NCBI RefSeq assembly: GCF_022637395.1
Contig: NZ_CP093339.1
Location: 186,001-250,000 of the forward strand
DNA length: 64,000 nt
Source: Shinella sp. H4-D48
GTDB taxonomy: Bacteria; Pseudomonadota; Alphaproteobacteria; Rhizobiales; Rhizobiaceae
Direction: 5' to 3'
In this document: positions 1-64,000 of the stretch, one piece after another
Numbering within the stretch: the stretch's first letter is position 1
Layout: every line of letters begins with the position of its first letter
Program-made: the position numbers and the translations under genes
Notes under the pieces: generated by a model
The model's input: the letters and a program-made list of their open reading frames with translations, nothing else
Told to the model about the DNA's origin: nothing
Databases searched by the model: none

Positions 1-1
1 C

Positions 2-1384
2 GTCCTGACTGGTCCAGAGGACTTCGCCCGTATCATCGAGGCGGCGCCTGCCGCTGCACATTTCGGCGATTTCATGCTCGGTCTTCCGGGCGCGCTGGAA
101 AACACACGCGCCGCCATAGCGGCGGGCGCCACGGCCGTCGGCAATCTTGGCCAGTATTTCACGTTCCGTCTGCCCTATTGGGACGACGACGTGGCAACGA
201 CCGAGGCGACCGTAACGGCGCTTGGGCTTATTGCCGCGCAGGATGCCGAAATTCTTGTTCATTCCAATCTCGATGACGGTTTTGCGGGGCTTTTTATCGA
301 TATGGCTTGTGCACTGGGTATGGTGCTCATCGAAAAGCATATCGTAGAAGATCTCATAGGCGCGCGACTGGCGCACTGCTACGGTCACCACTTCAGCGAT
401 CCGCTGTCGCGCACGGCCTTCCATGCCGCCCTGGTTCAGGTAAGTGATACGCCAGGAACAATGATTTTCGGCAATACGGTTGCCTATCAATCGACCCCCG
501 CCGGCAATTATGCGAGCCTTGCAAGCTATCTGCTGGCCGATATTCTCGCGCTCGGGCGCTGGCCGACGGGGCATGCGGTCAATCCGGTTCCCGTGACGGA
601 AAACCAGCGCATCCCCGACATCGAGGAAATTATCGACGCGCAGACTTTCGCGCACCGGCTGACCTTGCAAGCGCCGTTTTACGATCCGGTCTTCGACTGG
701 GCGCAGGTGGAGAAGATGGCGGGCGTGCTCGTCGAGGGTGGGCGCCGTTTTGCCAAGTCCACCCTCGAGGGGCTCGCGGCGCTTGGCGTTGCGGTGGACG
801 ATCCGGCCGCGTTGCTGCTGGCAATCCGCCGTATGGGGCCAAAGCGCATGGAAGCCCTCTTTGGCCCGGGCGCTCCTGGCGTGCGGGCCCGCACGCCGCT
901 CATTCACGCCGAGTGGGCGCGCGAACTCAACCATAAGGCCGAGGAATGGGTCGCTTCGCGCGGCAAGGACGTCGGTGCGACCTCTGTTTCCGTGTGCATA
1001 GGCACCACTGATGTCCATGAGCACGGCAAGTATCTCGTCGAAAAGGCCTTTGAGGGGCTAGGCGTCGAAACAGTCGATGCGGGCGTCGCCGTAGACCCTG
1101 AGGCACTGGTCGCGCGCGCCGTCGAAGCCGGTGCCGATATGGTTGCGGTCAGCACCTATAACGGCGTTGCATTGTCTTATGCCAAGGCGGTGAAGGCGGC
1201 GATGAAGGCACAGGGCGTCAACTTACCTGTCTTGATCGGTGGCAGATTGAATGAGGTGCCGAAGGATTCGAACTCCGGCCTTCCAGTCGACGTGTCCAGC
1301 GATATTGCTGCAATTGGCTGCATCCCATGTCATGACCTCGATGGAATGCTGGTCGCACTCAAGGCGCATTCACAAACGCCTTAG
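2..1384 (+). CDS. Cobalamin-dependent carbon-skeleton mutase, glutamate-mutase-like barrel fused to B12 domain (5' end missing)
   Basis: The frame is open from the first bases, so the start lies upstream; about 460 residues are visible. The first ~300 residues look like the TIM-barrel catalytic subunit of methylaspartate (glutamate) mutase-type enzymes, with stretches such as FTFRLPYWDDD, VHSNLDDGF and CYGHHFSDP. The last ~130 residues form a B12-binding domain with the base-off motif D-x-H-x-x-G (DVHEHG, encoded near 1010-1027), then VSTYNG and a LIGG loop. In classical glutamate mutase the barrel and B12 domain are separate proteins; here they are fused. The enzyme should rearrange the carbon skeleton of an amino acid or acyl compound, but the substrate cannot be read from sequence. 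A GntR-type operator follows the stop codon, so the next gene may have its own promoter. Confidence 0.75.
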   Translation, partial: VLTGPEDFARIIEAAPAAAHFGDFMLGLPGALENTRAAIAAGATAVGNLGQYFTFRLPYWDDDVATTEATVTALGLIAAQDAEILVHSNLDDGFAGLFIDMACALGMVLIEKHIVEDLIGARLAHCYGHHFSDPLSRTAFHAALVQVSDTPGTMIFGNTVAYQSTPAGNYASLASYLLADILALGRWPTGHAVNPVPVTENQRIPDIEEIIDAQTFAHRLTLQAPFYDPVFDWAQVEKMAGVLVEGGRRFAKSTLEGLAALGVAVDDPAALLLAIRRMGPKRMEALFGPGAPGVRARTPLIHAEWARELNHKAEEWVASRGKDVGATSVSVCIGTTDVHEHGKYLVEKAFEGLGVETVDAGVAVDPEALVARAVEAGADMVAVSTYNGVALSYAKAVKAAMKAQGVNLPVLIGGRLNEVPKDSNSGLPVDVSSDIAAIGCIPCHDLDGMLVALKAHSQTP

Positions 1385-1417
1385 ACAAAATCCGGGATCT
1401 CAAGCGCTGCGCTTAAA

Positions 1418-1429
1418 AGTGTCTACACA
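1418..1429. promoter_or_regulatory. Candidate GntR operator, copy 1 (AGTGTCTACACA)
   Basis: This near-palindrome lies between the mutase gene and the DUF3830 gene. It matches ACTGTAGACACT at 3201-3212 (read on the other strand) and AGTGTCGACACT at 4038-4049. All three lie in intergenic DNA around the FCD-type GntR gene at 3245. Binding by that regulator is inferred. Confidence 0.55.
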
Positions 1430-1491
1430 TTTGTATTGAGTTGAAGTACGAGTGTCGGCGGTGCCGCACTTCGGGAACAAGGGAACGGGAA

Positions 1492-2352
1492 ATGCAACTT
1501 ACATTCACGGCAGAAGGTCGGACCTGGCCAATTCGTCTGAGCGGAAATGCGACCCGCACACGCACGGCACTGCTTGCGAGTTTGCCTCTGCGCCTTCAGC
1601 TGCACACGCCGAAAATCGCCGGCAGCCACATCTACTGGCATGCGCCGTTCGTCGAGGATGTGGAAGGCGCAACCCACGTGCTCGACGCGAAGGCCGGTGC
1701 CTTTATCTATTGGCCCGTCCGTCAGTTCCTGGAGATCACGTTTGCTCCCTTGCAGGCGGAGAACGCGCAGATCACCGTGCTTGGGCAGCTAGACGCACCG
1801 GTCGACGGTATCGCAGAACTCGCTGCAATGCTGAAGAACGAGCAGGGCCATCGGATCATCGAGGGAACGCTTGCCTTAGCCGAGGGGGAGGAGACCGAAG
1901 CGACGGCTGCGGCTTCATCTCTGTTGCCTGATGATCTTGTGTCACGCCGAAAGACGCTGTGGGATGCCATGCCTGACGATATCGCGCGCCTGACGGTATC
2001 GCGCGCGATCATGCATCCTGCCGGCCCGGTCTTCGCGGCGGAAGCAGAGGCCCGTGTCCTGCACGAACTGCTCTGGTGGGTTCGCGCCGGCCAATCTCAG
2101 TATGATGACGCCGTGCTTCGGCAGACCATGGCGATCACACTCGACAAAACGGCGACGCGCTTGCGCGACTTCTGTCACATGGAGGAGACGCCGGCCCTGC
2201 TTTTCGCCCTGCGTGATGCAACGCAGACGGATGTGCCGCTGGCGGCCCTCGTCGATGAGGCAATCCTTGTCGCAGGCCGGATTGGCGCTTGGCTTGATCT
2301 GCTGATCCCATGGAACGATCTCAACGAAGCGTTCCGCGCTGCTCTCGATTGA
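1492..2352 (+). CDS. DUF3830-like (cyclophilin-fold) protein with C-terminal helical extension
   Basis: The protein has 286 residues from ATG 1492, which follows a GGGAACGGGAA ribosome-binding stretch; an in-frame TTG at 1441 would add 17 unlikely Cys/Arg-rich residues. Residues 1-~125 look like the DUF3830 family, small beta-rich proteins with a cyclophilin-like fold, often found beside catabolic and transport genes and of unknown biochemical role. Residues ~140-286 are alpha-helical and acidic, and I recognise no family in them; DUF3830 proteins are usually only about 150 residues. There is no signal peptide. It sits between a B12 mutase and a ProC-like reductase in the cluster marked by the AGTGTC-K-ACACT motif. 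Family assignment is moderate and function unknown. Confidence 0.7.
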   Translation: MQLTFTAEGRTWPIRLSGNATRTRTALLASLPLRLQLHTPKIAGSHIYWHAPFVEDVEGATHVLDAKAGAFIYWPVRQFLEITFAPLQAENAQITVLGQLDAPVDGIAELAAMLKNEQGHRIIEGTLALAEGEETEATAAASSLLPDDLVSRRKTLWDAMPDDIARLTVSRAIMHPAGPVFAAEAEARVLHELLWWVRAGQSQYDDAVLRQTMAITLDKTATRLRDFCHMEETPALLFALRDATQTDVPLAALVDEAILVAGRIGAWLDLLIPWNDLNEAFRAALD

Positions 2353-2372
2353 GAGCGGTCATTTCTCTACTA

Positions 2373-3131
2373 TCAGGCCTTTGAACGGCCGGACAACCTC
2401 AGTAGAACGGTGTCGCAGGCGGCTTGCCACGCCTGCGGCTGGCCTTCGCTCGCCAGGACATCAAGTCCCAGTTCCGTGATGCCACCGGGCGTCACCAATT
2501 CGCCGATCAGCGTTTCCATCGGCCTGTCGGTTTCCGCGATCAGACGACCGGCTGCGACGAAGGTCAGCGCGGCCAGCTTGCGCATCGCCACCGCATCCCC
2601 CCCCTGCGCTGTTGCCCAGTCGGCAGACTGGCGGATGAGATCCTGCGCCCAGCCGTAGACCGCTGCGTTGACAGTCGCGATCTCGAACTCATCTTCACTG
2701 CCAAGCGGGATAACAGGCCCAAGCTTTTTCAAAACCCCGATAGCCGGTTCGACGGCCGGGAAGCACACGGTCGGGCTCGCATTGATCGAGGCGGCCGTCA
2801 GCGGCATGGCGCGCATCACGCGAGCGGGGCCTGCTTCAAGATGAGAGATCGTCACACCGGCACAAAACGACACGAGCGTCTGGCCGGCGCGCCAGGGCAG
2901 GTCGGCAATGGCGGCGGGCGCATCGACAGGGCGCACGGAAAGCAGCACAATGTCCGCGCGAGTCACAAGGTCGTCATTATCGACGGCGAGGGGAATGCCC
3001 CAGCGCGCGGAGAGCGCGTGTGCCTGACCGCGTGGGGAAAGGAGAATGGAGGCCGGTTCAACGCCTGCTCTTAAGAGGCCTGACAGGATCGAAGCTGCGA
3101 GATGACCAACGCCGATGATGCCGACAATCAC
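2373..3131 (-). CDS. Divergent pyrroline-5-carboxylate reductase-like (ProC family) imine reductase
   Basis: The 252-residue product has a ProC-like architecture: an N-terminal Rossmann domain and a helical C-terminal domain with TPGGITELG in place of the family's TSPGGTT signature. The nucleotide loop reads GIIGVGHLA, whereas typical P5C reductases have GxGxMG, so it is a divergent paralogue. Family members reduce cyclic imines such as pyrroline-5-carboxylate with NAD(P)H in the cytoplasm. A much more canonical ProC is present at 20127-20942, so this copy may act on a different imine made in this pathway. It lies head to head with the GntR gene at 3245 and shares its control region. Confidence 0.8.
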   Translation of the reverse strand: MIVGIIGVGHLAASILSGLLRAGVEPASILLSPRGQAHALSARWGIPLAVDNDDLVTRADIVLLSVRPVDAPAAIADLPWRAGQTLVSFCAGVTISHLEAGPARVMRAMPLTAASINASPTVCFPAVEPAIGVLKKLGPVIPLGSEDEFEIATVNAAVYGWAQDLIRQSADWATAQGGDAVAMRKLAALTFVAAGRLIAETDRPMETLIGELVTPGGITELGLDVLASEGQPQAWQAACDTVLLRLSGRSKA

Positions 3132-3200
3132 TGTTCGCCTCCAAAGTGATGACGGCGGCTTGCCATCGACGCGAAGTTGAGAAAAAAGATATTGTACAAA

Positions 3201-3212
3201 ACTGTAGACACT
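3201..3212. promoter_or_regulatory. Candidate GntR operator, copy 2 (ACTGTAGACACT)
   Basis: The reverse complement, AGTGTCTACAGT, matches the other two copies at 11 or 10 of 12 positions. The site lies between the divergent ProC-like and gntR genes, 33 bases before the gntR start. This suggests autoregulation together with control of the ProC-like gene. Confidence 0.55.
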
Positions 3213-3244
3213 ATCATTGCAAGCGACAAGACGCAGGAAGCGCC

Positions 3245-4018
3245 ATGACGGAAAGAATCGATTTGGAAGCGGCAGACACGTCGATGGTTGAATCCGAGCA
3301 GGACAGCCGTCGATCCGCCGACAGCAGCGAGCGTGCGTATAACACGATCCGCCAGCTCCTCGTCGAATTCAAGCTCAAGCCCGATGCGCGGTTGAACGAG
3401 GTGCAGCTTTCGCGCAGTCTTGGCGTCTCCCGCACGCCTGTCCGCGAAGCGCTCAACCGGCTTGCCTCTGAGGGCTTTGTATCGCTGACGCCGAACCGCG
3501 GTTTCTTCGTGCGCAGTCTGTCTACAGAGGGCCTTATCGATCTCTACGAATTGCGCTCCATTATCGAATGCGCGGCGTTCCGCCTGATGTGCGAACGGGC
3601 CGATGACTCAGAAATCGGCCGTTTAACGGCCTACTGGGCCAGCATCGTTGACGGCTACCAGGACAATCCGCCGGATGAGATTCTTGCGAAGGATGAGGGC
3701 TTTCATCTGCTGATCGCCGAGCTTTCAGGCAATCCAGAACTGGTGAACCAGCTTGCTGCGATCAATGCGCGAATTCGTTTCATACGGCGTATCCAGATCG
3801 AGCGCACCCATGATCCGCGCCAGGTTTCATCCCATTCTGAAATCGTCGCAGCCGCCGTGCGGCGGGATTCGGAACGCGGAATGACGTTATTGCGAGACCA
3901 TATCGAAATGTCCGTTTCGGCAACGCAGGATGCTCTGAAGGACGCCTTGCTAAAGGTCTACACATCGCAGGATCCGGCCGCGCCGCCGCGAGGTCGGCGG
4001 AGGACAAAAGGCATCTAA
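3245..4018 (+). CDS. GntR-family (FadR/FCD subfamily) transcriptional regulator of region A
   Basis: The chosen start, ATG 3245, gives 257 residues; earlier in-frame ATGs at 3146 and 3149 would place the operator at 3201-3212 inside the gene. An N-terminal winged helix-turn-helix (residues ~25-90, including QLSRSLGVSRTPVREALNRL) is followed by an all-helical FCD ligand domain with conserved acidic and His residues (FHLLIAELSGN, later SHSEIV) that bind a metal in this subfamily. Such proteins are usually repressors released by a carboxylate. It is flanked by two of the three AGTGTC-K-ACACT sites, so it probably controls itself, the ProC-like gene, the Liv-type operon and perhaps DUF3830. The ligand is unknown. 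Confidence 0.92.
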   Translation: MTERIDLEAADTSMVESEQDSRRSADSSERAYNTIRQLLVEFKLKPDARLNEVQLSRSLGVSRTPVREALNRLASEGFVSLTPNRGFFVRSLSTEGLIDLYELRSIIECAAFRLMCERADDSEIGRLTAYWASIVDGYQDNPPDEILAKDEGFHLLIAELSGNPELVNQLAAINARIRFIRRIQIERTHDPRQVSSHSEIVAAAVRRDSERGMTLLRDHIEMSVSATQDALKDALLKVYTSQDPAAPPRGRRRTKGI

Positions 4019-4037
4019 TGCAAAAATTGAACGCAAT

Positions 4038-4049
4038 AGTGTCGACACT
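4038..4049. promoter_or_regulatory. Candidate GntR operator, copy 3 (perfect palindrome AGTGTCGACACT)
   Basis: This perfect 12-bp palindrome lies in the leader of the Liv-type operon, 100 bases upstream of the binding-protein start. A TTGACG hexamer at 4053-4058, four bases beyond the palindrome, could be the -35 element; I see no convincing -10. Occupancy should block RNA polymerase, which fits repression. Confidence 0.6.
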
Positions 4050-4149
4050 TTGTTGACGTCGCATTAAATGTCTGCTTCCTTATGTGCATGGCAAGAGACC
4101 GGAACGGCCGGCCGACAATTCGCGTAGCGTCCATCACAGGGGAACTCAC

Positions 4150-5259
4150 ATGAAAATCGCTGCCTCACTTTGCCTCGGCGTTTCGCTGCTTGCCACGCCG
4201 AGCTTCGCCGAAGAAATCTCCGTCGGTCTCGCTGCTCCCTTGTCGGGCCCGCAGGCCTATTTCGGCAACACCTGGCACAACGGCTTCAAGCTGTACTGGG
4301 ACAAGCTGAACGCCGAGGGTGGCGTTAACGGCGTGACGGTCAAGTACAACCAGCAGGACGACAAGGCCGACCCGCGTGAAGGCACACTCGTTGCGCAGAA
4401 ATTCTGCGATGACGAGAGCGTCGTCATCGGACTGGTGAACTTCAATTCCGGCGTCGCCCAGTCAACGCTTCCGATCTACGAGGATTGCGAGCTGCCGACC
4501 ATGACGTTCGGCTCCAACCCGGATCTGACCAAGCAGGGCTACAAGTTCATGGTCCGCCCGGTCGCAAACGATCTGGCAAATGCACTGCTGCCTGCTGAAT
4601 ATGCTCTGCAGAAGCTCAATGCCAAGACCGCCGTCATCGTCAGCGACAAGCAGGTGTTCGGTCAGGGCATTTCCGAAATCTTCGGAACGAACTTCACGGC
4701 CGGCGGTGGTCAGGTGCTCGACACGCTCGCTGTTGCACCGACAGACGTGGACTTCACCTCCGTGCTCGCACAGATCAAGGCGAAATCGCCCGATGTCATC
4801 TATGTCGGCGCCGTCATGCCGCAGATCGCGCTGTTCGCCAAGCAGATGCACGAGCAGGGTGTAACTGCGTCGCTCATGGTGCCCGACGGCGGATACACGC
4901 CTGACTTCATCACGCAGGCAGGCGAAGCCAACGTTCAGGGCACGATGGTCGCCATTCAGGTTCCGCCGATGGATGCCTCCCCGGCCATCGCCGAATTCGC
5001 CAAGCTCTACAAGGAGAAATATGGCGAGGAAGCTGGCCCGTACTCGATCTACGGCTATGTCCACGGCCAGATCCTCGAAGCTGTGCTGAAGTCGACCAAG
5101 GGGCTGTCGCGTGAGGAAATCAACGATGCGCTGCATGTGGTCAAAGTTCAGACTGCGGTTGGCGAACTTGAATTCGACGACGTTGGCGAGCTGAAAGTTG
5201 CGCCCTCTTACCTCTACAAGGTGGAAGGCAACGACTTCAAACTGGCCGGCTCCAGGTAA
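4150..5259 (+). CDS. Branched-chain amino acid-type ABC transporter, periplasmic binding protein (LivJ/K family)
   Basis: The product has 369 residues starting at ATG 4150, after the SD-like AGGGGAAC; in-frame codons from 4084 are leader. A Sec signal peptide (Lys at position 2, hydrophobic core, Ala-rich end before EEISVG) is followed by a Peripla_BP_6 two-lobe domain. GLAAPLSGPQAYFG is the typical N-lobe opening of Leu/Ile/Val, amide and urea binding proteins. It delivers ligand to the LivH/LivM channel encoded next. It is the first gene of the operon, just behind operator copy 3, and a stem-loop follows its stop codon. The family binds many amino acids and small amides, so the ligand is not predictable. 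Confidence 0.93.
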   Translation: MKIAASLCLGVSLLATPSFAEEISVGLAAPLSGPQAYFGNTWHNGFKLYWDKLNAEGGVNGVTVKYNQQDDKADPREGTLVAQKFCDDESVVIGLVNFNSGVAQSTLPIYEDCELPTMTFGSNPDLTKQGYKFMVRPVANDLANALLPAEYALQKLNAKTAVIVSDKQVFGQGISEIFGTNFTAGGGQVLDTLAVAPTDVDFTSVLAQIKAKSPDVIYVGAVMPQIALFAKQMHEQGVTASLMVPDGGYTPDFITQAGEANVQGTMVAIQVPPMDASPAIAEFAKLYKEKYGEEAGPYSIYGYVHGQILEAVLKSTKGLSREEINDALHVVKVQTAVGELEFDDVGELKVAPSYLYKVEGNDFKLAGSR

Positions 5260-5265
5260 CGGTTT

Positions 5266-5289
5266 CGGGCCGGCTTCAGAGCCGGCCCG
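5266..5289 (+). other. Stem-loop after binding-protein gene (10-bp perfect stem)
   Basis: CGGGCCGGCT, loop TCAG, AGCCGGCCCG, beginning six bases after the livJ-type stop. No T-run follows, so it is not an efficient intrinsic terminator. Its position suggests mRNA end protection or partial attenuation that keeps binding protein in excess. Confidence 0.7.
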
Positions 5290-5381
5290 CCCTCCGCCGT
5301 ACGGCCGGCGATCTAGCGCCGCCGCCGCGCACCGATTCCCGTTCGCCGCGATTGCTGCGAACTCTTCCGGGCAGGACATCC

Positions 5382-6332
5382 ATGCTGGGAACCTTTATTC
5401 AACAGACAGTCAACGCTCTGACCATCGGCTCGATCTACGCACTTATCGCGCTCGGCTACACAATGGTCTATGGCGTGCTGCGCATGATCAATTTTGCTCA
5501 TGGCGAAATGTTCATGCTCGGGGCGTATGCCGCCTTCCTCGTGCTGACGGTGTTCGTCGGCGACATCGGAGCGGTCGGCGCCTTCGGCCTCACATTGGCA
5601 TTTTTCGGCGCCGTGATTGCCGTCGGTTTCTTCGGTGTCGGCATCGAGAGGCTGGCTTACAAGCCGTTGCGCAACTCGACGCGGCTTGCGCCGATGCTGT
5701 CGTCGCTCGGTGTTTCGCTGACACTTGTTACAGGCGTTCAGATCCTTGCTGGTCCGCAACCCGTCGCGTTTCCGAGCTTCTTCCCGACAACACGCTACGA
5801 CTTAATGGGCGGCACTGTCACGTCGGTCCAGATCGGCATTCTCGTCGCCGCCTTTGTCCTGATGTTCGCACTCTATACGCTGGTCAACCGTAGCCGCATG
5901 GGCATCATCGTGCGCGCCGTTTCCGAGAGCCGTCCGACGGCGCAGCTGCTCGGCATCAACGTCAACCTCGCCATCTCGGCGGTGTTCTTCTCCGGTCCTC
6001 TGCTCGGTGCGGCCGGTGGCATTCTCTATGCAAGCTACTACGGTATCATGTCGCCGACGATGGGGGCCGTCATCGGGCTCAAGGCCTTCACCGCGGCCAT
6101 TCTCGGCGGCATCGGCTCCATCCCCGGTGCGATGCTGGGTGCCTATATCCTGGCCTTCGTGGAAGTTGGCGGGACCGCGCTGCTGCCGCTTATTACGAAT
6201 GGAGTTCTCGGTACGGAATATCGCGACGTTCTGTCCTTCGCCATTCTCATTCTCGTGCTTCTCGTAAAGCCCGCCGGCATTCTCGGTGAGCCCGTATCCG
6301 AGGAAAGCATGGTCTATAAGAGGGAGTTCTGA
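5382..6332 (+). CDS. ABC transporter inner-membrane permease, LivH family
   Basis: This hydrophobic protein of 316 residues has about eight membrane segments. The segment YGVLRMINFAHGEMFMLGAY near the N-terminus is the LivH hallmark, and ILGGIGSIPGAMLGA near residue 245 is the cytoplasmic loop contacting the ATPases. ATG 5382 is preferred over an in-frame TTG at 5352 because the protein then starts directly at the first amphipathic segment. It forms the heterodimeric channel with the LivM protein. The next gene starts on the last base of its stop codon, so translation is coupled. Confidence 0.93.
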   Translation: MLGTFIQQTVNALTIGSIYALIALGYTMVYGVLRMINFAHGEMFMLGAYAAFLVLTVFVGDIGAVGAFGLTLAFFGAVIAVGFFGVGIERLAYKPLRNSTRLAPMLSSLGVSLTLVTGVQILAGPQPVAFPSFFPTTRYDLMGGTVTSVQIGILVAAFVLMFALYTLVNRSRMGIIVRAVSESRPTAQLLGINVNLAISAVFFSGPLLGAAGGILYASYYGIMSPTMGAVIGLKAFTAAILGGIGSIPGAMLGAYILAFVEVGGTALLPLITNGVLGTEYRDVLSFAILILVLLVKPAGILGEPVSEESMVYKREF

Positions 6333-7327
6333 TGTCCGTCGCCGGCATTTCCTCATCCGCAAAACCGCAGGCCTCGCGTCTCGTCGCAATTCTCGTGCTT
6401 GCGGCCATCGTCGCACTCGTGGCCGCAACGCCGTTCCTGCCAAACTATCATATCCGCGTCGTCAACAGCCTGCTCATCTACATCCTGCTGGGGATCGGTC
6501 TCAACATCGTCATCGGCTATACGGGGCTTCTCGATCTCGGCTTCGTGGCCTTCTATGCGGTCGGTGCTTACACCTATGCGCTATTGGCAAGCCCGCAGCT
6601 CGATCTTCATCTGCCGTTCCTTCTCATTGTCGGCATTGCCGCCGTGCTGGGCATGATCACGGGCATCCTTCTCGGCATCCCCGTGCTGAAGCTGAGGGGC
6701 GATTACCTCGCCATCGTCACGCTCGGCTTTGGCGAAATCATCCGTATCGTCATCAACAATGTCGACTGGCTGACGGGTGGGCCGAAGGGCATCGCGCGAC
6801 TCGACAAGGCATCCATTCTCGGCGTCGAGATTGCGCGCCCGGTAGAGATCTACTGGCTGCTGCTCGTCACGGTGTTTCTGGTCGGCCTTTTCGTCTGGCG
6901 CCTTGAACGTTCGATCCTCGGCAAGGCATGGGCCGCGATACGCGAGGACCAGGATGCCGCGCGCGGCATCGGCATAAACACGACCAATGCCAAGCTCGCT
7001 GCCTTCGCCACATCGGCGACCATCGGCGCGATCGCCGGAACGATCTTCGCGGCCTCGCAGCGTTTCGTCAGCCCGGAAAGCTTCACGCTTCAGGAATCTG
7101 TCCTGATCGTTCTGATGATCGTCATCGGCGGCATCGGCAACATCCTCGGTATCGTTGCGGGTGCGGCCATTCTCATTCTCTTGCCAGAACTGCTGCGCGA
7201 ATTCGCCGAATGGCGTATTCTCTTCCTCGGCATCCTGATGGTCGTGCTGATCATTGTGCGCCCGGCTGGCATCGTGCCGCGAACCTTCGGCCCGGAAAAA
7301 CTCATTCGGGGGCTTTTCGGCAAATGA
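6332..7327 (+). CDS. ABC transporter inner-membrane permease, LivM family
   Basis: The product has 331 residues with 9-10 predicted membrane segments. The LivM signatures are IGLNIVIGYTGLLDLGFVAFY near residue 55 (given in two halves: IGLNIVIGYT and GLLDLGFVAFY), LRGDYLAIVTLGFGEI near 125 and IGGIGNILGIVAG near 265. It pairs with the upstream LivH-type protein. Start and stop overlap neighbouring genes by 1 and 4 bases (TGATG and ATGA), typical of a tightly translated operon. Confidence 0.93.
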   Translation: MSVAGISSSAKPQASRLVAILVLAAIVALVAATPFLPNYHIRVVNSLLIYILLGIGLNIVIGYTGLLDLGFVAFYAVGAYTYALLASPQLDLHLPFLLIVGIAAVLGMITGILLGIPVLKLRGDYLAIVTLGFGEIIRIVINNVDWLTGGPKGIARLDKASILGVEIARPVEIYWLLLVTVFLVGLFVWRLERSILGKAWAAIREDQDAARGIGINTTNAKLAAFATSATIGAIAGTIFAASQRFVSPESFTLQESVLIVLMIVIGGIGNILGIVAGAAILILLPELLREFAEWRILFLGILMVVLIIVRPAGIVPRTFGPEKLIRGLFGK

Positions 7328-8077
7328 CACTCGTCTTCAAAAACCTGCGCAAGCAATACGGCGCCAATGTCGCGATAAACGATGTCTCCACGGACTTCGC
7401 GCCCGGTCTCATCTACGGCGTGATCGGCCCGAACGGTGCCGGCAAGTCGACGCTGATCAATATGACAGCCGGTTCCTACACCGTTTCGGACGGCTCCATT
7501 TCGCTGGATGGACATCGCCTCGACGGGATGAAGAAGCACCAGATCGCCAATTCGGGCATCGCGCGGACCTATCAGAATATCCGGCTGTTCGATCAGATGA
7601 CGGTGCTCGAGAACCTGGAGGTCTGCGCCTATCCTGCCGAAGTGTATAACACCTGGCGGGAGGTGCTTTGGCCACCCTATGGCCGAGAACGTGCCGCTGC
7701 GCGCCGCGAAAGCGCAATGGAAATCCTGCGCTTCTTCGGGCTCGAGGGCTATGGAGATGCTGAGGCTGGCAGCCTTCCCTATGGCCGCCAGCGCATGCTG
7801 GAGATCGCCCGGGCGTTGGCGATGAAGCCGCGGGTTCTGTTGCTCGACGAGCCGGCCGCCGGGCTCAACCATCATGAGACCGCCGAATTGACCGCAAAGC
7901 TCGCCGAACTGCGCTCGCCCGAACGGATCATGCTGGTCGTCGAGCACGACATGGACCTGGTGATGACGCTCTGCGACCGCATCGTGGTCATGCACCACGG
8001 TAAACTTCTCTTCCAAGGCACGCCCGCTGAAGTTCAGGCGAGCAGCGACGTTCAACTTGCCTATCTGGGGACCGACA

Positions 8078-8819
<742 letters not shown>

Positions 8820-8827
<8 letters not shown>

Positions 8828-10109
8828 GGTCGACTGGAAGACTCCGCACCTGTGGCGGAAGACGACAGTGGCCCGTAAAACCTCTCCGGCATTGACCGGC
8901 GATATCGAAACCGAAGTGCTCGTCGTTGGTGGTGGGTTTACCGGCCTGGCCTCGGCGCTCGGTGCTCGTGACAGCGGCGCCGGCGTCGTGCTTCTTGAAG
9001 GTAACGAGATTGGTTCGGCCGCTTCCGGACGCAACAACGGCCTCGTCATTTCGCACCATTCCAAGGCCTCGCCGTCGGAACTCGAGAAAGCTTATGGCAA
9101 GATCCATGGCGATCGTTTCAACACGCTCGTCGCGGGCGCAGCGGATGTGGCCTTTGGCTTGATGCAGCGTTTCGGCATCAATGCGCATCAGGTCCAGCAA
9201 GGCTGGATACAGCCCGCTCATACCGAGGCGACACATGCCCGCGCGCGGCAGTTCCATGATGAGTGGAGGGCTTTTGGCGCACATGTTTCGTGGTTCGACC
9301 GCGACGAGGTTTCACGTCGCGTGGGAAGCCGCTATCTCGGCGGATGGATGGTTCACAATTCGGGGCATATCAATCCCTTCGCCATGACAGTGGGACTGGC
9401 GGATGCCATCGAGCGCGAAGGCGTGCACATATTCGAGAATACGCGCTGTCTTCGCCTCGAGAAGGCTGAACGCGGTTGGAGGGTCTATACGGCAGCGGGC
9501 AGCGTCACTGCGCGCGAAGTCGTCCTCGCCACAAACGCGCTGACGGATGATCTCTGGCCGGGCCTGAAACGCACGCTGATTCCGATGAAGGTCTTTCAGG
9601 CGGCGACCGAGCCACTGGCTGACGACATCAAGGCGCAGATCCTCGTCGGTAATCCTGCCGTCTCGGACATGCACAACGACCTGCGCTATTTTCACTACGA
9701 TTGCGATGGCCGGCTTGTCAGCGGTGCGACGCACACGTTCTGGCATGACGAGGACAGGCGCGGTCGTGCCAAGGTGGCGCGGATGCTGGCGGGCACGTTT
9801 AAGCCGCTCGGCGGCGAGCCTCGAATTACGGAATACTGGAGTGGTACCTTTGCGGTGGTGCCGAATCTCAAGCCGCATCTTTATCGGTTGGCGCCCGGCC
9901 TCGTCTTCGGGGGGCTTTATTCAGGACGTGGCGTCGCGCTCTCCATGGCGCTGGGGCAAGAGATGGGGCGTTGGGCGACGGGTCGGCGGACGGACGCGGA
10001 CATGCCACTTCCTGTCACGTCAATGCAGCCGATTGCCTTTCATCCTGTCGCCGTTCAGGTCGCCAATCGCATGCATGCCTGGAACCGAATGAAGGACAGG
10101 CGCGCCTGA
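8820..10109 (+). CDS. DAO-family FAD-dependent amine/amino acid oxidase (PuuB/DadA-like)
   Basis: The product has 429 residues from ATG 8820, eight bases inside livF. A dinucleotide-binding motif, VLVVGGGFTGLASALGA, lies near residue 32, followed by the SAASGRNNGL segment typical of the PuuB/glycine-oxidase subgroup. The C-terminal region has FGGLYSGRGVALS, the FAD-closing motif. Such enzymes oxidise a C-N bond of a secondary amine, amino acid or gamma-glutamylamine with FAD, giving an imine and passing electrons to oxygen or the membrane. As last gene of the Liv-type operon it probably acts on the imported compound. It is one of three such oxidases in the window. Confidence 0.9.
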
Positions 10110-10119
10110 GCGCGCCTGT
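10096..10119. terminator. Stem-loop between convergent genes, probable bidirectional terminator
   Basis: ACAGGCGCG, loop CCTGAG, CGCGCCTGT: a perfect 9-bp stem that spans the oxidase stop codon and lies just before the end of the convergent gene at 10129. There is no clear T-run on either side, so termination would be imperfect or Rho-assisted. Confidence 0.5.
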
Positions 10120-10128
10120 GGGCAGAAC

Positions 10129-10665
10129 TCAGCCCGATTTATCGAGATTGCGGAAATAACGAACTTCGATGGCGCGCAGGATATCGCGCGGTTCGTCGTC
10201 GTAGCTTTCGGAAAACTGGTCATCACCACACTCGATCGTGATCGCCCAGCGGCCGCGATGCGGATTCAGCGCGCAGTCCGGAAAGTTCATGTGGTGGTGC
10301 CACACCTTGCCGGCGTCGTCGATCTCCATGAGGCGGCGCAGGAGCGGCGAGCCATCAAGCAGCGCTTCCTCTGCGCTGGAGGGGTGGCCAGCGTCGAGAA
10401 TGTCGTCGCCATGCAGCATCCTTACAAGCTGCTTGTCGACCTGCGGGAAGCCGTCGGACGGCGCGATGTAAGCCGTATGCGTCGCGTCATCTTCGACTAC
10501 CGCGGCGTAACGGCCGTCGAAAGGGTTGAACCGGCAGCCGGGGGACAGCACATGCGAATGCCAGGTCTTGCCTTCGCCTTGCAGGCGCCGGGCGAGCGGC
10601 AGGCATTCGTCGAGCGTAATAGTCGTGTAGTTGATGGTACTGTGGTGGGCAGTGCCGTTGCACAT
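10129..10665 (-). CDS. Protein of unknown family with two tandem GK-W-H-x-H modules
   Basis: This product has 178 residues from ATG 10665; the longer upstream frame is shadow of the SDR gene. I do not recognise a family. It contains two copies of one module: residues ~33-61 read GKTWHSHVLSPGC, then NPFDGRYA, and residues ~120-148 read GKVWHHHMNFPDC, then NPHRGRWA. The spacing of the shared W-H-x-H, P-x-C, N-P and G-R is identical in both copies. The His and Cys residues could bind a metal. There is no signal peptide or membrane segment. It lies 31 bases behind the SDR gene in what looks like a gntR-SDR-unknown operon. A ligand-binding or non-heme metal role is possible but unproven. Confidence 0.8.
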   Translation of the reverse strand: MCNGTAHHSTINYTTITLDECLPLARRLQGEGKTWHSHVLSPGCRFNPFDGRYAAVVEDDATHTAYIAPSDGFPQVDKQLVRMLHGDDILDAGHPSSAEEALLDGSPLLRRLMEIDDAGKVWHHHMNFPDCALNPHRGRWAITIECGDDQFSESYDDEPRDILRAIEVRYFRNLDKSG

Positions 10666-10696
10666 GACAAGGCCTTTCTTAGAGAGGGAACAGGGA

Positions 10697-11410
10697 TCAG
10701 CTTTTCGAGAAGCGGGTGCCACCGACGACCTGCCGGGTGGGCAGCATCTCGACGATGGAGAGGTCGACGGCCGGCGGGGTTGCAAGCATATGCGAGATCG
10801 TCGCGGCGACATCGTCGGGCAGGATGCATTCATAGCCATCATAAAAATCGGCATCCATGTCGAGCTGGTTGTGGATGCCCGTGCGAACGCGACCGAGGCG
10901 GATCTCGCCGACACGGACGGGTGTTTCCTGAAGCTCGAAGCGCAGGTTGGCGGCAATCGATTGCATGGCGGCCTTGGTAGCGCTGTAGGCGCCCGGCCCC
11001 GCGCCGGGGACGTTGCCGCAGATCGAGCCAAGGAGCACGATGGTTCCGCGCTGCCTTTCAACCATTCCGGGGACGACTGCGCGCAGCACGTTGAAGAGGC
11101 CGGTGAGATTGACGGCGAGCAACTGGGCAATCGTCTCCGCAGGCGTCTTGTGAATGGGCAGGTTGGGGCCGAGGATACCGGCGCCGTGGACGAGAACATC
11201 CGCGTTTAATCCTGCAAGCGCGGCCTCGACGGCTGCCGCGTCACCGATATCGGCAGCGATGCCTTCGCAGCCATATCTTTCACAGAGTTCATCGAGGGCC
11301 GCGCGGCGGGTGCCGACCGCAATGACGCGAAAACCCTCGCTGACCAGTCGCCTGGTAACTGCATCGCCTATACCTCCCGTCGCGCCGGTTACAACTGCTG
11401 TTGCCGTCAT
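10697..11410 (-). CDS. Short-chain dehydrogenase/reductase (SDR)
   Basis: The product has 237 residues starting at ATG 11410, seven bases after a strong GGAGG site; the track-length extension to 11449 would run into the operator. Cofactor motif TGATGGIGDAV lies at the N-terminus, then VHGAGILG in the NNAG position. The catalytic Ser is in LLGSICGN and the Tyr-Lys pair in YSATK. This is a classical NAD(P)-dependent alcohol or keto reductase; the substrate cannot be told. It lies downstream of the GntR gene and has a copy of the TTATTTGTTGTAACA motif directly before its start. Confidence 0.88.
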   Translation of the reverse strand: MTATAVVTGATGGIGDAVTRRLVSEGFRVIAVGTRRAALDELCERYGCEGIAADIGDAAAVEAALAGLNADVLVHGAGILGPNLPIHKTPAETIAQLLAVNLTGLFNVLRAVVPGMVERQRGTIVLLGSICGNVPGAGPGAYSATKAAMQSIAANLRFELQETPVRVGEIRLGRVRTGIHNQLDMDADFYDGYECILPDDVAATISHMLATPPAVDLSIVEMLPTRQVVGGTRFSKS

Positions 11411-11430
11411 TCGCTTCCTCCGGGAGGTAG

Positions 11431-11449
11431 ATGTTATTTGTTGTAACAT
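11431..11449. promoter_or_regulatory. Candidate operator B, copy 1 (ATGTTA-N7-TAACAT, contains TTATTTGTTGTAACA)
   Basis: The site lies 21 bases upstream of the SDR start. The 15-base core at 11434-11448 recurs, with changes, at 12372-12386, 16640-16654 and 16816-16830 (reverse strand). The outer bases form a perfect 6-bp inverted repeat with a 7-base spacer. The likely binder is the GntR protein encoded at 11585-12337. Confidence 0.55.
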
Positions 11450-11584
11450 TTAACGCGATGCATTTTTTCGCGTCAAGGATGAGATTGGACATCCGGGCTT
11501 TTCTCGAGAAAATTGGAATAGCGGGACAAGCGGCGCCTGGACAGTCGTCTGGCGGTTGCGCAGTACACCCGGCCTTTCAGTGGC

Positions 11585-12337
11585 TTAACGCGCGGCCTTC
11601 TGCCGCCGCTCCGTACTCAGCTGCGCCTTTATCATGTCGACCAGCGTATCGGCCGCAAAATTGATGTCGACGACGACAGCGCTGGCGAGGCGCTCGGGGT
11701 CCCGTGATTGAAGTGCGCGCACCATCATGTGATGATTGTTGATGCCCTGCTCGATCTGACCGAACCGGGGATAGATGACGTTGAGATACGAACTGTTCAT
11801 CATCCAGCGTTTCTCGATCATTCTCACCAGCTCATTCATCCCGCTGGCCCGATAGATCGCGAAGTGGAATTCCCAGTTTAACTCCATGACCTGGGCATAG
11901 TCCTTGCGCTCGTTTGCCTGGACCATCAGGTCGTTGATTTCGATGATATGTTCGATTTCCTCGTCGGTGATGCGCAAGGCGGCCTCGCGGGCGGCCAGCC
12001 CTTCGAGCGCCGCACGGATCTTCGTGAGCTCGATTATCCGTTCCGTCGTCAGAGTCGGAACATAGACCGAGCCGTTCGAGCGCATTTCCAGGATACCCTC
12101 GGCGGCGAGATTGTAGAGCGCTTCGCGGGCTGGCGTCAGGCTGACATCGAGCGCCGTGGCGACGGCGCGAATGGTGAGTTTCTGACCCGGCTTGAAGCGG
12201 CCGGCCATGATGGCGCTGCCGAGCTGGGTGCGGACCTGCTGGCCCAGCGTTTCGCTGCGACCGATCGGCGCCAGATCGATACCGGTGAAGGATGCGTCTG
12301 CGGTCTTGGTCTTGTTCATATTGTCGCCGGCACCCAA
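11585..12337 (-). CDS. GntR-family (FadR/FCD subfamily) regulator of region B
   Basis: The product has 250 residues if TTG 12337, which follows GGAGG by four bases, is the start, or 244 from ATG 12319, which has no clear SD; the choice is open. The N-terminal winged helix (residues ~30-95, with VATALDVSLTPAREALYNLAAEG) is followed by a helical FCD domain (FHFAIYRASG, then NNHHMMVRAL). It precedes the SDR and unknown gene on the same strand and lies downstream of the AapJQMP-type operon. Four copies of the B motif surround it, including one in front of its own start, so it probably autoregulates and controls the divergent amino acid transport and E1/E2 operons. Confidence 0.92.
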   Translation of the reverse strand: MGAGDNMNKTKTADASFTGIDLAPIGRSETLGQQVRTQLGSAIMAGRFKPGQKLTIRAVATALDVSLTPAREALYNLAAEGILEMRSNGSVYVPTLTTERIIELTKIRAALEGLAAREAALRITDEEIEHIIEINDLMVQANERKDYAQVMELNWEFHFAIYRASGMNELVRMIEKRWMMNSSYLNVIYPRFGQIEQGINNHHMMVRALQSRDPERLASAVVVDINFAADTLVDMIKAQLSTERRQKAAR

Positions 12338-12371
12338 GACGCCTCCAGCCGGATAACTGAGGCGTGTATTG

Positions 12372-12386
12372 TTATTTGATGCACCA
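12372..12386. promoter_or_regulatory. Candidate operator B, copy 2 (weaker)
   Basis: TTATTTGATGCACCA matches copy 1 at 12 of 15 bases and sits 35 bases upstream of the GntR start codon. It is the least conserved of the four copies; autoregulation is inferred. Confidence 0.4.
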
Positions 12387-12439
12387 CTTTACACGTGATT
12401 GCTGGTGGACGGAAAGGGGCGTTAGGCACCTCTCCCCTT

Positions 12440-13180
<741 letters not shown>

Positions 13181-13191
13181 GAGGGTTTCTT

Positions 13192-14304
13192 TCAATGCTG
13201 GCCGAAACGCATGCGCCGTTCGAGATAGGCGCCATAGCGGGAAAGGCTGAAGACGAACACGAAGTAGACGAGAGCCACGAAGATGTAGACCTCGAAATAG
13301 GCGAAGGACCATTCGCCGGTGCCATAGGCGGCATTGCCCGACGCGAGGATATCGAAAAAGCCGATGATGACGATCAGCGACGTTTCCTTGAAGGTGATGA
13401 CGAGTTGGTTGATCGTCGGCGGCAAAGCATTGCGGAAGGCCTGGGGCAAGATGATGCGGCCAGTTCGATGCCAGTAGCTCAGTCCGAGCGCCTTGGCAGC
13501 CTCTTCCTGGCCAACAGGGATGGATTGTATGCCGCTGCGGATGATCTCCGCCTGATAGGCGGCAAAGAACAGGGCAAAACCAATGATGACGCGCCAGATC
13601 TTGTCGCCTTGAAGCCAATCCGGCAGGACGAAGGGGAAGATGAGCGCGGCCGTAAACAGGATGGTGATAAGCGGCAGGGAGCGGACACCATCAATGAGTG
13701 CACCGGTCATTCTTGAAACGAGCGGCATTTCGGATCGACGAAGCAGCGCCAAGGCAACAGCCATGGGCATGCCGATGAGGACGCCGGCGGCATAGAAGAA
13801 CACCGTGAGCGTCAGCCCGCCCCAGTCGGCCGGCATAACGACCCGCATGCCAAACAGGCCGCCGCGCATCAGCACATAGAACGTGATGAAACCGGCGCAC
13901 CAGAGGGTAGAGAGCCGCAGCGGTTTCCAGAACCAAGGCAGGCATGACAGCACGATCGTCGCCACCATGGCAATGCACGCCAGCATGGAGCGCCACTGTT
14001 CGTCATAGGGAAACAGGCCGAAGATGATGATGCGCCAGCGCTGTTGGATAACGGCCCAGCAGGCGCCCGCGATGTCGCGGCAGACGGCTGACGTGCCGTC
14101 GGGCGAAGCCCACACTGCTTTCAGCACCGCCCAGTCGAGCGCGTGGTAGACGAGATATAGGAGGGCTGCCATGCCCACCAGGGAAATCATGGCGTTGCCG
14201 GGCGTTCGGAAATAACGACGGCGCAGGCGCGCCCCCAGCCCGTCAGGCTGGAAGCCGGTATTGAGGGGCTGCGGGTGTGTGTTCACGTCGGAAACGGTTG
14301 TCAT
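13192..14304 (-). CDS. Polar amino acid ABC transporter permease (AapM-like, HisM family)
   Basis: The product has 370 residues, longer than the ~220-residue HisM/GlnP proteins because of the extra N-terminal membrane segments found in the Aap/Bzt general amino acid systems. The BPD_transp_1 region ends with the EAA loop ([22 protein letters not shown]), cited here as [12 protein letters not shown] and RTGRIILPQ. The C-terminus is basic. It forms a heterodimer with the AapQ-like protein and uses the ATPase encoded 11 bases downstream. Confidence 0.92.
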
Positions 14305-14314
14305 GGCGCGCTCC

Positions 14315-15475
14315 TCAGGTTCTCAACTGCGTGCCCTTGAGGGCAATCGCCTTGTTGACGCGGTTGAGGACGAAGGAGAGCGTGTTGTTCATGATCAGGA
14401 AGCCGGCCATCAGTATGGCGATCAGTTCCAGCGTCTGGCCGCTCTGGTTGATGGAAACCGAAATGACCGAGAAAAAGTCAGCGAAACCGACGACAATGCC
14501 GAGCGTTGTTGCCTTGAAAAGCCAGACATACTGGTTGATCAGGGTCGGCAGCACGGCGCGGATGGCGAGCGGCAGGTGGACGCGGGAAAAGACATGCCAG
14601 GGAGCGAGACCAAGCGCGCGCGCAGCCTCCACCTGGCCCTTGCCGACAGACAGGAAACCGGCGCGAATGACCTCTGCAATATAGGCGCCGCCATAGATTG
14701 CGGTGGCGATCGCCAGGGCCGAAAGTTCTGGCGGAATGGTGATACCCCCGCGGAAATTCAGGCCTTTCAGCTCTGGTACGGAGAAAATGTCCGATCCGGG
14801 TTCGCGGGCATAAGCGAGAATGCCGACCATGACAGCAAGCGTTAGGCCTGCAATGCCGAGCTGCAGCACGCCACGGTTCTTCATACGCTTGAAGCGCCGC
14901 GACATGGAGAACCAGGCAAGCAGCGACAGGCCGAACAGCAGTGCCAGCGCGACGGCGGCAAACCACTGGCCGCCGACGTTAAGGCTCGGCACGAACACGC
15001 CGCGGGCGGACAGGAAGATGGAATCAAAGACGGAGTAAGCCTGTCTCGTCGGCGGCAGATGAGTGAGCGCCGCATACCAGAACAAGGCCTGGAGAATGAG
15101 CGGCACATTTCGAAACGTCTCAATATAGAGAGTGCCGATATCATTGAGTACGCCATTGGAGGAAATTCGGAAGACGGCGATGATCAGGCCTATAATATTG
15201 GCCAGGACGATGCTCAGGATACCGAGGAAGATCGTGTTGACGATGCCGACCCACAGCATCCGAAGGTAGCTTTCGAACGGATCGAACGGGATGAGCGAGA
15301 AGCCGATCCGAAAACCGGTCGACTTATGAAGGAAATCGAAACCGCTGGTCATGCCTTGGGCGGCAAGCTTCGTCGAGGCCTCATGCACCGCGCCGAAGAT
15401 GACGAGAGCGAGAATGAGGAGAAACGCCACCTGATAGGCGAGGCTGCGCGTTTTTCTGTTTCTGAACATCTGCAT
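14315..15475 (-). CDS. Polar amino acid ABC transporter permease (AapQ-like)
   Basis: The product has 386 residues, again the long Aap/Bzt form. Early membrane segments are followed by the periplasmic segment IGFSLIPFDPFESY and the conserved permease domain. The EAA loop is VEAARALGLAPWHVFSRVHL, and NQYVWLFKATTLGIVVGFAD is the usual post-EAA stretch. It lies between the binding-protein gene and the AapM-like gene, the standard aapJQMP order. Confidence 0.92.
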   Translation of the reverse strand: MQMFRNRKTRSLAYQVAFLLILALVIFGAVHEASTKLAAQGMTSGFDFLHKSTGFRIGFSLIPFDPFESYLRMLWVGIVNTIFLGILSIVLANIIGLIIAVFRISSNGVLNDIGTLYIETFRNVPLILQALFWYAALTHLPPTRQAYSVFDSIFLSARGVFVPSLNVGGQWFAAVALALLFGLSLLAWFSMSRRFKRMKNRGVLQLGIAGLTLAVMVGILAYAREPGSDIFSVPELKGLNFRGGITIPPELSALAIATAIYGGAYIAEVIRAGFLSVGKGQVEAARALGLAPWHVFSRVHLPLAIRAVLPTLINQYVWLFKATTLGIVVGFADFFSVISVSINQSGQTLELIAILMAGFLIMNNTLSFVLNRVNKAIALKGTQLRT

Positions 15476-15504
15476 CGGAACACCCCTCCGCTGTCATCGC
15501 GGCC

Positions 15505-15525
15505 GCCGACGCGTGACGCGCCGGC
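15505..15525 (-). other. Stem-loop after binding-protein gene (9-bp stem, 3-base loop)
   Basis: On the + strand this reads GCCGACGCG, TGA, CGCGCCGGC. One position is a wobble or mismatch depending on strand. It lies between the aapJ-like stop and the aapQ-like start, with no T-run in the direction of transcription, so stabilisation or attenuation is more likely than full termination. Confidence 0.55.
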
Positions 15526-15545
15526 GACCAGCCTTGGGAGAAGGA

Positions 15546-16586
15546 TCAGTCGAGAACGAGCGGATAGAGGATGCCGCCGTTCTTCATCAGGGCGTTTACA
15601 CCACGCTCGACCTTATAGGGCGAGTCCTTGCCGATGTTGCGGTCCCATATCTGGGAATAGTTGCCGACAGTCTTGATGACATTGTAACCCCAGTCATCAT
15701 TAAGCCCGAGCGGCGCTCCCATGCCGGGCGTTGCGCCCAGAAGTTTGCCGATGGCGGGCGTCGGCGGGTTGGCTTTCATCTCATCGACATTTTCGCTCGT
15801 CACGCCGGCCTGTTCGGCAAGCAGAAGAGCGGTCTGCACCCAGTTGGCGATATCAACCCAATTGTCGTCGCCCTGGCGCATGACGATACCGACGGGCTCG
15901 GCCGACAGAACGTCCGGCAGGATAACGAATTCGTCCGGGTTCTTGGCCTCAGTAGCGCGCAGGACGCCGAGTTGCAGATCCCACTCCATCATGGCGTCGC
16001 AACGACCGGCGAGGAAAGCGGCGTTGGCTTCTTCCGTCTTCTCGAATGGAACGACGTTCAGCTTGTAGCCGTTCTGGGCCTCGTGCTCTACGGCGTAGCG
16101 CTCCATGGTGGTGCCGGTCGGAAGGCAAAGCGTGCCACCGTCGAGATCCTTGGCAGATGTGATGTTCAGGTCCTTGCGCACCATGTAGTGAATCGCGGCC
16201 ATCATGTAGGGCTGCGCGAACTGTGCGCGGATTTCGGTATCGCGGCTGAACGTCCAGCCGGATGACTTGATGACAAGATCCAGTTCTCCCGACTGGAGCG
16301 AAGGCCAGCGCTGTGCCCAGCTGGTCGGCTTGATATCGACGTGACCTTCCCAGGTCCCGAAGATCGCCGTGGAAACGGCGCGGCACAGGTCAATGTCGAA
16401 GCCTTTCCAGTTACCTTTGTCGTCCACTTCGGCAAGACCCATGTAGGAGCCGTTATGACCGGTGCAGGCGAGGGCGCCTCGCTCCTTCACCTTTTTCAGG
16501 GTGTCGCCGAATTCCGCATGGGCCGGTGTGACCGAAAGCAGAACCGTACCCGCGAGTGCGGCGACAAGTGTCGACTTGATAGACAT
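15546..16586 (-). CDS. General amino acid ABC transporter periplasmic binding protein (AapJ-like)
   Basis: The product has 346 residues from ATG 16586; the in-frame ATG at 16625 would put 13 extra residues ahead of a good Sec signal peptide (MSIKS start, cleavage after AHA). The SBP_bac_3 domain has LKKVKERGALACTGHNG at the opening and WKGFDIDLCRAV, typical of AapJ/BztA proteins that bind L-amino acids, including acidic and polar ones. This is the first gene of the minus-strand transport operon. Operator-like B copies lie in the 262-base gap to the divergent E1 operon. Confidence 0.93.
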   Translation of the reverse strand: MSIKSTLVAALAGTVLLSVTPAHAEFGDTLKKVKERGALACTGHNGSYMGLAEVDDKGNWKGFDIDLCRAVSTAIFGTWEGHVDIKPTSWAQRWPSLQSGELDLVIKSSGWTFSRDTEIRAQFAQPYMMAAIHYMVRKDLNITSAKDLDGGTLCLPTGTTMERYAVEHEAQNGYKLNVVPFEKTEEANAAFLAGRCDAMMEWDLQLGVLRATEAKNPDEFVILPDVLSAEPVGIVMRQGDDNWVDIANWVQTALLLAEQAGVTSENVDEMKANPPTPAIGKLLGATPGMGAPLGLNDDWGYNVIKTVGNYSQIWDRNIGKDSPYKVERGVNALMKNGGILYPLVLD

Positions 16587-16639
16587 GGATTCCCCTTTTT
16601 TGCTGATGCCGACAAACCGGACCACCCGGCTGTCAAAAG

Positions 16640-16654
16640 TTATTTGTTATATAA
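16640..16654. promoter_or_regulatory. Candidate operator B, copy 3 (TTATTTGTTATATAA)
   Basis: It lies 54 bases upstream of the aapJ-like start and matches copy 1 at 13 of 15 bases. It should control the transporter operon. Confidence 0.5.
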
Positions 16655-16815
16655 TGATCGCGGTTTGTAATTTGTCCAGATGATTCCCGTGGCGGTTGGA
16701 AGAATCTTATAAGTGCATGATTATACGCGATTTATTCCGTTTTCTGGAGGGTTTCAGGTTGAATTTTGGCACTTGCATAAAAAAACGAATTGCGCCGATT
16801 TTGCATTATGATACG

Positions 16816-16830
16816 TGTTATAACAAATTA
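16816..16830. promoter_or_regulatory. Candidate operator B, copy 4 (palindromic core TGTTATAACA)
   Basis: The reverse complement reads TAATTTGTTATAACA, close to copy 1. The core at 16816-16825 is a perfect 10-bp palindrome. It ends 19 bases before the E1-alpha start codon, so a bound repressor would block the divergent catabolic operon. This is the best-conserved copy. Confidence 0.6.
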
Positions 16831-16848
16831 AGGGTCACGAGGATTAAG

Positions 16849-17820
16849 ATGATAAACGCGCCATCCACGGACGAACTGAAGGACATCCACCACAAGATGG
16901 TGGTGACGCGTGAATTGGAAGAAGTGCTTGGCGCCTATGCCAAGGAAGGCAAGACACGCGGCCCGATCCACCGCTGCGATGGCCAAGAGGCCGTGGGCGT
17001 TGCAGCCTGCGCGGCGCTGCGGGCCGACGATTATGTCTGCACCACCCATCGCGGCCACCATGTCTATGTCGGCAAGGGTCTGACGACGCGCGGTATCGTT
17101 GCCGAGATTTTCGGTCGCGAGACCGGATACTGCAAGGGACGGGGCGGACACATGCTGCTTGGCGATGTCAAGACGGGCATGCTCGGCGGCAATGCCATTG
17201 TCGGCGCCGGTATTCCAGCCGCTACGGGCATGGCACTGTCCATGCAGATCCTCAAGCAGGACCGCGTTTCGATGGTGGTCTTTGGAGACGGTGCGGCCCA
17301 GACAGGCATCTGCCACGAGGCGATGAACATGGCGGGTCTCTGGAAGCTGCCCGTCATTTTCGTGCTCGAGAACAACCAGTACGGCCTGACAGTGCGCCAG
17401 GAGGTGCAGTCGCCTGTCGAGGATCTGAGCGTCCGCGCCGCCGGTTATGCGATGCCTGGCGAAATCGTCGACGGCAACGATGTCGAGGCCGTCTACCGCG
17501 CCGTTGCCGCTGCCGCCGAAAGGGCGCGCCGCGGCGACGGCCCAACCCTCATCGAAGCCAAGACCTATCGCGTGAAGGGTTTCTCCACATCGGATATGGG
17601 CGGTTACCAGTCTGAAGAGGAGATGGCGCCCTGGCTAGAGCGTGACCCGATCAAGCTTTCGGCCGAGAAGCTTTCGGCATTGGTGGGGGCCGACACGGTT
17701 GCCGCCATCGAGGCTGCCGCCCGCGCGGAAGTCGCACAGGCTTTCGAGACCGCGCTCTCCGACCCATTCCCGACCTTTGAAATCCATGCCCCCTCGGCCG
17801 CCTATTCGGAGACCAAGTAA
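16849..17820 (+). CDS. Thiamine-diphosphate-dependent 2-oxoacid/acetoin dehydrogenase E1, alpha subunit (AcoA-like)
   Basis: The product has 323 residues from ATG 16849 behind ACGAGGA; an in-frame ATG at 16696 would include the operator in the coding region. The ThDP motif is GDG (VVFGDGAAQTG) about 26 residues before the NN of LENNQYGLT. EIFGRETGYCKGRGGHMLLG and PTLIEAKTYRVKGFSTSD are hallmarks of AcoA/PdhA proteins. With the beta subunit it decarboxylates a 2-oxo acid or acetoin-like substrate and transfers the acyl group to a lipoyl domain. The small size fits AcoA. The substrate is not certain; the neighbours suggest a keto acid derived from an amino acid. Confidence 0.9.
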   Translation: MINAPSTDELKDIHHKMVVTRELEEVLGAYAKEGKTRGPIHRCDGQEAVGVAACAALRADDYVCTTHRGHHVYVGKGLTTRGIVAEIFGRETGYCKGRGGHMLLGDVKTGMLGGNAIVGAGIPAATGMALSMQILKQDRVSMVVFGDGAAQTGICHEAMNMAGLWKLPVIFVLENNQYGLTVRQEVQSPVEDLSVRAAGYAMPGEIVDGNDVEAVYRAVAAAAERARRGDGPTLIEAKTYRVKGFSTSDMGGYQSEEEMAPWLERDPIKLSAEKLSALVGADTVAAIEAAARAEVAQAFETALSDPFPTFEIHAPSAAYSETK

Positions 17821-18797
17821 TGACCGTGATGCGTTATGCAGAAGCGTTGAACGCCGCCCTAAGGGAGGAGATGCAGCGCGATCCGAGCGTGTTCCTGTTC
17901 GGCGAGGACATCGGGCGATACGGTGGTGTCTTCAAAGTATCCAAGGGATTGCGCGATGAGTTCGGCGATGCGCGCGTGCGCGACACGCCGATTTCCGAGC
18001 AGGCGCTCACGGCCATGGCAGTCACTGCCGCCATGTCCGGCACGCGTCCGGTTCTCGAGATCATGTATGCCGATTTTCTGCCCCTGTCGCTTGATGCACT
18101 CGTCAATCAGGCTTCAGTCTTCACCTATCTCTGGGAAGGGCAGGTGGATATTCCCTTCGTGCTGCGCACACAGGGTGGTGGTGGTGTGGGCACCGGTGCG
18201 CAACACGCCAAAAGCCTCGATGCCATGGTCTGCCATATTCCCGGCATCAAGGTCGTCGCGCCGGCCACGCCTGCGGATGCGAAAGGCCTGTTGAAATCGG
18301 CCATACGTGATCGCCAGCCTGTCGTCTTCCTTGAGCACAAGCTGCTCTACAACACGCGCGGTGAAGTGCCCGACGGTGACGATGTGCTCGTGCCGATCGG
18401 CAAGGCGAAAACCGTCGTGGAAGGAAAGCATGTCTCGATCTTCGCTTCTTCGAAGATGGTCATTGAGGCTGAGAATGCGGCCAAGCTGCTCGCCAAGGAT
18501 GGCGTAGAGGCTGAGGTGATCGATCTGCGCACGCTGCGCCCACTCGATCTCGATGCGATCCGCCGGTCCATTGCCAAGACGAACCACGCGGTGGTCGTCA
18601 ATGAAGGCTGGACTTTCTGCGGCTACGCCTCGGAACTTTCAGCGACGATCATGGAACATTGCTTCGATGATCTCGATGCACCAGTGGCGCGCGTCGCGAT
18701 GCCCGATATGGCAATTCCCTATTCCGAGCCGCTGGAAATGGCCGTGCTGCCGAACGCGGTGAAGATCGCTGCAGCGGCGAAAAAGGCCCTTGCATAG
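17820..18797 (+). CDS. Thiamine-diphosphate-dependent 2-oxoacid/acetoin dehydrogenase E1, beta subunit (AcoB-like)
   Basis: The product has 325 residues, starting on the last base of the alpha-subunit stop codon. FLFGEDIGRYGGVFKV, RVRDTPISEQA and EIMYADFLPL are conserved beta-subunit segments that hold the pyrimidine ring of ThDP and form the tetramer interface. The C-terminal transketolase-type domain is present (AEVIDLRTLRPLD). It should form an alpha2beta2 heterotetramer with the upstream protein. The lipoyl protein follows after 14 bases. Confidence 0.92.
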   Translation: MTVMRYAEALNAALREEMQRDPSVFLFGEDIGRYGGVFKVSKGLRDEFGDARVRDTPISEQALTAMAVTAAMSGTRPVLEIMYADFLPLSLDALVNQASVFTYLWEGQVDIPFVLRTQGGGGVGTGAQHAKSLDAMVCHIPGIKVVAPATPADAKGLLKSAIRDRQPVVFLEHKLLYNTRGEVPDGDDVLVPIGKAKTVVEGKHVSIFASSKMVIEAENAAKLLAKDGVEAEVIDLRTLRPLDLDAIRRSIAKTNHAVVVNEGWTFCGYASELSATIMEHCFDDLDAPVARVAMPDMAIPYSEPLEMAVLPNAVKIAAAAKKALA

Positions 18798-18811
18798 GCC
18801 GGGAGACAGAT

Positions 18812-20116
18812 ATGGCAACGCCGATAACCGCGGGCGCAGTCGCCGGCGAATACATGGAAACGTTTGTGATCGTGGAGTGGCGCGTCGGCGTTGGCGATAC
18901 GGTCGCGGAGGGCGACGTGCTCCTCACCATCGAAACCGCCAAGGCGGCAGTCGATATTGAGGCGCCCAGTGCCGGCGTGGTCAGCGCCATCTTCGCCGAG
19001 GCGGACAGCGAGGTACCGGCTGCGGCCGTGCTGTGCCTGATCGGCAAGGATAGCTCAGATGTGGGCTATGATGGCGATGATGCGCCGGTAAAGGGTTCCA
19101 GTCTGTCATCCGCGCCGGCACCGGCGATGATGGTGGCTGAGCGTGCCGCGGAGGCGCCGCGTGCGGCGGCGCTCTCCGCGCGCATAATTGCAAGTCCCGC
19201 AGCGCGTCGGGCGGCCAGTGCTGCCGGCGTCGATCTTCGCGCCGTCAGAGCGTCCAGCCCGTCCGGCCGCATCAAATTGCGTGACGTTTCCGGGGCATCG
19301 CAAAGTGTGCCGGCATTTGCCGCGCCGGTGTCGGCGGGCCTGCCCGCCGATGAAAATGGGCCGCTTGAGGTGCATCGCAGCGGTGCCAAAGGCGGAACGC
19401 CCGTTTTCATGATCCACGGTTTCGCCAGCGACTCGCTGTCGTGGTATCCGCTCGATCGTCAGTTGGCGAAGGACCATCCGGTTTACCGTCTCGATCTGCC
19501 GAACCATGGCACTTCGCCGAAGCGGCAGATCGGAAGCTTCGCCAATCTGGTGCGGGAGGTCCGCGACGCCTTCGATACTCTGGGCCTCGACGGCGCGCAT
19601 GTGATCGGCCATTCGCTGGGCGGCGCGCTTGCCCTTGCCCTTGCCGATACGCGGCCCCGCAAGCTGGCCTCTCTAACGCTCTTTGCACCGGGCGGTCTCG
19701 GCCCCAAGGTCAACGGTGACTTCATCTCAGGTATTGCTCGCGCCTCGCGGCCCGACAGCCTTGCAGCTTGGCTGAAGGTAATGGTGCATGATCAGAAGCT
19801 CATCGATCCCGCCTTCGCCAACGCCGCCTTTGCGGCGCGCGCAGACGGGAACCTTCGTGCCGCGCAATCCCACATGGGCGAGACGCTGTTTGCCGATGGC
19901 ACGCAGAGCTTCGATCTCGTGGCGGCCCTCCATCGTCTGGAATGCCCGACGCGGATCATCTGGGGTCGCAAGGACCGGGTTCTCGACTGGCACGATGCCT
20001 TGCAGGCACCCGGCCATGTCGGCCTGCACTTTCTGCCCGACGTCGGTCACGTGCCGCAGCTCGAGGCGCCGGATCTTTCGCTCGGCATCATCAGTGCCCT
20101 GATCAAGAGTGTTTGA
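18812..20116 (+). CDS. Lipoyl domain / peripheral-subunit-binding domain / alpha-beta hydrolase fusion (AcoC-like E2)
   Basis: The product has 434 residues. Residues 1-~78 are a biotinyl/lipoyl domain with the modified Lys in ETAKAAVDIEAP. A short Ala-rich linker leads to an E1/E3-binding motif (IIASPAARRAASAAGVDL, residues ~128-145, then SSPSGRIKLRDV). From ~185 onwards it is an alpha/beta hydrolase with oxyanion region MIHGFASD, nucleophile elbow GHSLGG and a late His in DVGHVPQLE. There is no 2-oxoacid dehydrogenase acyltransferase (CAT) domain. Pseudomonas-type AcoC has a similar lipoyl plus hydrolase build. The hydrolase may move the acyl group from lipoamide to CoA or to water; sequence alone does not decide. 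No E3 gene is nearby. Confidence 0.9.
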   Translation: MATPITAGAVAGEYMETFVIVEWRVGVGDTVAEGDVLLTIETAKAAVDIEAPSAGVVSAIFAEADSEVPAAAVLCLIGKDSSDVGYDGDDAPVKGSSLSSAPAPAMMVAERAAEAPRAAALSARIIASPAARRAASAAGVDLRAVRASSPSGRIKLRDVSGASQSVPAFAAPVSAGLPADENGPLEVHRSGAKGGTPVFMIHGFASDSLSWYPLDRQLAKDHPVYRLDLPNHGTSPKRQIGSFANLVREVRDAFDTLGLDGAHVIGHSLGGALALALADTRPRKLASLTLFAPGGLGPKVNGDFISGIARASRPDSLAAWLKVMVHDQKLIDPAFANAAFAARADGNLRAAQSHMGETLFADGTQSFDLVAALHRLECPTRIIWGRKDRVLDWHDALQAPGHVGLHFLPDVGHVPQLEAPDLSLGIISALIKSV

Positions 20117-20126
20117 GGAGCGATTC

Positions 20127-20942
20127 ATGTCCCACACGCTCCTCCTCGTCGGCTGCGGTAATATGGGTTTTGCCATGTTGCGCGGCTGGCTTCGCGAAGA
20201 CCCGATGCTCTCGGCTTATGTGGTGGAACCGGTCGATGCGCTTCGTGATCGTGCGGCCGCGGCGGGTGCCGTTGCCGTCTCGCACTTGGGCGATCTACCG
20301 CACGATTTAGCGCCCGATGTGGTGTTCGTCGCCGTCAAGCCGAAGCTCGTCGAAACGGTTCTGGCGGGCTGTGCGGACTTTGCCGCGCGGGGTGCGACCT
20401 TCGTTTCCGTCGCAGCTGGCGTAACCACGGCATCCATGGCGCAGCGTCTTCCCGCCGGTTCCTCCATTGTCCGCTGCATGCCGAACACGCCAGCTGCCAT
20501 AGGCGAGGGCATGATGGTTCTCTACGCGTGCGATGGCGTTTCGGCTGCCGCGAAAACCCTTGTGGCGTCGCTGCTGACGACCTCGGGGGTGGTCGCCTGG
20601 ATCGACGACGAAGCGCAGATGGATGCGGTAACGGCAATTTCGGGCTCCGGACCGGCCTATGTCTTCCACTTCATCGAGGCGTTGACAGAGGCCGCCGTTG
20701 CGCTTGGCCTGCCGGCGCAAACCGCTGCATTGCTGGCAAAGCAAACAGTGCGCGGAGCAGGCCGCCTTGCCATGGAGGCTGACGCCGATCCGACGGCGCT
20801 GCGCCTCCAGGTCACAAGCCCCGGCGGCACGACGGCAGCGGCCCTGAATGTCTTCATGAGCGATGAGCGTACCGGGAAACTCGTGGCGGAAGCCACGCGA
20901 GCAGCCCGCGACCGCAGCATTGAACTTGGCAAATCCAACTGA
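20127..20942 (+). CDS. proC: Pyrroline-5-carboxylate reductase family protein (ProC)
   Basis: The product has 271 residues from ATG 20127, behind TGAGGAG; an in-frame ATG at 20109 overlaps the previous gene. It has a canonical Rossmann loop, LLVGCGNMG, the AISGSGPAYVFHFIEALTEA helix (20 residues, residues ~174-193) and the VTSPGGTTAAALNVF signature that binds proline or pyrroline carboxylate. The predicted reaction is NAD(P)H reduction of a cyclic imine to an imino acid. A second, divergent ProC-like protein is at 2373-3131, and a housekeeping copy presumably exists elsewhere, so this one may serve the catabolic operon or act on a related ring compound. Confidence 0.9.
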   Translation: MSHTLLLVGCGNMGFAMLRGWLREDPMLSAYVVEPVDALRDRAAAAGAVAVSHLGDLPHDLAPDVVFVAVKPKLVETVLAGCADFAARGATFVSVAAGVTTASMAQRLPAGSSIVRCMPNTPAAIGEGMMVLYACDGVSAAAKTLVASLLTTSGVVAWIDDEAQMDAVTAISGSGPAYVFHFIEALTEAAVALGLPAQTAALLAKQTVRGAGRLAMEADADPTALRLQVTSPGGTTAAALNVFMSDERTGKLVAEATRAARDRSIELGKSN

Positions 20943-20966
20943 CAGTCAATCTGGAAGGACAACGTA

Positions 20967-21701
20967 ATGATCAGCCTCATAACAGGCGGCGCGCAGGGTA
21001 TCGGTTTCTCCACGGCAGAACATTTCATCCGTCGCGGCGACAAGGTTTGCGTCCTGGACCGCGCCGGCGTTGCCGAAGCACGTGAGAAGCTCGGGGCTGA
21101 CGTGCTGGCCATCGAAGGCGACGTCACGAACCCGGTGGATGTCGATGCAGCTGTCGCCCGCACCGTCGAAACCTTCGGCGGGCTCGACACCCTCGTTACG
21201 GCCGCAGGGATTGTCGCCGTAGAGCCGGCGCTGGATGTGGCGGCAGACGCTTTCATGCGCATGATGTCCGTCAACGTGCTCGGCAGCTTCCTGCCGGCCC
21301 AGAGCGCAGCCCGGTACATGAGCGAGAACGGCGGCGGCAACATCGTCTTCATCGGCTCCGTGTACGGCTCCGTGGGCGCGCCCAAGCGCACGGCCTACTG
21401 CGCTTCAAAGGGAGCGGTTCATAACATGATGCAGTCGTTGGCGACCGAATGGGGCCCGCTCGGCATCCGTATCAACGCTTTGGCGCCAACGGGCGTGCGC
21501 ACGCCCATGGTGCAGGACCTCATCGACAAGGGCATCTACAACATGGCCGGCGTCCGCAACCGCACACCGCTTGGCCGCATCGCCGAGCCGCAGGAAGTCG
21601 CAGCGGCGGCTGCGTTCCTTTCCTCGCCCGAGGCCTCGATGGTGCATGGCATCGTGCTTCCCGTCGATGGCGGCTGGATCGCCAACGGCTACACCTGGTG
21701 A
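20967..21701 (+). CDS. Short-chain dehydrogenase/reductase (SDR)
   Basis: The product has 244 residues. The glycine motif is TGGAQGIG, the NNAG position reads TAAGI, the catalytic Ser is in FIGSVYGS and the Tyr-Lys pair in YCASK. The C-terminus PVDGGWIANGYTW is typical of classical NAD(P) alcohol dehydrogenases of this superfamily. It is 24 bases downstream of proC and probably oxidises or reduces a hydroxyl or keto intermediate of the pathway. Confidence 0.88.
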   Translation: MISLITGGAQGIGFSTAEHFIRRGDKVCVLDRAGVAEAREKLGADVLAIEGDVTNPVDVDAAVARTVETFGGLDTLVTAAGIVAVEPALDVAADAFMRMMSVNVLGSFLPAQSAARYMSENGGGNIVFIGSVYGSVGAPKRTAYCASKGAVHNMMQSLATEWGPLGIRINALAPTGVRTPMVQDLIDKGIYNMAGVRNRTPLGRIAEPQEVAAAAAFLSSPEASMVHGIVLPVDGGWIANGYTW

Positions 21702-21748
21702 CATTTCCCTATCGAACCATTTTGGTTCTGGCATGAAAGGCTGAGACA

Positions 21749-22141
21749 ATGACGAAGCGCATCAACATTTCCTCCGGTTCCTCCTTCGAGAAAGCCTATG
21801 GCTATTCCCGCTGTGTGAAGGTGGGCGATACGGTCTACGTGTCTGGCACGGTCGGCATCAATTTTCAGACGGGTGAATGCAGCTCCGATCCGGTTGAACA
21901 GCTCCGCCAGGTCATCTGCAACATCGAGCCATGGCTTGAGAAGGCCGGCGCCTCGCTGAAGGATGTCGTCCAGATCACGACCTATGTGACCTCCGCCGAG
22001 GTGTTTGCGGCCATCGGCCCGACGCTCAAGGAAATTTTCGGCGACATCCTACCGACCAATGCGGCGCTTGTCGTGCAGTTCCCGGTACCGAACGTCAAGG
22101 TCGAGATTTCCGCAACCGCTGTCGTGGGCTGCGGCGCGTGA
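21749..22141 (+). CDS. RidA/YjgF-family protein lacking the catalytic arginine
   Basis: The product has 130 residues and spans the whole Rid fold, with the segment GDTVYVSGTVGI. Canonical RidA proteins hydrolyse reactive enamines and imines from PLP enzymes using an Arg in a P-A-R motif (R105 of E. coli RidA). Here the aligned segment reads LPTNAALVVQF, so Asn104 replaces that Arg. It therefore belongs to a Rid subgroup without classical imine deaminase residues. Such members are often found in catabolic operons for amino acids, pyrimidines or aromatics. It lies 47 bases behind the SDR gene. Confidence 0.88.
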   Translation: MTKRINISSGSSFEKAYGYSRCVKVGDTVYVSGTVGINFQTGECSSDPVEQLRQVICNIEPWLEKAGASLKDVVQITTYVTSAEVFAAIGPTLKEIFGDILPTNAALVVQFPVPNVKVEISATAVVGCGA

Positions 22142-22147
22142 CCGATC

Positions 22148-22171
22148 GGCCGCCGGTATGAACCGGCGGCC
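22148..22171 (+). terminator. Stem-loop after the Rid gene (10-bp perfect stem)
   Basis: GGCCGCCGGT, loop ATGA, ACCGGCGGCC, then TTTCACTCCTT. The short T-run allows partial termination. It lies in the 64-base gap before the EamA gene and could reduce expression of the last two genes. Confidence 0.5.
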
Positions 22172-22205
22172 TTTCACTCCTTGAGCCGTCTGACAGGCGC
22201 CCGGC

Positions 22206-23126
22206 ATGCTTCGCAACCTTCTTCATCCCGATAACCGGCATGCCATGACCGTTGGCATTATCCTCGTCATCGTCGGCTATTTTCTCTTTGCGTTGAACGA
22301 TGTCGTCGCAAAGATGCTGGTTGCCAGTTTTGGCGTGGCGCAGGTCCTGACGATCCGTGCTATTGGCGCTTTCATGGTGCTCGTACCGCTGGTGCGCCAG
22401 CAGCAGGAGACGCCCTTTCACAATGTGCACCGGCCGTTTGTGCAGATGGTGCGAGCGCTGCTCATCACTCTCGATACGTCGCTGTTCTACGCGGCCGTCA
22501 TCTACCTGCCGCTTGCCGATGTCATGACATTCTACATGGCCGGGCCAATCTACATGACGGTCGCCTCGCATTTTCTTCTGGGAGAGCGCGCCGGCTGGCG
22601 GCGCTGGACTGCGGTTCTCATCGGCTTCGTCGGTGTCGTCATCGCGCTCGATCCTTCGGCATCCGCGTTTTCCGCGCCGGCCTGGTTTGCGCTGACAGGT
22701 GGTCTTGCCTATGCGTTGACCCTGGTGCTCAACCGGTCTCTGGCACAAACCGGCGACGCGACCCTCGGTATCTACCAGGGACTTGCCACATTCCTTCTCG
22801 CCGGCGCCGCTTCTATTTTCGACTGGCGGTCCTTCACCCTTGCAGAGGGCGCTTCGATGCTGCTTCTCGGCGTAATCGGCGCTTTTTCCCACCTCGTCGT
22901 CACGCGGTCGCTGAAATTGGCACCTGTCTCCATTCTCGCGCCGTTCCAGTACACGTTGCTGCTGTGGGGCATGGTGTTCGGCTTCATTTTCTTCGACGAT
23001 GTGCCGGGGACGAATATGCTTGTCGGATCGGCGATCATCGTCGTCGCCGGTCTTTTCATCTCGCATCGCAAGGCCCGGAAGATCGAGGCGGTGCCCGAGA
23101 CCGATCTGCCGGCCCGCCTGCCATGA
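22206..23126 (+). CDS. EamA/DMT-superfamily membrane transporter
   Basis: The product has 306 residues with about ten membrane segments in two EamA repeats (starting near residues 15 and 155). Typical features are YFLFALNDVVAKML in the first helix, GWRRWTAVLIGFVGV before the end of the first repeat, and the PFQYTLLLWGMVFG turn late in the second. Members export amino acids or metabolites, or import drugs or carboxylates. In an operon with amino acid oxidation genes, exporting an overflow product or importing a second substrate are both possible. Confidence 0.88.
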   Translation: MLRNLLHPDNRHAMTVGIILVIVGYFLFALNDVVAKMLVASFGVAQVLTIRAIGAFMVLVPLVRQQQETPFHNVHRPFVQMVRALLITLDTSLFYAAVIYLPLADVMTFYMAGPIYMTVASHFLLGERAGWRRWTAVLIGFVGVVIALDPSASAFSAPAWFALTGGLAYALTLVLNRSLAQTGDATLGIYQGLATFLLAGAASIFDWRSFTLAEGASMLLLGVIGAFSHLVVTRSLKLAPVSILAPFQYTLLLWGMVFGFIFFDDVPGTNMLVGSAIIVVAGLFISHRKARKIEAVPETDLPARLP

Positions 23127-23217
23127 CGATGCCTAATACAAACCACCAGCAGCAGTGCGACGTCTGCACAATCATTCTCGAATTCTCTTTCTGAAAACCC
23201 ATCGAAGGTCAGTGATC

Positions 23218-24540
23218 ATGTCCATGGCAAGCCCGATCGATCCCACCATGCAAGGCGTCGTCTGGACGAAGACCCTGCAAGAAACCGTCCGCGACTATCC
23301 GCGTCTTTCCGGAGAGGAGGTCGCGGATCTCGTCGTCATCGGCGGCGGATATTCCGGTCTCAACACTGCCATTCACGCCGCAAAGAACGGGCTGCGTGTC
23401 GTGGTACTGGAGGCCGGCCGCGTCGGAAACGGCGCCGCTGGCCGCAACGGCGGCTACAATGTGCCGCAGTTTCCGGGTGGCATCACCCCCTCTGTGGTCG
23501 AGGCAACCGTCGGTCGGCGCAAGGGCCTCGCGCTTGCCGACCTCGTTCTGCATGGCGCCGATGCCGTATTCCGGCAAATCGATGCCTTTCAGATCAAATG
23601 CTCGGCGGTCCAGAACGGCTGGATGCAACCAGCCCATTCCGATGCCTCGATGCAAAGGGTGCGCAAGGTCCATGATGAATGGAAGGCGCTTGGTGCCAAG
23701 GTGGAATGGCATTCTCCCGCTGATGTCGCCGATCTTCTGGGCGCACAGGGCTATCTCGGCGGCTGGTCCAATGCGCAAGGCGGAACCGTCAACCCCTATA
23801 GTCTGTCGGTCGGGCTGGCGCGAGCCGCCGAGCAAAGCGGCGTGCGCATTTTCGAAAACAGTGCCGTCGACGGCTTCGAGGAAACCGCGCAGGGCGTCAT
23901 CGTTCGCTGCGGCTCAAGCCATGTGTCGGCACGGTCGGCGGTGTTTGCGACCAATGCCTATACGGGCGACTTCCTGCCGGCCGTGCAAAAATCCGTCATC
24001 CCTGTCTATCTGTACCATGTCGCCACGAAGCCGCTTAGCGAGGCGTTGCGCCAGAAAATCCTCAAGACGCAGCTGTGCTTTACGGATCTTCGCAAATCAG
24101 GCGGTTTCGGGCGCCTGGATTCGGATGGTCGACTGATTTCCGGCGGTGCCGTGTTCGATTTCGGCAACAAGGTGGCCTATGGCGAGGAGCATGCCCGCGG
24201 GCGAATGAAGATGCTCTTCCCACAATTGACCGACGATGACATTCAGCTCGAAAGCTATTGGGAAGGTTATTGTGCGGTGACGGACAGCTACCTGCCGCAC
24301 ATCTTGCGGCTGGGTCGGAACGTCTTCTCCATCGGCGGGTTCTCCACCCGAGGCGTCAACCTCGCGCAAAATCTCGGTCGTCTCATGGGCGAGGTCATGG
24401 CAGGCAAGCGTGAGCTCGATGACGTGCCCGTCAATGTCTATGATCACCGAAACGACATCGCGCTGTGGTCCATCAAGGCCAGAGCCGCGAGATACGTGTT
24501 TCCGTACTACCGCCTGAAGGATCGCTTGGGGATGACGTGA
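23218..24540 (+). CDS. DAO-family FAD-dependent oxidoreductase (PuuB/DadA-like)
   Basis: The product has 440 residues from ATG 23218, with a GAAGG site upstream. The FAD motif is LVVIGGGYSGLNTAIHA near residue 36, with the GNGAAGRNGGY segment of the PuuB subgroup. The C-terminal motif is FSIGGFSTRGVNLAQ. It should oxidise an amine or amino acid to an imine. It has the same layout as the oxidase at 8820-10109, so they are paralogues serving different transporters. It is the last gene of the E1/E2 operon. Confidence 0.9.
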   Translation: MSMASPIDPTMQGVVWTKTLQETVRDYPRLSGEEVADLVVIGGGYSGLNTAIHAAKNGLRVVVLEAGRVGNGAAGRNGGYNVPQFPGGITPSVVEATVGRRKGLALADLVLHGADAVFRQIDAFQIKCSAVQNGWMQPAHSDASMQRVRKVHDEWKALGAKVEWHSPADVADLLGAQGYLGGWSNAQGGTVNPYSLSVGLARAAEQSGVRIFENSAVDGFEETAQGVIVRCGSSHVSARSAVFATNAYTGDFLPAVQKSVIPVYLYHVATKPLSEALRQKILKTQLCFTDLRKSGGFGRLDSDGRLISGGAVFDFGNKVAYGEEHARGRMKMLFPQLTDDDIQLESYWEGYCAVTDSYLPHILRLGRNVFSIGGFSTRGVNLAQNLGRLMGEVMAGKRELDDVPVNVYDHRNDIALWSIKARAARYVFPYYRLKDRLGMT

Positions 24541-24585
24541 TCGACGTTCAGATCCGATCAGCCGCAGTTGTAAGCGCGATCCGGG

Positions 24586-24620
24586 GCATTTCCGGTAAAC
24601 CTGGTTTTCACCGGAAATGC
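24586..24620. terminator. 11-bp inverted repeat between convergent genes
   Basis: GCATTTCCGGT and ACCGGAAATGC are separated by 13 bases, in the 122-base gap between the convergent oxidase and alcohol dehydrogenase genes. The arms are perfect. No strong T-run follows on either side (TATTTCC on the + strand). A bidirectional terminator is likely; it could instead be a short interspersed repeat of the RIME type known in rhizobia. Confidence 0.5.
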
Positions 24621-24662
24621 TATTTCCAACGTCGAGGCAATCCCGCTTCGGCTGAAAATGCT

Positions 24663-25826
24663 CTAGCTCGCTGCGGAAAGAATGCCGCGGACATTCTCTT
24701 CGTCGAGCTTGACCGGATTGCCGCCCGCGCAGGGATCGAGCAGGCTCATCTGCGCAACCTTGTTGATGTCGACGTCTTTCAAGCCCATGCCTGACAGTTT
24801 TTCCGGAATTGACAGGTCGCTGCGCAGCGCAACGATCCAGTCGATCACGCCGTCCGCATCCTTGCGCGGAAGGTCCAGAACGCGTGCCAGCAGTTGGAGT
24901 TTGTCTGCAATGGCCGGCGCGTTGAATGTAACGACGTAGGGCATCAGCACGGCGTTCAGAAGGCCATGATGTGCATCGTGGAGAGCACCGAGCGGATGAG
25001 CGAGCGCATGGATCGCGCCCAGCCCCTTCTGCAGGGCGACACAACCCATTCCCGAGGCGATGAGCATCTGGCCGCGCGCTTCCAGATTGCCGCCATCGTG
25101 TGTGGCGATCGGCAGCCATTTGTGGATCAGCCGCAGCGCATTGAGCGCAATGCCCTCTGCCATCGGATGGAACGACGGAGCGCTGAGTGCTTCGAGGGCG
25201 TGCGACAGCGCATCCATGCCGGTTGCGGCGGTGATATTTGCAGGCAGCCCGACGGTGAGTTCGGGGTCCATGATGACAATGTCCGGCATCATGCACGGAT
25301 GAAAGACGATGACCTTGCGCTTATCGGTCTCATGCGTGATCACCGAGGAGCGGCCGAGTTCCGAGCCGGTTCCGGCCGTCGTGGGGACGGCGATAACAGG
25401 CACGAGGCCGGTGGTGTTGGCGCGCTTCCAGTTGTCTCCGATATCCTCGAGATCCCACATAGGGATGGTCTGGTGGGCCATGAAGGCGATCGCTTTGGCC
25501 GCATCCAGCGCGCTTCCGCCGCCAATCGCGACCACCAGATCGTGGTCGCCAGCCCGGAATGCCGCGACACCATCGGCGACGTTGCCGCCAGTGGGATTGG
25601 GTTTGACATTCCAGTAGAGTTCGGGTGCAAGACCGCTGGTTTTCAGGGCTTCGAGCGTCCGCTGCACGGGATAGAGATCCTTCAGCCCGGCATCGGTCAC
25701 GACGAGCGGGCGGCTTGCGCCAAGTTCGCGCACCATCTCGCCCAAGCCGGCGATGCGGCCGTTACCGAAGCGCACGGCGGTGGGGAAACTCCAGTTGCTG
25801 GTGGCGGTGGGCGTATCAACGGGCAT
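24663..25826 (-). CDS. Iron-containing alcohol dehydrogenase (family III)
   Basis: The product has 387 residues. NAD(P) loop is GGGSALDAAKAIA near residue 100; the metal-binding Asp/His set includes TGMDALSHALEAL and the segment HALAHPLGALHDAHHG. PTTAGTGSE is the family motif. It interconverts an alcohol and aldehyde, such as a 4-hydroxybutyrate/succinate semialdehyde or lactaldehyde type, in the cytoplasm. It is the last gene of the minus-strand polyamine-type operon (17 bases behind the permease) and may process the aldehyde released by amine oxidation. Confidence 0.92.
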   Translation of the reverse strand: MPVDTPTATSNWSFPTAVRFGNGRIAGLGEMVRELGASRPLVVTDAGLKDLYPVQRTLEALKTSGLAPELYWNVKPNPTGGNVADGVAAFRAGDHDLVVAIGGGSALDAAKAIAFMAHQTIPMWDLEDIGDNWKRANTTGLVPVIAVPTTAGTGSELGRSSVITHETDKRKVIVFHPCMMPDIVIMDPELTVGLPANITAATGMDALSHALEALSAPSFHPMAEGIALNALRLIHKWLPIATHDGGNLEARGQMLIASGMGCVALQKGLGAIHALAHPLGALHDAHHGLLNAVLMPYVVTFNAPAIADKLQLLARVLDLPRKDADGVIDWIVALRSDLSIPEKLSGMGLKDVDINKVAQMSLLDPCAGGNPVKLDEENVRGILSAAS

Positions 25827-25842
25827 GTTGGAACCTTGCTTG

Positions 25843-26676
25843 TTAGGATGTGGAAATGCCGGACGTCTGACGCTTCAGCGCACGGCGACGCAGCACCTCG
25901 GCGACGATGACCAGAAGAAGTGCCGGCACGAGATTGACTGTGGCAAGCGCCGGATAGATCGGCGAGGAGCCGACGGCTATGCCGCTATAGACGAAGATCG
26001 GCAGCGTGCGCGCCGTTCCGGCAAGCGAATAGGAAACGTAGAAATTTCCCCAGGAAAGCAGGAAGGAGAAGATGACGGCAGAAAAGATGCCGGGCCAGAG
26101 CAGCGGGAATGTGATCTCGCGGAAGACTTCCCAGCCACTTGCACCGGCATCGCGTGCGGCATCTTCCAGCGTCTCGTCGAAACCATAGACCTGAACGGCG
26201 ACAACAACGAGTGCGAAGGGTGTGATGTAGACGACATGGCCGATGATGACGGTGACGAGGCCTGTCGAAAAACCCAGCCAGCTCCCGAGCACCGAAAACC
26301 ACAACAGCATGACCACGCCGAGCAGCAATTGCGGAAACAGGAGCGGCGCGAAGGTGAGACCGCGGAATGCGCCTTGAAGGCGAAAACGGTATCTGATCCA
26401 CGCGACGGCTCCGGCTGTGCCGAGGACCGTTGCGAAGATTGTCGAAACTGCCGCGACGGTGGCAGAATTCAGGACGGCTGGAAAGAAGTCCGGCTTGTTG
26501 AACAGCTCACCATACCATTGCAGTGAGAAGCTCTCTATCGGCAGCGTCAACACGCGGCTCGACGTGAAGGAAAACGCGACCAGCGTGGCGATCGGCGCGT
26601 AGAAGAATATGAGAAGGAGGACGACAGAGCCGACCAGTGTCGTATCGACCAACGCGTTGCGCATACGCTGTGACAT
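25843..26676 (-). CDS. Polyamine-type ABC transporter permease (PotC family)
   Basis: The product has 277 residues and six membrane segments. The permease EAA loop is EDAARDAGASGWEVFREITFP (cited as EDAARDAGASGW and REITFPLLWPG). The length and the order after a PotB-like gene fit PotC of spermidine/putrescine-type importers. The start codon overlaps the potB-like stop by one base (TGATG). Confidence 0.92.
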   Translation of the reverse strand: MSQRMRNALVDTTLVGSVVLLLIFFYAPIATLVAFSFTSSRVLTLPIESFSLQWYGELFNKPDFFPAVLNSATVAAVSTIFATVLGTAGAVAWIRYRFRLQGAFRGLTFAPLLFPQLLLGVVMLLWFSVLGSWLGFSTGLVTVIIGHVVYITPFALVVVAVQVYGFDETLEDAARDAGASGWEVFREITFPLLWPGIFSAVIFSFLLSWGNFYVSYSLAGTARTLPIFVYSGIAVGSSPIYPALATVNLVPALLLVIVAEVLRRRALKRQTSGISTS

Positions 26677-27551
26677 CAGGCGGGCCTCCTCGTCGTTGCC
26701 GTGCGTCGAAGGGCGAATGCCGCGCAGGCCGCAAGCATCAGGGCGCCGGTGGTAATCAGCACCATCGTCAGGGCTGCGCCGAGTGGCCAGTTCACACGGG
26801 TCTCGAAACTCTGGCGGATCAGCTCGGACGCGAGCGGAGACGTGCCGCCACCAAGCACCTTGGGTTCGAGAAAGGCGCCGAGGCTTAGCACGAAGACCAG
26901 CACCGCTCCCGAGTAAAGGCCCGGCCGGGAAAGCGGAAGCGTAACCTCGAAGAAGGTCCTGAAGCGCGAAGCACCGGCATCATAAGCTGCGAGCACCAGA
27001 TCTCGGTCGATCCGCACCAGCGAAAGATAGATCGTGAATATCGGATAGGCGACCAGATTGTAGACCATGCCGATCATCGTGCCGGTCGGTGTGAACAGCA
27101 GGTTCAGCATTTCCGGCGGAAAGCCCAAATGCATCAGCAGCCAGTTGGCCACACCGTTCTTGTCGAGGATCAGAATCCAGCCGAAGGTCTTGAGTACGGC
27201 ATCGGTCAGGAACGCGAAAATGATCAGGATCTGAATTTGCGTCTTGAAGGTCTTGAGCCGCGTGGCAAGCGCATAAGCGACCGGGAACGCGATCAGCACG
27301 GTCAGAACGACGCAGATCAGCGCCATCGTCACCGTGCGCAGCATGATCGTCCAGTAATGCGGTTTGGAAAACACCTCCGTCCAGATTTTCAGGTCCCACG
27401 TCCAGACGAGCCGGTAGTATTGCGTCGTCTGGAAGGTCAGCACCGCCGTCATCAGGAGCGGTACCAGGAAGAACGCGACCATGACCACCGCGAGGGGCGC
27501 TACGGTGGCGACAAGAACCGGGTCGTTCCAGGATTTGGATTCGATCCTCAT
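26676..27551 (-). CDS. Polyamine-type ABC transporter permease (PotB family)
   Basis: The product has 291 residues from ATG 27551; the frame upstream is shadow of the ATPase gene. Six membrane segments, and the EAA-like loop LAAYDAGASRFRTFFEVTL followed by PLSRPGLYSG, are typical of PotB. FAFLTDAVLKTFGWILIL is the conserved PotB segment after the second helix. It forms the channel with the PotC-like protein. The gap from the ATPase gene is two bases. Confidence 0.92.
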   Translation of the reverse strand: MRIESKSWNDPVLVATVAPLAVVMVAFFLVPLLMTAVLTFQTTQYYRLVWTWDLKIWTEVFSKPHYWTIMLRTVTMALICVVLTVLIAFPVAYALATRLKTFKTQIQILIIFAFLTDAVLKTFGWILILDKNGVANWLLMHLGFPPEMLNLLFTPTGTMIGMVYNLVAYPIFTIYLSLVRIDRDLVLAAYDAGASRFRTFFEVTLPLSRPGLYSGAVLVFVLSLGAFLEPKVLGGGTSPLASELIRQSFETRVNWPLGAALTMVLITTGALMLAACAAFALRRTATTRRPA

Positions 27552-27553
27552 GG

Positions 27554-28651
27554 TCACTCCGACAGCAGAAAGGCCTGGACGGGATCGAAACCGATGCGCA
27601 CCGCCTCGCCGACAGCGGCCGGCAACACGATCGATCCGGGAAGATCCATGATGACCGCGGCATCGAGCCCCTGGACGCGGATGCGGTACTGCGTGGACGC
27701 ACCCTTGATGAAGTACTCCTCCACATGTCCGTCCAGCAGCCATTCGCCCGGTGCGGCATCCCCCTTCACGAAACGTATGGTTTCTGGGCGCACGAGTAGC
27801 GCCGTACCCTTCGCGGACAGAGAGGGTGAGACATGCTCGGACGCGATGGTCGTTTTTCCGGAAACAACCAGCGGAGACGTCACCGCCATGCCACCATCGG
27901 TGGCGGCGGTTGCGGTCACGGGGAGGAAATTGGTCTCGCCGATGAAGCCTGCGACGAACATGTTGGCGGGACGATAATAGATGTCGGCGGGTGTTCCGAC
28001 CTGAACGACATGCCCTGATCGCATTACGCAGATGCGGTCCGCCAGCATCATCGCTTCTTCAAGATCGTGCGTGACGAGCACGAAGCTGGTGCCGAGTTCG
28101 CGGTGCAGCTTCTTGAGTTCGGCCTGAAGGGATTTCTTGAGCTTGGCATCAAGCGCGCTCATGGGTTCGTCCAGCAGCAGAACGCTCGGCTGGGACACCA
28201 GCGCGCGGGCAAGTGCCACGCGCTGTTGCTCGCCGCCGGAAAGCTGCGCGGGGTAGCGCTCGAGATAATCGGGCTTCAGATGCATCAGGTCGAGCATCGT
28301 GCGAATGCGGCTGTCCGTCTCGGTCTTGCTTACCTTCTGTAGCTTGAGGGAAAAGCCGATATTCTCGGCGACCGTCTTGTGCGGAAAGAGCGCGAGTTTC
28401 TGGAAGACCATGCGCGTGGGGCGGCTTGCCGCCGGTACGCCCCGCATATCCTTGCCCTGGATTTCAAGACGCCCGTCTGTCGGCTCCTCGAAGCCTGCGA
28501 GGATCTTCAGCAGCGTCGTCTTTCCGCAACCCGAAGGCCCGACGAGCGCGACGAATTCGCCGGTGCCGATCTGAAGCGAAACGCCGTGAAGCGCACGCGC
28601 CGCTCCGTAGTCCTTGACGATGCCGGATGCATCGATGATGGGGCTGGCCAA
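27554..28651 (-). CDS. Polyamine-type ABC transporter ATP-binding protein (PotA family)
   Basis: The product has 365 residues; the start is TTG 28651, seven bases behind AAGGAAA. Walker A is GPSGCGKTT, signature LSGGEQQRVA, Walker B VLLLDEPMSALDAK, switch His in VTHDLEEAM. After residue ~240 comes a TOBE-type regulatory domain with LLVRPETIRFV, standard in PotA and other CUT1/polyamine ATPases. It follows the binding-protein gene and a stem-loop. Confidence 0.93.
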   Translation of the reverse strand: MASPIIDASGIVKDYGAARALHGVSLQIGTGEFVALVGPSGCGKTTLLKILAGFEEPTDGRLEIQGKDMRGVPAASRPTRMVFQKLALFPHKTVAENIGFSLKLQKVSKTETDSRIRTMLDLMHLKPDYLERYPAQLSGGEQQRVALARALVSQPSVLLLDEPMSALDAKLKKSLQAELKKLHRELGTSFVLVTHDLEEAMMLADRICVMRSGHVVQVGTPADIYYRPANMFVAGFIGETNFLPVTATAATDGGMAVTSPLVVSGKTTIASEHVSPSLSAKGTALLVRPETIRFVKGDAAPGEWLLDGHVEEYFIKGASTQYRIRVQGLDAAVIMDLPGSIVLPAAVGEAVRIGFDPVQAFLLSE

Positions 28652-28684
28652 GCTCGATTTCCTTGATGGTCTGCAATGGGAACA

Positions 28685-28713
28685 GACAGGCCTGCTCTTT
28701 CGGCAGGCCTGTC
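28685..28713 (-). other. Stem-loop after binding-protein gene (11-bp perfect stem)
   Basis: GACAGGCCTGC, seven-base loop, GCAGGCCTGTC, between the binding-protein stop and the ATPase start on the minus strand. A T5 run lies on its + strand side only, so it would not terminate the operon transcript but could protect the upstream mRNA. Confidence 0.7.
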
Positions 28714-28727
28714 CTTTTTGTGCGAAC

Positions 28728-29885
28728 TTAGCGAGCGGCGAGCTCTTCCTGCCAGATCGCCAGCATGTCGTCGATATTGGGCGCGACCGTGTGGAACTGG
28801 CTGTTGTCCCAGGCCGTCCACATGTAATCCATCTGCAAGGCCTTTTTCTCTTCCTCGGAGAAGAGGGCCTCGGCCTTGCTGTTTGGCACCAGGTTGCAGG
28901 TCGCCTCGGTGATTGCGAGTTGTTTTGCGACCTCGGGAGACACGATGTATTTCAGGAAGTCTGCCTCGATCTGCGAGTTCTTGCCGTTGTCGATCAGGCC
29001 GGTGGCTTCCATCCAGATGATGCCCTGCTTCAAGCCGTTCTTCGGCTCGGGCACGATGGACTGAATATAATCGTGGCCCTTCATACGCAGCGCCGAGGTC
29101 GCATAGGTGCCGCCGCCGATAAGGGCGCGGAAGGATCCGTCGATCAGCCCCTTCTGTGCCACGGCGAGGTCAGCGACGATGGCGCGCGTGTTCTTGAAGG
29201 CAGCGCGCAGGACCTTTCGGACCTCTTCGAGTGCAGCGGCGTCCAGTTCCTCGTAGGGGTTGACGCCCGCATAGAGAGCAAGGGGCATGATCGGCCAGTC
29301 ACCCCAGTCGAGAAGGCAAATCTTGTCCTTGTAGGCGCTGTCGAAGACTGGAGCGTAGCTCGACCAGGTCTCCAGTTTATCGAACTTGGTGTTAACGGTC
29401 GGGCCGACCCAGCCCCAGCGGGTGGGAAGGCCGGTTGCCTTGCCTTCGAAGGCGAGCGGCTCGAAAGGAGCTCGGAACTGCGGGTAGAACTCGGCGAACT
29501 GATCGGCGAAATCGGCTTCGTCGATATAGCGGCAGAAGCCTGCCGGCCCCATGCGCTGGATCCAGGGGCTGTCGGAGGAAACGAGATCGAACTCACGCGA
29601 TGCGCCGGCTGCGAGCTTGGCAAAGCCGCCCGCGGAATCGGTGATGAGGTCGATCGAGATCGAGGCGTCTTTCGACTTCTGGAAGGGCTCGAGGATGCTC
29701 GGGGCATTGTAGCCTTCCCAGCACATGTAATTGAGGCTTTCGGCCGCCGCCGCATCGCGCCGTGACGCGAGAAAGCCGCTGCCGGCGGCTGCGAGGCCGA
29801 GGCCCAAACCGCCCATGCCCTTGAGCACGGAACGACGGTTCACGGCGCCGATGTTGGAGCTGATATCTGCTGTTCCCTTTTTCAT
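28728..29885 (-). CDS. Polyamine-type ABC transporter periplasmic binding protein (PotD family, Tat-type signal)
   Basis: The product has 385 residues. The N-terminus contains NRRSVLKGMGGLGLGLAAAG, a twin-arginine-like signal, so the protein is probably exported folded. The mature part starts near AESLNYMCWEGYNAP, the typical opening of PotD/SBP_bac_8 proteins that bind polyamines, opines or other cationic amines. It lies 37 bases after the glutamine-synthetase-like gene, and a stem-loop follows it. The ligand is inferred only from family and neighbours. Confidence 0.92.
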   Translation of the reverse strand: MKKGTADISSNIGAVNRRSVLKGMGGLGLGLAAAGSGFLASRRDAAAAESLNYMCWEGYNAPSILEPFQKSKDASISIDLITDSAGGFAKLAAGASREFDLVSSDSPWIQRMGPAGFCRYIDEADFADQFAEFYPQFRAPFEPLAFEGKATGLPTRWGWVGPTVNTKFDKLETWSSYAPVFDSAYKDKICLLDWGDWPIMPLALYAGVNPYEELDAAALEEVRKVLRAAFKNTRAIVADLAVAQKGLIDGSFRALIGGGTYATSALRMKGHDYIQSIVPEPKNGLKQGIIWMEATGLIDNGKNSQIEADFLKYIVSPEVAKQLAITEATCNLVPNSKAEALFSEEEKKALQMDYMWTAWDNSQFHTVAPNIDDMLAIWQEELAAR

Positions 29886-29922
29886 TTTTCTTCCTCTCTT
29901 CGTTATTCATTGGGGCGCGGAA

Positions 29923-31266
29923 TCAGACCACGCCCAGATAGCGCCGGATCTCCCATTCGCTGACCTCTTTCTGATATTCGCGATGTTCCACCGCGCGGCT
30001 TTCGGCGAAGCTGTCGACGAAATCGCTGCCGAAAAGCTCTATCGCCTTGCTGCTTGCGCGCAGGCGGGTGGCGGCCTCATGGAGATCACGCGGGAAGACG
30101 GCATTTTGCGCGGGTGTGGATGCATAGAAATCCTCCGCGCTGCCCGCCGGTGGCTCGATACGCTCGCGAATGCCGGCAAGGCCGGCACCCAGCATCATCG
30201 ACAAGGCCAGATAAGGGTTGGTGTCTGCTGACGGTACGCGAAACTCGACGCGGGTGCTCTCCGGCTGGTCGTTGATGACACGCACGGCGGCGGTACGATT
30301 CTGCACGCCCCAATTGGCTGCCGTGGGCGCCCACGCACCCGGCACGAGTCGCTTGTAGGCGTTGACGGTGGAGGAGCACATCGCCAGAAGTTCCGGCATG
30401 AATTTCAGCAGGCCGCCAAGGAAATGCCGTGCCGCCTGGCTGAGTCCATCGGACGCCGACGCGTCGGAAAAGACGGGGCGGCCATCACGGTCGCGCAAAG
30501 AAAGGTGGAGGTGCCCAGACTGGCCGGACAGCTTCGGCGAAAGCTTCGACATGAAGCTCACCGTCTTGCCGTTACGGGCAAAATAGGCGCGGGCAAAATT
30601 CTTGAACAGCATCGCATCGTCCGCCGCCTTGATGCCCTGTGCATGATAGAGCGGCGCCTCGAAGCAGCCGGGACCGAGTTCGGTGTGGATGGCATCGAGC
30701 TTGACGCCCATGGTTTCCATCGTCGTTTCGAGGCCGGCCAGAAGATCGCCGTGAAGCGCCGACGTCTGGAGGGAATAGGTCCGGTTTCCCTGCGCAAAAT
30801 GCGTGAGATCGCGATACTGCTTCGCTCTCATGCTCTCCGCCGTCTCATCGAAGACGAAGAACTCGAACTCAAAGGCGGCATGCACATCGAAGCCGAGTTC
30901 GGCAGCTTTTTCGATCTGCGCAAGGCAGACATTGCGTGGCGAGCGGCGGCCGAATTCGCCGTCGAAATCCGCGATACACAGCGCCATGTTCTCGGCGAAG
31001 GGATATTTGCGGATCGTCGTCCCATCGAGCCTGGCCGACCGGTCGACGAACGATCCGTCGCGATAGGTGCTTTCAGCAATATCCCAGAAATAGAGCACCT
31101 CGCAGAACGGATAGCCGTCCTTGGCGAGCTTCACCGCCTTTTCGGCGGAGACAAGCTTGTCACGGAATTCGCCTTCCGGATCCACCATACCGATATGGAC
31201 TGACCGGGCGCCGATCTCCTGCAGTTTCGTTTCGAAGGTTTTGTATGTATCCGGTGATTTCGGCAT
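29923..31266 (-). CDS. Glutamine synthetase family protein, gamma-glutamylamine ligase type (PuuA-like)
   Basis: The product has 447 residues. GS catalytic signatures are present: HAAFEFEFFVF (N-terminal Glu ligands), SGQSGHLHLSL (ATP and metal site), KRLVPGAWAPTAANWG and STRVEFRVPSADTNPYLA. The divergence from GlnA and the length fit PuuA/IpuC-type enzymes, which use ATP to join glutamate to an amine so that an FAD oxidase can attack it. It is first gene of the minus-strand operon that continues with the PotD-like binding protein. Its partner oxidase may be the PuuB-like protein at 32703-34088. No PuuD hydrolase gene is visible. Confidence 0.9.
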   Translation of the reverse strand: MPKSPDTYKTFETKLQEIGARSVHIGMVDPEGEFRDKLVSAEKAVKLAKDGYPFCEVLYFWDIAESTYRDGSFVDRSARLDGTTIRKYPFAENMALCIADFDGEFGRRSPRNVCLAQIEKAAELGFDVHAAFEFEFFVFDETAESMRAKQYRDLTHFAQGNRTYSLQTSALHGDLLAGLETTMETMGVKLDAIHTELGPGCFEAPLYHAQGIKAADDAMLFKNFARAYFARNGKTVSFMSKLSPKLSGQSGHLHLSLRDRDGRPVFSDASASDGLSQAARHFLGGLLKFMPELLAMCSSTVNAYKRLVPGAWAPTAANWGVQNRTAAVRVINDQPESTRVEFRVPSADTNPYLALSMMLGAGLAGIRERIEPPAGSAEDFYASTPAQNAVFPRDLHEAATRLRASSKAIELFGSDFVDSFAESRAVEHREYQKEVSEWEIRRYLGVV

Positions 31267-31319
31267 GACTTGTTCCCAGTGTTGCGGTTAGCCTAGGGCG
31301 TGGTGTCGTTGCATGGAAA

Positions 31320-31335
31320 TATCCCCGGGGGGATA
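31320..31335. promoter_or_regulatory. Palindrome TATCCCC-GG-GGGGATA between divergent puuA-like and luxR-like genes
   Basis: This perfect 7-bp inverted repeat with a 2-base centre lies 54 bases upstream of the puuA-like start and 49 bases before the preferred luxR-like start. The position suits an operator for the LuxR-type activator. Binding is inferred. Confidence 0.45.
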
Positions 31336-31383
31336 GACGCGCCTGTCGGTTTCCGACTTCGGCAAACGGGTAAGGGGCAGCGG

Positions 31384-32172
31384 TTGGATCAGGGGTTCGC
31401 AGCATGGAACAGCGCGGTTGCGGCGGCCGTGCAGGCTGTCGGCACAGACAGCTTTGGCCAGCGTCTGGAGGCAGCGCTTGCAACCATCATCGATTTCGAC
31501 GTGCTGATGGTCTTCGCCTATCGCGGTGCTGAAAAACCTGTCTGCTGCTACCACAACATCGATCCGAAGCGGGCGCAGACGATCGTGGGTGCCTATATCG
31601 CCGGACCTTACCTGCTCGACCCCTTCTACGGCGCTGCGCTCGACACCCGGAAAACGTCGATCCTGCGGCTGAAGGACATGGCGCCGGACCACTTCTACAG
31701 TTCGGAATACTATCGCCAGCACTATGTGCTGACGGGTATCAGAGATGAGGTCGGCATCTTGTGCCGGACGCCGAACTGGGCCGGGGTTGTCATCAGCTTC
31801 ACACGCCCTGTCACTGCGCCAGCCTTCGGCCGACGGGATCTTTCCTTGATCCGCGGTGCCGAGCCGTTGCTTCGAACCCTCTGCGAAAGACATTGGAGCG
31901 TCGTCGGCAGCGATGCCGGTGCAAGTCCCATACCCGCACATGATCCCATCAACGATACGCTGAACAGAATGACGAACGGCGTGCTGACGCCGCGCGAGAT
32001 CGAGGTGACGTCATTGATCCTTCGCGGCCATTCCAACGCATCGATTGCCACGACGCTTAAAATAACATCCGGAACGGTGAAAATTCACCGGAAGAACATT
32101 CATCAGAAACTGAACATCGCAAGCCAGGCAGAACTGTTCGGACTTTTCATCCGAAAGCTGACGAAACTCTGA
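31384..32172 (+). CDS. LuxR-family transcriptional regulator
   Basis: The start is uncertain. TTG 31384 has AAGGGG six bases upstream and leaves 117 bases for divergent promoters; GTG 31300 gives 290 residues but has no spaced SD and would put the palindrome at 31320-31335 inside the gene. From TTG the protein has 262 residues. The first ~170 residues form a sensor domain I do not recognise, with FDVLMVFAYRG and YRQHYVLTGIRDEVGIL. The C-terminal GerE/LuxR helix-turn-helix (LTPREIEVTSLILRGHSNAS, then VKIHRKNIHQKLN) is clear. It is divergent from the puuA-like operon and probably controls it. Confidence 0.85.
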   Translation: MDQGFAAWNSAVAAAVQAVGTDSFGQRLEAALATIIDFDVLMVFAYRGAEKPVCCYHNIDPKRAQTIVGAYIAGPYLLDPFYGAALDTRKTSILRLKDMAPDHFYSSEYYRQHYVLTGIRDEVGILCRTPNWAGVVISFTRPVTAPAFGRRDLSLIRGAEPLLRTLCERHWSVVGSDAGASPIPAHDPINDTLNRMTNGVLTPREIEVTSLILRGHSNASIATTLKITSGTVKIHRKNIHQKLNIASQAELFGLFIRKLTKL

Positions 32173-32263
32173 AGTCCGATGGATTTCCGCTGAGCGATGA
32201 CCCCGTCTGCCGGCGGGATGCTATGTTGCGGCAACCGCCACACTGCGCTTGCAGGTGTCCAAT

Positions 32264-32312
32264 CGGAGCCGGTTCCTGAGATGTGAGGGTCCACTTTCAG
32301 GCGCCGGCTCCG
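32264..32312. terminator. Long inverted repeat between convergent luxR-like and cupin genes
   Basis: CGGAGCCGG at 32264-32272 pairs with CCGGCTCCG at 32304-32312. An inner 5-bp stem, CCTGA with TCAGG, extends it after a 2-base internal loop. It lies in the 149-base convergent gap and could end both transcripts, although no T-run is present. Confidence 0.45.
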
Positions 32313-32321
32313 GTGGCGATC

Positions 32322-32681
32322 TCAAACGCCGCCTGCAACCATGGTGTAGATCTTGCGTGTCTGCTCGTGAATGGTCCATTCCCCACGCCAGCCAAGCGGC
32401 AGGACGAACATTTCGCCGGGACCGATGTCCCGGGACGTGCCGTCGCCATTGTGAAGCGTCACGCGGCCGCTGAGAAGGTAGCAGATTTCGGCATTCTGGC
32501 TTCGATCCGCCGTGAAGCGGCCGGGTGTGCATTCCCAGATACCCGTCTCCATCTGGCCGTTCGCACTGCTCCAAAGCGCCAGCGTGGCTTCCATCTGGTC
32601 GCCTGCAATTGAGGTGGGCTTTGGCGTGAACTCGCCGATGTCGCGGTTATGAAGATCGCCGAAATTCTCGAAACTGATCAT
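32322..32681 (-). CDS. Small cupin-domain protein (cupin_3/DUF861-like)
   Basis: This 119-residue single-domain protein has a beta-barrel pattern with ICYLLSGRVTLHNGDG and GEMFVLPLGWRGEW, as in the cupin_3 family next to PuuB-type oxidases and polyamine transporters. The classic His metal ligands of motif 1 are mostly absent, so a binding rather than enzymatic role is possible. It is the last gene of the operon that starts with the PuuR-like regulator, 21 bases behind the oxidase. Confidence 0.88.
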   Translation of the reverse strand: MISFENFGDLHNRDIGEFTPKPTSIAGDQMEATLALWSSANGQMETGIWECTPGRFTADRSQNAEICYLLSGRVTLHNGDGTSRDIGPGEMFVLPLGWRGEWTIHEQTRKIYTMVAGGV

Positions 32682-32702
32682 TGAATATGTCCTTGAAAGA
32701 AG

Positions 32703-34088
32703 TCAGTGGCCGGTGATGGCGTCCGCGATGGCGGCGAGCCTGGACGTTTGGGCAAGGCCGGCGAATTCACGTTCGTCGGCAATTCGATAGAGCTGGTACA
32801 TGGAATGCACGCCGAGCCAGCGGAAAGGTTCCGGCTCCCATTTGCGCACCGTTCGGTTGACCCAGGGAAGACCTGTCAGCTCCGTTTCCCGGCCAAGAAC
32901 GAGATCGGCGAGCGTGCGGCCGGCAAGGTTGGAGCTGGACACACCGAGGCCGACATAGCCGCCGGCCCAGCCGATACCGGTCTGCCGGTCGAAGCCCGCC
33001 GTCGTGCACCAGTCGCGCGGCACGCCCAACACGCCGCACCAGGCATGGTCGATCCTCAGCGATTTCGTCTGAGGCAGCAGGCGCGTTAGAATGGCATGCA
33101 GCGCTTCGATGGTCGCCTGCTGTGTCTGGCCGTTGACGTCGGTCTTCGAACCGAAACGGTAGGGAACACCGCGCCCGCCCATGGTGATGCGCCCCTCGCG
33201 CGTTCGCTGGGCGTAGCAATAGGCATGTGCGGCATCGCCGAGCAATTCATGCCCCTCCCAGCCGATCTGTTCCCACAGCGCGTCAGGCACGGGCTCGGTG
33301 ACGATCTGCGCGCTGTTGAGCGGCAGCCAGGTGCGCTCTTCTCCGGGCAGGCCGGCGGTGAAACCTTCCGTCGCACGGATGATGACGGGCGCGCGCACCG
33401 TGCCGCGATCGGTCGTCACACGGCCCTTCTCGAAAGTGGTGACGGCCGTGCCTTCGAAAATCCGGACACCAAGCCCCTCGACCACCGCCGCGAGGCCGCG
33501 CACGAGCTTGGCCGGCTGCACGCGCGCCATGTCGCGAATGACGAAGCCGCCCTTGACGTCTGCGATGCGGATGCGTTTGCCCGCCTCTTGCGCCGACAGC
33601 ATCTCGATTTGCTCGGGCGGCATCTCCCAATCGAGATAGAACTGGTATTCCTCCCGTGCGCGGTCGAGCTGAGGCTGGTTGGTGGCCACGGTGAGGTTAT
33701 CGGCGCGCAGGATATCGGCATCTATGCCTTCCGTTGTCGCCACCCGGATCACCTCATCGACCGTGCCCGCCATAGCACGCTGCATGTCGACAACGGCACC
33801 GCGGGTGGACGTCTTCAGGTATTTTTCCCGCGACCATCCGAAACCGCCGGAAAGCCAGCCGCCATTGCGGCCCGACGCCCCAAAGCCGGCGAATTCGCGC
33901 TCCACGACGACGATGTCGAGCGAAGGATTGGCCTTCTTTAGATAGTAGGCCGTCCACAGGCCCGTATAGCCGGCGCCGATGATGCAGACATCGGCGGTGC
34001 GGTCACCGGGCAGAGGTGGCCGCTTCTGCGGCAGGCCGCCGATATCCGCGTACCAGAAGGAGATGTTACCGTTGGTCTTGACGTCCAT
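32703..34088 (-). CDS. FAD-dependent gamma-glutamylamine/amine oxidase (PuuB-like, DAO family)
   Basis: The product has 461 residues. FAD motif VCIIGAGYTGLWTAYYL lies near residue 30, followed by FGASGRNGGWLSGGFGWS, the typical PuuB/OrdL segment. The C-terminal GWAGGYVGLGVSSSNLAGR closes the FAD site. The family oxidises gamma-glutamyl-putrescine and similar amines to an aldehyde or imine. It follows the PotA-like ATPase of the second polyamine-type transporter by 17 bases and precedes the cupin. Together with the PuuA-like ligase it supports a gamma-glutamylation route for an imported amine. Confidence 0.9.
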   Translation of the reverse strand: MDVKTNGNISFWYADIGGLPQKRPPLPGDRTADVCIIGAGYTGLWTAYYLKKANPSLDIVVVEREFAGFGASGRNGGWLSGGFGWSREKYLKTSTRGAVVDMQRAMAGTVDEVIRVATTEGIDADILRADNLTVATNQPQLDRAREEYQFYLDWEMPPEQIEMLSAQEAGKRIRIADVKGGFVIRDMARVQPAKLVRGLAAVVEGLGVRIFEGTAVTTFEKGRVTTDRGTVRAPVIIRATEGFTAGLPGEERTWLPLNSAQIVTEPVPDALWEQIGWEGHELLGDAAHAYCYAQRTREGRITMGGRGVPYRFGSKTDVNGQTQQATIEALHAILTRLLPQTKSLRIDHAWCGVLGVPRDWCTTAGFDRQTGIGWAGGYVGLGVSSSNLAGRTLADLVLGRETELTGLPWVNRTVRKWEPEPFRWLGVHSMYQLYRIADEREFAGLAQTSRLAAIADAITGH

Positions 34089-34105
34089 GGCAGAGGCTTT
34101 CGGGT

Positions 34106-35221
34106 TCAGGTCAGCGTCACGTCGGCGCTGGCATCGTCGGGGAGGAGGATGAGATCGGAGCGGAGGAAGGTGACGTCGACGGTATCTCCTATGACGAAAT
34201 CAGCGGCTCCGAGCGGGCTTCGCGCGACGGCGGTCGTACCGTCCGACAGCCGCACCTCGTATTTCGAGCCGGAACCAAGATAGATCGCTTCGGCAATCGT
34301 GCCGGTGAGACGGTTTTCGCCCGCAACGACATCCGCGCCGACACGCTTCAGGGCGACACGTTCAGGCCGCAGCAGGATCACCGGGCGAGCACCGTCAGCC
34401 AGGCGGCCATGGGCGAAAACCCTCTGTCCGCCGATAACCATGGCTGTTTCATCACCCGAAACCTCGGCCGATCCACGCAACACGGTGGACTCACCGATAA
34501 AACGGCCGACGAAGAGCGTTGCCGGAGTGTCGTAAAGCTCACGGCCCGTGCCGATCTGCTCGATGCGGCCGCCGTTGAAGACAGCGATACGGTCGGAAAG
34601 AACGAGCGCTTCCTCCTGGTCATGTGTCACATAAACGAAGGTTGTGCCGAGTTCGCGGTGAATGCGCTTGATCTCGAGTTGCAGCCATTCACGCAGCTTC
34701 TTGTCGAGCGCGCCCAGCGGCTCATCCATGAGAAGCAACGGCGGATCAAACACGAGCGCGCGGGCAAGCGCCACGCGTTGCTGCTGGCCACCCGAGAGTT
34801 CGCTTGGGTAGCGATGGGCGAAATCGGCCATCTTCACCATGTCGAGAGCACGCCGGACGCGCTTCGCACGTTCATCACCCTTGATGCCGCGCAGCGCCAG
34901 CGGGTAGGCGACGTTCTTGCCGACCGTCATGTGCGGGAACAGAGCGTAGTGCTGGAAAACGACGCCGATATTACGCTTATGCGAGGGCAGGCCCGTGACG
35001 CTCTTGCCGCCGATTTCCAGCGTGCCTGAGGTGATGTCGGTGAAGCCCGCGATCAGGTTCAGCGTCGTCGTCTTGCCGGAGCCGGATGGTCCGAGCAGCG
35101 TCATGAACTCGCCGGGGCGGATATCGAGGTCTATGTCGTTGAGGGCCGTGAAGGCACCGTAACGTTTGGACGCCTTGCGGATTTCGATCGCGGCACCGGT
35201 GGAAGGTTGGGAAGCATGCAT
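34106..35221 (-). CDS. Polyamine-type ABC transporter ATP-binding protein (PotA family), second system
   Basis: The product has 371 residues. Walker A is GPSGSGKTT, signature [10 protein letters not shown], Walker B LLLMDEPLGALDKKL, switch His in VTHDQEEAL. A C-terminal TOBE region (residues ~250-360, with VILLRPERVAL) is present. It is distinct from the ATPase at 27554. The start, ATG 35221, lies two bases after the PotC-like stop, so all transport genes are tightly packed. Confidence 0.93.
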   Translation of the reverse strand: MHASQPSTGAAIEIRKASKRYGAFTALNDIDLDIRPGEFMTLLGPSGSGKTTTLNLIAGFTDITSGTLEIGGKSVTGLPSHKRNIGVVFQHYALFPHMTVGKNVAYPLALRGIKGDERAKRVRRALDMVKMADFAHRYPSELSGGQQQRVALARALVFDPPLLLMDEPLGALDKKLREWLQLEIKRIHRELGTTFVYVTHDQEEALVLSDRIAVFNGGRIEQIGTGRELYDTPATLFVGRFIGESTVLRGSAEVSGDETAMVIGGQRVFAHGRLADGARPVILLRPERVALKRVGADVVAGENRLTGTIAEAIYLGSGSKYEVRLSDGTTAVARSPLGAADFVIGDTVDVTFLRSDLILLPDDASADVTLT

Positions 35222-35223
35222 GG

Positions 35224-36009
35224 TCAGGTCCTTTCGCGGCGCATACCCAGGAGCAGGCCAGCGATGATGATGAGCGACGTAGCGAGGAAGAGCAGGGTAC
35301 CGACGGCCGCGACGGTCGGATCGGCATCACGCGTGATCGACGAATAGATCTGCACCGGCAGCGTCTTCAGATAGGGACTGGTGATGAACAGCGCGACGAT
35401 GATCTCATCGAACGATGTGATGAAGGCGAAAAGCGCGCCCGACAGCACTCCCGGCAGGATCAGCGGCAGGGTCACCGTGCGGAACACGGTGAGGCGACCG
35501 GCCCCCAGACTCGATGCCGCCGTTTCCAGTCGGCGATCGAAGACTTCGAGGCTCGCCTGCACGGCGATCAGCACGAAGGGAATGGCTAGCATGGTATGGG
35601 CGAGCACGAAGCCCGTGACGGTGCCGACGAGATGCGTATCAAGATAGACCGCATAGATGCCGATTGCCAGCACGACACCAGGCACCACCATGGGCGTGAT
35701 GAGCAGGGCCCGCAACAGGCCGCCGGTGCGTGCCGCGGCGCGGCTGACGCCGAAGGCCGCGAGCGTGCCGATCACCGTTGCCACCACGGCCACGATGAGG
35801 GCGACGATCAGCGAATTGGAGAAGCTTGTCGTCCAGTCCGGGCTGCTGAAGAAATTCGCGTACCACTGCCAGCTGAACCCGACGGGCGGGAAGGCGAGCG
35901 ACTTGTTGCCGTTGAACGACATCGGAATGACGACCAGCGTCGGCGCAAGAAGCAGGATCGCCACTAGTAGGCAGAAGAGGCCGAGAACAATGCGAGAGAA
36001 CGAGGGCAT
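35224..36009 (-). CDS. Polyamine-type ABC transporter permease (PotC family), second system
   Basis: The product has 261 residues from ATG 36009; the open frame further upstream is shadow of the PotB-like gene. Six membrane segments with the EAA loop ETAASSLGAGRLTVFRTVTL and FITSFDEIIVALFITS are typical of PotC. It is two bases away from both neighbouring genes. Confidence 0.92.
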   Translation of the reverse strand: MPSFSRIVLGLFCLLVAILLLAPTLVVIPMSFNGNKSLAFPPVGFSWQWYANFFSSPDWTTSFSNSLIVALIVAVVATVIGTLAAFGVSRAAARTGGLLRALLITPMVVPGVVLAIGIYAVYLDTHLVGTVTGFVLAHTMLAIPFVLIAVQASLEVFDRRLETAASSLGAGRLTVFRTVTLPLILPGVLSGALFAFITSFDEIIVALFITSPYLKTLPVQIYSSITRDADPTVAAVGTLLFLATSLIIIAGLLLGMRRERT

Positions 36010-36011
36010 GC

Positions 36012-36914
36012 TCACACCTCCCTGCGCGAGGCTGTGTGTTTCTGGCGCATCAAAGGAGCGGCGATGGCGAGAAGCAAGAAGGTTGCGACAAGCAGAACGA
36101 CCCCCATGGCGCCGCCGCGACCCCAGTTGAGCAGACTGAGAACCTGGTTCTGGACGAGCGACGACAAAAGGATGCTGCGCGGGCCGCCGAGAAGCGCCGG
36201 CGTGATGTAAAAGCCAAGCGAGAGAATGAAGACGATAATCGCGCCGGCGTAAACGCCGGGCAGCGAAAGCGGAACGTAAATCTGAAGGAACGCCTTCCAG
36301 GGCTGGGCGCCCAGGCTTCGCGCGGCCGGCAGCAGACGTGTGTCGATACCCTTCATCACGGAATAGATCGGCAGGATCATGAAAGGCAGCAAGACCTGCG
36401 TCATGCCGATGACGACGCCCGGAAGTGTGCGGATGAGTTTTACGGGTGGGAGGCCGATGCCGCGCAGCATGGAGTTGATGACGCCGGAATCCTGCAGGAG
36501 AATTACCCATGCGAGCGTGCGCACCACGCCGCTCAGCCAGAAGGGCACCAGAACGCAGAGGATGAGCGCCAGGCGCATGTTTCTGCCGACGATGGTCATG
36601 GCATACGCATAGGGATAGGCGCAGATGAGGCAGGCGAGGGTGACCCAGGCGGCGACGACGAAGGTCCTTTGCAGCACCGCGCGGTTGACGGCAGACTGGA
36701 AGAACCAGACGTAGTTGTCGATGCCGATCGCCGGATCGGAAAACGAGCGCCACAGCACGATGCCAAGTGGGTAGGCAAGCACGAGGAGAAGCACAAATAA
36801 GGCCGGCGTGGCAAGCCAGACCGGGCCCCGCGGCCGAAAACGCGACAGGAATGGGGACTGCGCGAGATCGGTGGCCGCAGCGTTTGGCGCGCCATCATCG
36901 GGCGTGGCTGTCAT
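36012..36914 (-). CDS. Polyamine-type ABC transporter permease (PotB family), second system
   Basis: The product has ~300 residues. Three ATGs stand in a row (36920, 36917, 36914); the third has the best spacing (6 bases) from GGGAG. An upstream TTG at 36938 has no SD. Six membrane segments, and LPAARSLGAQPWKAFLQIYV as the EAA loop, identify a PotB-type permease. A stem-loop separates it from the binding-protein gene. Confidence 0.92.
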   Translation of the reverse strand: MTATPDDGAPNAAATDLAQSPFLSRFRPRGPVWLATPALFVLLLVLAYPLGIVLWRSFSDPAIGIDNYVWFFQSAVNRAVLQRTFVVAAWVTLACLICAYPYAYAMTIVGRNMRLALILCVLVPFWLSGVVRTLAWVILLQDSGVINSMLRGIGLPPVKLIRTLPGVVIGMTQVLLPFMILPIYSVMKGIDTRLLPAARSLGAQPWKAFLQIYVPLSLPGVYAGAIIVFILSLGFYITPALLGGPRSILLSSLVQNQVLSLLNWGRGGAMGVVLLVATFLLLAIAAPLMRQKHTASRREV

Positions 36915-36935
36915 CATCATCTCCCGTTTGGAAGG

Positions 36936-36960
36936 CAAGCCCGGTGCGCAACCGGGCTTG
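36936..36960 (-). other. Stem-loop after binding-protein gene (10-bp perfect stem)
   Basis: CAAGCCCGGT, loop GCGCA, ACCGGGCTTG, in the 63-base gap between the binding-protein stop and the PotB-like start. No T-run follows in the transcribed direction. Confidence 0.7.
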
Positions 36961-36977
36961 CTGGGCTGGCGATTGGC

Positions 36978-38048
36978 TCAGTTGCCGGAAAGAAGCGCGT
37001 TCCACTTCTCGGCAGCGAGATCGAAGTTCTTCACCCAGAACGGGATGTTCTGCTGATAACCCTGCGCATTGCGCTCAGGCGTCGAGGTGAGGAAGGCTGC
37101 CGTCGCCTCATCGACCTTCGGCCTCGCATCCATGTTGATCGGCGTATAGGAGGTTGTTTCCGTGAGCACGGCTTGCGCATTCGCACCGAGATACGCGTTG
37201 ATAAGCGCATAGGCCGCATCGGTGTCCTTGACGCCAACAGGAATGGTCAGCTGGTCCATGACGACGAGCCAATCCTGCCATACCGGCGTATAGGCCGCGC
37301 CGTTCTTGACGGCGGTCATGGCACGGCCGGTCCACATCATGACCATGTCGGCTTCGCCGGATTCCGCAAGTTGCTGGCTCTCGGCACCGGTTTTCCAGTA
37401 GATGGTGTCGGGGCCAAGGTCGCGCAGTTTCTGGATGCCTTTTTCGATATCGTCTGATGTCATCGCCTTCGGATCGCCGCCCGTCGCCTTGAAGGCCTGC
37501 TCGATCAGACCGCCGGTAGGGTCGCCTGAGCCGTCGATGGCGCGAACGCCCGGGAATTTCTCCGTGTCAAAGAAATCTGCCCAGCTTTTCGGCGGGTTAT
37601 CCTTGTAAGTCTCGTTCTTGTACATCAGGACGACGCCATAGTTCATCGCCGGAACCGAGCATTCGCCAACCTGGCCGGGCGGGATTTTGGAGACGTCGAG
37701 CTTGGAGAGATCGAGCTTCTGGAAAAGCGTGCCGCAATGGACATAGGGCGGAAGGTCGGCGGTATCGACGACATCCCAGGTGACGTTGCCCGCATCGACC
37801 TGAGCCTTCAGCTTGGCGATTTCGGTCGGGCCGTCGTTCAGGAGCGTTACACCGGATTTGTCGACGAATTCCTTCAGGGCAGCGACCTGACCATCCTGAT
37901 AGATGCCACCGTAGGAAACGAAGGTCAGCGTCTTGCCCTTGAGCGATCCTTCCTTCACCTCGCCGGCGACCGGCTTGTCCTGTGCCCATACCGGCAACGC
38001 CAGGGCGCACGTCATCGTTAGGGCCACAGCCCTCGCAAATTTCTTCAT
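36978..38048 (-). CDS. Polyamine-type ABC transporter periplasmic binding protein (PotD/SBP_bac_8 family), second system
   Basis: The product has 356 residues with a Sec signal peptide (MKKFARAV start, cleavage after VWA, before QDKP). The segments LTFVSYGGIYQDGQ and WDVVDTADLPPYVHCG are typical of the putrescine/spermidine/opine binding group. It follows the PuuR-like regulator by 45 bases and is the first transport gene of its operon. The ligand is probably a polyamine or related amine, by context. Confidence 0.92.
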   Translation of the reverse strand: MKKFARAVALTMTCALALPVWAQDKPVAGEVKEGSLKGKTLTFVSYGGIYQDGQVAALKEFVDKSGVTLLNDGPTEIAKLKAQVDAGNVTWDVVDTADLPPYVHCGTLFQKLDLSKLDVSKIPPGQVGECSVPAMNYGVVLMYKNETYKDNPPKSWADFFDTEKFPGVRAIDGSGDPTGGLIEQAFKATGGDPKAMTSDDIEKGIQKLRDLGPDTIYWKTGAESQQLAESGEADMVMMWTGRAMTAVKNGAAYTPVWQDWLVVMDQLTIPVGVKDTDAAYALINAYLGANAQAVLTETTSYTPINMDARPKVDEATAAFLTSTPERNAQGYQQNIPFWVKNFDLAAEKWNALLSGN

Positions 38049-38093
38049 GTTGATACTCCCAGTAGCGCTCGCGTTACGTTGTTCCTGCCGGGG

Positions 38094-38711
38094 CTACGAG
38101 CCGGGCCGGGGCAGGTATTGGTCCAGATCATCCGCGACGCTGGTGGGCGGCGCGATCATCCAGATGACTTCAGCGGTTTCCGTGCCGATATTGACGGTCT
38201 TGTGCGGAACCGAGCTTGGATATTCGATGCTGTCACCGGATGATAGTACATGACGCTCCTCGCCGAGGGTCAGCTCCACCTCGCCGCGCATGACAAAGAA
38301 GAGTTCCTGCGAATCCCCGTGGCTATAGGGCTTCTCACCCGTCGAGCCGCCCGGATCGAACTCGCCGATATAGACTTCCATGTCGCGGATCGGACGCCGG
38401 GACAGGAGCATCTTGCGATAACCCTCCGCCGGCGGCAGGGCCGGACGCTCCGCCTTTCGCAGCACGCGACCGACAGCGGGTGAGCCGTCATCGAAAAGGT
38501 CCGTCAGGCTGATGCCGAGCGCACCGGCAATGCGCATCAGCGTACTGATATTGACGCCGCTCAGGCCGCGCTCGAGCTGGCTGAGAAAACTCGCAGTCGT
38601 TCCCGTTGCATCTCCCAGCGCCCGCAGCGACATGCGCCTGGCGGTGCGGAAGGCCTTGACCTTCTCGCCGATGCCAGACTGGTTGTCAGCGGTTACGGAA
38701 ATCTCGTTCAC
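38094..38711 (-). CDS. XRE-type helix-turn-helix regulator with cupin domain (PuuR-like)
   Basis: The product has 205 residues from GTG 38711, which has AAGGGTGAGG just upstream; GTG 38726 would add five residues but has no SD. The HTH lies at ~12-65 (SLRALGDATGTTASFLSQLE), and a C-terminal cupin at ~115-190 (YSHGDSQELFFVMRGEVEL, SGDSIEYPSSVPHKTVN) probably senses the ligand. PuuR in enterobacteria represses polyamine catabolic genes. Here it heads the operon of the second polyamine-type system and sits directly behind a perfect 17-bp inverted repeat, so autoregulation is likely. Confidence 0.92.
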   Translation of the reverse strand: MNEISVTADNQSGIGEKVKAFRTARRMSLRALGDATGTTASFLSQLERGLSGVNISTLMRIAGALGISLTDLFDDGSPAVGRVLRKAERPALPPAEGYRKMLLSRRPIRDMEVYIGEFDPGGSTGEKPYSHGDSQELFFVMRGEVELTLGEERHVLSSGDSIEYPSSVPHKTVNIGTETAEVIWMIAPPTSVADDLDQYLPRPGS

Positions 38712-38713
38712 GA

Positions 38714-38754
38714 CCTCACCCTTCACTTAACGCCATATTAAGTGAAGGGTGAGG
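38714..38754 (-). promoter_or_regulatory. Perfect 17-bp inverted repeat covering the ribosome-binding site of the PuuR-like gene
   Basis: CCTCACCCTTCACTTAA (38714-38730) and TTAAGTGAAGGGTGAGG (38738-38754) flank a 7-base spacer. On the mRNA the proximal arm holds AAGGGTGAGG, the likely SD for GTG 38711, and ends two bases before it. It can serve as a DNA operator for the XRE protein, as an RNA hairpin that hides the SD, or both. The exact length argues against chance. Confidence 0.7.
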
Positions 38755-38969
38755 ATTAGCAATATCGAAATACACGAATCGATTTTTTAATTTGGATGAC
38801 AAGCCTCCGGCCGCACAATGCTCGTCAAGCAATCCGCCATCTGTGGGAAAAATTCAAATATCTTCAATGATTTAGTGCCGTGGAGATGTGCTGATGCTGA
38901 GTGCGGCTAAAGCTCGTATCGAGCCGCGATCGATTAACAAATGTCAGACAGGCGTTCCGCGCGCCGCTG

Positions 38970-39872
38970 CTATTCCCGGGAACTTGCAAACTCACGCGCG
39001 GCCTGGATGAACGCGGTGAATGCGGCAGATGGGTTCTTCCGGCCAGGATAGTAAAGTGCCAGCGGCGCCAGATTGGGGGTCCAGTCTTTGAGAACCCGGA
39101 CAAGCCTCCCAGCTGCAATGTCATCGCGCACGTCCGCTTCCATGACATAGCCGAGACCGATGCCGTTCTGCGCGGCGATCCGGACAAGGCTCGGCTCATC
39201 AAGGGTGATGGCGCCCTGGACGTTGATTTGCAGCGGGGTTCCGTCCTTCTCAAATCGCCAAGGGAACAGGGCGTTGTTGGGAAGGCGCGCGCGGATGCAC
39301 CTGAACCGATAAAGATCGTCGGGTACGGCCGGTTCGCCGTGGATGCGCACAAAATCGGGTGAAGCGACGACCGCATTTTCACGCGGCAGCCCGAGCGATA
39401 CGGCGATCATGTCGGTGGGCACGAGATCCGCGGGCCTGAGCCCCATGTCAAAGCCGCCAGCGATGACGTCGACCAGTCGTCCCTCCGTAACCAGATCGAT
39501 GTGTACGTGCGGATAACGCTGTAGAAACGACAGGATGAGCGGCGCCATCACCTCACGGGCCGCCGATGCAAAGGCGTTGATGCGCAAAGTGCCTGATGGC
39601 GTTTCCTGAAGCGATTGTACGGCTAGCATGGCGTCGTGGATATCCGTCATTGCCGGCCCAACCCTTTCGACGAAGGTCTTGCCGGCATCGGTGAGCGACA
39701 CGCTTCGCGTCGTGCGGTTGAACAGACGGACGCCCAGGCGCTGTTCGAGCTTGGCGACAGCATTGCTCAAGGCCGTCGTGGACATGCCGAGATCCAGCGC
39801 GGCCGCACGGAAAGATCCGTGCCGTGCGATGCTGAGAACGGCGTCCAGGTCGGAGAGGATGTCCCGCGTCAT
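38970..39872 (-). CDS. LysR-family transcriptional regulator
   Basis: The product has 300 residues from ATG 39872; the longer open frame runs through the divergent promoter and NTF2-like gene. The HTH at residues ~18-60 reads [20 protein letters not shown], then [17 protein letters not shown], followed by a LysR substrate-binding domain. It faces the NTF2-like and SDR genes at 39990 and 40319 and probably controls them. About 215 bases without a gene separate it from the PuuR-like leader; I saw nothing further there. Confidence 0.93.
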
Positions 39873-39989
39873 TATCCCTCTTTTCGCAATTCCTCGTTCC
39901 TGTTTGTCCCAGTTATCGCAGCGTTCGTCCAGGCATAGATTATTGCGTGCCGGCCCAAAGAGAAGCCTGGCCCTACCTGGAGACGTGAA

Positions 39990-40322
39990 ATGACAATCAA
40001 AATGCCCGAAAGCATCGCGGCCTTTTTCATCGCCGACCGTGACGGCGGCCCTGACGAACTCGCTGCCGGTTTCACGGAAAACGCAATCGTCAAGGACGCT
40101 GGCGAGACCCTCGTCGGTCATGAAGCCATCCGCCAGTGGAAGGTCGATTACACCCGGAAATACGGTCCCACCACAACGGATCCCTTCTTCATTGTCACCG
40201 AGGACGGCAGAACGCAGGTGACGGCGCATGTCGCCGGCGACTTCCCCGGCAGCCCGGTCGATCTGCGCTACTTCTTCGTCATCGCCGGCGACAGGATCGC
40301 CGAACTGGAGATCACGATATGA
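39990..40322 (+). CDS. NTF2-like/SnoaL-fold small protein
   Basis: The product has 110 residues. [29 protein letters not shown] and a [11 protein letters not shown] core form the pattern of the NTF2/SnoaL superfamily, whose members are isomerases, hydrolases or small-ligand binders. The next gene starts within its stop codon (ATGA), so the two proteins are probably made in equal amounts and may act on the same compound. Function is otherwise unknown. Confidence 0.87.
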
Positions 40323-41098
40323 CCGCTTTTCTCACATTGCAGGGCCGTCGAGCCCTGATTACGGGCGGTACCTCGGGCGCCGGCGCCGCGACGGTTGCGC
40401 TCTTCCGGGAGCTCGGAGCACGCGTGTTGACGACGGCGCGCGCCAAACCGGCCAACTTTTCCGGTGCCGCTTTCGTTGCAGCGGACCTGACCACCAAAGA
40501 AGGGGTTCAGGCCGTCGTCGATGCGGTTCATCGGGAGCTCGGCGGGATCGATATCCTTGTGAACGTTCTGGGTGGCTCATCTGCCCCTTCGGGTGGCTTT
40601 GCTGCGCTCGACGACGTTGAATGGGACAAGGAGTTCGATCTGAACTTCTTTCCAGCAGTGAGGCTTGATCGGGCCTTGATCCCTGGAATGATCGCTCAGG
40701 GCAGCGGTGTCGTCATTCATGTGACATCGATCCAGAACCGCCTGCCATTACCCGAAGCGACGACGGCCTATGCATCTGCAAAGGCGGCGCTCAACACCTA
40801 CAGCAAGGGCCTCTCCAAGGAAGTCTCGCGTAAGGGCGTGCGCGTCGTCCGGGTTTCGCCCGGCTGGATCGCCAGTCCTGATGCCAACGGTCTTGCCCTT
40901 CGAATAGCCGACGAAGCCGGCATCGGCTACGACGAAGCGGTGCAGGTGATCATGAATTCGCTCGGTGGCATCCCGCTGGGCCGGCCGGCCGAGCCGAGAG
41001 AGGTCGCAGACCTCATAGCTTTCCTGGCTTCGGACCGGGCGACGTCCATTACCGGTACAGAGCATGTGATCGACGGCGGCACCATCCCGACCATCTAA
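40319..41098 (+). CDS. Short-chain dehydrogenase/reductase (SDR)
   Basis: The product has 259 residues from ATG 40319, overlapping the NTF2-like stop. Glycine motif [19 protein letters not shown] in the NNAG position, Ser in HVTSIQN and Tyr-Lys in YASAK are conserved. It is probably NADP-dependent. The LysR gene lies divergent from this pair, a common arrangement for LysR-controlled SDR genes. Confidence 0.9.
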
Positions 41099-41103
41099 AT
41101 ATC

Positions 41104-41126
41104 GATGCGCGCCCACGGTGCGCATC
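41104..41126. terminator. Weak inverted repeat between convergent genes
   Basis: GATGCGC at 41104-41110 and GCGCATC at 41120-41126, just behind the SDR stop, in the 155-base gap to the binding-protein gene. The stem is only 7 bp and there is no T-run, so this is a weak candidate. Confidence 0.3.
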
Positions 41127-41253
41127 TGTCCGATCAAAAGGTTCAAGGGTTTTGGCAGCGCTGGACGCGAATTGTCCATGCAGGGCGACGGGAACCCCTT
41201 CAGCGTCTTTCTTCGCACAACGGTGATTAGGGCTGGTTCTCTCGACCGGTTTC

Positions 41254-42843
41254 TTAGGAAACCACCCAGCATTTTGTCAGTGCATGCCCGCCCATGAGCT
41301 CGCCGTTCGGATCATCGATCCAGCCGCCGACACGTGGGGTCGTCGCATCGATATAGTTATTGAACATGGGAACGATCACGCCCCCCTGGTCACGCAGGAT
41401 CACGGCCGCCTGGCGGTATAGAGCCTTGCGCTTGTCGGCATCGAGTTCGGCGCGTGCGCCGATGATCAGCTTGTCGAAATCGTCGCGGAAGAACCGGGTG
41501 TCGTTCCACTCCGCGCCGGAGAGATAGGCGAGGGAATAGACCTGATCCTGCGTCGGGCGTCCGGTCCAGTACGACATCGAAAACGGCTGCTTGTTCCACA
41601 CGTCCGACCAGTACCCGTCGCCCGGCTCGCGCTTGATCTCAAGCGTGATGCCGCATTTTGCTGCACTTTGTTGAAAGAGCTGGGCGGCATCCACCGCACC
41701 TGGAAAGGCGACCTCCGACGTGCGCAAAAGTATCGAGCCGTTGTGGCCGGACTTCTTGAAGTGCTCAGCGGCCTTTTCGGGGTCGAACACCCTCTGTTCG
41801 ATATCGTCGTCGAACAGCGGGTAGCCTTTTATCATCGGTGTGTCGTTGCCGACCGTGCCGTAGCCACCCAGGATCTTCTCGACCATCTCCTCGCGGTCGA
41901 CGGCATATTTCAACGCCATCCGCAGATCGTTGTTGTTGAAGGGGGCGGTGTCGCAATGGGCAATCATTACGTAATGACCCTTGCCCGGCACGTTGCGGAT
42001 CGTGACGCCCGGAACGCGTTTCACGAGTTCCACGATCTTGGGCTCGACCCGGTTGATCATGTCGATCTGGCCGCCGTGCAGGGCGGCCGTACGCGCGGTG
42101 GAATCGTTCATCACGATGATCTCGATGCCGTCGGCGTGGCCGCGCAGATCGCTGCCCCAGTAGCCTTCGTGCTTCTCACCGACATGGCGAACACCCGGCT
42201 CGTTGACGACGATCTTGTAGGGGCCGGTGCCGATCGCTGCGGTCGGATCATCCTTGCCGCCGTTCGGCTGGATCATCAGATGGTAATCACCGACCACATA
42301 GGGCAGGTCGGCATTGGGCTCTTTCAGTGTGATGACGACGTTCCGGCCATCGGCTTTGACCGTCTCGAATGCGGAAACAAAGGGAAGCGCTGCCGATTTG
42401 GAATTCTTGTCCGCATGGCGCTCGAAAGTCGCGACGATGTCCTCGGGCGTTACGACCTTGCCATTGTGGAAGGTGACGTCCTGACGGATTTTGAACGTCC
42501 ACGTCTTGGCGTCGCGCGAGGCCTCATAGGCTTCCGCCAGGCGATATTCGATCTCGCCGGCCGGAGATATCTCGAGCAGCTGTTCGCCCCAACAGCGACC
42601 GAGCGTATAAGGTACCTGACTTGCCCATGTTGCGGGATCGAGGCTGTCGGTGGCTGCGCCGCCGACCATTCCAGCCCGCAACACGCCGCCCTTTGCTGGC
42701 GCCTGAGCGGCTGCAGCCCGCGCAAGCACCGTGTTCGCAGCAGCCGCAGAGAGGCCGAGTGCTGCGGCACGCCCCAGAAAATCCCGCCGGGTCAGCCGCC
42801 CGCCGATGACAAGCCGGCTGAGTTGATCGAGGTCTCTGGACAT
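41254..42843 (-). CDS. Orphan peptide/opine-type ABC binding protein (SBP_bac_5 family) with Tat signal
   Basis: The product has 529 residues from ATG 42843; ATG 42885 and 42906 would add basic leader residues. The twin-arginine signal TRRDFLGRAAALGLSAAAA indicates Tat export. The SBP_bac_5 domain follows, with TWTFKIRQDVTFHNGKVVTP, typical of peptide, nickel, glycoside or opine binding proteins (about 500 residues). No permease or ATPase of the Opp/Dpp family is near. It lies 133 bases behind the KdgF-like gene on the same strand and may be expressed with the uronate operon. The ligand is unknown. Confidence 0.9.
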   Translation of the reverse strand: MSRDLDQLSRLVIGGRLTRRDFLGRAAALGLSAAAANTVLARAAAAQAPAKGGVLRAGMVGGAATDSLDPATWASQVPYTLGRCWGEQLLEISPAGEIEYRLAEAYEASRDAKTWTFKIRQDVTFHNGKVVTPEDIVATFERHADKNSKSAALPFVSAFETVKADGRNVVITLKEPNADLPYVVGDYHLMIQPNGGKDDPTAAIGTGPYKIVVNEPGVRHVGEKHEGYWGSDLRGHADGIEIIVMNDSTARTAALHGGQIDMINRVEPKIVELVKRVPGVTIRNVPGKGHYVMIAHCDTAPFNNNDLRMALKYAVDREEMVEKILGGYGTVGNDTPMIKGYPLFDDDIEQRVFDPEKAAEHFKKSGHNGSILLRTSEVAFPGAVDAAQLFQQSAAKCGITLEIKREPGDGYWSDVWNKQPFSMSYWTGRPTQDQVYSLAYLSGAEWNDTRFFRDDFDKLIIGARAELDADKRKALYRQAAVILRDQGGVIVPMFNNYIDATTPRVGGWIDDPNGELMGGHALTKCWVVS

Positions 42844-42976
42844 GCGCGCTTTCCTTCTGACTTGATCTCCTGGAGCATCTTGCATGCCAGCGGTGCTTTT
42901 TGCCAAGGGGGGCGGAGCGACTTTTCGAAACTGAAAATCCCCGCCGTTGCGGCTGCGGCCTTATCGGCGTCCGGCC

Positions 42977-43303
42977 TTAGAGGAAATCGTCTCGGCGTGG
43001 TGTGAATGTGTCGATCAGCAAGCCTGCCGTCAGTGCGACAACGCCGTGAACGAGGTTCGGCGCGACAATAAAGCTGCTGCCGGCGCCAAGCCGGGCAGTG
43101 ACACCATCCACCGTAACGTCGAATGTGCCTTCGGCAACATAGCTGACCTGCGTATGCGGATGCGAATGCAGTGCGCCGATGGCGCCCTCCTCGAAGCTGA
43201 AGGCAACGAGCATCATTTCCGGACGCTCGCTCAAGACGGCGCGGCGATTTCCGGGGGCGACTTCGGTCCAGACCGTGTTTTGGGGCAGGGAATAAAAGGA
43301 CAT
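42977..43303 (-). CDS. kdgF: Cupin protein, KdgF-like (unsaturated uronate linearisation)
   Basis: This 108-residue single cupin has the metal-binding pattern HSHPHTQVSYVAEGTFDV and, later, APNLVHGV. KdgF proteins convert 4,5-unsaturated galacturonate to the linear 5-keto-4-deoxyuronate. The gene follows kduD and kduI on the same strand, whose products use that compound next, so the KdgF role is supported mainly by context. Confidence 0.75.
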   Translation of the reverse strand: MSFYSLPQNTVWTEVAPGNRRAVLSERPEMMLVAFSFEEGAIGALHSHPHTQVSYVAEGTFDVTVDGVTARLGAGSSFIVAPNLVHGVVALTAGLLIDTFTPRRDDFL

Positions 43304-43312
43304 TTCAACCTC

Positions 43313-44068
43313 TCATCGGGCAAGCCATCCGCCATCGACCGGCAGGATGGCGCCATGCACGTAATCGGACGCGGCACTCGCAAGGAAAACCGCGGCACCG
43401 GCCATGTCTTCCGGCCGAGCCCAGCGACCGGCGGGAATGCGCTTCAGGATATCGGCGCTACGCTCGGCATCCGCACGCAGCGCTGTCGTGTTGTTGGTCT
43501 CGACATAACCGGGCGCGACGGCGTTCACATTGATGCCGCGCGCAGCCCATTCGTTCGCAAGAAGTTTGGTGATACCGGCAAGGCCGCTCTTTGCCGCGGT
43601 ATAGGACGGTACGCGAATGCCGCCCTGAAACGACAGCATCGAGGCGATGTTGATGATCTTTGCCTTGCGTTCTGCTGCAAACGCCGCCTTGGCAAAGGCC
43701 TGGCAAAGGAAGAAGACGGACTTGAGATTGGTGTCGAGCACGGCATCCCAATCCTCTTCCGTGAAATCCAGTGAATCCGCACGCCGGATGATGCCGGCGT
43801 TGTTGACCAGAATGTCGGGCGTGGCGCCGGCATCCAGCGCGGCGGTCATGACCCTGGCGGCACTGCCCGTTTGAGAAAGATCCGCGGACACGGCGGCAAA
43901 CATCCGCCCCGTCGCCTTCACTTGCATTTCGGTATCCGTCATGGCGGAGCGACCGACGCCGACGATATCCGCGCCGGCCTTCGCCAATCCAACTGCAATT
44001 GCCTGCCCGATGCCGGTATTGGCACCGGTGACGATGGCCCATCGGCCGGAGAGATCGAACGGGTTCAT
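43313..44068 (-). CDS. kduD: 2-dehydro-3-deoxy-D-gluconate 5-dehydrogenase (KduD, SDR family)
   Basis: The product has 251 residues. Glycine motif TGANTGIG, VNNAGI, Ser in NIASMLSFQGG and Tyr-Lys in YTAAK are present. MLSFQGGIRVPSYTAAKSG and the end PVDGGWLAR match KduD. It reduces 2,5-diketo-3-deoxygluconate to KDG with NAD(P)H. Its ATG overlaps the kduI stop by four bases, which supports the assignment. No KDG kinase or aldolase lies in this window. Confidence 0.9.
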   Translation of the reverse strand: MNPFDLSGRWAIVTGANTGIGQAIAVGLAKAGADIVGVGRSAMTDTEMQVKATGRMFAAVSADLSQTGSAARVMTAALDAGATPDILVNNAGIIRRADSLDFTEEDWDAVLDTNLKSVFFLCQAFAKAAFAAERKAKIINIASMLSFQGGIRVPSYTAAKSGLAGITKLLANEWAARGINVNAVAPGYVETNNTTALRADAERSADILKRIPAGRWARPEDMAGAAVFLASAASDYVHGAILPVDGGWLAR

Positions 44069-44907
44069 CGCAGTGATTCCATCGGTACCTTGTCCATGTC
44101 GGTAAAGCTTATATTATCGCCGGCCATGGCCCAGATGAAGGCGTAACGCCCGGTACCTGCGCCCGAGTGGATCGACCAGCCGGGCGAGAGCACCGCCTCG
44201 TGGTTCTTCAGAACGACATGACGTGTTTCGCCCGGTTCGCCCATGAAGTGAAAGATGCGCGTTGCCTCCTGCATGCCGAAATAGAGGTAGACCTCCATGC
44301 GCCGGTCATGCACGTGCGCCGGCATCGTGTTCCAAACCGAACCTGGCTCGAACGTGGTGAGCCCGACCACCAGCTGGCAGCTTTCGCAGACATCGGGATG
44401 AACATACTGGTTGATGGTGCGGTGGTTGGATTCCTCCGCCGAGCCCAGATGCACCTTCTTCGCCATGTCGCGCGTGATGAGTACGGTCGGGCAAGTGCGA
44501 TGGGCCGGTGCGCTCAGGACATAGAATAGCGCCGGCTCGGCCTCGTTATCGCTCGCAAAGCTAAGCGCGCCCGAGCCCTTGCCCACATAGATGGCTTCCT
44601 GGAAGCCGAGTCTATAGCCCTTGCCGCCGACGCTGACCGTTCCGGCACCACCAATATTGATGATAGCGGCCTCACGGCGCTCGAGGAACTGGTCCGTGCC
44701 GGTTTCGTCAACACGGTCGATCGTGAGTGTACCGCCGGTCGGCACCACGCCACCGACGATCATGCGGTCGAGATGGCTGTAGGTGAGATTGATCTTGCCG
44801 GGCTGGAACATCGCCTCGATGACGAAGCCATCGCGCAGGCCCTGGGTGTTGCGCCTTGCGGCGTCTTCAGGTCCGACGACCTGGCGAATGGATACGGAGA
44901 GTGTCAC
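44065..44907 (-). CDS. kduI: 5-dehydro-4-deoxy-D-glucuronate isomerase (KduI)
   Basis: The product has 280 residues from GTG 44907, with AAGAGG nine bases upstream, matching the usual ~278-residue KduI; the longer frame reaches into the ATPase gene. HRTINQYVHPDVCESCQLV and PAHVHDRRMEVYLYF are the KduI signatures, the latter holding His and Glu zinc ligands. It converts 5-keto-4-deoxyuronate to 2,5-diketo-3-deoxygluconate, the substrate of KduD. Confidence 0.93.
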   Translation of the reverse strand: MTLSVSIRQVVGPEDAARRNTQGLRDGFVIEAMFQPGKINLTYSHLDRMIVGGVVPTGGTLTIDRVDETGTDQFLERREAAIINIGGAGTVSVGGKGYRLGFQEAIYVGKGSGALSFASDNEAEPALFYVLSAPAHRTCPTVLITRDMAKKVHLGSAEESNHRTINQYVHPDVCESCQLVVGLTTFEPGSVWNTMPAHVHDRRMEVYLYFGMQEATRIFHFMGEPGETRHVVLKNHEAVLSPGWSIHSGAGTGRYAFIWAMAGDNISFTDMDKVPMESLR

Positions 44908-44938
44908 GGCATCTGCCTCTTTCTTTCGGTAATGGACA

Positions 44939-45670
44939 TCAGTTGAGCACGACATATTCGGTGAGCTGGTTGATCGTCGTGTCGGCCTTGGCGACATCGA
45001 AGACCTTGGTGCCGTGGCTCATGATCACGAACCGGTCGCAGACCTGATAGGCGTGGTAGATATTGTGTGTCACCAGCACGCTGGAAACGTTCTCTGCCTT
45101 CAGCTTCAGCACCTGGTTCAGCAGTGCTTCCGTCTCGCGCACCGAGAGTGCGGAGGTGGGCTCGTCAAGCAGCAGGATGCGCTTCTTGAAGTATACGGCG
45201 CGTGCGATGGCAACCGCCTGCTTCTGGCCGCCAGAGAGGTTGCCAACGAGCGTGTCCGGGCTGTCGATGCCCGAGATATGCACGGCATTCTGCAGGACCT
45301 CCATGGCGATCTGGCGCATTTCGGCCTGACGGAGGAAGCCGAAACGGTCGGTCAGTTCGCGGCCCATGAAGATGTTGCGCGTAATGGAGAGACTGTCGAC
45401 CAGGGCTGTGTGCTGGTAGATCGTCTCGATGCCGGCGTCCGCGGAATCCGACCTGCAGGTGAAGAGCGTCCTGGTGCCGTCGACGCTAAGATAGCCGTCC
45501 GTCGGTTTGTGGATGCCGGAAATGAGATTGACCGTGGTCGACTTGCCGGCGCCGTTGTCGCCGAGCAGGCCAACCACTTCCCCCTCGCCAATGTGGAAGC
45601 TGAGGTTGCGAAGCGCCGTCAGCGCGCCGAAACTCTTGGAGATATTGTGCAGTTCGAGAAGATTGGACAT
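44939..45670 (-). CDS. Sugar-type ABC transporter ATP-binding protein, single-domain (FrcA-like)
   Basis: The product has 243 residues from ATG 45670, overlapping the permease stop by one base. Walker A is GDNGAGKST, signature LSGGQKQAVA, Walker B ILLLDEPTSALS, switch His in VTHNIYHA. It contains only one nucleotide-binding domain, whereas RbsA/XylG-type CUT2 ATPases usually have two; FrcA of rhizobia is also single. The protein probably works as a homodimer. It lies between the permease and kduI genes. Confidence 0.92.
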   Translation of the reverse strand: MSNLLELHNISKSFGALTALRNLSFHIGEGEVVGLLGDNGAGKSTTVNLISGIHKPTDGYLSVDGTRTLFTCRSDSADAGIETIYQHTALVDSLSITRNIFMGRELTDRFGFLRQAEMRQIAMEVLQNAVHISGIDSPDTLVGNLSGGQKQAVAIARAVYFKKRILLLDEPTSALSVRETEALLNQVLKLKAENVSSVLVTHNIYHAYQVCDRFVIMSHGTKVFDVAKADTTINQLTEYVVLN

Positions 45671-46689
45671 CACGCCACGCCTCGCCGCTCGATGAGATGA
45701 TTGAAGATGGCGGCCAGCACGATCAGCGTCGCGATGAACATGTCGAGATAGAAGCCGGGCGCCCGCAGAAGCAGCAGCACGTCGGTGATCGTATGAATGA
45801 GCAGCACCCCGAGGAAGATGCCGATGATCGAGCCACGGCCGCCACGCAGCGAAAGCCCGCCGATAACGCAGGCGGCAATCGCCTGGAGTTCGAGACCGGC
45901 ACCCTGACCCGGCTGAACGCTGCCGACGCGCGCGGTGGCAAGAATGCCCGCCATGGCGGCCATGCCACCGGCAACGGCGAAGGCAATGAGTTTCACGAGA
46001 TTTGTGTTGATGCCGATCGCCTCGGCCGCACCGCGATTGCCGCCTGTCGCGAAGACATGGTTGCCGAAGCGATGGCGGTGCAGCAGATAGTGAAAGCCGA
46101 CCACGAAAAGCACGATCCAGATGAAGGCGGCATTGATGCCGAACAGCGTACCGGAAAACAGGCTGGTGAAGGCCGGCTCGGGATCGAAGCGCACTTGCAC
46201 AGCACCGTTGTAGAGAAGCACGGCGCCGCGCCAGAACAGCAGGCCGCCGAGCGTCACGATGAAGGATGGAAGGCCGAAGCGTATCGTGATCTGGCCATTG
46301 AGCAGCCCGATCAGCAGGCCGGCGACGATGCCCAGTGGCGCGGCAAGAAAGGCACTGAGGCCTGCGCCGACCAAGCTCGCCATGAGGACGGCGGTAAAGG
46401 TGTAGACGGAACCGATGGACAGGTCGAACTCTCCCGCAATCATCAGCACACCCGCACCAAGCGCCAGGCAGCCAAGCACGGGTATCGCCTTCATGAGGAT
46501 CGTCAGGTTCTGCGGCGAAAGATAGCGAAACTCGTTCGGATAAAGCAGCGCACCGGCGATACAGACTATCTGCAACGTCATGAAGACGAGGAAAATCGCT
46601 CCGGCGGGCATCGCCATGATCTGCTTGAGAATGGATTGTCTTTGCGTGCGCGAACGGTGCACGGCGTTGTCAGCAAGGATAGGTGTCAC
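45670..46689 (-). CDS. Sugar-type ABC transporter permease (FrcC/RbsC family)
   Basis: The product has 339 residues with a GTG start at 46689. About nine membrane segments; the CUT2 signatures LMIAGEFDLSIGSVYTFTAV (20 residues) and AIGINTNLVKLIAFAVAGG near residue 225 are present, as is CVIGGLSLRGGRGSI. It forms the channel for the binding protein encoded upstream. The substrate is probably an unsaturated or free uronate, judging from kduI/kduD. Confidence 0.92.
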   Translation of the reverse strand: MTPILADNAVHRSRTQRQSILKQIMAMPAGAIFLVFMTLQIVCIAGALLYPNEFRYLSPQNLTILMKAIPVLGCLALGAGVLMIAGEFDLSIGSVYTFTAVLMASLVGAGLSAFLAAPLGIVAGLLIGLLNGQITIRFGLPSFIVTLGGLLFWRGAVLLYNGAVQVRFDPEPAFTSLFSGTLFGINAAFIWIVLFVVGFHYLLHRHRFGNHVFATGGNRGAAEAIGINTNLVKLIAFAVAGGMAAMAGILATARVGSVQPGQGAGLELQAIAACVIGGLSLRGGRGSIIGIFLGVLLIHTITDVLLLLRAPGFYLDMFIATLIVLAAIFNHLIERRGVA

Positions 46690-46715
46690 GGTCTGGCACT
46701 CGATTTTGGGGCGTG

Positions 46716-46746
46716 GGGAGCCGGCCGGGGTCTTCGACAGGCTCCC
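46716..46746 (-). other. Stem-loop after binding-protein gene (7-bp stem, long loop)
   Basis: GGGAGCC at 46716-46722 pairs with GGCTCCC at 46740-46746 around a 17-base loop, between the binding-protein stop and permease start. It is the weakest of the six post-binding-protein structures. Confidence 0.4.
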
Positions 46747-46757
46747 GCAACATCCGG

Positions 46758-47708
46758 TTAGCGGTAGCTGCCGATCAGGGGCTTGACCGAGCTGATGCGC
46801 GACTTGTCGAGGAAGGCACCCTGTCCGGTGTCGACGTCCGTCGGCGTCAGGCCGTACTTCTTGGCAAGCGCGATCTGGGCGATCGGATAGTAGCCCTGAA
46901 GGTAGGGCTGCTGGTCCATGGTCGCGAACATCGCACCGGACTCGACTGCATTGACGATCTCGACGGCAAGGTCGAATCCGCCAAAGGGAATGTTGACGCC
47001 GGCATCCTTGATAGCACCCGCACCGACCGTCGAAGTGACCGAGCCCGTGCCGAACAACGCCTTCACGTTCGGATTGGCGATCAGGAACTGTGCGATGATG
47101 TTCTGCGCTTCGGCGGGATCGAGACCTGCACGCACCGTCTCGACCTTGATGCCGGTCTCCGTCATCGCCTTCTCGATCCCGCCGCCACGCGCCACTGCAA
47201 AGCTCGCCTCGGGAATTTCGCGCGGGTTGAAAACGACGTCGCCGGATTTCAGGCCGAACTCCTTGATCATGCGGTTGCCGAGCTCGTAGCCCGAAGCAAA
47301 CTCATCCATGCCGACATAGGCCTGGCGGCAATTGCCCTTGGCGCCGTCGAGGTCGTCATTGTTGAAGCCGATGACGATGATTCCGGCCTTTGTGGCAGCG
47401 CAAATGCTTTCGTCAAAGGCGTCTGACGAGGAGATCGCGACCGCGATGCCATCGACGCCGCTAGCAGTCGCGCTTTCGATCAAGTCGTTCTGGCGTACCG
47501 GATCATTGTTGGCATATTGCACGTCGAGATCGACGCCGAACTGGCTGGCGGCGTCTTGCGCGCCCTTCACCACGGGATTAAAGAACTGGACACTCGGATC
47601 GAGGTAGATGATCATCGTGGCCTTGACGTCAGCGGCAAGCGCCGTCGATGCCATCATGGTGGCAATGCCAGCGGCGATTGCCACGGCTTTCAACTTGGTC
47701 AACTTCAT
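46758..47708 (-). CDS. Sugar-type ABC transporter periplasmic binding protein (RbsB/FrcB family)
   Basis: The product has 316 residues from ATG 47708; the upstream frame to 47780 is leader with the stem-loop. A Sec signal peptide (MKLTKLKAV start, cleavage after TALA) is followed by a Peripla_BP_4 domain with YLDPSVQFFNPVVKGAQDAA and VDGIAVAISSSDAF, typical of ribose/fructose/uronate binding proteins. It is the second gene of the operon behind the aldehyde dehydrogenase. Confidence 0.92.
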   Translation of the reverse strand: MKLTKLKAVAIAAGIATMMASTALAADVKATMIIYLDPSVQFFNPVVKGAQDAASQFGVDLDVQYANNDPVRQNDLIESATASGVDGIAVAISSSDAFDESICAATKAGIIVIGFNNDDLDGAKGNCRQAYVGMDEFASGYELGNRMIKEFGLKSGDVVFNPREIPEASFAVARGGGIEKAMTETGIKVETVRAGLDPAEAQNIIAQFLIANPNVKALFGTGSVTSTVGAGAIKDAGVNIPFGGFDLAVEIVNAVESGAMFATMDQQPYLQGYYPIAQIALAKKYGLTPTDVDTGQGAFLDKSRISSVKPLIGSYR

Positions 47709-47756
47709 TTGCGTATCCTCCCTTTGGATGTGCAATGTGGGTCCAAAAGACCCAAG

Positions 47757-47798
47757 TCTCGGCTGGCGGGCTCCGACCAAAGATTTCGCCAGCCGAGA
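47757..47798 (-). other. 12-bp perfect inverted repeat in the leader of the sugar-binding-protein gene
   Basis: TCTCGGCTGGCG (47757-47768) and CGCCAGCCGAGA (47787-47798) flank an 18-base loop in the 125-base gap between the aldehyde dehydrogenase stop and the binding-protein start. On the transcript it is followed by CTTGGGTCTTTTGG, a poor T-run. It may be a weak terminator for the dehydrogenase gene, a protective 5' structure, or both. Confidence 0.55.
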
Positions 47799-47833
47799 TT
47801 TTCCTCCTCATGACCGCCCGGATGGGCAGCCCG

Positions 47834-49348
47834 CTACCCGAACCAGGGCGCGGGGCGCCCGAGCGTGACATGCACGCCCTTGAACTGGGAATATTCGTCG
47901 AAGCCGTACCGGCCGAGTTCACGCCCGAGGCCGCTCTTCTTGTAGCCGCCGATCGGCATTTCCGGCGTGCCGTCGATGACGCTGTTGATCCAGCAGCGGC
48001 CGGCGCGGATGCGGCGGATGCTTTGCAGCGACTTTTCAAGATTGGTGGACCAGACGGAAGCCGACAGGCCGAACTCCGTGGCATTGGCCATGGCTACCGC
48101 CTCATCTGCCGTCTTGAAGGTCAGCGTTGAAAGCACCGGCCCGAAAATCTCCTCGCGCGCGATCGACATGTCGGGCGTGACACCGGCAAACACTGTCGGT
48201 GCATAATAGAGACCGGCCTCCCTGCCGACCCTCTCCCCGCCCAGCAGGAGCTTTGCGCCGGAGGCAAGGCCAGCCTCGACATAGGAATGCACCTTCTCCG
48301 CATGCGCCTCCGAAATCATCGCGCCAATCTTCGTGCGCTCGTTCAGCGGATCGCCGAAGGTGACCTTGCGCGAGATGTCCAGCAGGCGCTCCATCAGCGC
48401 GTCGCGGACGCTTTCCTCGACCAGCAGTCGGCTACCTGAAATGCAGCATTGCCCTGCATTGTGATAGACGCCATAGGCGATGCCGTCAGCGGCGGCTTCC
48501 AGGTCTGCATCGGCAAAGACGATCTGCGGCCCCTTGCCGCCGAGTTCCAGCCCGACGCGTTTGACGCTGCGCGCCGCGATCTCGCCGAGCTTGGTGCCGA
48601 CACGGACGGAGCCGGTGAAGGCAACCATGTCGACGTCAGGATCTTCGGCCAGAACCTGCCCCGCCGGGTCGCCGTAGCCGGTAACGACGTTGAACACGCC
48701 GTTGGGAATACCGGCCTCGCGCGCCAGTTCGGCCATGCGGATCGAGGTGCCGGAGGTGAATTCCGACGGCTTCAGCACCACCGTGCAGCCAGCGCCGATC
48801 GCCCATGGCACGCGCTCCGAAGCGATGATGAAGGGGAAGTTCCACGGCGTGACGATGCCGACCACGCCGACAGGTTCACGCAGCACGAGGCCAAGACGGT
48901 CGTCACCGATATTGTTGTGGCTCTGGCCCTCCAAAGCCCTTGCCTGGCCCGCAGCATAGGACCACAGGTCTGCGCAGAAGCCGATTTCGCCGCGCGCCTG
49001 ATTGATCGGCTTGCCGACTTCCAGACTTTCGGCCAGCGCAAGCTCTTCCTGATGGAGAAGGATAAGGTCCGCCACCTTGAACATCAGGCGCGAGCGCTCG
49101 GCGCCCGACATGCGCGGCCATGGACCGGTATCGAAGGCCCGGCGTGCTGCTGCAATGGCCACCCGCATATCATCTGCCGAGGCTTCCGGCCAGATGCCGA
49201 CGACCGCGCCGGCGTGGCCAGGGCTCACGCGCTCGATCGTCTTGCCGGATGCCGCATCGACGGACTTCCCATCGACAACCATCTGATAGCGGGCTTTACT
49301 GTTCAGCCGCGGGTCACGGGAATCGGGTGTTATGAAATTGGACAGCAA
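47834..49348 (-). CDS. NAD(P)-dependent aldehyde dehydrogenase
   Basis: The product has 504 residues; TTG 49348 is the likely start, with GGAAG upstream. The Rossmann region has VTPWNFPFIIASERV, the catalytic Glu is in LELGGKGPQIV and the nucleophilic Cys in NAGQCCISGSR. The family oxidises semialdehydes to acids. Being first gene of the uronate-type operon, it may oxidise 2-oxoglutarate semialdehyde or a uronate-derived aldehyde; betaine or gamma-aminobutyraldehyde are alternatives. It lies divergent from the GntR gene at 49473. Confidence 0.9.
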   Translation of the reverse strand: MLSNFITPDSRDPRLNSKARYQMVVDGKSVDAASGKTIERVSPGHAGAVVGIWPEASADDMRVAIAAARRAFDTGPWPRMSGAERSRLMFKVADLILLHQEELALAESLEVGKPINQARGEIGFCADLWSYAAGQARALEGQSHNNIGDDRLGLVLREPVGVVGIVTPWNFPFIIASERVPWAIGAGCTVVLKPSEFTSGTSIRMAELAREAGIPNGVFNVVTGYGDPAGQVLAEDPDVDMVAFTGSVRVGTKLGEIAARSVKRVGLELGGKGPQIVFADADLEAAADGIAYGVYHNAGQCCISGSRLLVEESVRDALMERLLDISRKVTFGDPLNERTKIGAMISEAHAEKVHSYVEAGLASGAKLLLGGERVGREAGLYYAPTVFAGVTPDMSIAREEIFGPVLSTLTFKTADEAVAMANATEFGLSASVWSTNLEKSLQSIRRIRAGRCWINSVIDGTPEMPIGGYKKSGLGRELGRYGFDEYSQFKGVHVTLGRPAPWFG

Positions 49349-49430
49349 TATCGTCTTCCGGCCGGCAACGGTGCGCCAGCCCCTCCCTGTTGATCCGGTT
49401 TTCAGGCCACCGGATTTCTGTTGCGTATGA

Positions 49431-49450
49431 ATTGTATGGTACTGTATGGT
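49431..49450. repeat. Two 10-bp direct repeats (AYTGTATGGT) before the GntR gene, possible operator
   Basis: ATTGTATGGT and ACTGTATGGT stand head to tail at one helical turn, between the divergent aldehyde dehydrogenase and gntR genes. Their location and exact 10-base period suit tandem protein binding on one face of the DNA. An in-frame ATG at 49446 lies inside the second repeat. Confidence 0.45.
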
Positions 49451-49472
49451 GGCTCAGATTGGATGTCAACGC

Positions 49473-50174
49473 ATGACGATGGGAAAAGACGTGAACCTTG
49501 AATCCCTCAAAATAGACACCGGTGAAACCGCGGCAGCGCAGGTGGAACGGGATTTGCGCGAGTCCATCATCCAGCTGGAACTCACGCCAGGAATGCGCCT
49601 CTCCGAACAGGAAATCGCCACACGCATGGGCGTCTCACGTCAGCCGGTGCGCGAGGCGCTGATCGCGCTTGGCAAATCGAAGCTGGTGGATATCCGGCCC
49701 AACCGCGGTACGGTCGTCGTGCGCATCTCGGCGCGAAAGATGATGGAGGCTCGCTTCGTGCGCGAGGCGATAGAGACCGCCGTCGCCCGTCGCGCAAGCG
49801 GGGCCTTCGACAGCTGGACGCGGCGCAAGATCGACACGATCCTCGACCGCCAGAAGAAGGCGATGGAAGCGCACGATCACAACGCCTTCCGCCGCGAGGA
49901 CGAGCAGTTCCACATTGCGATTGCCGAGGGGGCCGGTTGCGGCCTTGCCTGGAGCGCCATATCCGACATCAAGGCGCATATGGACAGGGTCTGCAATCTT
50001 CAGCTCCGCCATCCCGATTCCATGGTCCGGCTGATTGCCGAGCACGAGGCGATCATAAACGCCATCGACACGCGCAACGCCGATGCGGCCGAGGCCGCCA
50101 TGCGCAGTCACCTGAACGGGATCCTCGCAGACCTCCCGCAAATCGAGGCCGACAATCCCGATCTGTTCGAGTGA
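49473..50174 (+). CDS. GntR-family (FadR/FCD subfamily) regulator of the uronate-type operon
   Basis: The product has 233 residues from ATG 49473, with GGATG seven bases before it; ATG 49446 lies inside the direct repeats and ATG 49479 is also possible. HTH at ~35-95 (EIATRMGVSRQPVREALIAL), then an FCD domain with FHIAIAEGAG and AEHEAIINAI. Related regulators (UxuR/ExuR/KdgR-like) respond to uronates. It is divergent from the aldehyde dehydrogenase-transporter-kdu operon and probably controls it. Confidence 0.92.
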   Translation: MTMGKDVNLESLKIDTGETAAAQVERDLRESIIQLELTPGMRLSEQEIATRMGVSRQPVREALIALGKSKLVDIRPNRGTVVVRISARKMMEARFVREAIETAVARRASGAFDSWTRRKIDTILDRQKKAMEAHDHNAFRREDEQFHIAIAEGAGCGLAWSAISDIKAHMDRVCNLQLRHPDSMVRLIAEHEAIINAIDTRNADAAEAAMRSHLNGILADLPQIEADNPDLFE

Positions 50175-50340
50175 ACGTGTCGGCACCAAGGACATGAGAA
50201 AACGTCTTCGTCGCTGGTGATCGACAGGATCAGGCAAGAAACAGGCAGGACCGTTTATAGCCACCAACGGGGTTGAGCCGTAAATTGCATGGTGTTGGCG
50301 CGGAACGCGCCGATGTCCAATCAAGAATGGAATTCGCTCT

Positions 50341-51168
50341 ATGAGAACTTGGTTCATTACCGGGGCCAATCGTGGTCTCGGCCTGGAAGTCGCGCGCGCC
50401 GCACTCGACGCCGGCGACAATGTCGTTGCCACGGCGCGCAAGCCAGATGAGATTGAGAATGCGTTGGCAGGCTTTGCCGACAAGCTTCAGACAATCCCTC
50501 TCGATGTCACGGACCATAAGGCGATCGCTGAAGCGGTCAGCGTTGCGCAGGCCCGGTTCGGACGGATCGACGTTCTCGTCAACAACGCCGGATATGGCCA
50601 GCTCGGCGCGTTCGAGGAGGTCGCCCCGGAAGCCGTGACACGACAGTTCGCCACCAATGTCTTTGGCGCCTTCGATGTCACACGGGCCATTCTGCCGATC
50701 ATGCGTGCGCAGCGCTCCGGTCATGTCATTACGATATCGTCGATTGCAGGCATGGAGGGCTTTGAAGGCGCATCGATCTATTGCGCGACGAAACATGCCG
50801 TGTCCGGCTGGTCGGAAGGTCTCGCCCGCGAAGTGGCACCGTTCGGTATCAAGGTGACCTGCGTCTATCCCGGTCGCTTCCGTACCGACTTTCTTGACGG
50901 CAGTTCCGTTCACTATGGCAATCTATCGATCGAGGATTATGCGTCGGCTTCGGCCCAGCACAGACAGGCGCTTGATGGCGCCAATCATCAACAGATCGGT
51001 GACCCCAAGAAATTTGCTGCGGCCATGCTGGCTGTCGTTAGGGCTGAGAGGCCGCCTGTATGGCTGGCAACGGGCTCCGACGCGTTTGCCGTATTCGACA
51101 ACAAGTCCCACGCGCTCGCGAAGAACATCGAGCAGTGGAAAGAGCTGGTCCTGTCGACGGATTTCTAG
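50341..51168 (+). CDS. Short-chain dehydrogenase/reductase (SDR)
   Basis: The product has 275 residues. Glycine motif ITGANRGLGLEVA, VNNAGYGQLG, Ser in TISSIAGMEG and Tyr-Lys in YCATK are conserved. The longer C-terminal part (VYPGRFRTDFL and onwards) matches the subgroup of oxidoreductases often paired with AraC or HxlR regulators. The gene is preceded by a 166-base gap in which I saw no other element. It lies 72 bases upstream of the AraC gene, on the same strand. Confidence 0.9.
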   Translation: MRTWFITGANRGLGLEVARAALDAGDNVVATARKPDEIENALAGFADKLQTIPLDVTDHKAIAEAVSVAQARFGRIDVLVNNAGYGQLGAFEEVAPEAVTRQFATNVFGAFDVTRAILPIMRAQRSGHVITISSIAGMEGFEGASIYCATKHAVSGWSEGLAREVAPFGIKVTCVYPGRFRTDFLDGSSVHYGNLSIEDYASASAQHRQALDGANHQQIGDPKKFAAAMLAVVRAERPPVWLATGSDAFAVFDNKSHALAKNIEQWKELVLSTDF

Positions 51169-51240
51169 GCTATAGCTCAAGGGAGCGGATCTGCAGGAGA
51201 CGGGAATGGCGTATCGACGCAAAGGAAGGCTGCAGCGGAA

Positions 51241-52137
51241 ATGAATGGCATCGAACTCGCCCGTCATCGCATGTGCGAGCTTGTCGAGAGGCGCCTTCCG
51301 CATGAGGGCTCTCTTGCTACAGCCATTCCTGGTCTCTCCCTGCATCGGCGCACATCTTCGATGACGCCAGACTCTTCGCTCTATGAACCCTCCTTCGCGT
51401 TCATCATCAAAGGCGCGAAGCGCGTCGTCCTGGGAAATGAGACATATGTCTATGATCAAGATCATTTCCTGCTGACGGCCGTGGGCCTGCCAACGATCGT
51501 CCAGGTGCTCGATGCAAGCGCATCGGCGCCTTATCTCTCGTTAAAGCTCGACATCGACCTCGACATGGCGCGTGACCTGATTGCCGAGGTCGATCAGCTT
51601 GGAAGGCCTGCGGAGGGCAACGGAACAGGCATTGCGATCGGACCCGTGACGCCGGAGCTGACAAACGCTGCGCTGCGCCTTCTCGACCTTTTGGATGAGC
51701 CACGCGATATTCCCATTCTGGCGAGGTTCATCCAGCGGGAAATCCTCTACCGGATCGTGACTGGCCCCGTTGGCGGCCGGTTGCGGCACGCTGTCGAAGT
51801 CGGCACGCAAACCAATCGGGTCTCGGCGGCAATTCGCTGGCTGCGTGATCATTTTGACCAGCCGGTCCGCATCGAGACCTTGGCAGGTGTCGCAGGAATG
51901 GGCGAATCGACCCTGCACCATCATTTCCGCGCACTGACGGCCATGAGCCCGCTGCAATACCAGAAGCATCTTCGTCTCCATGAGGCGCGTCGAATGATGA
52001 TCGCCGATCGCATAGACGCAGGCAGCGCGGCGCTTCGCGTCGGTTACGAGAGCGTCACGCAATTCAACCGCGAGTACCGCAGACTGTTCGGCGCGCCGCC
52101 TAAAACGGACGTTCGGGTCATTCTTTCGCACGCATGA
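51241..52137 (+). CDS. AraC-family transcriptional regulator (with AraC_N-type sensor domain)
   Basis: The product has 298 residues. The N-terminal ~190 residues are an AraC_N-type cupin-like sensor (YEPSFAFIIKGAKRVVLGNE). The C-terminal ~100 residues have two helix-turn-helix motifs (IETLAGVAGMGESTLHHHFR, then AALRVGYESVTQFNREYRRL). It probably controls the neighbouring SDR and perhaps the NmrA-like gene. Proteins of this kind sense small aromatic or electrophilic compounds. Confidence 0.92.
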   Translation: MNGIELARHRMCELVERRLPHEGSLATAIPGLSLHRRTSSMTPDSSLYEPSFAFIIKGAKRVVLGNETYVYDQDHFLLTAVGLPTIVQVLDASASAPYLSLKLDIDLDMARDLIAEVDQLGRPAEGNGTGIAIGPVTPELTNAALRLLDLLDEPRDIPILARFIQREILYRIVTGPVGGRLRHAVEVGTQTNRVSAAIRWLRDHFDQPVRIETLAGVAGMGESTLHHHFRALTAMSPLQYQKHLRLHEARRMMIADRIDAGSAALRVGYESVTQFNREYRRLFGAPPKTDVRVILSHA

Positions 52138-52234
52138 TACGGCGGATTAGTGGCTCTGGCGTTTGCAAACTCACATTGGTGAGGATTGCGGCGGCTGCAC
52201 CTTTCGGACGCCTGGCCTGCGGCTGGCGGCGTGG

Positions 52235-52666
52235 TCAGTCGATATCGCTCCTGGCGTCGAAGTCCTCCCTCGACCTCCGGAAGCGATCCGCGTTCTCGAC
52301 GATCCACGTCCACAACGGGATCATGCGCAGGAGCAGATCCATGCCCGTTTCGGAAAGCGCGTATTCGACCCTCGGAGGGTTCTCCCCGAAGTCGTTTCGG
52401 ATGACCAGGCCGTCACGCTCCAGCTGACGCAGCGTCCGTGTCAGCATGCGCTGTGTGACGCCGTGCATGCGTCTTCCGATCTCCGCGTGGCGCAGCCCAC
52501 CGTACACGCCAAGTGTGTGGATGATGCCGAGTGACCAGCGGTTTCCGGCATGCGCCAGCACTTCGCGGCGCACGCCGTCGTCATCGTCCCTCAAGCCATC
52601 GCAGACCGTCTGGGAATACCTGAGAACGTCTTCACTGCTCAAAGTCTGGTTCACAGTATCACGCAT
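52235..52666 (-). CDS. HxlR-family winged-helix regulator
   Basis: The product has 143 residues. The HxlR signature is clear: NRWSLGIIHTLGVYGGLRHA, then GVTQRMLTRTLRQLERDGL and ALSETGMDLL. Single Cys23 could act as a redox sensor, as in some members. It lies divergent from the NmrA-like reductase with 70 bases between starts, the usual arrangement in which HxlR represses the oxidoreductase gene. Confidence 0.93.
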   Translation of the reverse strand: MRDTVNQTLSSEDVLRYSQTVCDGLRDDDDGVRREVLAHAGNRWSLGIIHTLGVYGGLRHAEIGRRMHGVTQRMLTRTLRQLERDGLVIRNDFGENPPRVEYALSETGMDLLLRMIPLWTWIVENADRFRRSREDFDARSDID

Positions 52667-52736
52667 GTACCTTCTTTCATGTGCTTGGGCGCATCGCTAG
52701 ATCGGGGTCGAAACGCATTCTCAATGAGGCAAAACA

Positions 52737-53690
52737 ATGAGTGATACAGCTTACACCACCACGCCGCGGTCCATTCTTGTACTGGGCGCTGGAGAACTCG
52801 GGCAACCCGTCCTTCGCAATCTGGCACGCCGTGCACGCGAGGCAAAGGATACGACGATCAGCGTTCTCCTGCGCGCCAGCGCTGTCTCGTCGGATGACCC
52901 GGAAAAGCAGCGTGCCATCGCGGAGATCCGGGAGCTCGGCATCGAGGTCGTCGTGGGCGACCTGGTCAAGAGTTCGATCGACGAACTCGCCTTGCTGTTT
53001 GCACGATTTCACACCGTGATTGGTTGTGCCGGTTACGCCGCAGGCATAGATACGCCGATGAAGCTGGCGAAGGCCGCTTTGCAGGCCCGTATCCCGCGCT
53101 ACTTCCCTTGGCAGTTTGGCGTTGATTTCGAGGCGATCGGACGCGGCAGTCCGCAGGACATTTTCGATGCACAGTTGGACGTCCGCGAACTCTTGCGAGC
53201 CCAGACCCAGACCGAATGGGTCATCATCTCGACAGGGATGTTCATGAGCTATCTGTTCGAGCCGGAGTTCGGCGTCGTCGACCTGAAAAATTCCAAGGTC
53301 AATGCATTGGGAAGTCTCGATACGGCCGTGACGCTGACGACGCCCGATGACATCGGGAAGCTGACGGCGGAAGTCGTCTTCGCCGAACCGCGCATCCGGA
53401 ACGAAATCGTGTTCCTGGCTGGCGATACGGTGACCTACGGGGAGGTCGCTGACAAGCTGGAAGCCGGTCTTGGCCGGCCTTTCCGGCGTTCTGAGTGGAG
53501 CGTGCCCTTCCTGATGGAAGAACTGGCGAAAGATCCGCAGAACATGATGCGCAAGTATCGTGCAGCCTTTGCCATGGGCCGGGGCGTCGCGTGGGATAAG
53601 GCAGGCACCTTCAACGAGCGTCACGCCATCCCCGTCACGGACATCGATGCGTGGATCGGCGCAAACCTGGATGCCTCCGTTCGGGCGTAG
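52737..53690 (+). CDS. NmrA/isoflavone-reductase-like NAD(P)-binding protein
   Basis: The product has 317 residues. N-terminal dinucleotide motif ILVLGAGELGQPVLRNLA; IPRYFPWQFGVDFEAIGRG is the segment typical of NmrA/isoflavone reductase (atypical SDR) proteins. There is no YxxxK catalytic motif of classical SDRs. Such proteins reduce quinones, aromatics or act as redox sensors. Probably repressed by the divergent HxlR protein. Confidence 0.9.
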   Translation: MSDTAYTTTPRSILVLGAGELGQPVLRNLARRAREAKDTTISVLLRASAVSSDDPEKQRAIAEIRELGIEVVVGDLVKSSIDELALLFARFHTVIGCAGYAAGIDTPMKLAKAALQARIPRYFPWQFGVDFEAIGRGSPQDIFDAQLDVRELLRAQTQTEWVIISTGMFMSYLFEPEFGVVDLKNSKVNALGSLDTAVTLTTPDDIGKLTAEVVFAEPRIRNEIVFLAGDTVTYGEVADKLEAGLGRPFRRSEWSVPFLMEELAKDPQNMMRKYRAAFAMGRGVAWDKAGTFNERHAIPVTDIDAWIGANLDASVRA

Positions 53691-54323
53691 CCCGCATTCG
53701 GCTTGGGTTCGAAAGGGTGGGACGTACAACGAATGGATGCCTCGCCCGCCCGTTTTCCCGGCGGGCGGCAAGCCGCGCCGGGATTGGCCGGCGACGAGGT
53801 AGTCTGCCGTTGTCTGGACGGCAAGAGCCTCGCCTCGCCGCTGAAATTCCTGGCGATAGATCAATCCCATGCCATGCGGGCGACCCTGCCGAACGCGCGT
53901 CTGATCGCCCGAAGGCGTGACGTGCCCACCTCTCGTCGGTTCGGGAGTTTGTCGATAGTTGGACGACCGCTCCACGTGCCCGTGATTAATGCGGGCGTAA
54001 GGCTATCGTCAGATCGACCAGTCTTTCGCTTCAAAACCGGCCGCGGCCCCCTGGGGAGGCTTCTTCCATTGCATCGGGCTGGCTCACATTCGGGGTCTCG
54101 TTCAGAGGCAGGGGACGCCGCGTGTAGGAAGCCATGGGGCATTTCAAGCAGCGAGGCGGTTTTACGGCGTTCATCGTCTTTCCCGTCCTGCTTGACCTCT
54201 GCGTTGCGCCATTGACCGCGTGCAGAAGATTGAATTCCTCAAAACGCACTCAGTTTGGAACATGCATCTTTGATAATCTACAAAAAACATAGAAATTAAA
54301 AACAATTGGATTTGAGGTGATCG
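53691..54323. other. 633-base region without a convincing gene
   Basis: Open frames occur on both strands (+ 53703-54215; - strand from 53975), but both are Arg/Ser/Pro-rich, show no recognised family and lack good ribosome-binding sites. Up to ~54230 the base composition is like coding DNA, so this may be decayed gene sequence. The last ~90 bases (54235-54323) are strikingly AT-rich and hold the promoter region of the organosulfur operon; I could not identify a standard -35/-10 or -24/-12 pair there. Confidence 0.5.
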
Positions 54324-54914
54324 ATGAAAATTCTCGGCATAAGCGGCAGCGTCAAGCGGCCTTCGCGTACGGCGCATGTCGTTGAGCGCATCGTCGCCGC
54401 GATCGGGCGGGCGGCAAATGTATCGACGGATGTCATCGACCTTGCGGATGCGGCGCCTGTGCTGTTCAGGGCGTTGCGTGCCGATCAGCTCGACGATGCG
54501 GGGCGGGCGATCATTGACGCTGTCGAGAGCGCCGATGTGCTCGTCGTCGGCTCGCCGGTCTACCGTGCGTCCTATACCGGCGCGCTCAAGCATCTTTTTG
54601 ACCTTGTCGATTTCCGGGCCCTGCAGGGCAAGCGCGTCGTCCTTGCAGCGACCGGCGGCACGCCACTGCACGGCTTGATGCTGGAGCATCAGTTCCGGCC
54701 ACTGTTCGGCTTCTTCGGCGCCGTTACCGTGCCGACGACGGTCTACGCCGTCGAGGCCGATTTCACCGAATACACGCTTTCGAACCCGGCCGTCGAAGCG
54801 CGCATCGAGCGTGCCGTCGTCGATCTGTTCGATCTATTGCCCGCTACGGCCCTTGCCGCCGGCGATGCCCATCCGGCCCTTCGCGTTGTTTCGCGCGAGA
54901 CGGCCGCCAACTGA
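54324..54914 (+). CDS. msuE: NAD(P)H-dependent FMN reductase (MsuE-like)
   Basis: The product has 196 residues with a flavodoxin-like fold: MKILGISGSVKRPSRT at the N-terminus and VGSPVYRASYTGALKHLFDL near residue 75 are the MsuE/SsuE signatures. It reduces FMN with NADH or NADPH and hands FMNH2 to the monooxygenase encoded next. In pseudomonads MsuE serves alkanesulfonate and sulfone monooxygenases under sulfate limitation. First gene of the organosulfur operon, preceded by an AT-rich leader and GGTGATCG. Confidence 0.9.
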   Translation: MKILGISGSVKRPSRTAHVVERIVAAIGRAANVSTDVIDLADAAPVLFRALRADQLDDAGRAIIDAVESADVLVVGSPVYRASYTGALKHLFDLVDFRALQGKRVVLAATGGTPLHGLMLEHQFRPLFGFFGAVTVPTTVYAVEADFTEYTLSNPAVEARIERAVVDLFDLLPATALAAGDAHPALRVVSRETAAN

Positions 54915-54936
54915 CATCAGGAGAGAGGAGTACCCC

Positions 54937-56040
54937 ATGACTGAACAGAACAGGGATGCCGTGAAATTCGCCTATTGGGTGCCGAACGTTTCCGGTGGAC
55001 TCGTCATTTCCAATATCGAGCAGCGCACCAGCTGGACGATCGAATACAACCGCAAGCTCGCGCAGATCGCGGAAGCCAGCGGCTTCGACTATGCGCTGAG
55101 CCAGATCCGCTTCACGGCTGGCTATGGCGCGGAGTTCCAGCATGAATCCGTGTCGTTCAGCCATGCTCTTCTTGAATCCACCACGACGCTGAAGGTCATC
55201 GCCGCAATCCTGCCCGGTCCGTGGAACCCGGCGCTCGCCGCCAAGCAGATTGCCACGATCAACCATCTGACGAACGGCCGCGTTGCCGTCAACGTCGTCA
55301 GCGGCTGGTTCCGCGGCGAATTCCACGCCATCGGCGAGCCCTGGCTAGACCACGACGAGCGCTACCGCCGCTCGGAAGAGTTCATCCGCGCGTTGCGCGG
55401 CATCTGGACGGAAGACAACTTCACCTTCCGCGGTGATTTCTACCGCTTCAACAACTATTCCCTGAAGCCGAAACCGATCGATCCGCAACCGGAAATCTTC
55501 CAGGGCGGCTCGTCGCGTGCCGCGCGCGACATGGCCTCGCGTGTCTCCGACTGGTATTTCACCAATGGCAACACGCCGGAGGAAATTGCCAAACAGGTCA
55601 ATGACATCAGGGCGAAGGCCAAGGAGAACAATCACGCCGTCAAGGTTGGCGTCAATGCCTTCGCTATCGTGCGCGAGACCGAGGAAGAAGCCAAGGCAGT
55701 GCTCGCCGAGATCATCGAGAAGGCCAATCCCGAAGCGGTCAACGCCTTCGGTCACGAGGTGAAGAATGCCGGCAAGGCCTCGCCCGAAGGCGAAGGCAAC
55801 TGGGCGAAATCGAGCTTCGAAGACCTCGTCCAGTACAATGACGGCTTCCGCTCCAACCTGATCGGCACGCCGAAACAGGTGGCCGAGCGCATCGTGCACC
55901 TGAAGCGCGCCGGTGCCGATCTCATCCTGCTCGGCTTCCTGCACTTCCAGGAGGAGGTGGAATATTTCGGCAAGCACGTCATTCCGCTGGTGCGCGCGCT
56001 GGAAGAGGCCGAGGAGACCGCGGCTATCGCGGCCGAGTAA
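54937..56040 (+). CDS. sfnG: FMNH2-dependent dimethylsulfone monooxygenase-like protein (SfnG family)
   Basis: The product has 367 residues from ATG 54937 behind GAGAGAGGAG. It belongs to the bacterial luciferase-like TIM-barrel group; AYWVPNVSGGLVISNIEQRT and NVVSGWFRGEFHAIGEPW are characteristic of SfnG/SsuD. SfnG oxidises dimethylsulfone with FMNH2 and O2 to methanesulfinate and formaldehyde. The reductase gene directly upstream supplies FMNH2. The close SfnG match supports a short-chain sulfone over long-chain sulfonates, but related substrates are possible. Confidence 0.9.
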   Translation: MTEQNRDAVKFAYWVPNVSGGLVISNIEQRTSWTIEYNRKLAQIAEASGFDYALSQIRFTAGYGAEFQHESVSFSHALLESTTTLKVIAAILPGPWNPALAAKQIATINHLTNGRVAVNVVSGWFRGEFHAIGEPWLDHDERYRRSEEFIRALRGIWTEDNFTFRGDFYRFNNYSLKPKPIDPQPEIFQGGSSRAARDMASRVSDWYFTNGNTPEEIAKQVNDIRAKAKENNHAVKVGVNAFAIVRETEEEAKAVLAEIIEKANPEAVNAFGHEVKNAGKASPEGEGNWAKSSFEDLVQYNDGFRSNLIGTPKQVAERIVHLKRAGADLILLGFLHFQEEVEYFGKHVIPLVRALEEAEETAAIAAE

Positions 56041-56149
56041 GGCAAAACAAACAAGGGAGCGGCGGCTCGACCGTCGCTTCCTGAAACGCGGGCGCGATGG
56101 TGTCCGCGAACCCAAACCCGTGCCCGTAGGGCGATGGACGAAACGAACC

Positions 56150-57061
56150 ATGTCGGCATCGAATTATCTGCTCGCGGGCCTCAGCGGCGAGGTGGCAATC
56201 CCGCCCGACATTGCGGAGCATCTTTCGCTGCGCAATGCACCTGCTGCACAGCCCACACTACGGACTGATGCGTCTCTTGCGCTGGAGTTGCGCGGCATCG
56301 ATCTGTCGTTCGGCGGGGTGGTCGCGCTCAAGGAGGTCGACCTTGCGGTGCGTCATGGCGAGATCCGGGCGATCATCGGCCCGAACGGTGCCGGAAAGAG
56401 TTCGCTGATCAACGTCATCTCCGGCGTCTATCGGCCTGACCGCGGTCACGTTGCTATCAATGGCGCGCCCTACCAGCCGGTGCCGACGCACAAACTCGCC
56501 CGTCTCGGCGTTGCTCGCACCTTCCAGAACCTCGCGCTCTTCAAGGGGCTGAGCGTGCTCGATAATGTCGCGACAGGTCGGGCCTATGCCGGCCGCACGA
56601 ATTTCCTCAGCCAGATCATCGGACTGCCCAATGCGCGCCGCGAACAGGCAAATGCGCGCGAGCGGGCGCGCAGCGTCATCGATTTTCTGCATCTGACGCC
56701 CTACCTCGACCGCCTTGCCGGCACGCTGCCCTATGGATTGCAGAAGCGGGTGGAACTGGCGCGGGCACTGGCCGCCGAGCCGCGCATCCTGCTGCTCGAC
56801 GAGCCCATGGCGGGCATGACGGCGACGGAGAAGAACGAGCTTGCCGACTACGTGCGCCTCGCTCGAGAGGAATACGGCATCACGGTCGTGCTGATCGAGC
56901 ACGACATCGGCGTGGTCATGGGCCTGTCCGACCGGATCGCCGTGCTCGATTACGGGCGCAAGATCGCAGACGGCACACCGCAGGAGATCGCCAGCGACCA
57001 GCGCGTCATCGACGCCTATCTCGGCGTGCCGCCGGAAAACGAAGACGGGGAGGGCATCTGA
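56150..57061 (+). CDS. Liv-type ABC transporter ATP-binding protein (LivG family), organosulfur operon
   Basis: The product has 303 residues from ATG 56150; the frame upstream is shadow. The first ~45 residues are an unusual N-terminal extension before the ATPase fold begins at LELRGIDLSFGG. Walker A GPNGAGKSS, signature LPYGLQKRVELA (LivG-type), Walker B ILLLDEPMAGMT, switch His in IEHDIGVV. The gene order here is G-H-M-J-F, unlike region A. The permease gene starts in its stop codon. Confidence 0.92.
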   Translation: MSASNYLLAGLSGEVAIPPDIAEHLSLRNAPAAQPTLRTDASLALELRGIDLSFGGVVALKEVDLAVRHGEIRAIIGPNGAGKSSLINVISGVYRPDRGHVAINGAPYQPVPTHKLARLGVARTFQNLALFKGLSVLDNVATGRAYAGRTNFLSQIIGLPNARREQANARERARSVIDFLHLTPYLDRLAGTLPYGLQKRVELARALAAEPRILLLDEPMAGMTATEKNELADYVRLAREEYGITVVLIEHDIGVVMGLSDRIAVLDYGRKIADGTPQEIASDQRVIDAYLGVPPENEDGEGI

Positions 57062-57957
57062 TGGCCGAATTCGACTGGCTTTTCTTCACCGAGGTGCTGA
57101 TCGGCGGGCTGCTCTCCGGCGTGATGTACTCCCTGGTCGCAATCGGCTTCGTGCTGATCTACAAGACCTCGGGCGTCCTGAATTTTTCGCAAGGCGCGTT
57201 GCTCCTCTTCGCCGCGCTCACCTTCGTCAGCCTCGTCGAGAAGGGCGTGCCTTTCGCGGCCGCCTTCGCCATTACTTTCGCGGCGATGGTCGTTATCGGT
57301 ATCGCCATCGAGCGCACGGTGCTGCGACCACTTACCAACAAGCCGCCGATCACGCTGTTCATGGCGACGCTCGGCCTCTCCTACATCATCGAGGGTGCGG
57401 CGCAGCTCATCTGGGGCACGCAGGTGCATGGCCTCGATCTCGGCATCGAGGATATCCCTTTCGATGTCGGCGGTGTCTTCATCAGTCAATTCGATATCTT
57501 CGCCGCCGTGGTTGCGGCCGGCATGGTGGCGGCGCTTTCGGCCTTCTTCCGCTACACCCGCATCGGCCTCGGCTTTCGTGCAGTCGCGGACGATCAGTTC
57601 GCCGCCCTCGCCGTCGGCCTCAAGCTGCCGTGGATATGGGCAAGTGTATGGGCCGCTGCCGGTCTCGTCGCGCTGGTTGCCGGATTGCTGTGGGGCGCAC
57701 GTCTTGGCGTGCAGTTCTCGCTCTCGCTGGTGGTGCTGAAGGCGTTGCCGGTGCTGGTCCTTGGCGGCTTCGATTCCATTCTCGGCGCCATCGTCGGCGG
57801 CCTGATCGTCGGCGCATCCGAAAAGCTCGCCGAGGTCTATATCGGCGATTATTTCGGCGGCGGCATCGAGGGCTGGTTCGCTTATGTCGTGGCACTCGTC
57901 TTCCTGCTCGTGCGCCCCTCGGGCCTGTTCGGCCAGAAGCTCGTGGAAAGGGTCTGA
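57061..57957 (+). CDS. Liv-type ABC transporter permease (LivH family), organosulfur operon
   Basis: The product has 298 residues and about eight membrane segments. GFVLIYKTSGVLNFSQGALL is the LivH hallmark (IYKTSGVLNFSQG instead of the VYGVLRMINFAHG of the region A copy). IVGGLIVGASEKLAE is the coupling loop. Starts on the last base of livG (TGATG). Confidence 0.92.
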   Translation: MAEFDWLFFTEVLIGGLLSGVMYSLVAIGFVLIYKTSGVLNFSQGALLLFAALTFVSLVEKGVPFAAAFAITFAAMVVIGIAIERTVLRPLTNKPPITLFMATLGLSYIIEGAAQLIWGTQVHGLDLGIEDIPFDVGGVFISQFDIFAAVVAAGMVAALSAFFRYTRIGLGFRAVADDQFAALAVGLKLPWIWASVWAAAGLVALVAGLLWGARLGVQFSLSLVVLKALPVLVLGGFDSILGAIVGGLIVGASEKLAEVYIGDYFGGGIEGWFAYVVALVFLLVRPSGLFGQKLVERV

Positions 57958-57958
57958 C

Positions 57959-58999
57959 ATGTCTGTCGTCACAGCCGATCTTTCGCCGTCTTTCTCCGTC
58001 CCGCGCCATGCCGGCGCGATCGCAGTGCTCGCCGTCGCCTATCTCGTCGTGCCCTTCCTCGGCTCAAGCTATCTCTTCGAGGCGATCCTGCTGCCTTTCC
58101 TGGCGCTCAGCCTTGCCGGCGTCGGGCTCAATCTGCTGACGGGTTATGCAGGCCAGGTCTCGTTGGGCTCGGCCGCCTTCATGGCGGTGGGCGCTTTCGC
58201 GGCCTATAATTTCAATCTGCGGGTGGACGCGCTGCCGCTGGCCGTCTCCATAGTGCTGGCCGGGCTTTCGGCGGCGGCGATCGGCATCGTCTTCGGCCTG
58301 CCGAGCCTGCGGCTGCGCGGCTTCTACCTCGCCGTCTCGACGCTCGCTGCGCAGTTTTTCGTGCAATGGGCACTGACGAAATTCAGCTGGTTCTCCAACA
58401 ACTCCGCGTCCGGCGTCATCGACGCGCCGCCGCTGTCGCTTGCTGGCTTCTCGTTCGAGGGCCCTGTCGGACGCTATCTCTTCGCGCTGACGGTCGTGGC
58501 GGTCCTGACCTTCCTCGCTTTCCGCCTCGTCTCATCTCAGACCGGCCGCAACTTCATCGCCGTGCGCGACAACGAGACCGCCGCGCGCATCATCGGCGTG
58601 CCGGTCCTGCGCACCAAGCTGCTCGCCTTCGGGGTTTCATCCTTCATCATCGGCGTCGCCGGCGTGCTTTGGGCCTTTGCCTATCTGCGCACCGTGGAGC
58701 CGGCGGGCTTTAATCTCGATCGCTCGTTCCAGATCCTGTTCATCGTCATCATCGGCGGCCTCGCTTCGATCCGCGGCGCCTTTTTCGGCGCGGCGCTGAT
58801 CGTTGTCTTTCCGCTCGTGCTGTCGAGACTCGGTTCCTTCCTGCTGGGTGACGTCTTCGATTCCGGCGTGCTCGATATGACGCAACGTATCGTGATCGGC
58901 GCCTTCATCATCCTGTTTCTGGTGCTGGAGCCTGATGGCCTTGTCGCGCTCTGGGATCGCTTGAAATCACGCATAACGGCCGCCGTCCGGCGGGTGTGA
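57959..58999 (+). CDS. Liv-type ABC transporter permease (LivM family), organosulfur operon
   Basis: The product has 346 residues from ATG 57959, one base behind the livH stop. The LivM segments VGLNLLTGYAGQVSLGSAAF, LRLRGFYLAVSTLAAQFF and IGGLASIRGAFFG are present. It pairs with the LivH-type protein. Confidence 0.92.
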   Translation: MSVVTADLSPSFSVPRHAGAIAVLAVAYLVVPFLGSSYLFEAILLPFLALSLAGVGLNLLTGYAGQVSLGSAAFMAVGAFAAYNFNLRVDALPLAVSIVLAGLSAAAIGIVFGLPSLRLRGFYLAVSTLAAQFFVQWALTKFSWFSNNSASGVIDAPPLSLAGFSFEGPVGRYLFALTVVAVLTFLAFRLVSSQTGRNFIAVRDNETAARIIGVPVLRTKLLAFGVSSFIIGVAGVLWAFAYLRTVEPAGFNLDRSFQILFIVIIGGLASIRGAFFGAALIVVFPLVLSRLGSFLLGDVFDSGVLDMTQRIVIGAFIILFLVLEPDGLVALWDRLKSRITAAVRRV

Positions 59000-59092
59000 G
59001 ATCGAAGCCGCGGGCTTCCAACAATAAAAACCTTGAACCCTGACAGCAAACCGGACGGCCCAGCGCCGCCGACAGACGGAGTGTGTCCAGCC

Positions 59093-60427
59093 ATGACCCT
59101 TTACACAAAGATAAGAGCCGCTGCTTTCGCCGCCGGCATCGGCCTTGCAGCCATCGCCGCACCGGCGCTTGCCGACGAGCAGCATTTTCCCCTTCAGAGC
59201 TATCGTGTCGGCCCCTACGCGGCCGGCGGCACGGGCTTCTTCGGCGGCTTCATCGACTATCTCAACCTCATCAATACCAGGGACGGCGGCGTCAACGGCG
59301 TAAAGCTCACCTGGTCGGAGGCCGAGACCCAGTATGAGGTGGAGCGCGGCGTCGAGGCTTATGAGCGCCTGAAGAGCAACCAGGGCATCGCCGCCTGGAA
59401 TCCGCTGTCGGTCGGCATCGCCTATGCCATGATCGACCGCATCACGCAGGACAAGGTGCCGCTGATCACCATCAACCATGGCCGCACGGATTCGACCGAC
59501 GGCCGCGTCTTCCCCTATGTCTTCCCGCTGCTGCTCAATCCCTACAGCGAGACCTCGGGCATCGTAAACTACATCGCCTCCAAGGAGGGCGGTCTCGAAA
59601 GCCTGAAGGGCAAGAAGATCGTCGTGCTTTACCACGGCTCGCCCTATGGCAAGGAGACGATACCGATCTACGAACTGCTCGCCGAAAAGTACGGTTTCGA
59701 ACTGCAGCAGATCGAAGTGCCGCATCCGGGCAACGAGCAGCAGTCGCAGTGGCTGACAATCCGTCGCGCCAAGCCCGATTATGTCGTGCTACGCGGCTGG
59801 GGCGTGATGAACCCCGTTGCGCTGAAGACGGCAGCCAAGACCGGCTTCCCGGTCGATCACATCATCGGCAATGTCTGGTCGAACTCGGAAGAGGACGTCA
59901 TTCCGGCGGGTGATGCGGCCAAGGGCTATACGGCGATCACCACACAGGCGTCCGGTGCCGAATACCCCGTCGTCAAGGAGATCGTGAAGACGGTCTATGA
60001 TGCCGGCAAGGGCAATCTGGAGGACAAGAACCGTATCGGTTCGGTCTACCACAATCTCGGCATCGTCAACGGCATCCTGAATGTCGAGGCCGTGCGCATC
60101 GCCCAGGAAAAATTCGGCAAGCGCACGCTGACGGGCGATGAAGTGCGCTGGGGCTTTGAACATCTCCAGCTCGATCCCGCCCGTGTCGAGGCGCTCGGCG
60201 CCAAGGACCTTTTCCACTCGATCAATGTCACCTGGGACAACCACGAGGGCAACGGCTACGTGACCTTCCAGCAGTGGGACGGCAAGAAGTGGAACGTCGT
60301 TTCCGACTGGATCGCCCCGGACTGGGCGCTGCTGCGGCCGATCATTGAAAAATCCTCCGAAGCCTATGCCGCTGAAAAGGGCATCAAGCTTCGCACGGCC
60401 GAAGATGCGGGCGGCGTGACGAACTGA
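59093..60427 (+). CDS. Liv-type ABC transporter periplasmic binding protein, organosulfur operon
   Basis: The product has 444 residues from ATG 59093; ATG 59033 would precede a non-signal segment. A Sec signal peptide (MTLYTKIR start, cleavage after PALA) leads into a Peripla_BP_6 domain with VGPYAAGGTGFFGGFIDYL and NTRDGGVNG. It is about 70 residues longer than the region A binding protein and belongs to a different Liv subgroup. By context the ligand is an organosulfur compound, or an amide-like compound that contains sulfur; it is not proven. Confidence 0.9.
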   Translation: MTLYTKIRAAAFAAGIGLAAIAAPALADEQHFPLQSYRVGPYAAGGTGFFGGFIDYLNLINTRDGGVNGVKLTWSEAETQYEVERGVEAYERLKSNQGIAAWNPLSVGIAYAMIDRITQDKVPLITINHGRTDSTDGRVFPYVFPLLLNPYSETSGIVNYIASKEGGLESLKGKKIVVLYHGSPYGKETIPIYELLAEKYGFELQQIEVPHPGNEQQSQWLTIRRAKPDYVVLRGWGVMNPVALKTAAKTGFPVDHIIGNVWSNSEEDVIPAGDAAKGYTAITTQASGAEYPVVKEIVKTVYDAGKGNLEDKNRIGSVYHNLGIVNGILNVEAVRIAQEKFGKRTLTGDEVRWGFEHLQLDPARVEALGAKDLFHSINVTWDNHEGNGYVTFQQWDGKKWNVVSDWIAPDWALLRPIIEKSSEAYAAEKGIKLRTAEDAGGVTN

Positions 60428-60435
60428 TGTCGCAA

Positions 60436-60495
60436 GGCCGCGCACGGCACCGCGGCCCTGTCGCCGGGCATCGGAACAATATCTCCGATGCCTGG
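60436..60495 (+). other. Two tandem stem-loops after binding-protein gene
   Basis: Stem 1: GGCCGCG (60436-60442) with CGCGGCC (60451-60457). Stem 2: CCGGGCATCGGA (60464-60475) with TCCGATGCCTGG (60484-60495), 12 bp with one mismatch or wobble and an 8-base loop. Both lie between the binding-protein stop and the preferred LivF start at 60529, so they support that start. Confidence 0.65.
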
Positions 60496-60528
60496 CCGGA
60501 ATTTTCCGAAAACGCGAAGGGATTCGAC

Positions 60529-61308
60529 ATGCCCGAGGACAGCAGGCTGCTCACCGTCGAGGGCCTTCATGCCACCTACAACCATTCCATCACCGCGCTG
60601 CATGGCGTGACGCTCTCGCTTGCCCGCGGCGAAATCCTGGCCCTTCTCGGCGCGAATGGCGCCGGCAAGACCACGACGCTGAAGGCGGTGTCGAACCTGC
60701 TGCCGGCCGAACGGGGCCAGATCCTGGCCGGCAGCATCCGGTTCGAGGGGCGCGACGTGACGCGTGAGGCGCCCGCAAGCCTTGTCCGCAGCGGTCTCGT
60801 GCAGGTTCTGGAAGGGCGGCATTGCTTCAAGTCGCTGACGGTGGAGGAAAACCTCGTTTCCGGCGGTCTTGGCCGCAGCGGATCGCGTGCCGAAATCGCC
60901 ACCGACCTCGAAAAGGTCTACGCCCATTTTCCGCGGCTCAAGGAGAAGCGCCGGGTTCTTTCTGGCCTGACCTCCGGCGGTGAGCAGCAGATGACGGCGA
61001 TCGGCCGGGCACTGATGTCGCGTCCGCGGCTGCTGGTGCTCGACGAGCCTTCGATGGGGCTCGCGCCCCTCGTCGTACAGGATATCTTCCGCACCCTGAA
61101 ACGCCTCAACCGCGAGGAAGGCCTTTCAATCCTCGTTGCCGAGCAGAACTCGGCGGTCGCGCTCACCTATGCCGACCGGGCGGTCATTCTTGAAAACGGC
61201 GTCAGCGTTCTCTCGGGCAGCGCCGCCGAGCTCAAGGCGCGCGACGACGTTAAGGCCTTCTATCTCGGCCGGAAGCCCGTCGCGGCCACCCCTGTCTTTG
61301 CCCACTGA
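60529..61308 (+). CDS. Liv-type ABC transporter ATP-binding protein (LivF family), organosulfur operon
   Basis: The product has 259 residues from ATG 60529, with AAGGGA eight bases upstream. The in-frame ATG at 60427 overlaps the binding-protein stop but would add 34 low-complexity residues encoded by the stem-loops. Walker A GANGAGKTT, signature TSGGEQQMTA, Walker B LLVLDEPSMGLAP, switch Gln region VAEQNSAVAL. Second ATPase of the transporter. Confidence 0.92.
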   Translation: MPEDSRLLTVEGLHATYNHSITALHGVTLSLARGEILALLGANGAGKTTTLKAVSNLLPAERGQILAGSIRFEGRDVTREAPASLVRSGLVQVLEGRHCFKSLTVEENLVSGGLGRSGSRAEIATDLEKVYAHFPRLKEKRRVLSGLTSGGEQQMTAIGRALMSRPRLLVLDEPSMGLAPLVVQDIFRTLKRLNREEGLSILVAEQNSAVALTYADRAVILENGVSVLSGSAAELKARDDVKAFYLGRKPVAATPVFAH

Positions 61309-61333
61309 ATCCAATCTGAAGAGGAGACTTGCG

Positions 61334-62581
61334 ATGACCATTTCCAACGTAAACACAAAGGGTGCCGCCGAGGGTGTTCCAGCCGTGCCCCGCCCAGGCG
61401 AACCCGCGCATATCATCAAGAGCGACGCCGAGGCGATCTCGGTCGCGAAGGCGATCGCGGCCGAGATCGCGCCGGGAGCGGCAATCCGCGATCGGGACCG
61501 CATCTGGCCGGTAAAGGAACTCGACGCCTTCTCGCAGAGCGGGCTCTGGTCGATCAACGTGCCGAAAAAGTTCGGCGGACCTGAAGTGTCCTATGCAACA
61601 CTCGCCAAGGTGATCGAGATCGTCTCGGCAGCGGATTCCTCCATCGGCCAGATCGCACAGAACCATCTCGGCGTCGTCGCCGCCATTCGTACAGTGTCCG
61701 ACGAGGCGCAGCAGAAGCTGCTCTTTGCCGAGGCGCTGCGCGGCACGCGCTTCGGTAACGCTTTTTCGGAATTCGGCTCCAAGCGGGCCGCGGATTTCGA
61801 GACCAAGTTCACCGATGCGGGCGATCACGTCGTGGTCAACGGCCAGAAATTCTACTCCTCCGGCGCGTTGCTCGCTCATCTGGTGCCGATCGTGGCGCTC
61901 GATGACGAGGGCCGCGCCTGGTATGCGATTGCCGAGCGCGATGCACCGGGCCTCACCGTCATCGATGACTGGTCGGCCTTCGGCCAGCGTACCACGCTGT
62001 CAGGGACCGTCATCCTCAACAATGTGAAGGTGCCGAAGACCCATCTGGTGCCCGGCTACAAGGGCTATGAGGTGCCGACGGCCGATGGCGCGATCTTCCA
62101 GATCATCCAGGTGGCGGTCGATACCGGCATCGCGCAGGCGGCGATCGATGAGACCGTCTCCTTCGTCCGTACCAAGAGCCGTGCCTGGATCGACAGCGGC
62201 GTGGAACGTGCCTCGGACGATCCCTACACGATCCAGGCCGTCGGCGATCTGACACTGCGGCTCCATGCGGCGCAGGCGCTGCTCGAAAAGGCCGGAAAAG
62301 CCATCGACCGGGCCATCGAGACCCCAAATGCCGAGACGGTCGCCGACGCGCAGATCGTCACTGCGGAGGCAAAGATCCTGTCGACGGAAATCGCGATTGC
62401 TGCGACCAATAAGCTGTTTGAACTCGCGGGCACCCGCTCCACGCTTGCCGAGCATCACCTCGACCGCCATTGGCGCAACGCCCGTACCCATACCTTGCAT
62501 GACCCCGTGCGCTGGAAATACGCCATCCTCGGCAATTATTTCCTGAACGGCGAGAAGCCCCCGCTCCACGCCTGGAGCTGA
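61334..62581 (+). CDS. sfnB: Acyl-CoA dehydrogenase-fold flavin oxidoreductase (SfnB family)
   Basis: The product has 415 residues from ATG 61334, ten bases after GAGGAGA. It has the acyl-CoA dehydrogenase fold but resembles the sulfur-acquisition group (SfnB, DszC): AHIIKSDAEAISVAKAIA near residue 25, GLWSINVPKKFGGPEVSYAT, AADSSIGQIAQNHLG, and the C-terminal DRHWRNARTHTLHDPVRWK typical of FMNH2 monooxygenases in this fold. It probably oxidises an organosulfur compound with reduced flavin from the MsuE-like reductase. Last gene of the operon. Confidence 0.9.
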   Translation: MTISNVNTKGAAEGVPAVPRPGEPAHIIKSDAEAISVAKAIAAEIAPGAAIRDRDRIWPVKELDAFSQSGLWSINVPKKFGGPEVSYATLAKVIEIVSAADSSIGQIAQNHLGVVAAIRTVSDEAQQKLLFAEALRGTRFGNAFSEFGSKRAADFETKFTDAGDHVVVNGQKFYSSGALLAHLVPIVALDDEGRAWYAIAERDAPGLTVIDDWSAFGQRTTLSGTVILNNVKVPKTHLVPGYKGYEVPTADGAIFQIIQVAVDTGIAQAAIDETVSFVRTKSRAWIDSGVERASDDPYTIQAVGDLTLRLHAAQALLEKAGKAIDRAIETPNAETVADAQIVTAEAKILSTEIAIAATNKLFELAGTRSTLAEHHLDRHWRNARTHTLHDPVRWKYAILGNYFLNGEKPPLHAWS

Positions 62582-62596
62582 GTTATCTAAAAAAAC

Positions 62597-62619
62597 CGGG
62601 GCGCCAGAGAGGCGCCCCG
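62597..62619. terminator. Intrinsic terminator, best for minus-strand transcription
   Basis: CGGGGCGCC, loop AGAGA, GGCGCCCCG: a 9-bp stem. On the minus strand it is followed by a run of Ts (seven As at 62589-62595 on the + strand), giving a classical terminator for the IclR transcript. On the + strand it lies 16 bases behind the sfnB-like stop and can also end that operon. Confidence 0.7.
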
Positions 62620-63012
62620 CTTCAATTGCGACGTGGGTTTCAATATCTTCAAGACAATGCGTCTGACACATCGGTCGCGGATCAGTGCAAGGTCCTGAAG
62701 CAGCGCGTCCAGATCGATAATCTTCCTAGGCGTGTAGGACTTCAGTCCCTCTTCGACCACGATCCGGCTTACGAGGCCGAACGGTTCCTGATGCAGGAGT
62801 GGCACAACGAAGGGGGGCATGCAGGCGATATTGGGAGTGCTTCTCCCTGTTCTTGCCGCGATCGACAGCACCCTCTCGCTTCTCGGGCGAGCGCCGATTG
62901 TCGGACACACCTTTTTCGGTGTCGTGCTGATTGCGTTTCTTCTCTCATGCCTGCCGGTTTGGTGCGGCAAACGCGAGGGAGGGGGCAGCCGATTTTGCAG
63001 GGCAAGGCGGTG
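62620..63012. other. Region of about 390 bases between terminator and IclR gene, no convincing gene
   Basis: A minus-strand frame (62587-62970) has low-complexity ends and reads through the terminator, so I do not call it. A plus-strand frame at 62819-63016 is listed separately as a weak candidate. The stretch is partly coding-like and may be decayed sequence. Confidence 0.4.
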
Positions 63013-63016
63013 CTAG
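62819..63016 (+). CDS. Possible small membrane protein (weak candidate)
   Basis: The frame encodes 65 residues with two hydrophobic stretches (AILGVLLPVLAAI and FFGVVLIAFLLSCLPV) and a basic C-terminus. A run AAGGGGGG lies directly upstream, but too close to the ATG for good spacing. No family is recognised. It overlaps the convergent IclR gene by four bases. It could as easily be chance. Confidence 0.2.
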   Translation: MQAILGVLLPVLAAIDSTLSLLGRAPIVGHTFFGVVLIAFLLSCLPVWCGKREGGGSRFCRARRC

Positions 63017-63795
63017 TCTGCCCGGGAGCGATATCCCAGCTGGATCGAAAGAAGCTCGGCGTGTTTTATGACAAGCTGGGCAAGGTCCGGTATCCTGTCG
63101 TCCGTGAGCTTGCGCCGCGTGCTGCTCAGGCTCAGGCCCGCAATGACGCGGCCGGCGGCGTTTCGCACCGGCGCGCCGATGCACCGCTCATGGGCATCCA
63201 TTTCGCCATTGTTGATCGCATATCCGCGTTTGCGGGTCGTGGCCAGATCATCACGCAGTTTGATGGGGTCCGTAAGTGTATCGCGGGTATAGGGGTGGAG
63301 CCCCTGCTTTATGATGCGCTCGATCGTCTCCGTCGGCTGGAAAGCCAGCACGGCCTTGCCGACGCTCGTGCAGTAGCAGGGAGAGCTTTCCATTGTTGTG
63401 GTGGAGTTGAAGCGGCCGGCCCGGCCGCCGATCGTGCGCGTCACGAAAATCATCTGGTTGCCGTCGAAGACGCACAGGTGGCTTTTTTCGCCCGTGCTTC
63501 GGCTGAGTGCCTCCAGAACGTGACGGGCGTCGCGCGAAATGTCCATGTTGGCCAGCGCGCTGTTGCCGAGGTGGATGAGGCGCAGGCCGAGGCGGTACAC
63601 GTCGCCGGTATTGTCCTGATCGAGCAGGCCCGCATTGCGCAGGGTCGTGACCCAGCGGTGCGTGGTGGAGCGCGGCATGCCGGTCATGTCGGCGATATCG
63701 CCGACGGACAACTGCCCGCTGCTCAGGGTGAAGCAGTCGAGGATGCGGAGCATCTTCTCCGGTGCATTTCCCGATGTTTCTGCAATCGTGTTCAC
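63013..63795 (-). CDS. IclR-family transcriptional regulator
   Basis: The product has 260 residues from GTG 63795, which follows GGGGAGG by eight bases; an upstream start at 63903 would include the operator region. N-terminal winged helix (residues ~12-70, with VGDIADMTGMPRSTTHRWV), then an IclR effector domain with SSPCYCTSVGKAVLAF and GYAINNGEMDAHERCIGAPV (both typical). IclR proteins often control aromatic or carboxylate catabolism, and act as repressors or activators. It is divergent from a gene that starts at or beyond the end of the window. Its relation to the organosulfur operon is open. Confidence 0.92.
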   Translation of the reverse strand: MNTIAETSGNAPEKMLRILDCFTLSSGQLSVGDIADMTGMPRSTTHRWVTTLRNAGLLDQDNTGDVYRLGLRLIHLGNSALANMDISRDARHVLEALSRSTGEKSHLCVFDGNQMIFVTRTIGGRAGRFNSTTTMESSPCYCTSVGKAVLAFQPTETIERIIKQGLHPYTRDTLTDPIKLRDDLATTRKRGYAINNGEMDAHERCIGAPVRNAAGRVIAGLSLSSTRRKLTDDRIPDLAQLVIKHAELLSIQLGYRSRAD

Positions 63796-63868
63796 GTGTC
63801 GCTCCTCCCCTGCGGGCCGCCTTTGTGCAGCACGAGGATGCAGATTGCAAGAAAAGCTTGGAAAAAGA

Positions 63869-63887
63869 TGTCCCAAAAAATGAGACA
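63869..63887. promoter_or_regulatory. Candidate IclR operator (TGTCCCA-N5-TGAGACA)
   Basis: This 7-bp inverted repeat has one mismatched pair and an A5 spacer, in the AT-rich gap upstream of the IclR gene. It lies 74 bases before GTG 63795 and ~112 bases before the next + strand start. Size and symmetry fit operators of the IclR family; binding is inferred. Confidence 0.45.
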
Positions 63888-63981
63888 AATTCGCACTGCA
63901 CAAAAATCAAGTGTATGTTTTTAAAAGATAAACAAAATTTGCGGCGTGTTTTTCGCAGCTTATAATTCAGGCATACACATT

Positions 63982-64000
63982 GGAGAGGAGATACTTCCAT
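63982..64000 (+). promoter_or_regulatory. Ribosome-binding site of a gene beginning at the window edge
   Basis: GGAGAGGAG at 63982-63990 is followed eight bases later by AT at 63999-64000, the likely first two bases of an ATG. A plus-strand gene divergent from the IclR gene probably starts here. Confidence 0.5.

Follow-up and report, generated by a model that had tools for sequence, protein, structure and literature searches.

A Liv-type ABC transporter in a conserved sulfone-oxidation operon of Rhizobiaceae: a probable importer of oxidised organosulfur compounds

What does a Liv-type transporter carry when its genes are enclosed by those of sulfone-oxidising enzymes? The question is raised by positions 54324-62581 of the window (the whole stretch of 64,000 nucleotides analysed here, from a Shinella-like Rhizobiaceae genome), where one tight operon has all eight of its genes on the + strand in the order msuE-sfnG-livG-livH-livM-SBP-livF-sfnB, SBP being the periplasmic binding protein. 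This closely packed arrangement agrees with the preliminary description, which had placed MsuE-, SfnG- and SfnB-like enzymes around a full set of Liv genes.

The three enzymes all score above curated equivalog cut-offs: the FMN reductase gene msuE (54324..54914; PF03358) with TIGR03566 (240.7 bits, cut-off 212.5), the dimethylsulfone monooxygenase gene sfnG (54937..56040) with TIGR04021 (611.4 bits, cut-off 382.95), and sfnB (61334..62581), encoding a DszC/MsuC-like flavin monooxygenase of the acyl-CoA dehydrogenase fold, with TIGR04022 (605.9 bits, cut-off 430.9). In this regard, the SfnG product matches PDB 8t0u, an 'FMNH(2)-dependent dimethylsulfone monooxygenase' (E 4.2e-195), and the SfnB product matches both DszC (3x0x, E 7e-52) and methanesulfinate monooxygenase (6u76, E 1.1e-45). 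Between them lie a livG-type ATPase gene (56150..57061; PF00005 and PF12399), livH-type (57061..57957; PF02653, 91.1 bits; LivH tree) and livM-type (57959..58999; PF02653, 125.1 bits) permease genes, the SBP gene (59093..60427; PF13458, 149.9 bits; no NCBIfam match) and a livF-type ATPase gene (60529..61308; PF00005, 93.1 bits). The livG and livH genes overlap by one base and a single base separates livH from livM; the gap between sfnG and livG is 109 bases. The LivG product carries about 40 additional N-terminal residues relative to the LivG model, and its equivalog alignment begins at residue 45. A GC-rich hairpin at 62597..62619 (9-pair stem, 15 bases past sfnB, with a T run on the - strand) may mark the operon end; the scan as a whole yielded 11 of these sites where 7.7 (sd 2.8) were expected, so that the assignment is weak.

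The arrangement is widely conserved. The order sfnG-livG-livH-livM-SBP-livF on one strand recurs in 76 of the best 80 of at least 564 relatives in genome contigs, and two of the four others (L052 and L064) are contig ends; the same eight genes are present on plasmid At of A. fabrum C58. Among 151 sampled Rhizobiaceae genomes, an SBP of at least 86% identity occurs in 11, in every case with SfnG 3.1-3.4 kb away. SfnG itself is found in 12 of these genomes, the twelfth (G576) having msuE-sfnG-livGHM-livF-sfnB with an SBP matched over residues 1-94 only, and the co-occurrence of SBP and SfnG is highly significant when kinship is ignored (Fisher p 7e-16). A wider-family SBP (E up to 1e-100) is present in 36 Rhizobiaceae genomes; in 25 of them it is represented only by relatives of 38-52% identity, and SfnG is missing from every one of the 25. 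A comparable association is seen in 119 genomes of genus g114, probably Pseudomonas, in which SfnG accompanies the family SBP in 26/26 genomes versus 28/93 without it (p 1.6e-11). Since 28 of the 54 SfnG-bearing g114 genomes have no family SBP at the same threshold (E up to 1e-100), SfnG does not need this transporter, which counts against dimethylsulfone (DMSO2) as the transporter's only role. In addition, five of the nine g114 genomes with an SBP of the SfnG-linked half described below have it unlinked to SfnG, and the cassette stands without an adjoining SfnG at two A. vitis loci (L046, L049) and in G028 (L150).

Phylogeny places the transporter within a group of its own. In the SBP tree, from which the proteins of L140 and L175 were dropped for in-frame stops, the 38 organosulfur-branch rows lie on one branch (support 93/98, under the program's 95/80 star), which divides into an SfnG-linked half of 22 rows and a half of 16 rows linked to an NtaA/DmoA-family enzyme (support 100/99 for each). 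The LivH tree has the same split (support 98). The enzyme of the second half scores 513.6 bits with DMS monooxygenase and 476.9 with an alkane monooxygenase. Adjoining the organosulfur branch are Liv cassettes linked to acyl-CoA synthetases, whose 22 rows all fall outside it. PDB 4ru0, a Liv-type protein deposited as a putative branched-chain amino acid binding protein, is matched by the window SBP over residues 7-438 (E 2.7e-149) and has an arginine at the position of residue 234; it falls in the sister half, scoring 927.9 bits against the SBP of L131 and 501.4 against that of the window.

The residues of the predicted ligand pocket follow these divisions. R234 is present in all 38 SBPs of the sulfur branch and in none of 20 synthetase-linked rows (20 of the 22 were used, L160 and L162 being left out). 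Of the LivJ residues Ser79, Thr102 and Glu226, which we take to be the amino-acid head-group positions, the first is replaced by Val107 in 22/22 proteins of the SfnG half and the last by Val/Ile261 in 38/38 of the sulfur branch, so that the window SBP has V107 and V261; Thr102 aligns to R131, or to T132 under another gap placement, and R131 is shared by 11/20 synthetase-linked rows. Asn103, Asn128 and His129 are each found in 22/22 members of the SfnG half. Judged from the alignment, this half combines a neutral-looking change (Val107, Asn103, Asn128, His129) with a possible charge match (Arg234); R234 may also face away from the ligand, which would count against the organosulfur reading. An AlphaFold2 run on the SBP gave no usable model (pLDDT 47), probably because its alignment comprised just 23 close relatives.

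A further link to sulfur metabolism comes from the region upstream of the operon, where a palindromic candidate operator (consensus ATAATCTATAAAATCTATAGAnTATA, from alignment A2) lies at 54273..54298 on the + strand, 25 bp before msuE. The EM motif was trained on 80 upstream regions dereplicated to 59, the window's own included, and reached a log-likelihood of 650 versus 83-96 on eight base-shuffled sets, which were run with fewer restarts and iterations; in 3 of the 59 regions (L040, L047, L048) no site exceeds 15 bits. The site is the sole match over 13 bits on either strand of the window, and 20 resamples of 122 kb gave none. In the same genome the palindrome also precedes genes for an Ssu-type binding protein (32.4 bits), an NtaA/DmoA-family protein, a DszC-like protein and a second Liv cluster, none of them in the training set, and, more weakly, a taurine binding protein gene (17.1 bits). 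A degenerate pattern occurs at four places in 4.77 Mb, namely this operon, two in the SsuD cluster and one other, with none in the control. Across the genome the sites have weak E-values (0.03 to 2.6), the strongest of the six belonging to the window's own, which was part of the training set. The palindrome also matches places with no known sulfur gene (L212), is not seen before the solitary sfnB of L128, and occurs neither in L150 nor in nine scanned loci outside the class.

The preliminary description saw no SfnR-type activator next to the operon, and the wider search bears this out: no sigma54 activator lies near it, the genome yielding eight PF00158 matches of which the nearest on the same contig is about 177 kb away. 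The palindrome, common to this operon, the cluster for alkanesulfonates and that with the second Liv-organosulfur set, suggests that a sulfur regulon operates here without SfnR. Its regulator is perhaps an Rrf2-family protein (C2:868891-869343). The candidate regulator at L221:8897-9364 scores above the Rrf2 superfamily cut-off (105.6 bits, cut-off 73.3), and CymR, at 82.3 bits and below its cut-off of 195, is the best among the listed Rrf2-type equivalogs.

Conserved order, co-occurrence, phylogeny, loss of the LivJ head-group residues and a common upstream site, each of them computed here, support the earlier proposal that the transporter is tied to organosulfur genes. Since its closest relatives adjoin sulfur genes, the importer probably carries an oxidised organic sulfur compound, perhaps a sulfone. 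We infer that this is probably a sulfur-starvation operon whose Liv-type (HAAT) importer is specialised for an oxidised organosulfur compound, other than an alpha-amino acid, that feeds SfnG and SfnB. The SBP would capture the compound in the periplasm, from where it would cross through LivH/LivM at the expense of ATP spent by LivG/LivF and reach the flavin monooxygenases SfnG and SfnB, with FMNH2 supplied by MsuE. SfnG would turn a sulfone into a sulfinate by breaking a C-S bond, and SfnB would probably oxygenate the sulfur atom, converting a sulfide or sulfoxide into a sulfone or else a sulfinate into a sulfonate. The last step to sulfite could be taken by the alkanesulfonate monooxygenase SsuD on C2, and expression would respond to the regulator of the palindrome. 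A small sulfone or sulfoxide, DMSO2 included, appears the likeliest ligand class. In this regard, the earlier argument that DMSO2 is improbable because it can diffuse does not hold as it was put, as urea, a small and neutral solute, has a Liv-type importer.

It is very improbable that an ordinary transporter for amino acids, amides or urea just happens to lie in the operon. The superfamily assignment as a Liv/HAAT ABC importer is clear (two ATPases, two PF02653 permeases and a PF13458-type binding protein), the subunit set and Pfam families being those of E. coli LivJ/K-HMGF, which carries branched-chain amino acids, and the urea importer UrtABCDE belonging to the same superfamily; LivG and LivF also have their best scores with LivG/LivF and Urt models. 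Yet every score stays below its Liv equivalog or subfamily cut-off (LivG 255/362, LivF 217/441, LivH 73.8/379 and LivM 94.4/366 bits) or Urt equivalog cut-off (UrtD 194.1/304.1, UrtE 192.8/285.8, UrtB 75/250.3 and UrtC 67.7/296.2 bits), and the lost head-group residues, the co-occurrence with SfnG and the site shared with sulfur clusters all argue against such a role.

A charged organosulfur anion, such as methanesulfinate, methanesulfonate or a larger sulfonate, could instead be bound through Arg234, with SfnG and SfnB serving wider sources. The arginine fixed in the sulfur branch and missing from its synthetase-linked relatives favours this reading, as does the closeness of SfnB to both DszC and MsuC, a methanesulfinate monooxygenase; we consider it doubtful, however, because the operon contains no MsuD/SsuD, the genome has elsewhere an SsuD (L127:14320-15489; 570.4 bits, over the cut-off of 518.2) accompanied by an Ssu-type transporter (L127), as well as a taurine transporter (L221), the SfnG half no longer has the hydroxyl of the LivJ Ser79 position, and the second arginine, R131, is not peculiar to the sulfur branch. 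Also unlikely is a bulkier molecule, be it an organosulfur carboxylate or a sulfide, sulfone or sulfonamide of the aryl or long-chain kind. In its favour, aryl or fatty carboxylates are the probable cargo of the synthetase-linked members of the family, whose loci have AMP-binding enzymes, often plus a second, PaaK-sized one; relatives outside the class retain a truncated AMP-binding ORF ahead of livG, and the monooxygenase matches of the other half point the same way. Against it, SfnG takes its name from the small molecule DMSO2, the truncated ORF is absent from the window, including its sfnG-livG gap, and the AMP-binding motif occurs in 0/20 truncated ORFs, a result weakened by the motif pattern being found in just 13/20 full-length enzymes.

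The preferred reading, import of a small sulfone or sulfoxide, can be set beside known organosulfur systems. SfnG, SfnB and MsuE link the operon to the sfn/msu sulfone pathway of Pseudomonas (SfnG, MsuC, MsuD, MsuE/SfnF, SfnR); unlike that pathway, the window gathers its genes in a single eight-gene operon with the palindrome upstream, no truncated AMP-binding ORF, and neither MsuD nor SfnR adjoining. SsuACB and TauABC likewise take up organosulfur compounds, and in this genome the candidate operator stands before the Ssu-type and, more weakly, the taurine binding protein genes, but these importers belong to transporter families other than the Liv type. The layout is already visible in public annotation and has been hinted at in print for P. 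putida, and SfnG is among the changed proteins in one table row of PMC10454058; in the open-licence literature, no paper on a Liv-type transporter in a sulfone operon was recognised from its title and abstract opening.

More broadly, and tentatively, the whole Liv-type branch, with its SfnG-linked and NtaA/DmoA-family-linked halves in Alphaproteobacteria and other Pseudomonadota, could be a family that imports sulfones and sulfoxides and that includes the first importers for compounds of the DMSO2 class. It would have arisen from acyl-CoA-synthetase-linked carboxylate importers by gaining Arg234, and in Rhizobiaceae an Rrf2-type sulfur regulator would control it via a new operator of palindromic form. 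The locus offers a concrete and conserved candidate for which a binding protein, a residue of diagnostic value and a candidate operator can be named. If this reading is true, a transporter family now catalogued under branched-chain amino acid import includes a sulfur-scavenging branch, many of these genes in soil and root bacteria bear public names that should be corrected, and the palindrome provides a means to find a sulfur regulon of Rhizobiaceae. None of the plasmid records compared with L177 and L131 covers 80% of either locus, and the sfnG of L177 shows 82.7% DNA identity to a P. aeruginosa plasmid record.

The preliminary description had placed eight genes at 54324-62581, and our analysis confirms them as msuE, sfnG, livG, livH, livM, SBP (the binding protein gene, 59093-60427), livF and sfnB, all on the forward strand. 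MsuE, SfnG and SfnB reach their NCBIfam equivalog cut-offs and the Liv subunits pass those of Pfam, while none of the latter reaches an NCBIfam equivalog cut-off for amino acids or urea and an NCBIfam search with the SBP gave no match. A comparison with solved structures pairs SfnG with the dimethylsulfone monooxygenase 8t0u (E 4.2e-195) and SfnB with DszC and, somewhat less strongly, MsuC. For the SBP the match is 4ru0, described by its depositors as a putative branched-chain amino acid binding protein. Upstream of the operon, 52235-53690 holds a regulator gene of the HxlR family (PF01638) and a divergently oriented one whose product by eye looks NAD-binding; in 80 compared loci, neither gene had a match passing the filter.

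The enzymes of the operon are already known. PMC8234197 and PMC13352529 describe SfnG as converting DMSO2 to methanesulfinate, together with the chemistry of MsuC and a shared MsuE; for the sfn region of P. putida, PMC8234197 reports predicted ABC transporters, and it calls DMSO2 transporters uncharacterised. A search of the open-licence literature found nothing on a Liv-type transporter or branch of this sort. We place the cassette of the window in a probable organosulfur branch of Liv-type importers.

Gene order is well conserved. Among the best 80 of at least 564 relatives in a scan of genome_contigs, 76 carry sfnG-livG-livH-livM-SBP-livF in this order on one strand, with an sfnB label nearby in 77 and an msuE label in 69, a count that for many Mesorhizobium takes in an msuE-like gene lying further away on the downstream side. 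The closest named SBP relatives in this set are from Shinella strains (98-99% identity), which makes the host a Shinella-like member of Rhizobiaceae. The four exceptions in order are two contig ends (L052, L064) and two A. vitis loci (L046, L049), in which a Liv cassette of the SfnG-linked half of the SBP tree has no sfnG beside it. Two NtaA/DmoA-like and two sfnB-like genes are seen in L046, starting about 3 kb past livF. A PLSDB megablast matched 123 plasmid records; in 36 of them, a single place accounts for 80% or more of the query. In the A. fabrum C58 plasmid record all eight genes appear with their public names, and the layout is thus visible in public annotation.

In an SBP tree of 66 rows with LivJ/LivK as outgroup, 38 rows share one branch (support 93/98), the root being unsure because several outside rows and the outgroup have long branches. 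By their neighbours, 20 of the 38 are linked to SfnG and 12 to NtaA/DmoA-family or DszC-like enzymes, three have only a truncated AMP-binding ORF and three are markerless. This sulfur branch splits into an SfnG half of 22 rows, with the SBP of the window, and an NtaA/DmoA-linked half of 16 (100/99 each); 4ru0 falls in the latter (927.9 bits against the SBP of L131). Outside it lie all 22 SBPs of cassettes beside acyl-CoA synthetase genes and four markerless rows. A rapidly built tree of LivH gives the same division of the cassettes, with 32 rows on one side (support 98).

Both halves occur in the genome of the window, which spans 4.77 Mb in three contigs and has the window at C3:186001-250000. 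The second Liv cassette, at 3556-16541 of L126 (G000:C2:240001-260000), encodes a tandem pair of SBPs from the NtaA/DmoA-linked half, NtaA/DmoA-family and DszC-like monooxygenases, and a family-3 (SBP_bac_3) binding protein, and it has upstream copies of the palindrome described below. Its luciferase-like enzyme is an NtaA/DmoA-family member by score (523.9 bits, cut-off 279.7). The closest match is dimethyl-sulfide monooxygenase 6ak1 (513.6 bits), followed by an alkane monooxygenase (476.9), so that dimethyl sulfide is only one candidate substrate.

Synthetase-linked loci have an AMP-binding enzyme, often plus a PaaK-sized AMP-binding protein. A shortened AMP-binding ORF, its frame still open over 286-465 codons, lies 5' of livG in 20 loci outside Alphaproteobacteria (L129, L130, L131, L147, L148, L175-L183, L185, L186, L189-L192). 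The pattern that we take to be the AMP motif is absent from 20/20 of these ORFs and present in just 13/20 full-length controls. The ORF is perhaps a relic of an older cassette or, alternatively, perhaps a pseudoenzyme with another role.

We counted co-occurrence of SBP and SfnG in 151 evenly drawn Rhizobiaceae genomes, requiring at least 86% identity for the SBP and a score above the cut-off for SfnG. The SBP is present in 11 genomes and SfnG in 12; all 11 SBP genomes have both, 3.1-3.4 kb apart. The twelfth, G576, carries msuE-sfnG-livGHM-livF-sfnB, with an SBP match over residues 1-94 only, between livM and livF (L197, 14528-14809). A further 25 genomes have SBP relatives at only 38-52% and SfnG in none. 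A second count covered 119 genomes of g114, a genus from outside the class and probably Pseudomonas, with the SBP family taken at E up to 1e-100. SfnG is found in 54 of them and the SBP family in 26, all within those 54 by comparison of the lists by eye. Fisher tests, which ignore kinship, gave 7e-16 and 1.6e-11, respectively. In this genus, 28/54 SfnG genomes are without a family SBP, and of nine genomes with an SfnG-half SBP (67-71% identity) only four have SfnG adjoining; these figures count against a strict partnership.

Ser79, Thr102, Tyr202 and Glu226, which we take to be the LivJ contacts, are present at those numbers in E. coli LivJ, and align in the SBP of the window to V107, R131 (or T132), W236 and V261; the residues are changed, and the amino-acid head-group site is therefore gone. 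At position 107, all 22 rows of the SfnG half carry Val and all 20 synthetase-linked rows Thr; the NtaA/DmoA-linked half is mixed, with Ala in 8 rows, Thr in 6 and Ser in 2. At position 261, the sulfur branch has Val or Ile throughout (38/38) and the synthetase-linked rows have Trp throughout (20/20). Position 234 is Arg in 38/38 and in 0/20 (Trp 17, Gln 3), respectively. In the alignment, the sulfur branch is thus marked by an arginine two residues before the predicted pocket aromatic, R234, which may touch the ligand.

As for the ligand itself, a small sulfone or sulfoxide is our leading candidate, held tentatively at just short of even chances. After it come, in this order, a sulfinate or sulfonate, which we consider unlikely, and something bulkier, unlikely too; a ligand without sulfur takes up the little probability left. 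In the likeliest scheme, sulfate limitation would switch the operon on via a palindrome at 54273-54298, and an organosulfur compound in oxidised form would enter through the SBP and Liv channel. It would then be oxidised by SfnG and SfnB with FMNH2 supplied by MsuE, and SsuD would set sulfite free.

The 26-base palindrome was obtained by EM on 59 upstream regions, including that of the window. Outside the training set, the same genome has it at three places in a large organosulfur cluster, L127 (G000:C2:155001-175000): one is 43 bp 5' of the gene for the Ssu-type binding protein next to SsuD, and two are at a distance of 76 bp, 5' of an NtaA/DmoA-family gene and of a PF13454 gene, respectively. 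This cluster encodes SsuD over its cut-off, an Ssu-type ABC transporter, an NtaA/DmoA-family enzyme, a second SfnB over its cut-off, a 2OG-Fe(II) oxygenase, a Cys/Met PLP enzyme and a PF13454 protein. Three further copies lie outside the training set: one 65 bp 5' of the NtaA/DmoA-family gene in the second Liv cluster, one 86 bp 5' of a DszC-like gene and one 34 bp 5' of a family-3 binding protein gene. In other Rhizobiaceae it precedes NtaA/DmoA-like genes (L138, L203, L205, L206); it also precedes a frame that contains sfnB in L206 and an SsuA gene that passes its cut-off in L205.

Twenty first-order Markov resamples of 122 kb gave no match above 13 bits. A degenerate pattern with up to three mismatches occurs at four places in 4.77 Mb and its reverse at none. 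One of the four is the site of the window and two belong to the SsuD cluster; the last, G000:C2:530347-530372 (L212), lies about 340 bp 5' of a TctC-type binding protein gene (PF03401) and possibly marks a further sulfur-linked transporter or is chance. A sequence-only model gave six places at E up to 10, with weak E-values (0.03-2.6); four are at organosulfur clusters, including the training-set site of the window. It counts against the palindrome that some matches precede genes without a known sulfur link (L212) and that none was found at the lone sfnB of L128, in nine loci scanned outside the class or in L150.

No SfnR-type gene lies near the operon, as the preliminary description had noted. 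Two genera have an Rrf2-family gene next to an organosulfur ABC cluster. One (PF02082, 123 bits) is at L205:3152-3628, about 1.4 kb from an NtaA/DmoA-linked Liv cluster; the other, at 8897-9364 of L221 (G000:C2:860001-880000), is divergent from a cluster of taurine transporter genes, the binding protein of which passes TIGR01729 (450.3, cut-off 304.25). The L221 protein is a 93% relative of that of L205; CymR is its best match among listed equivalogs (82.3 bits, below the cut-off of 195). Weaker palindrome copies surround its gene (17.1 bits 5' of the taurine gene, plus 15.7 and 14.3). The Rrf2-family protein is a candidate only for a sulfur regulator of Rhizobiaceae.

A gene for an FAD-NAD(P)-binding protein also recurs near organosulfur clusters, at L129:655-2082 and L127:140-1513 (PF13454 match), at 16716-18224 of L004 (record name only) and at 17804-19276 of L197 (32% match).
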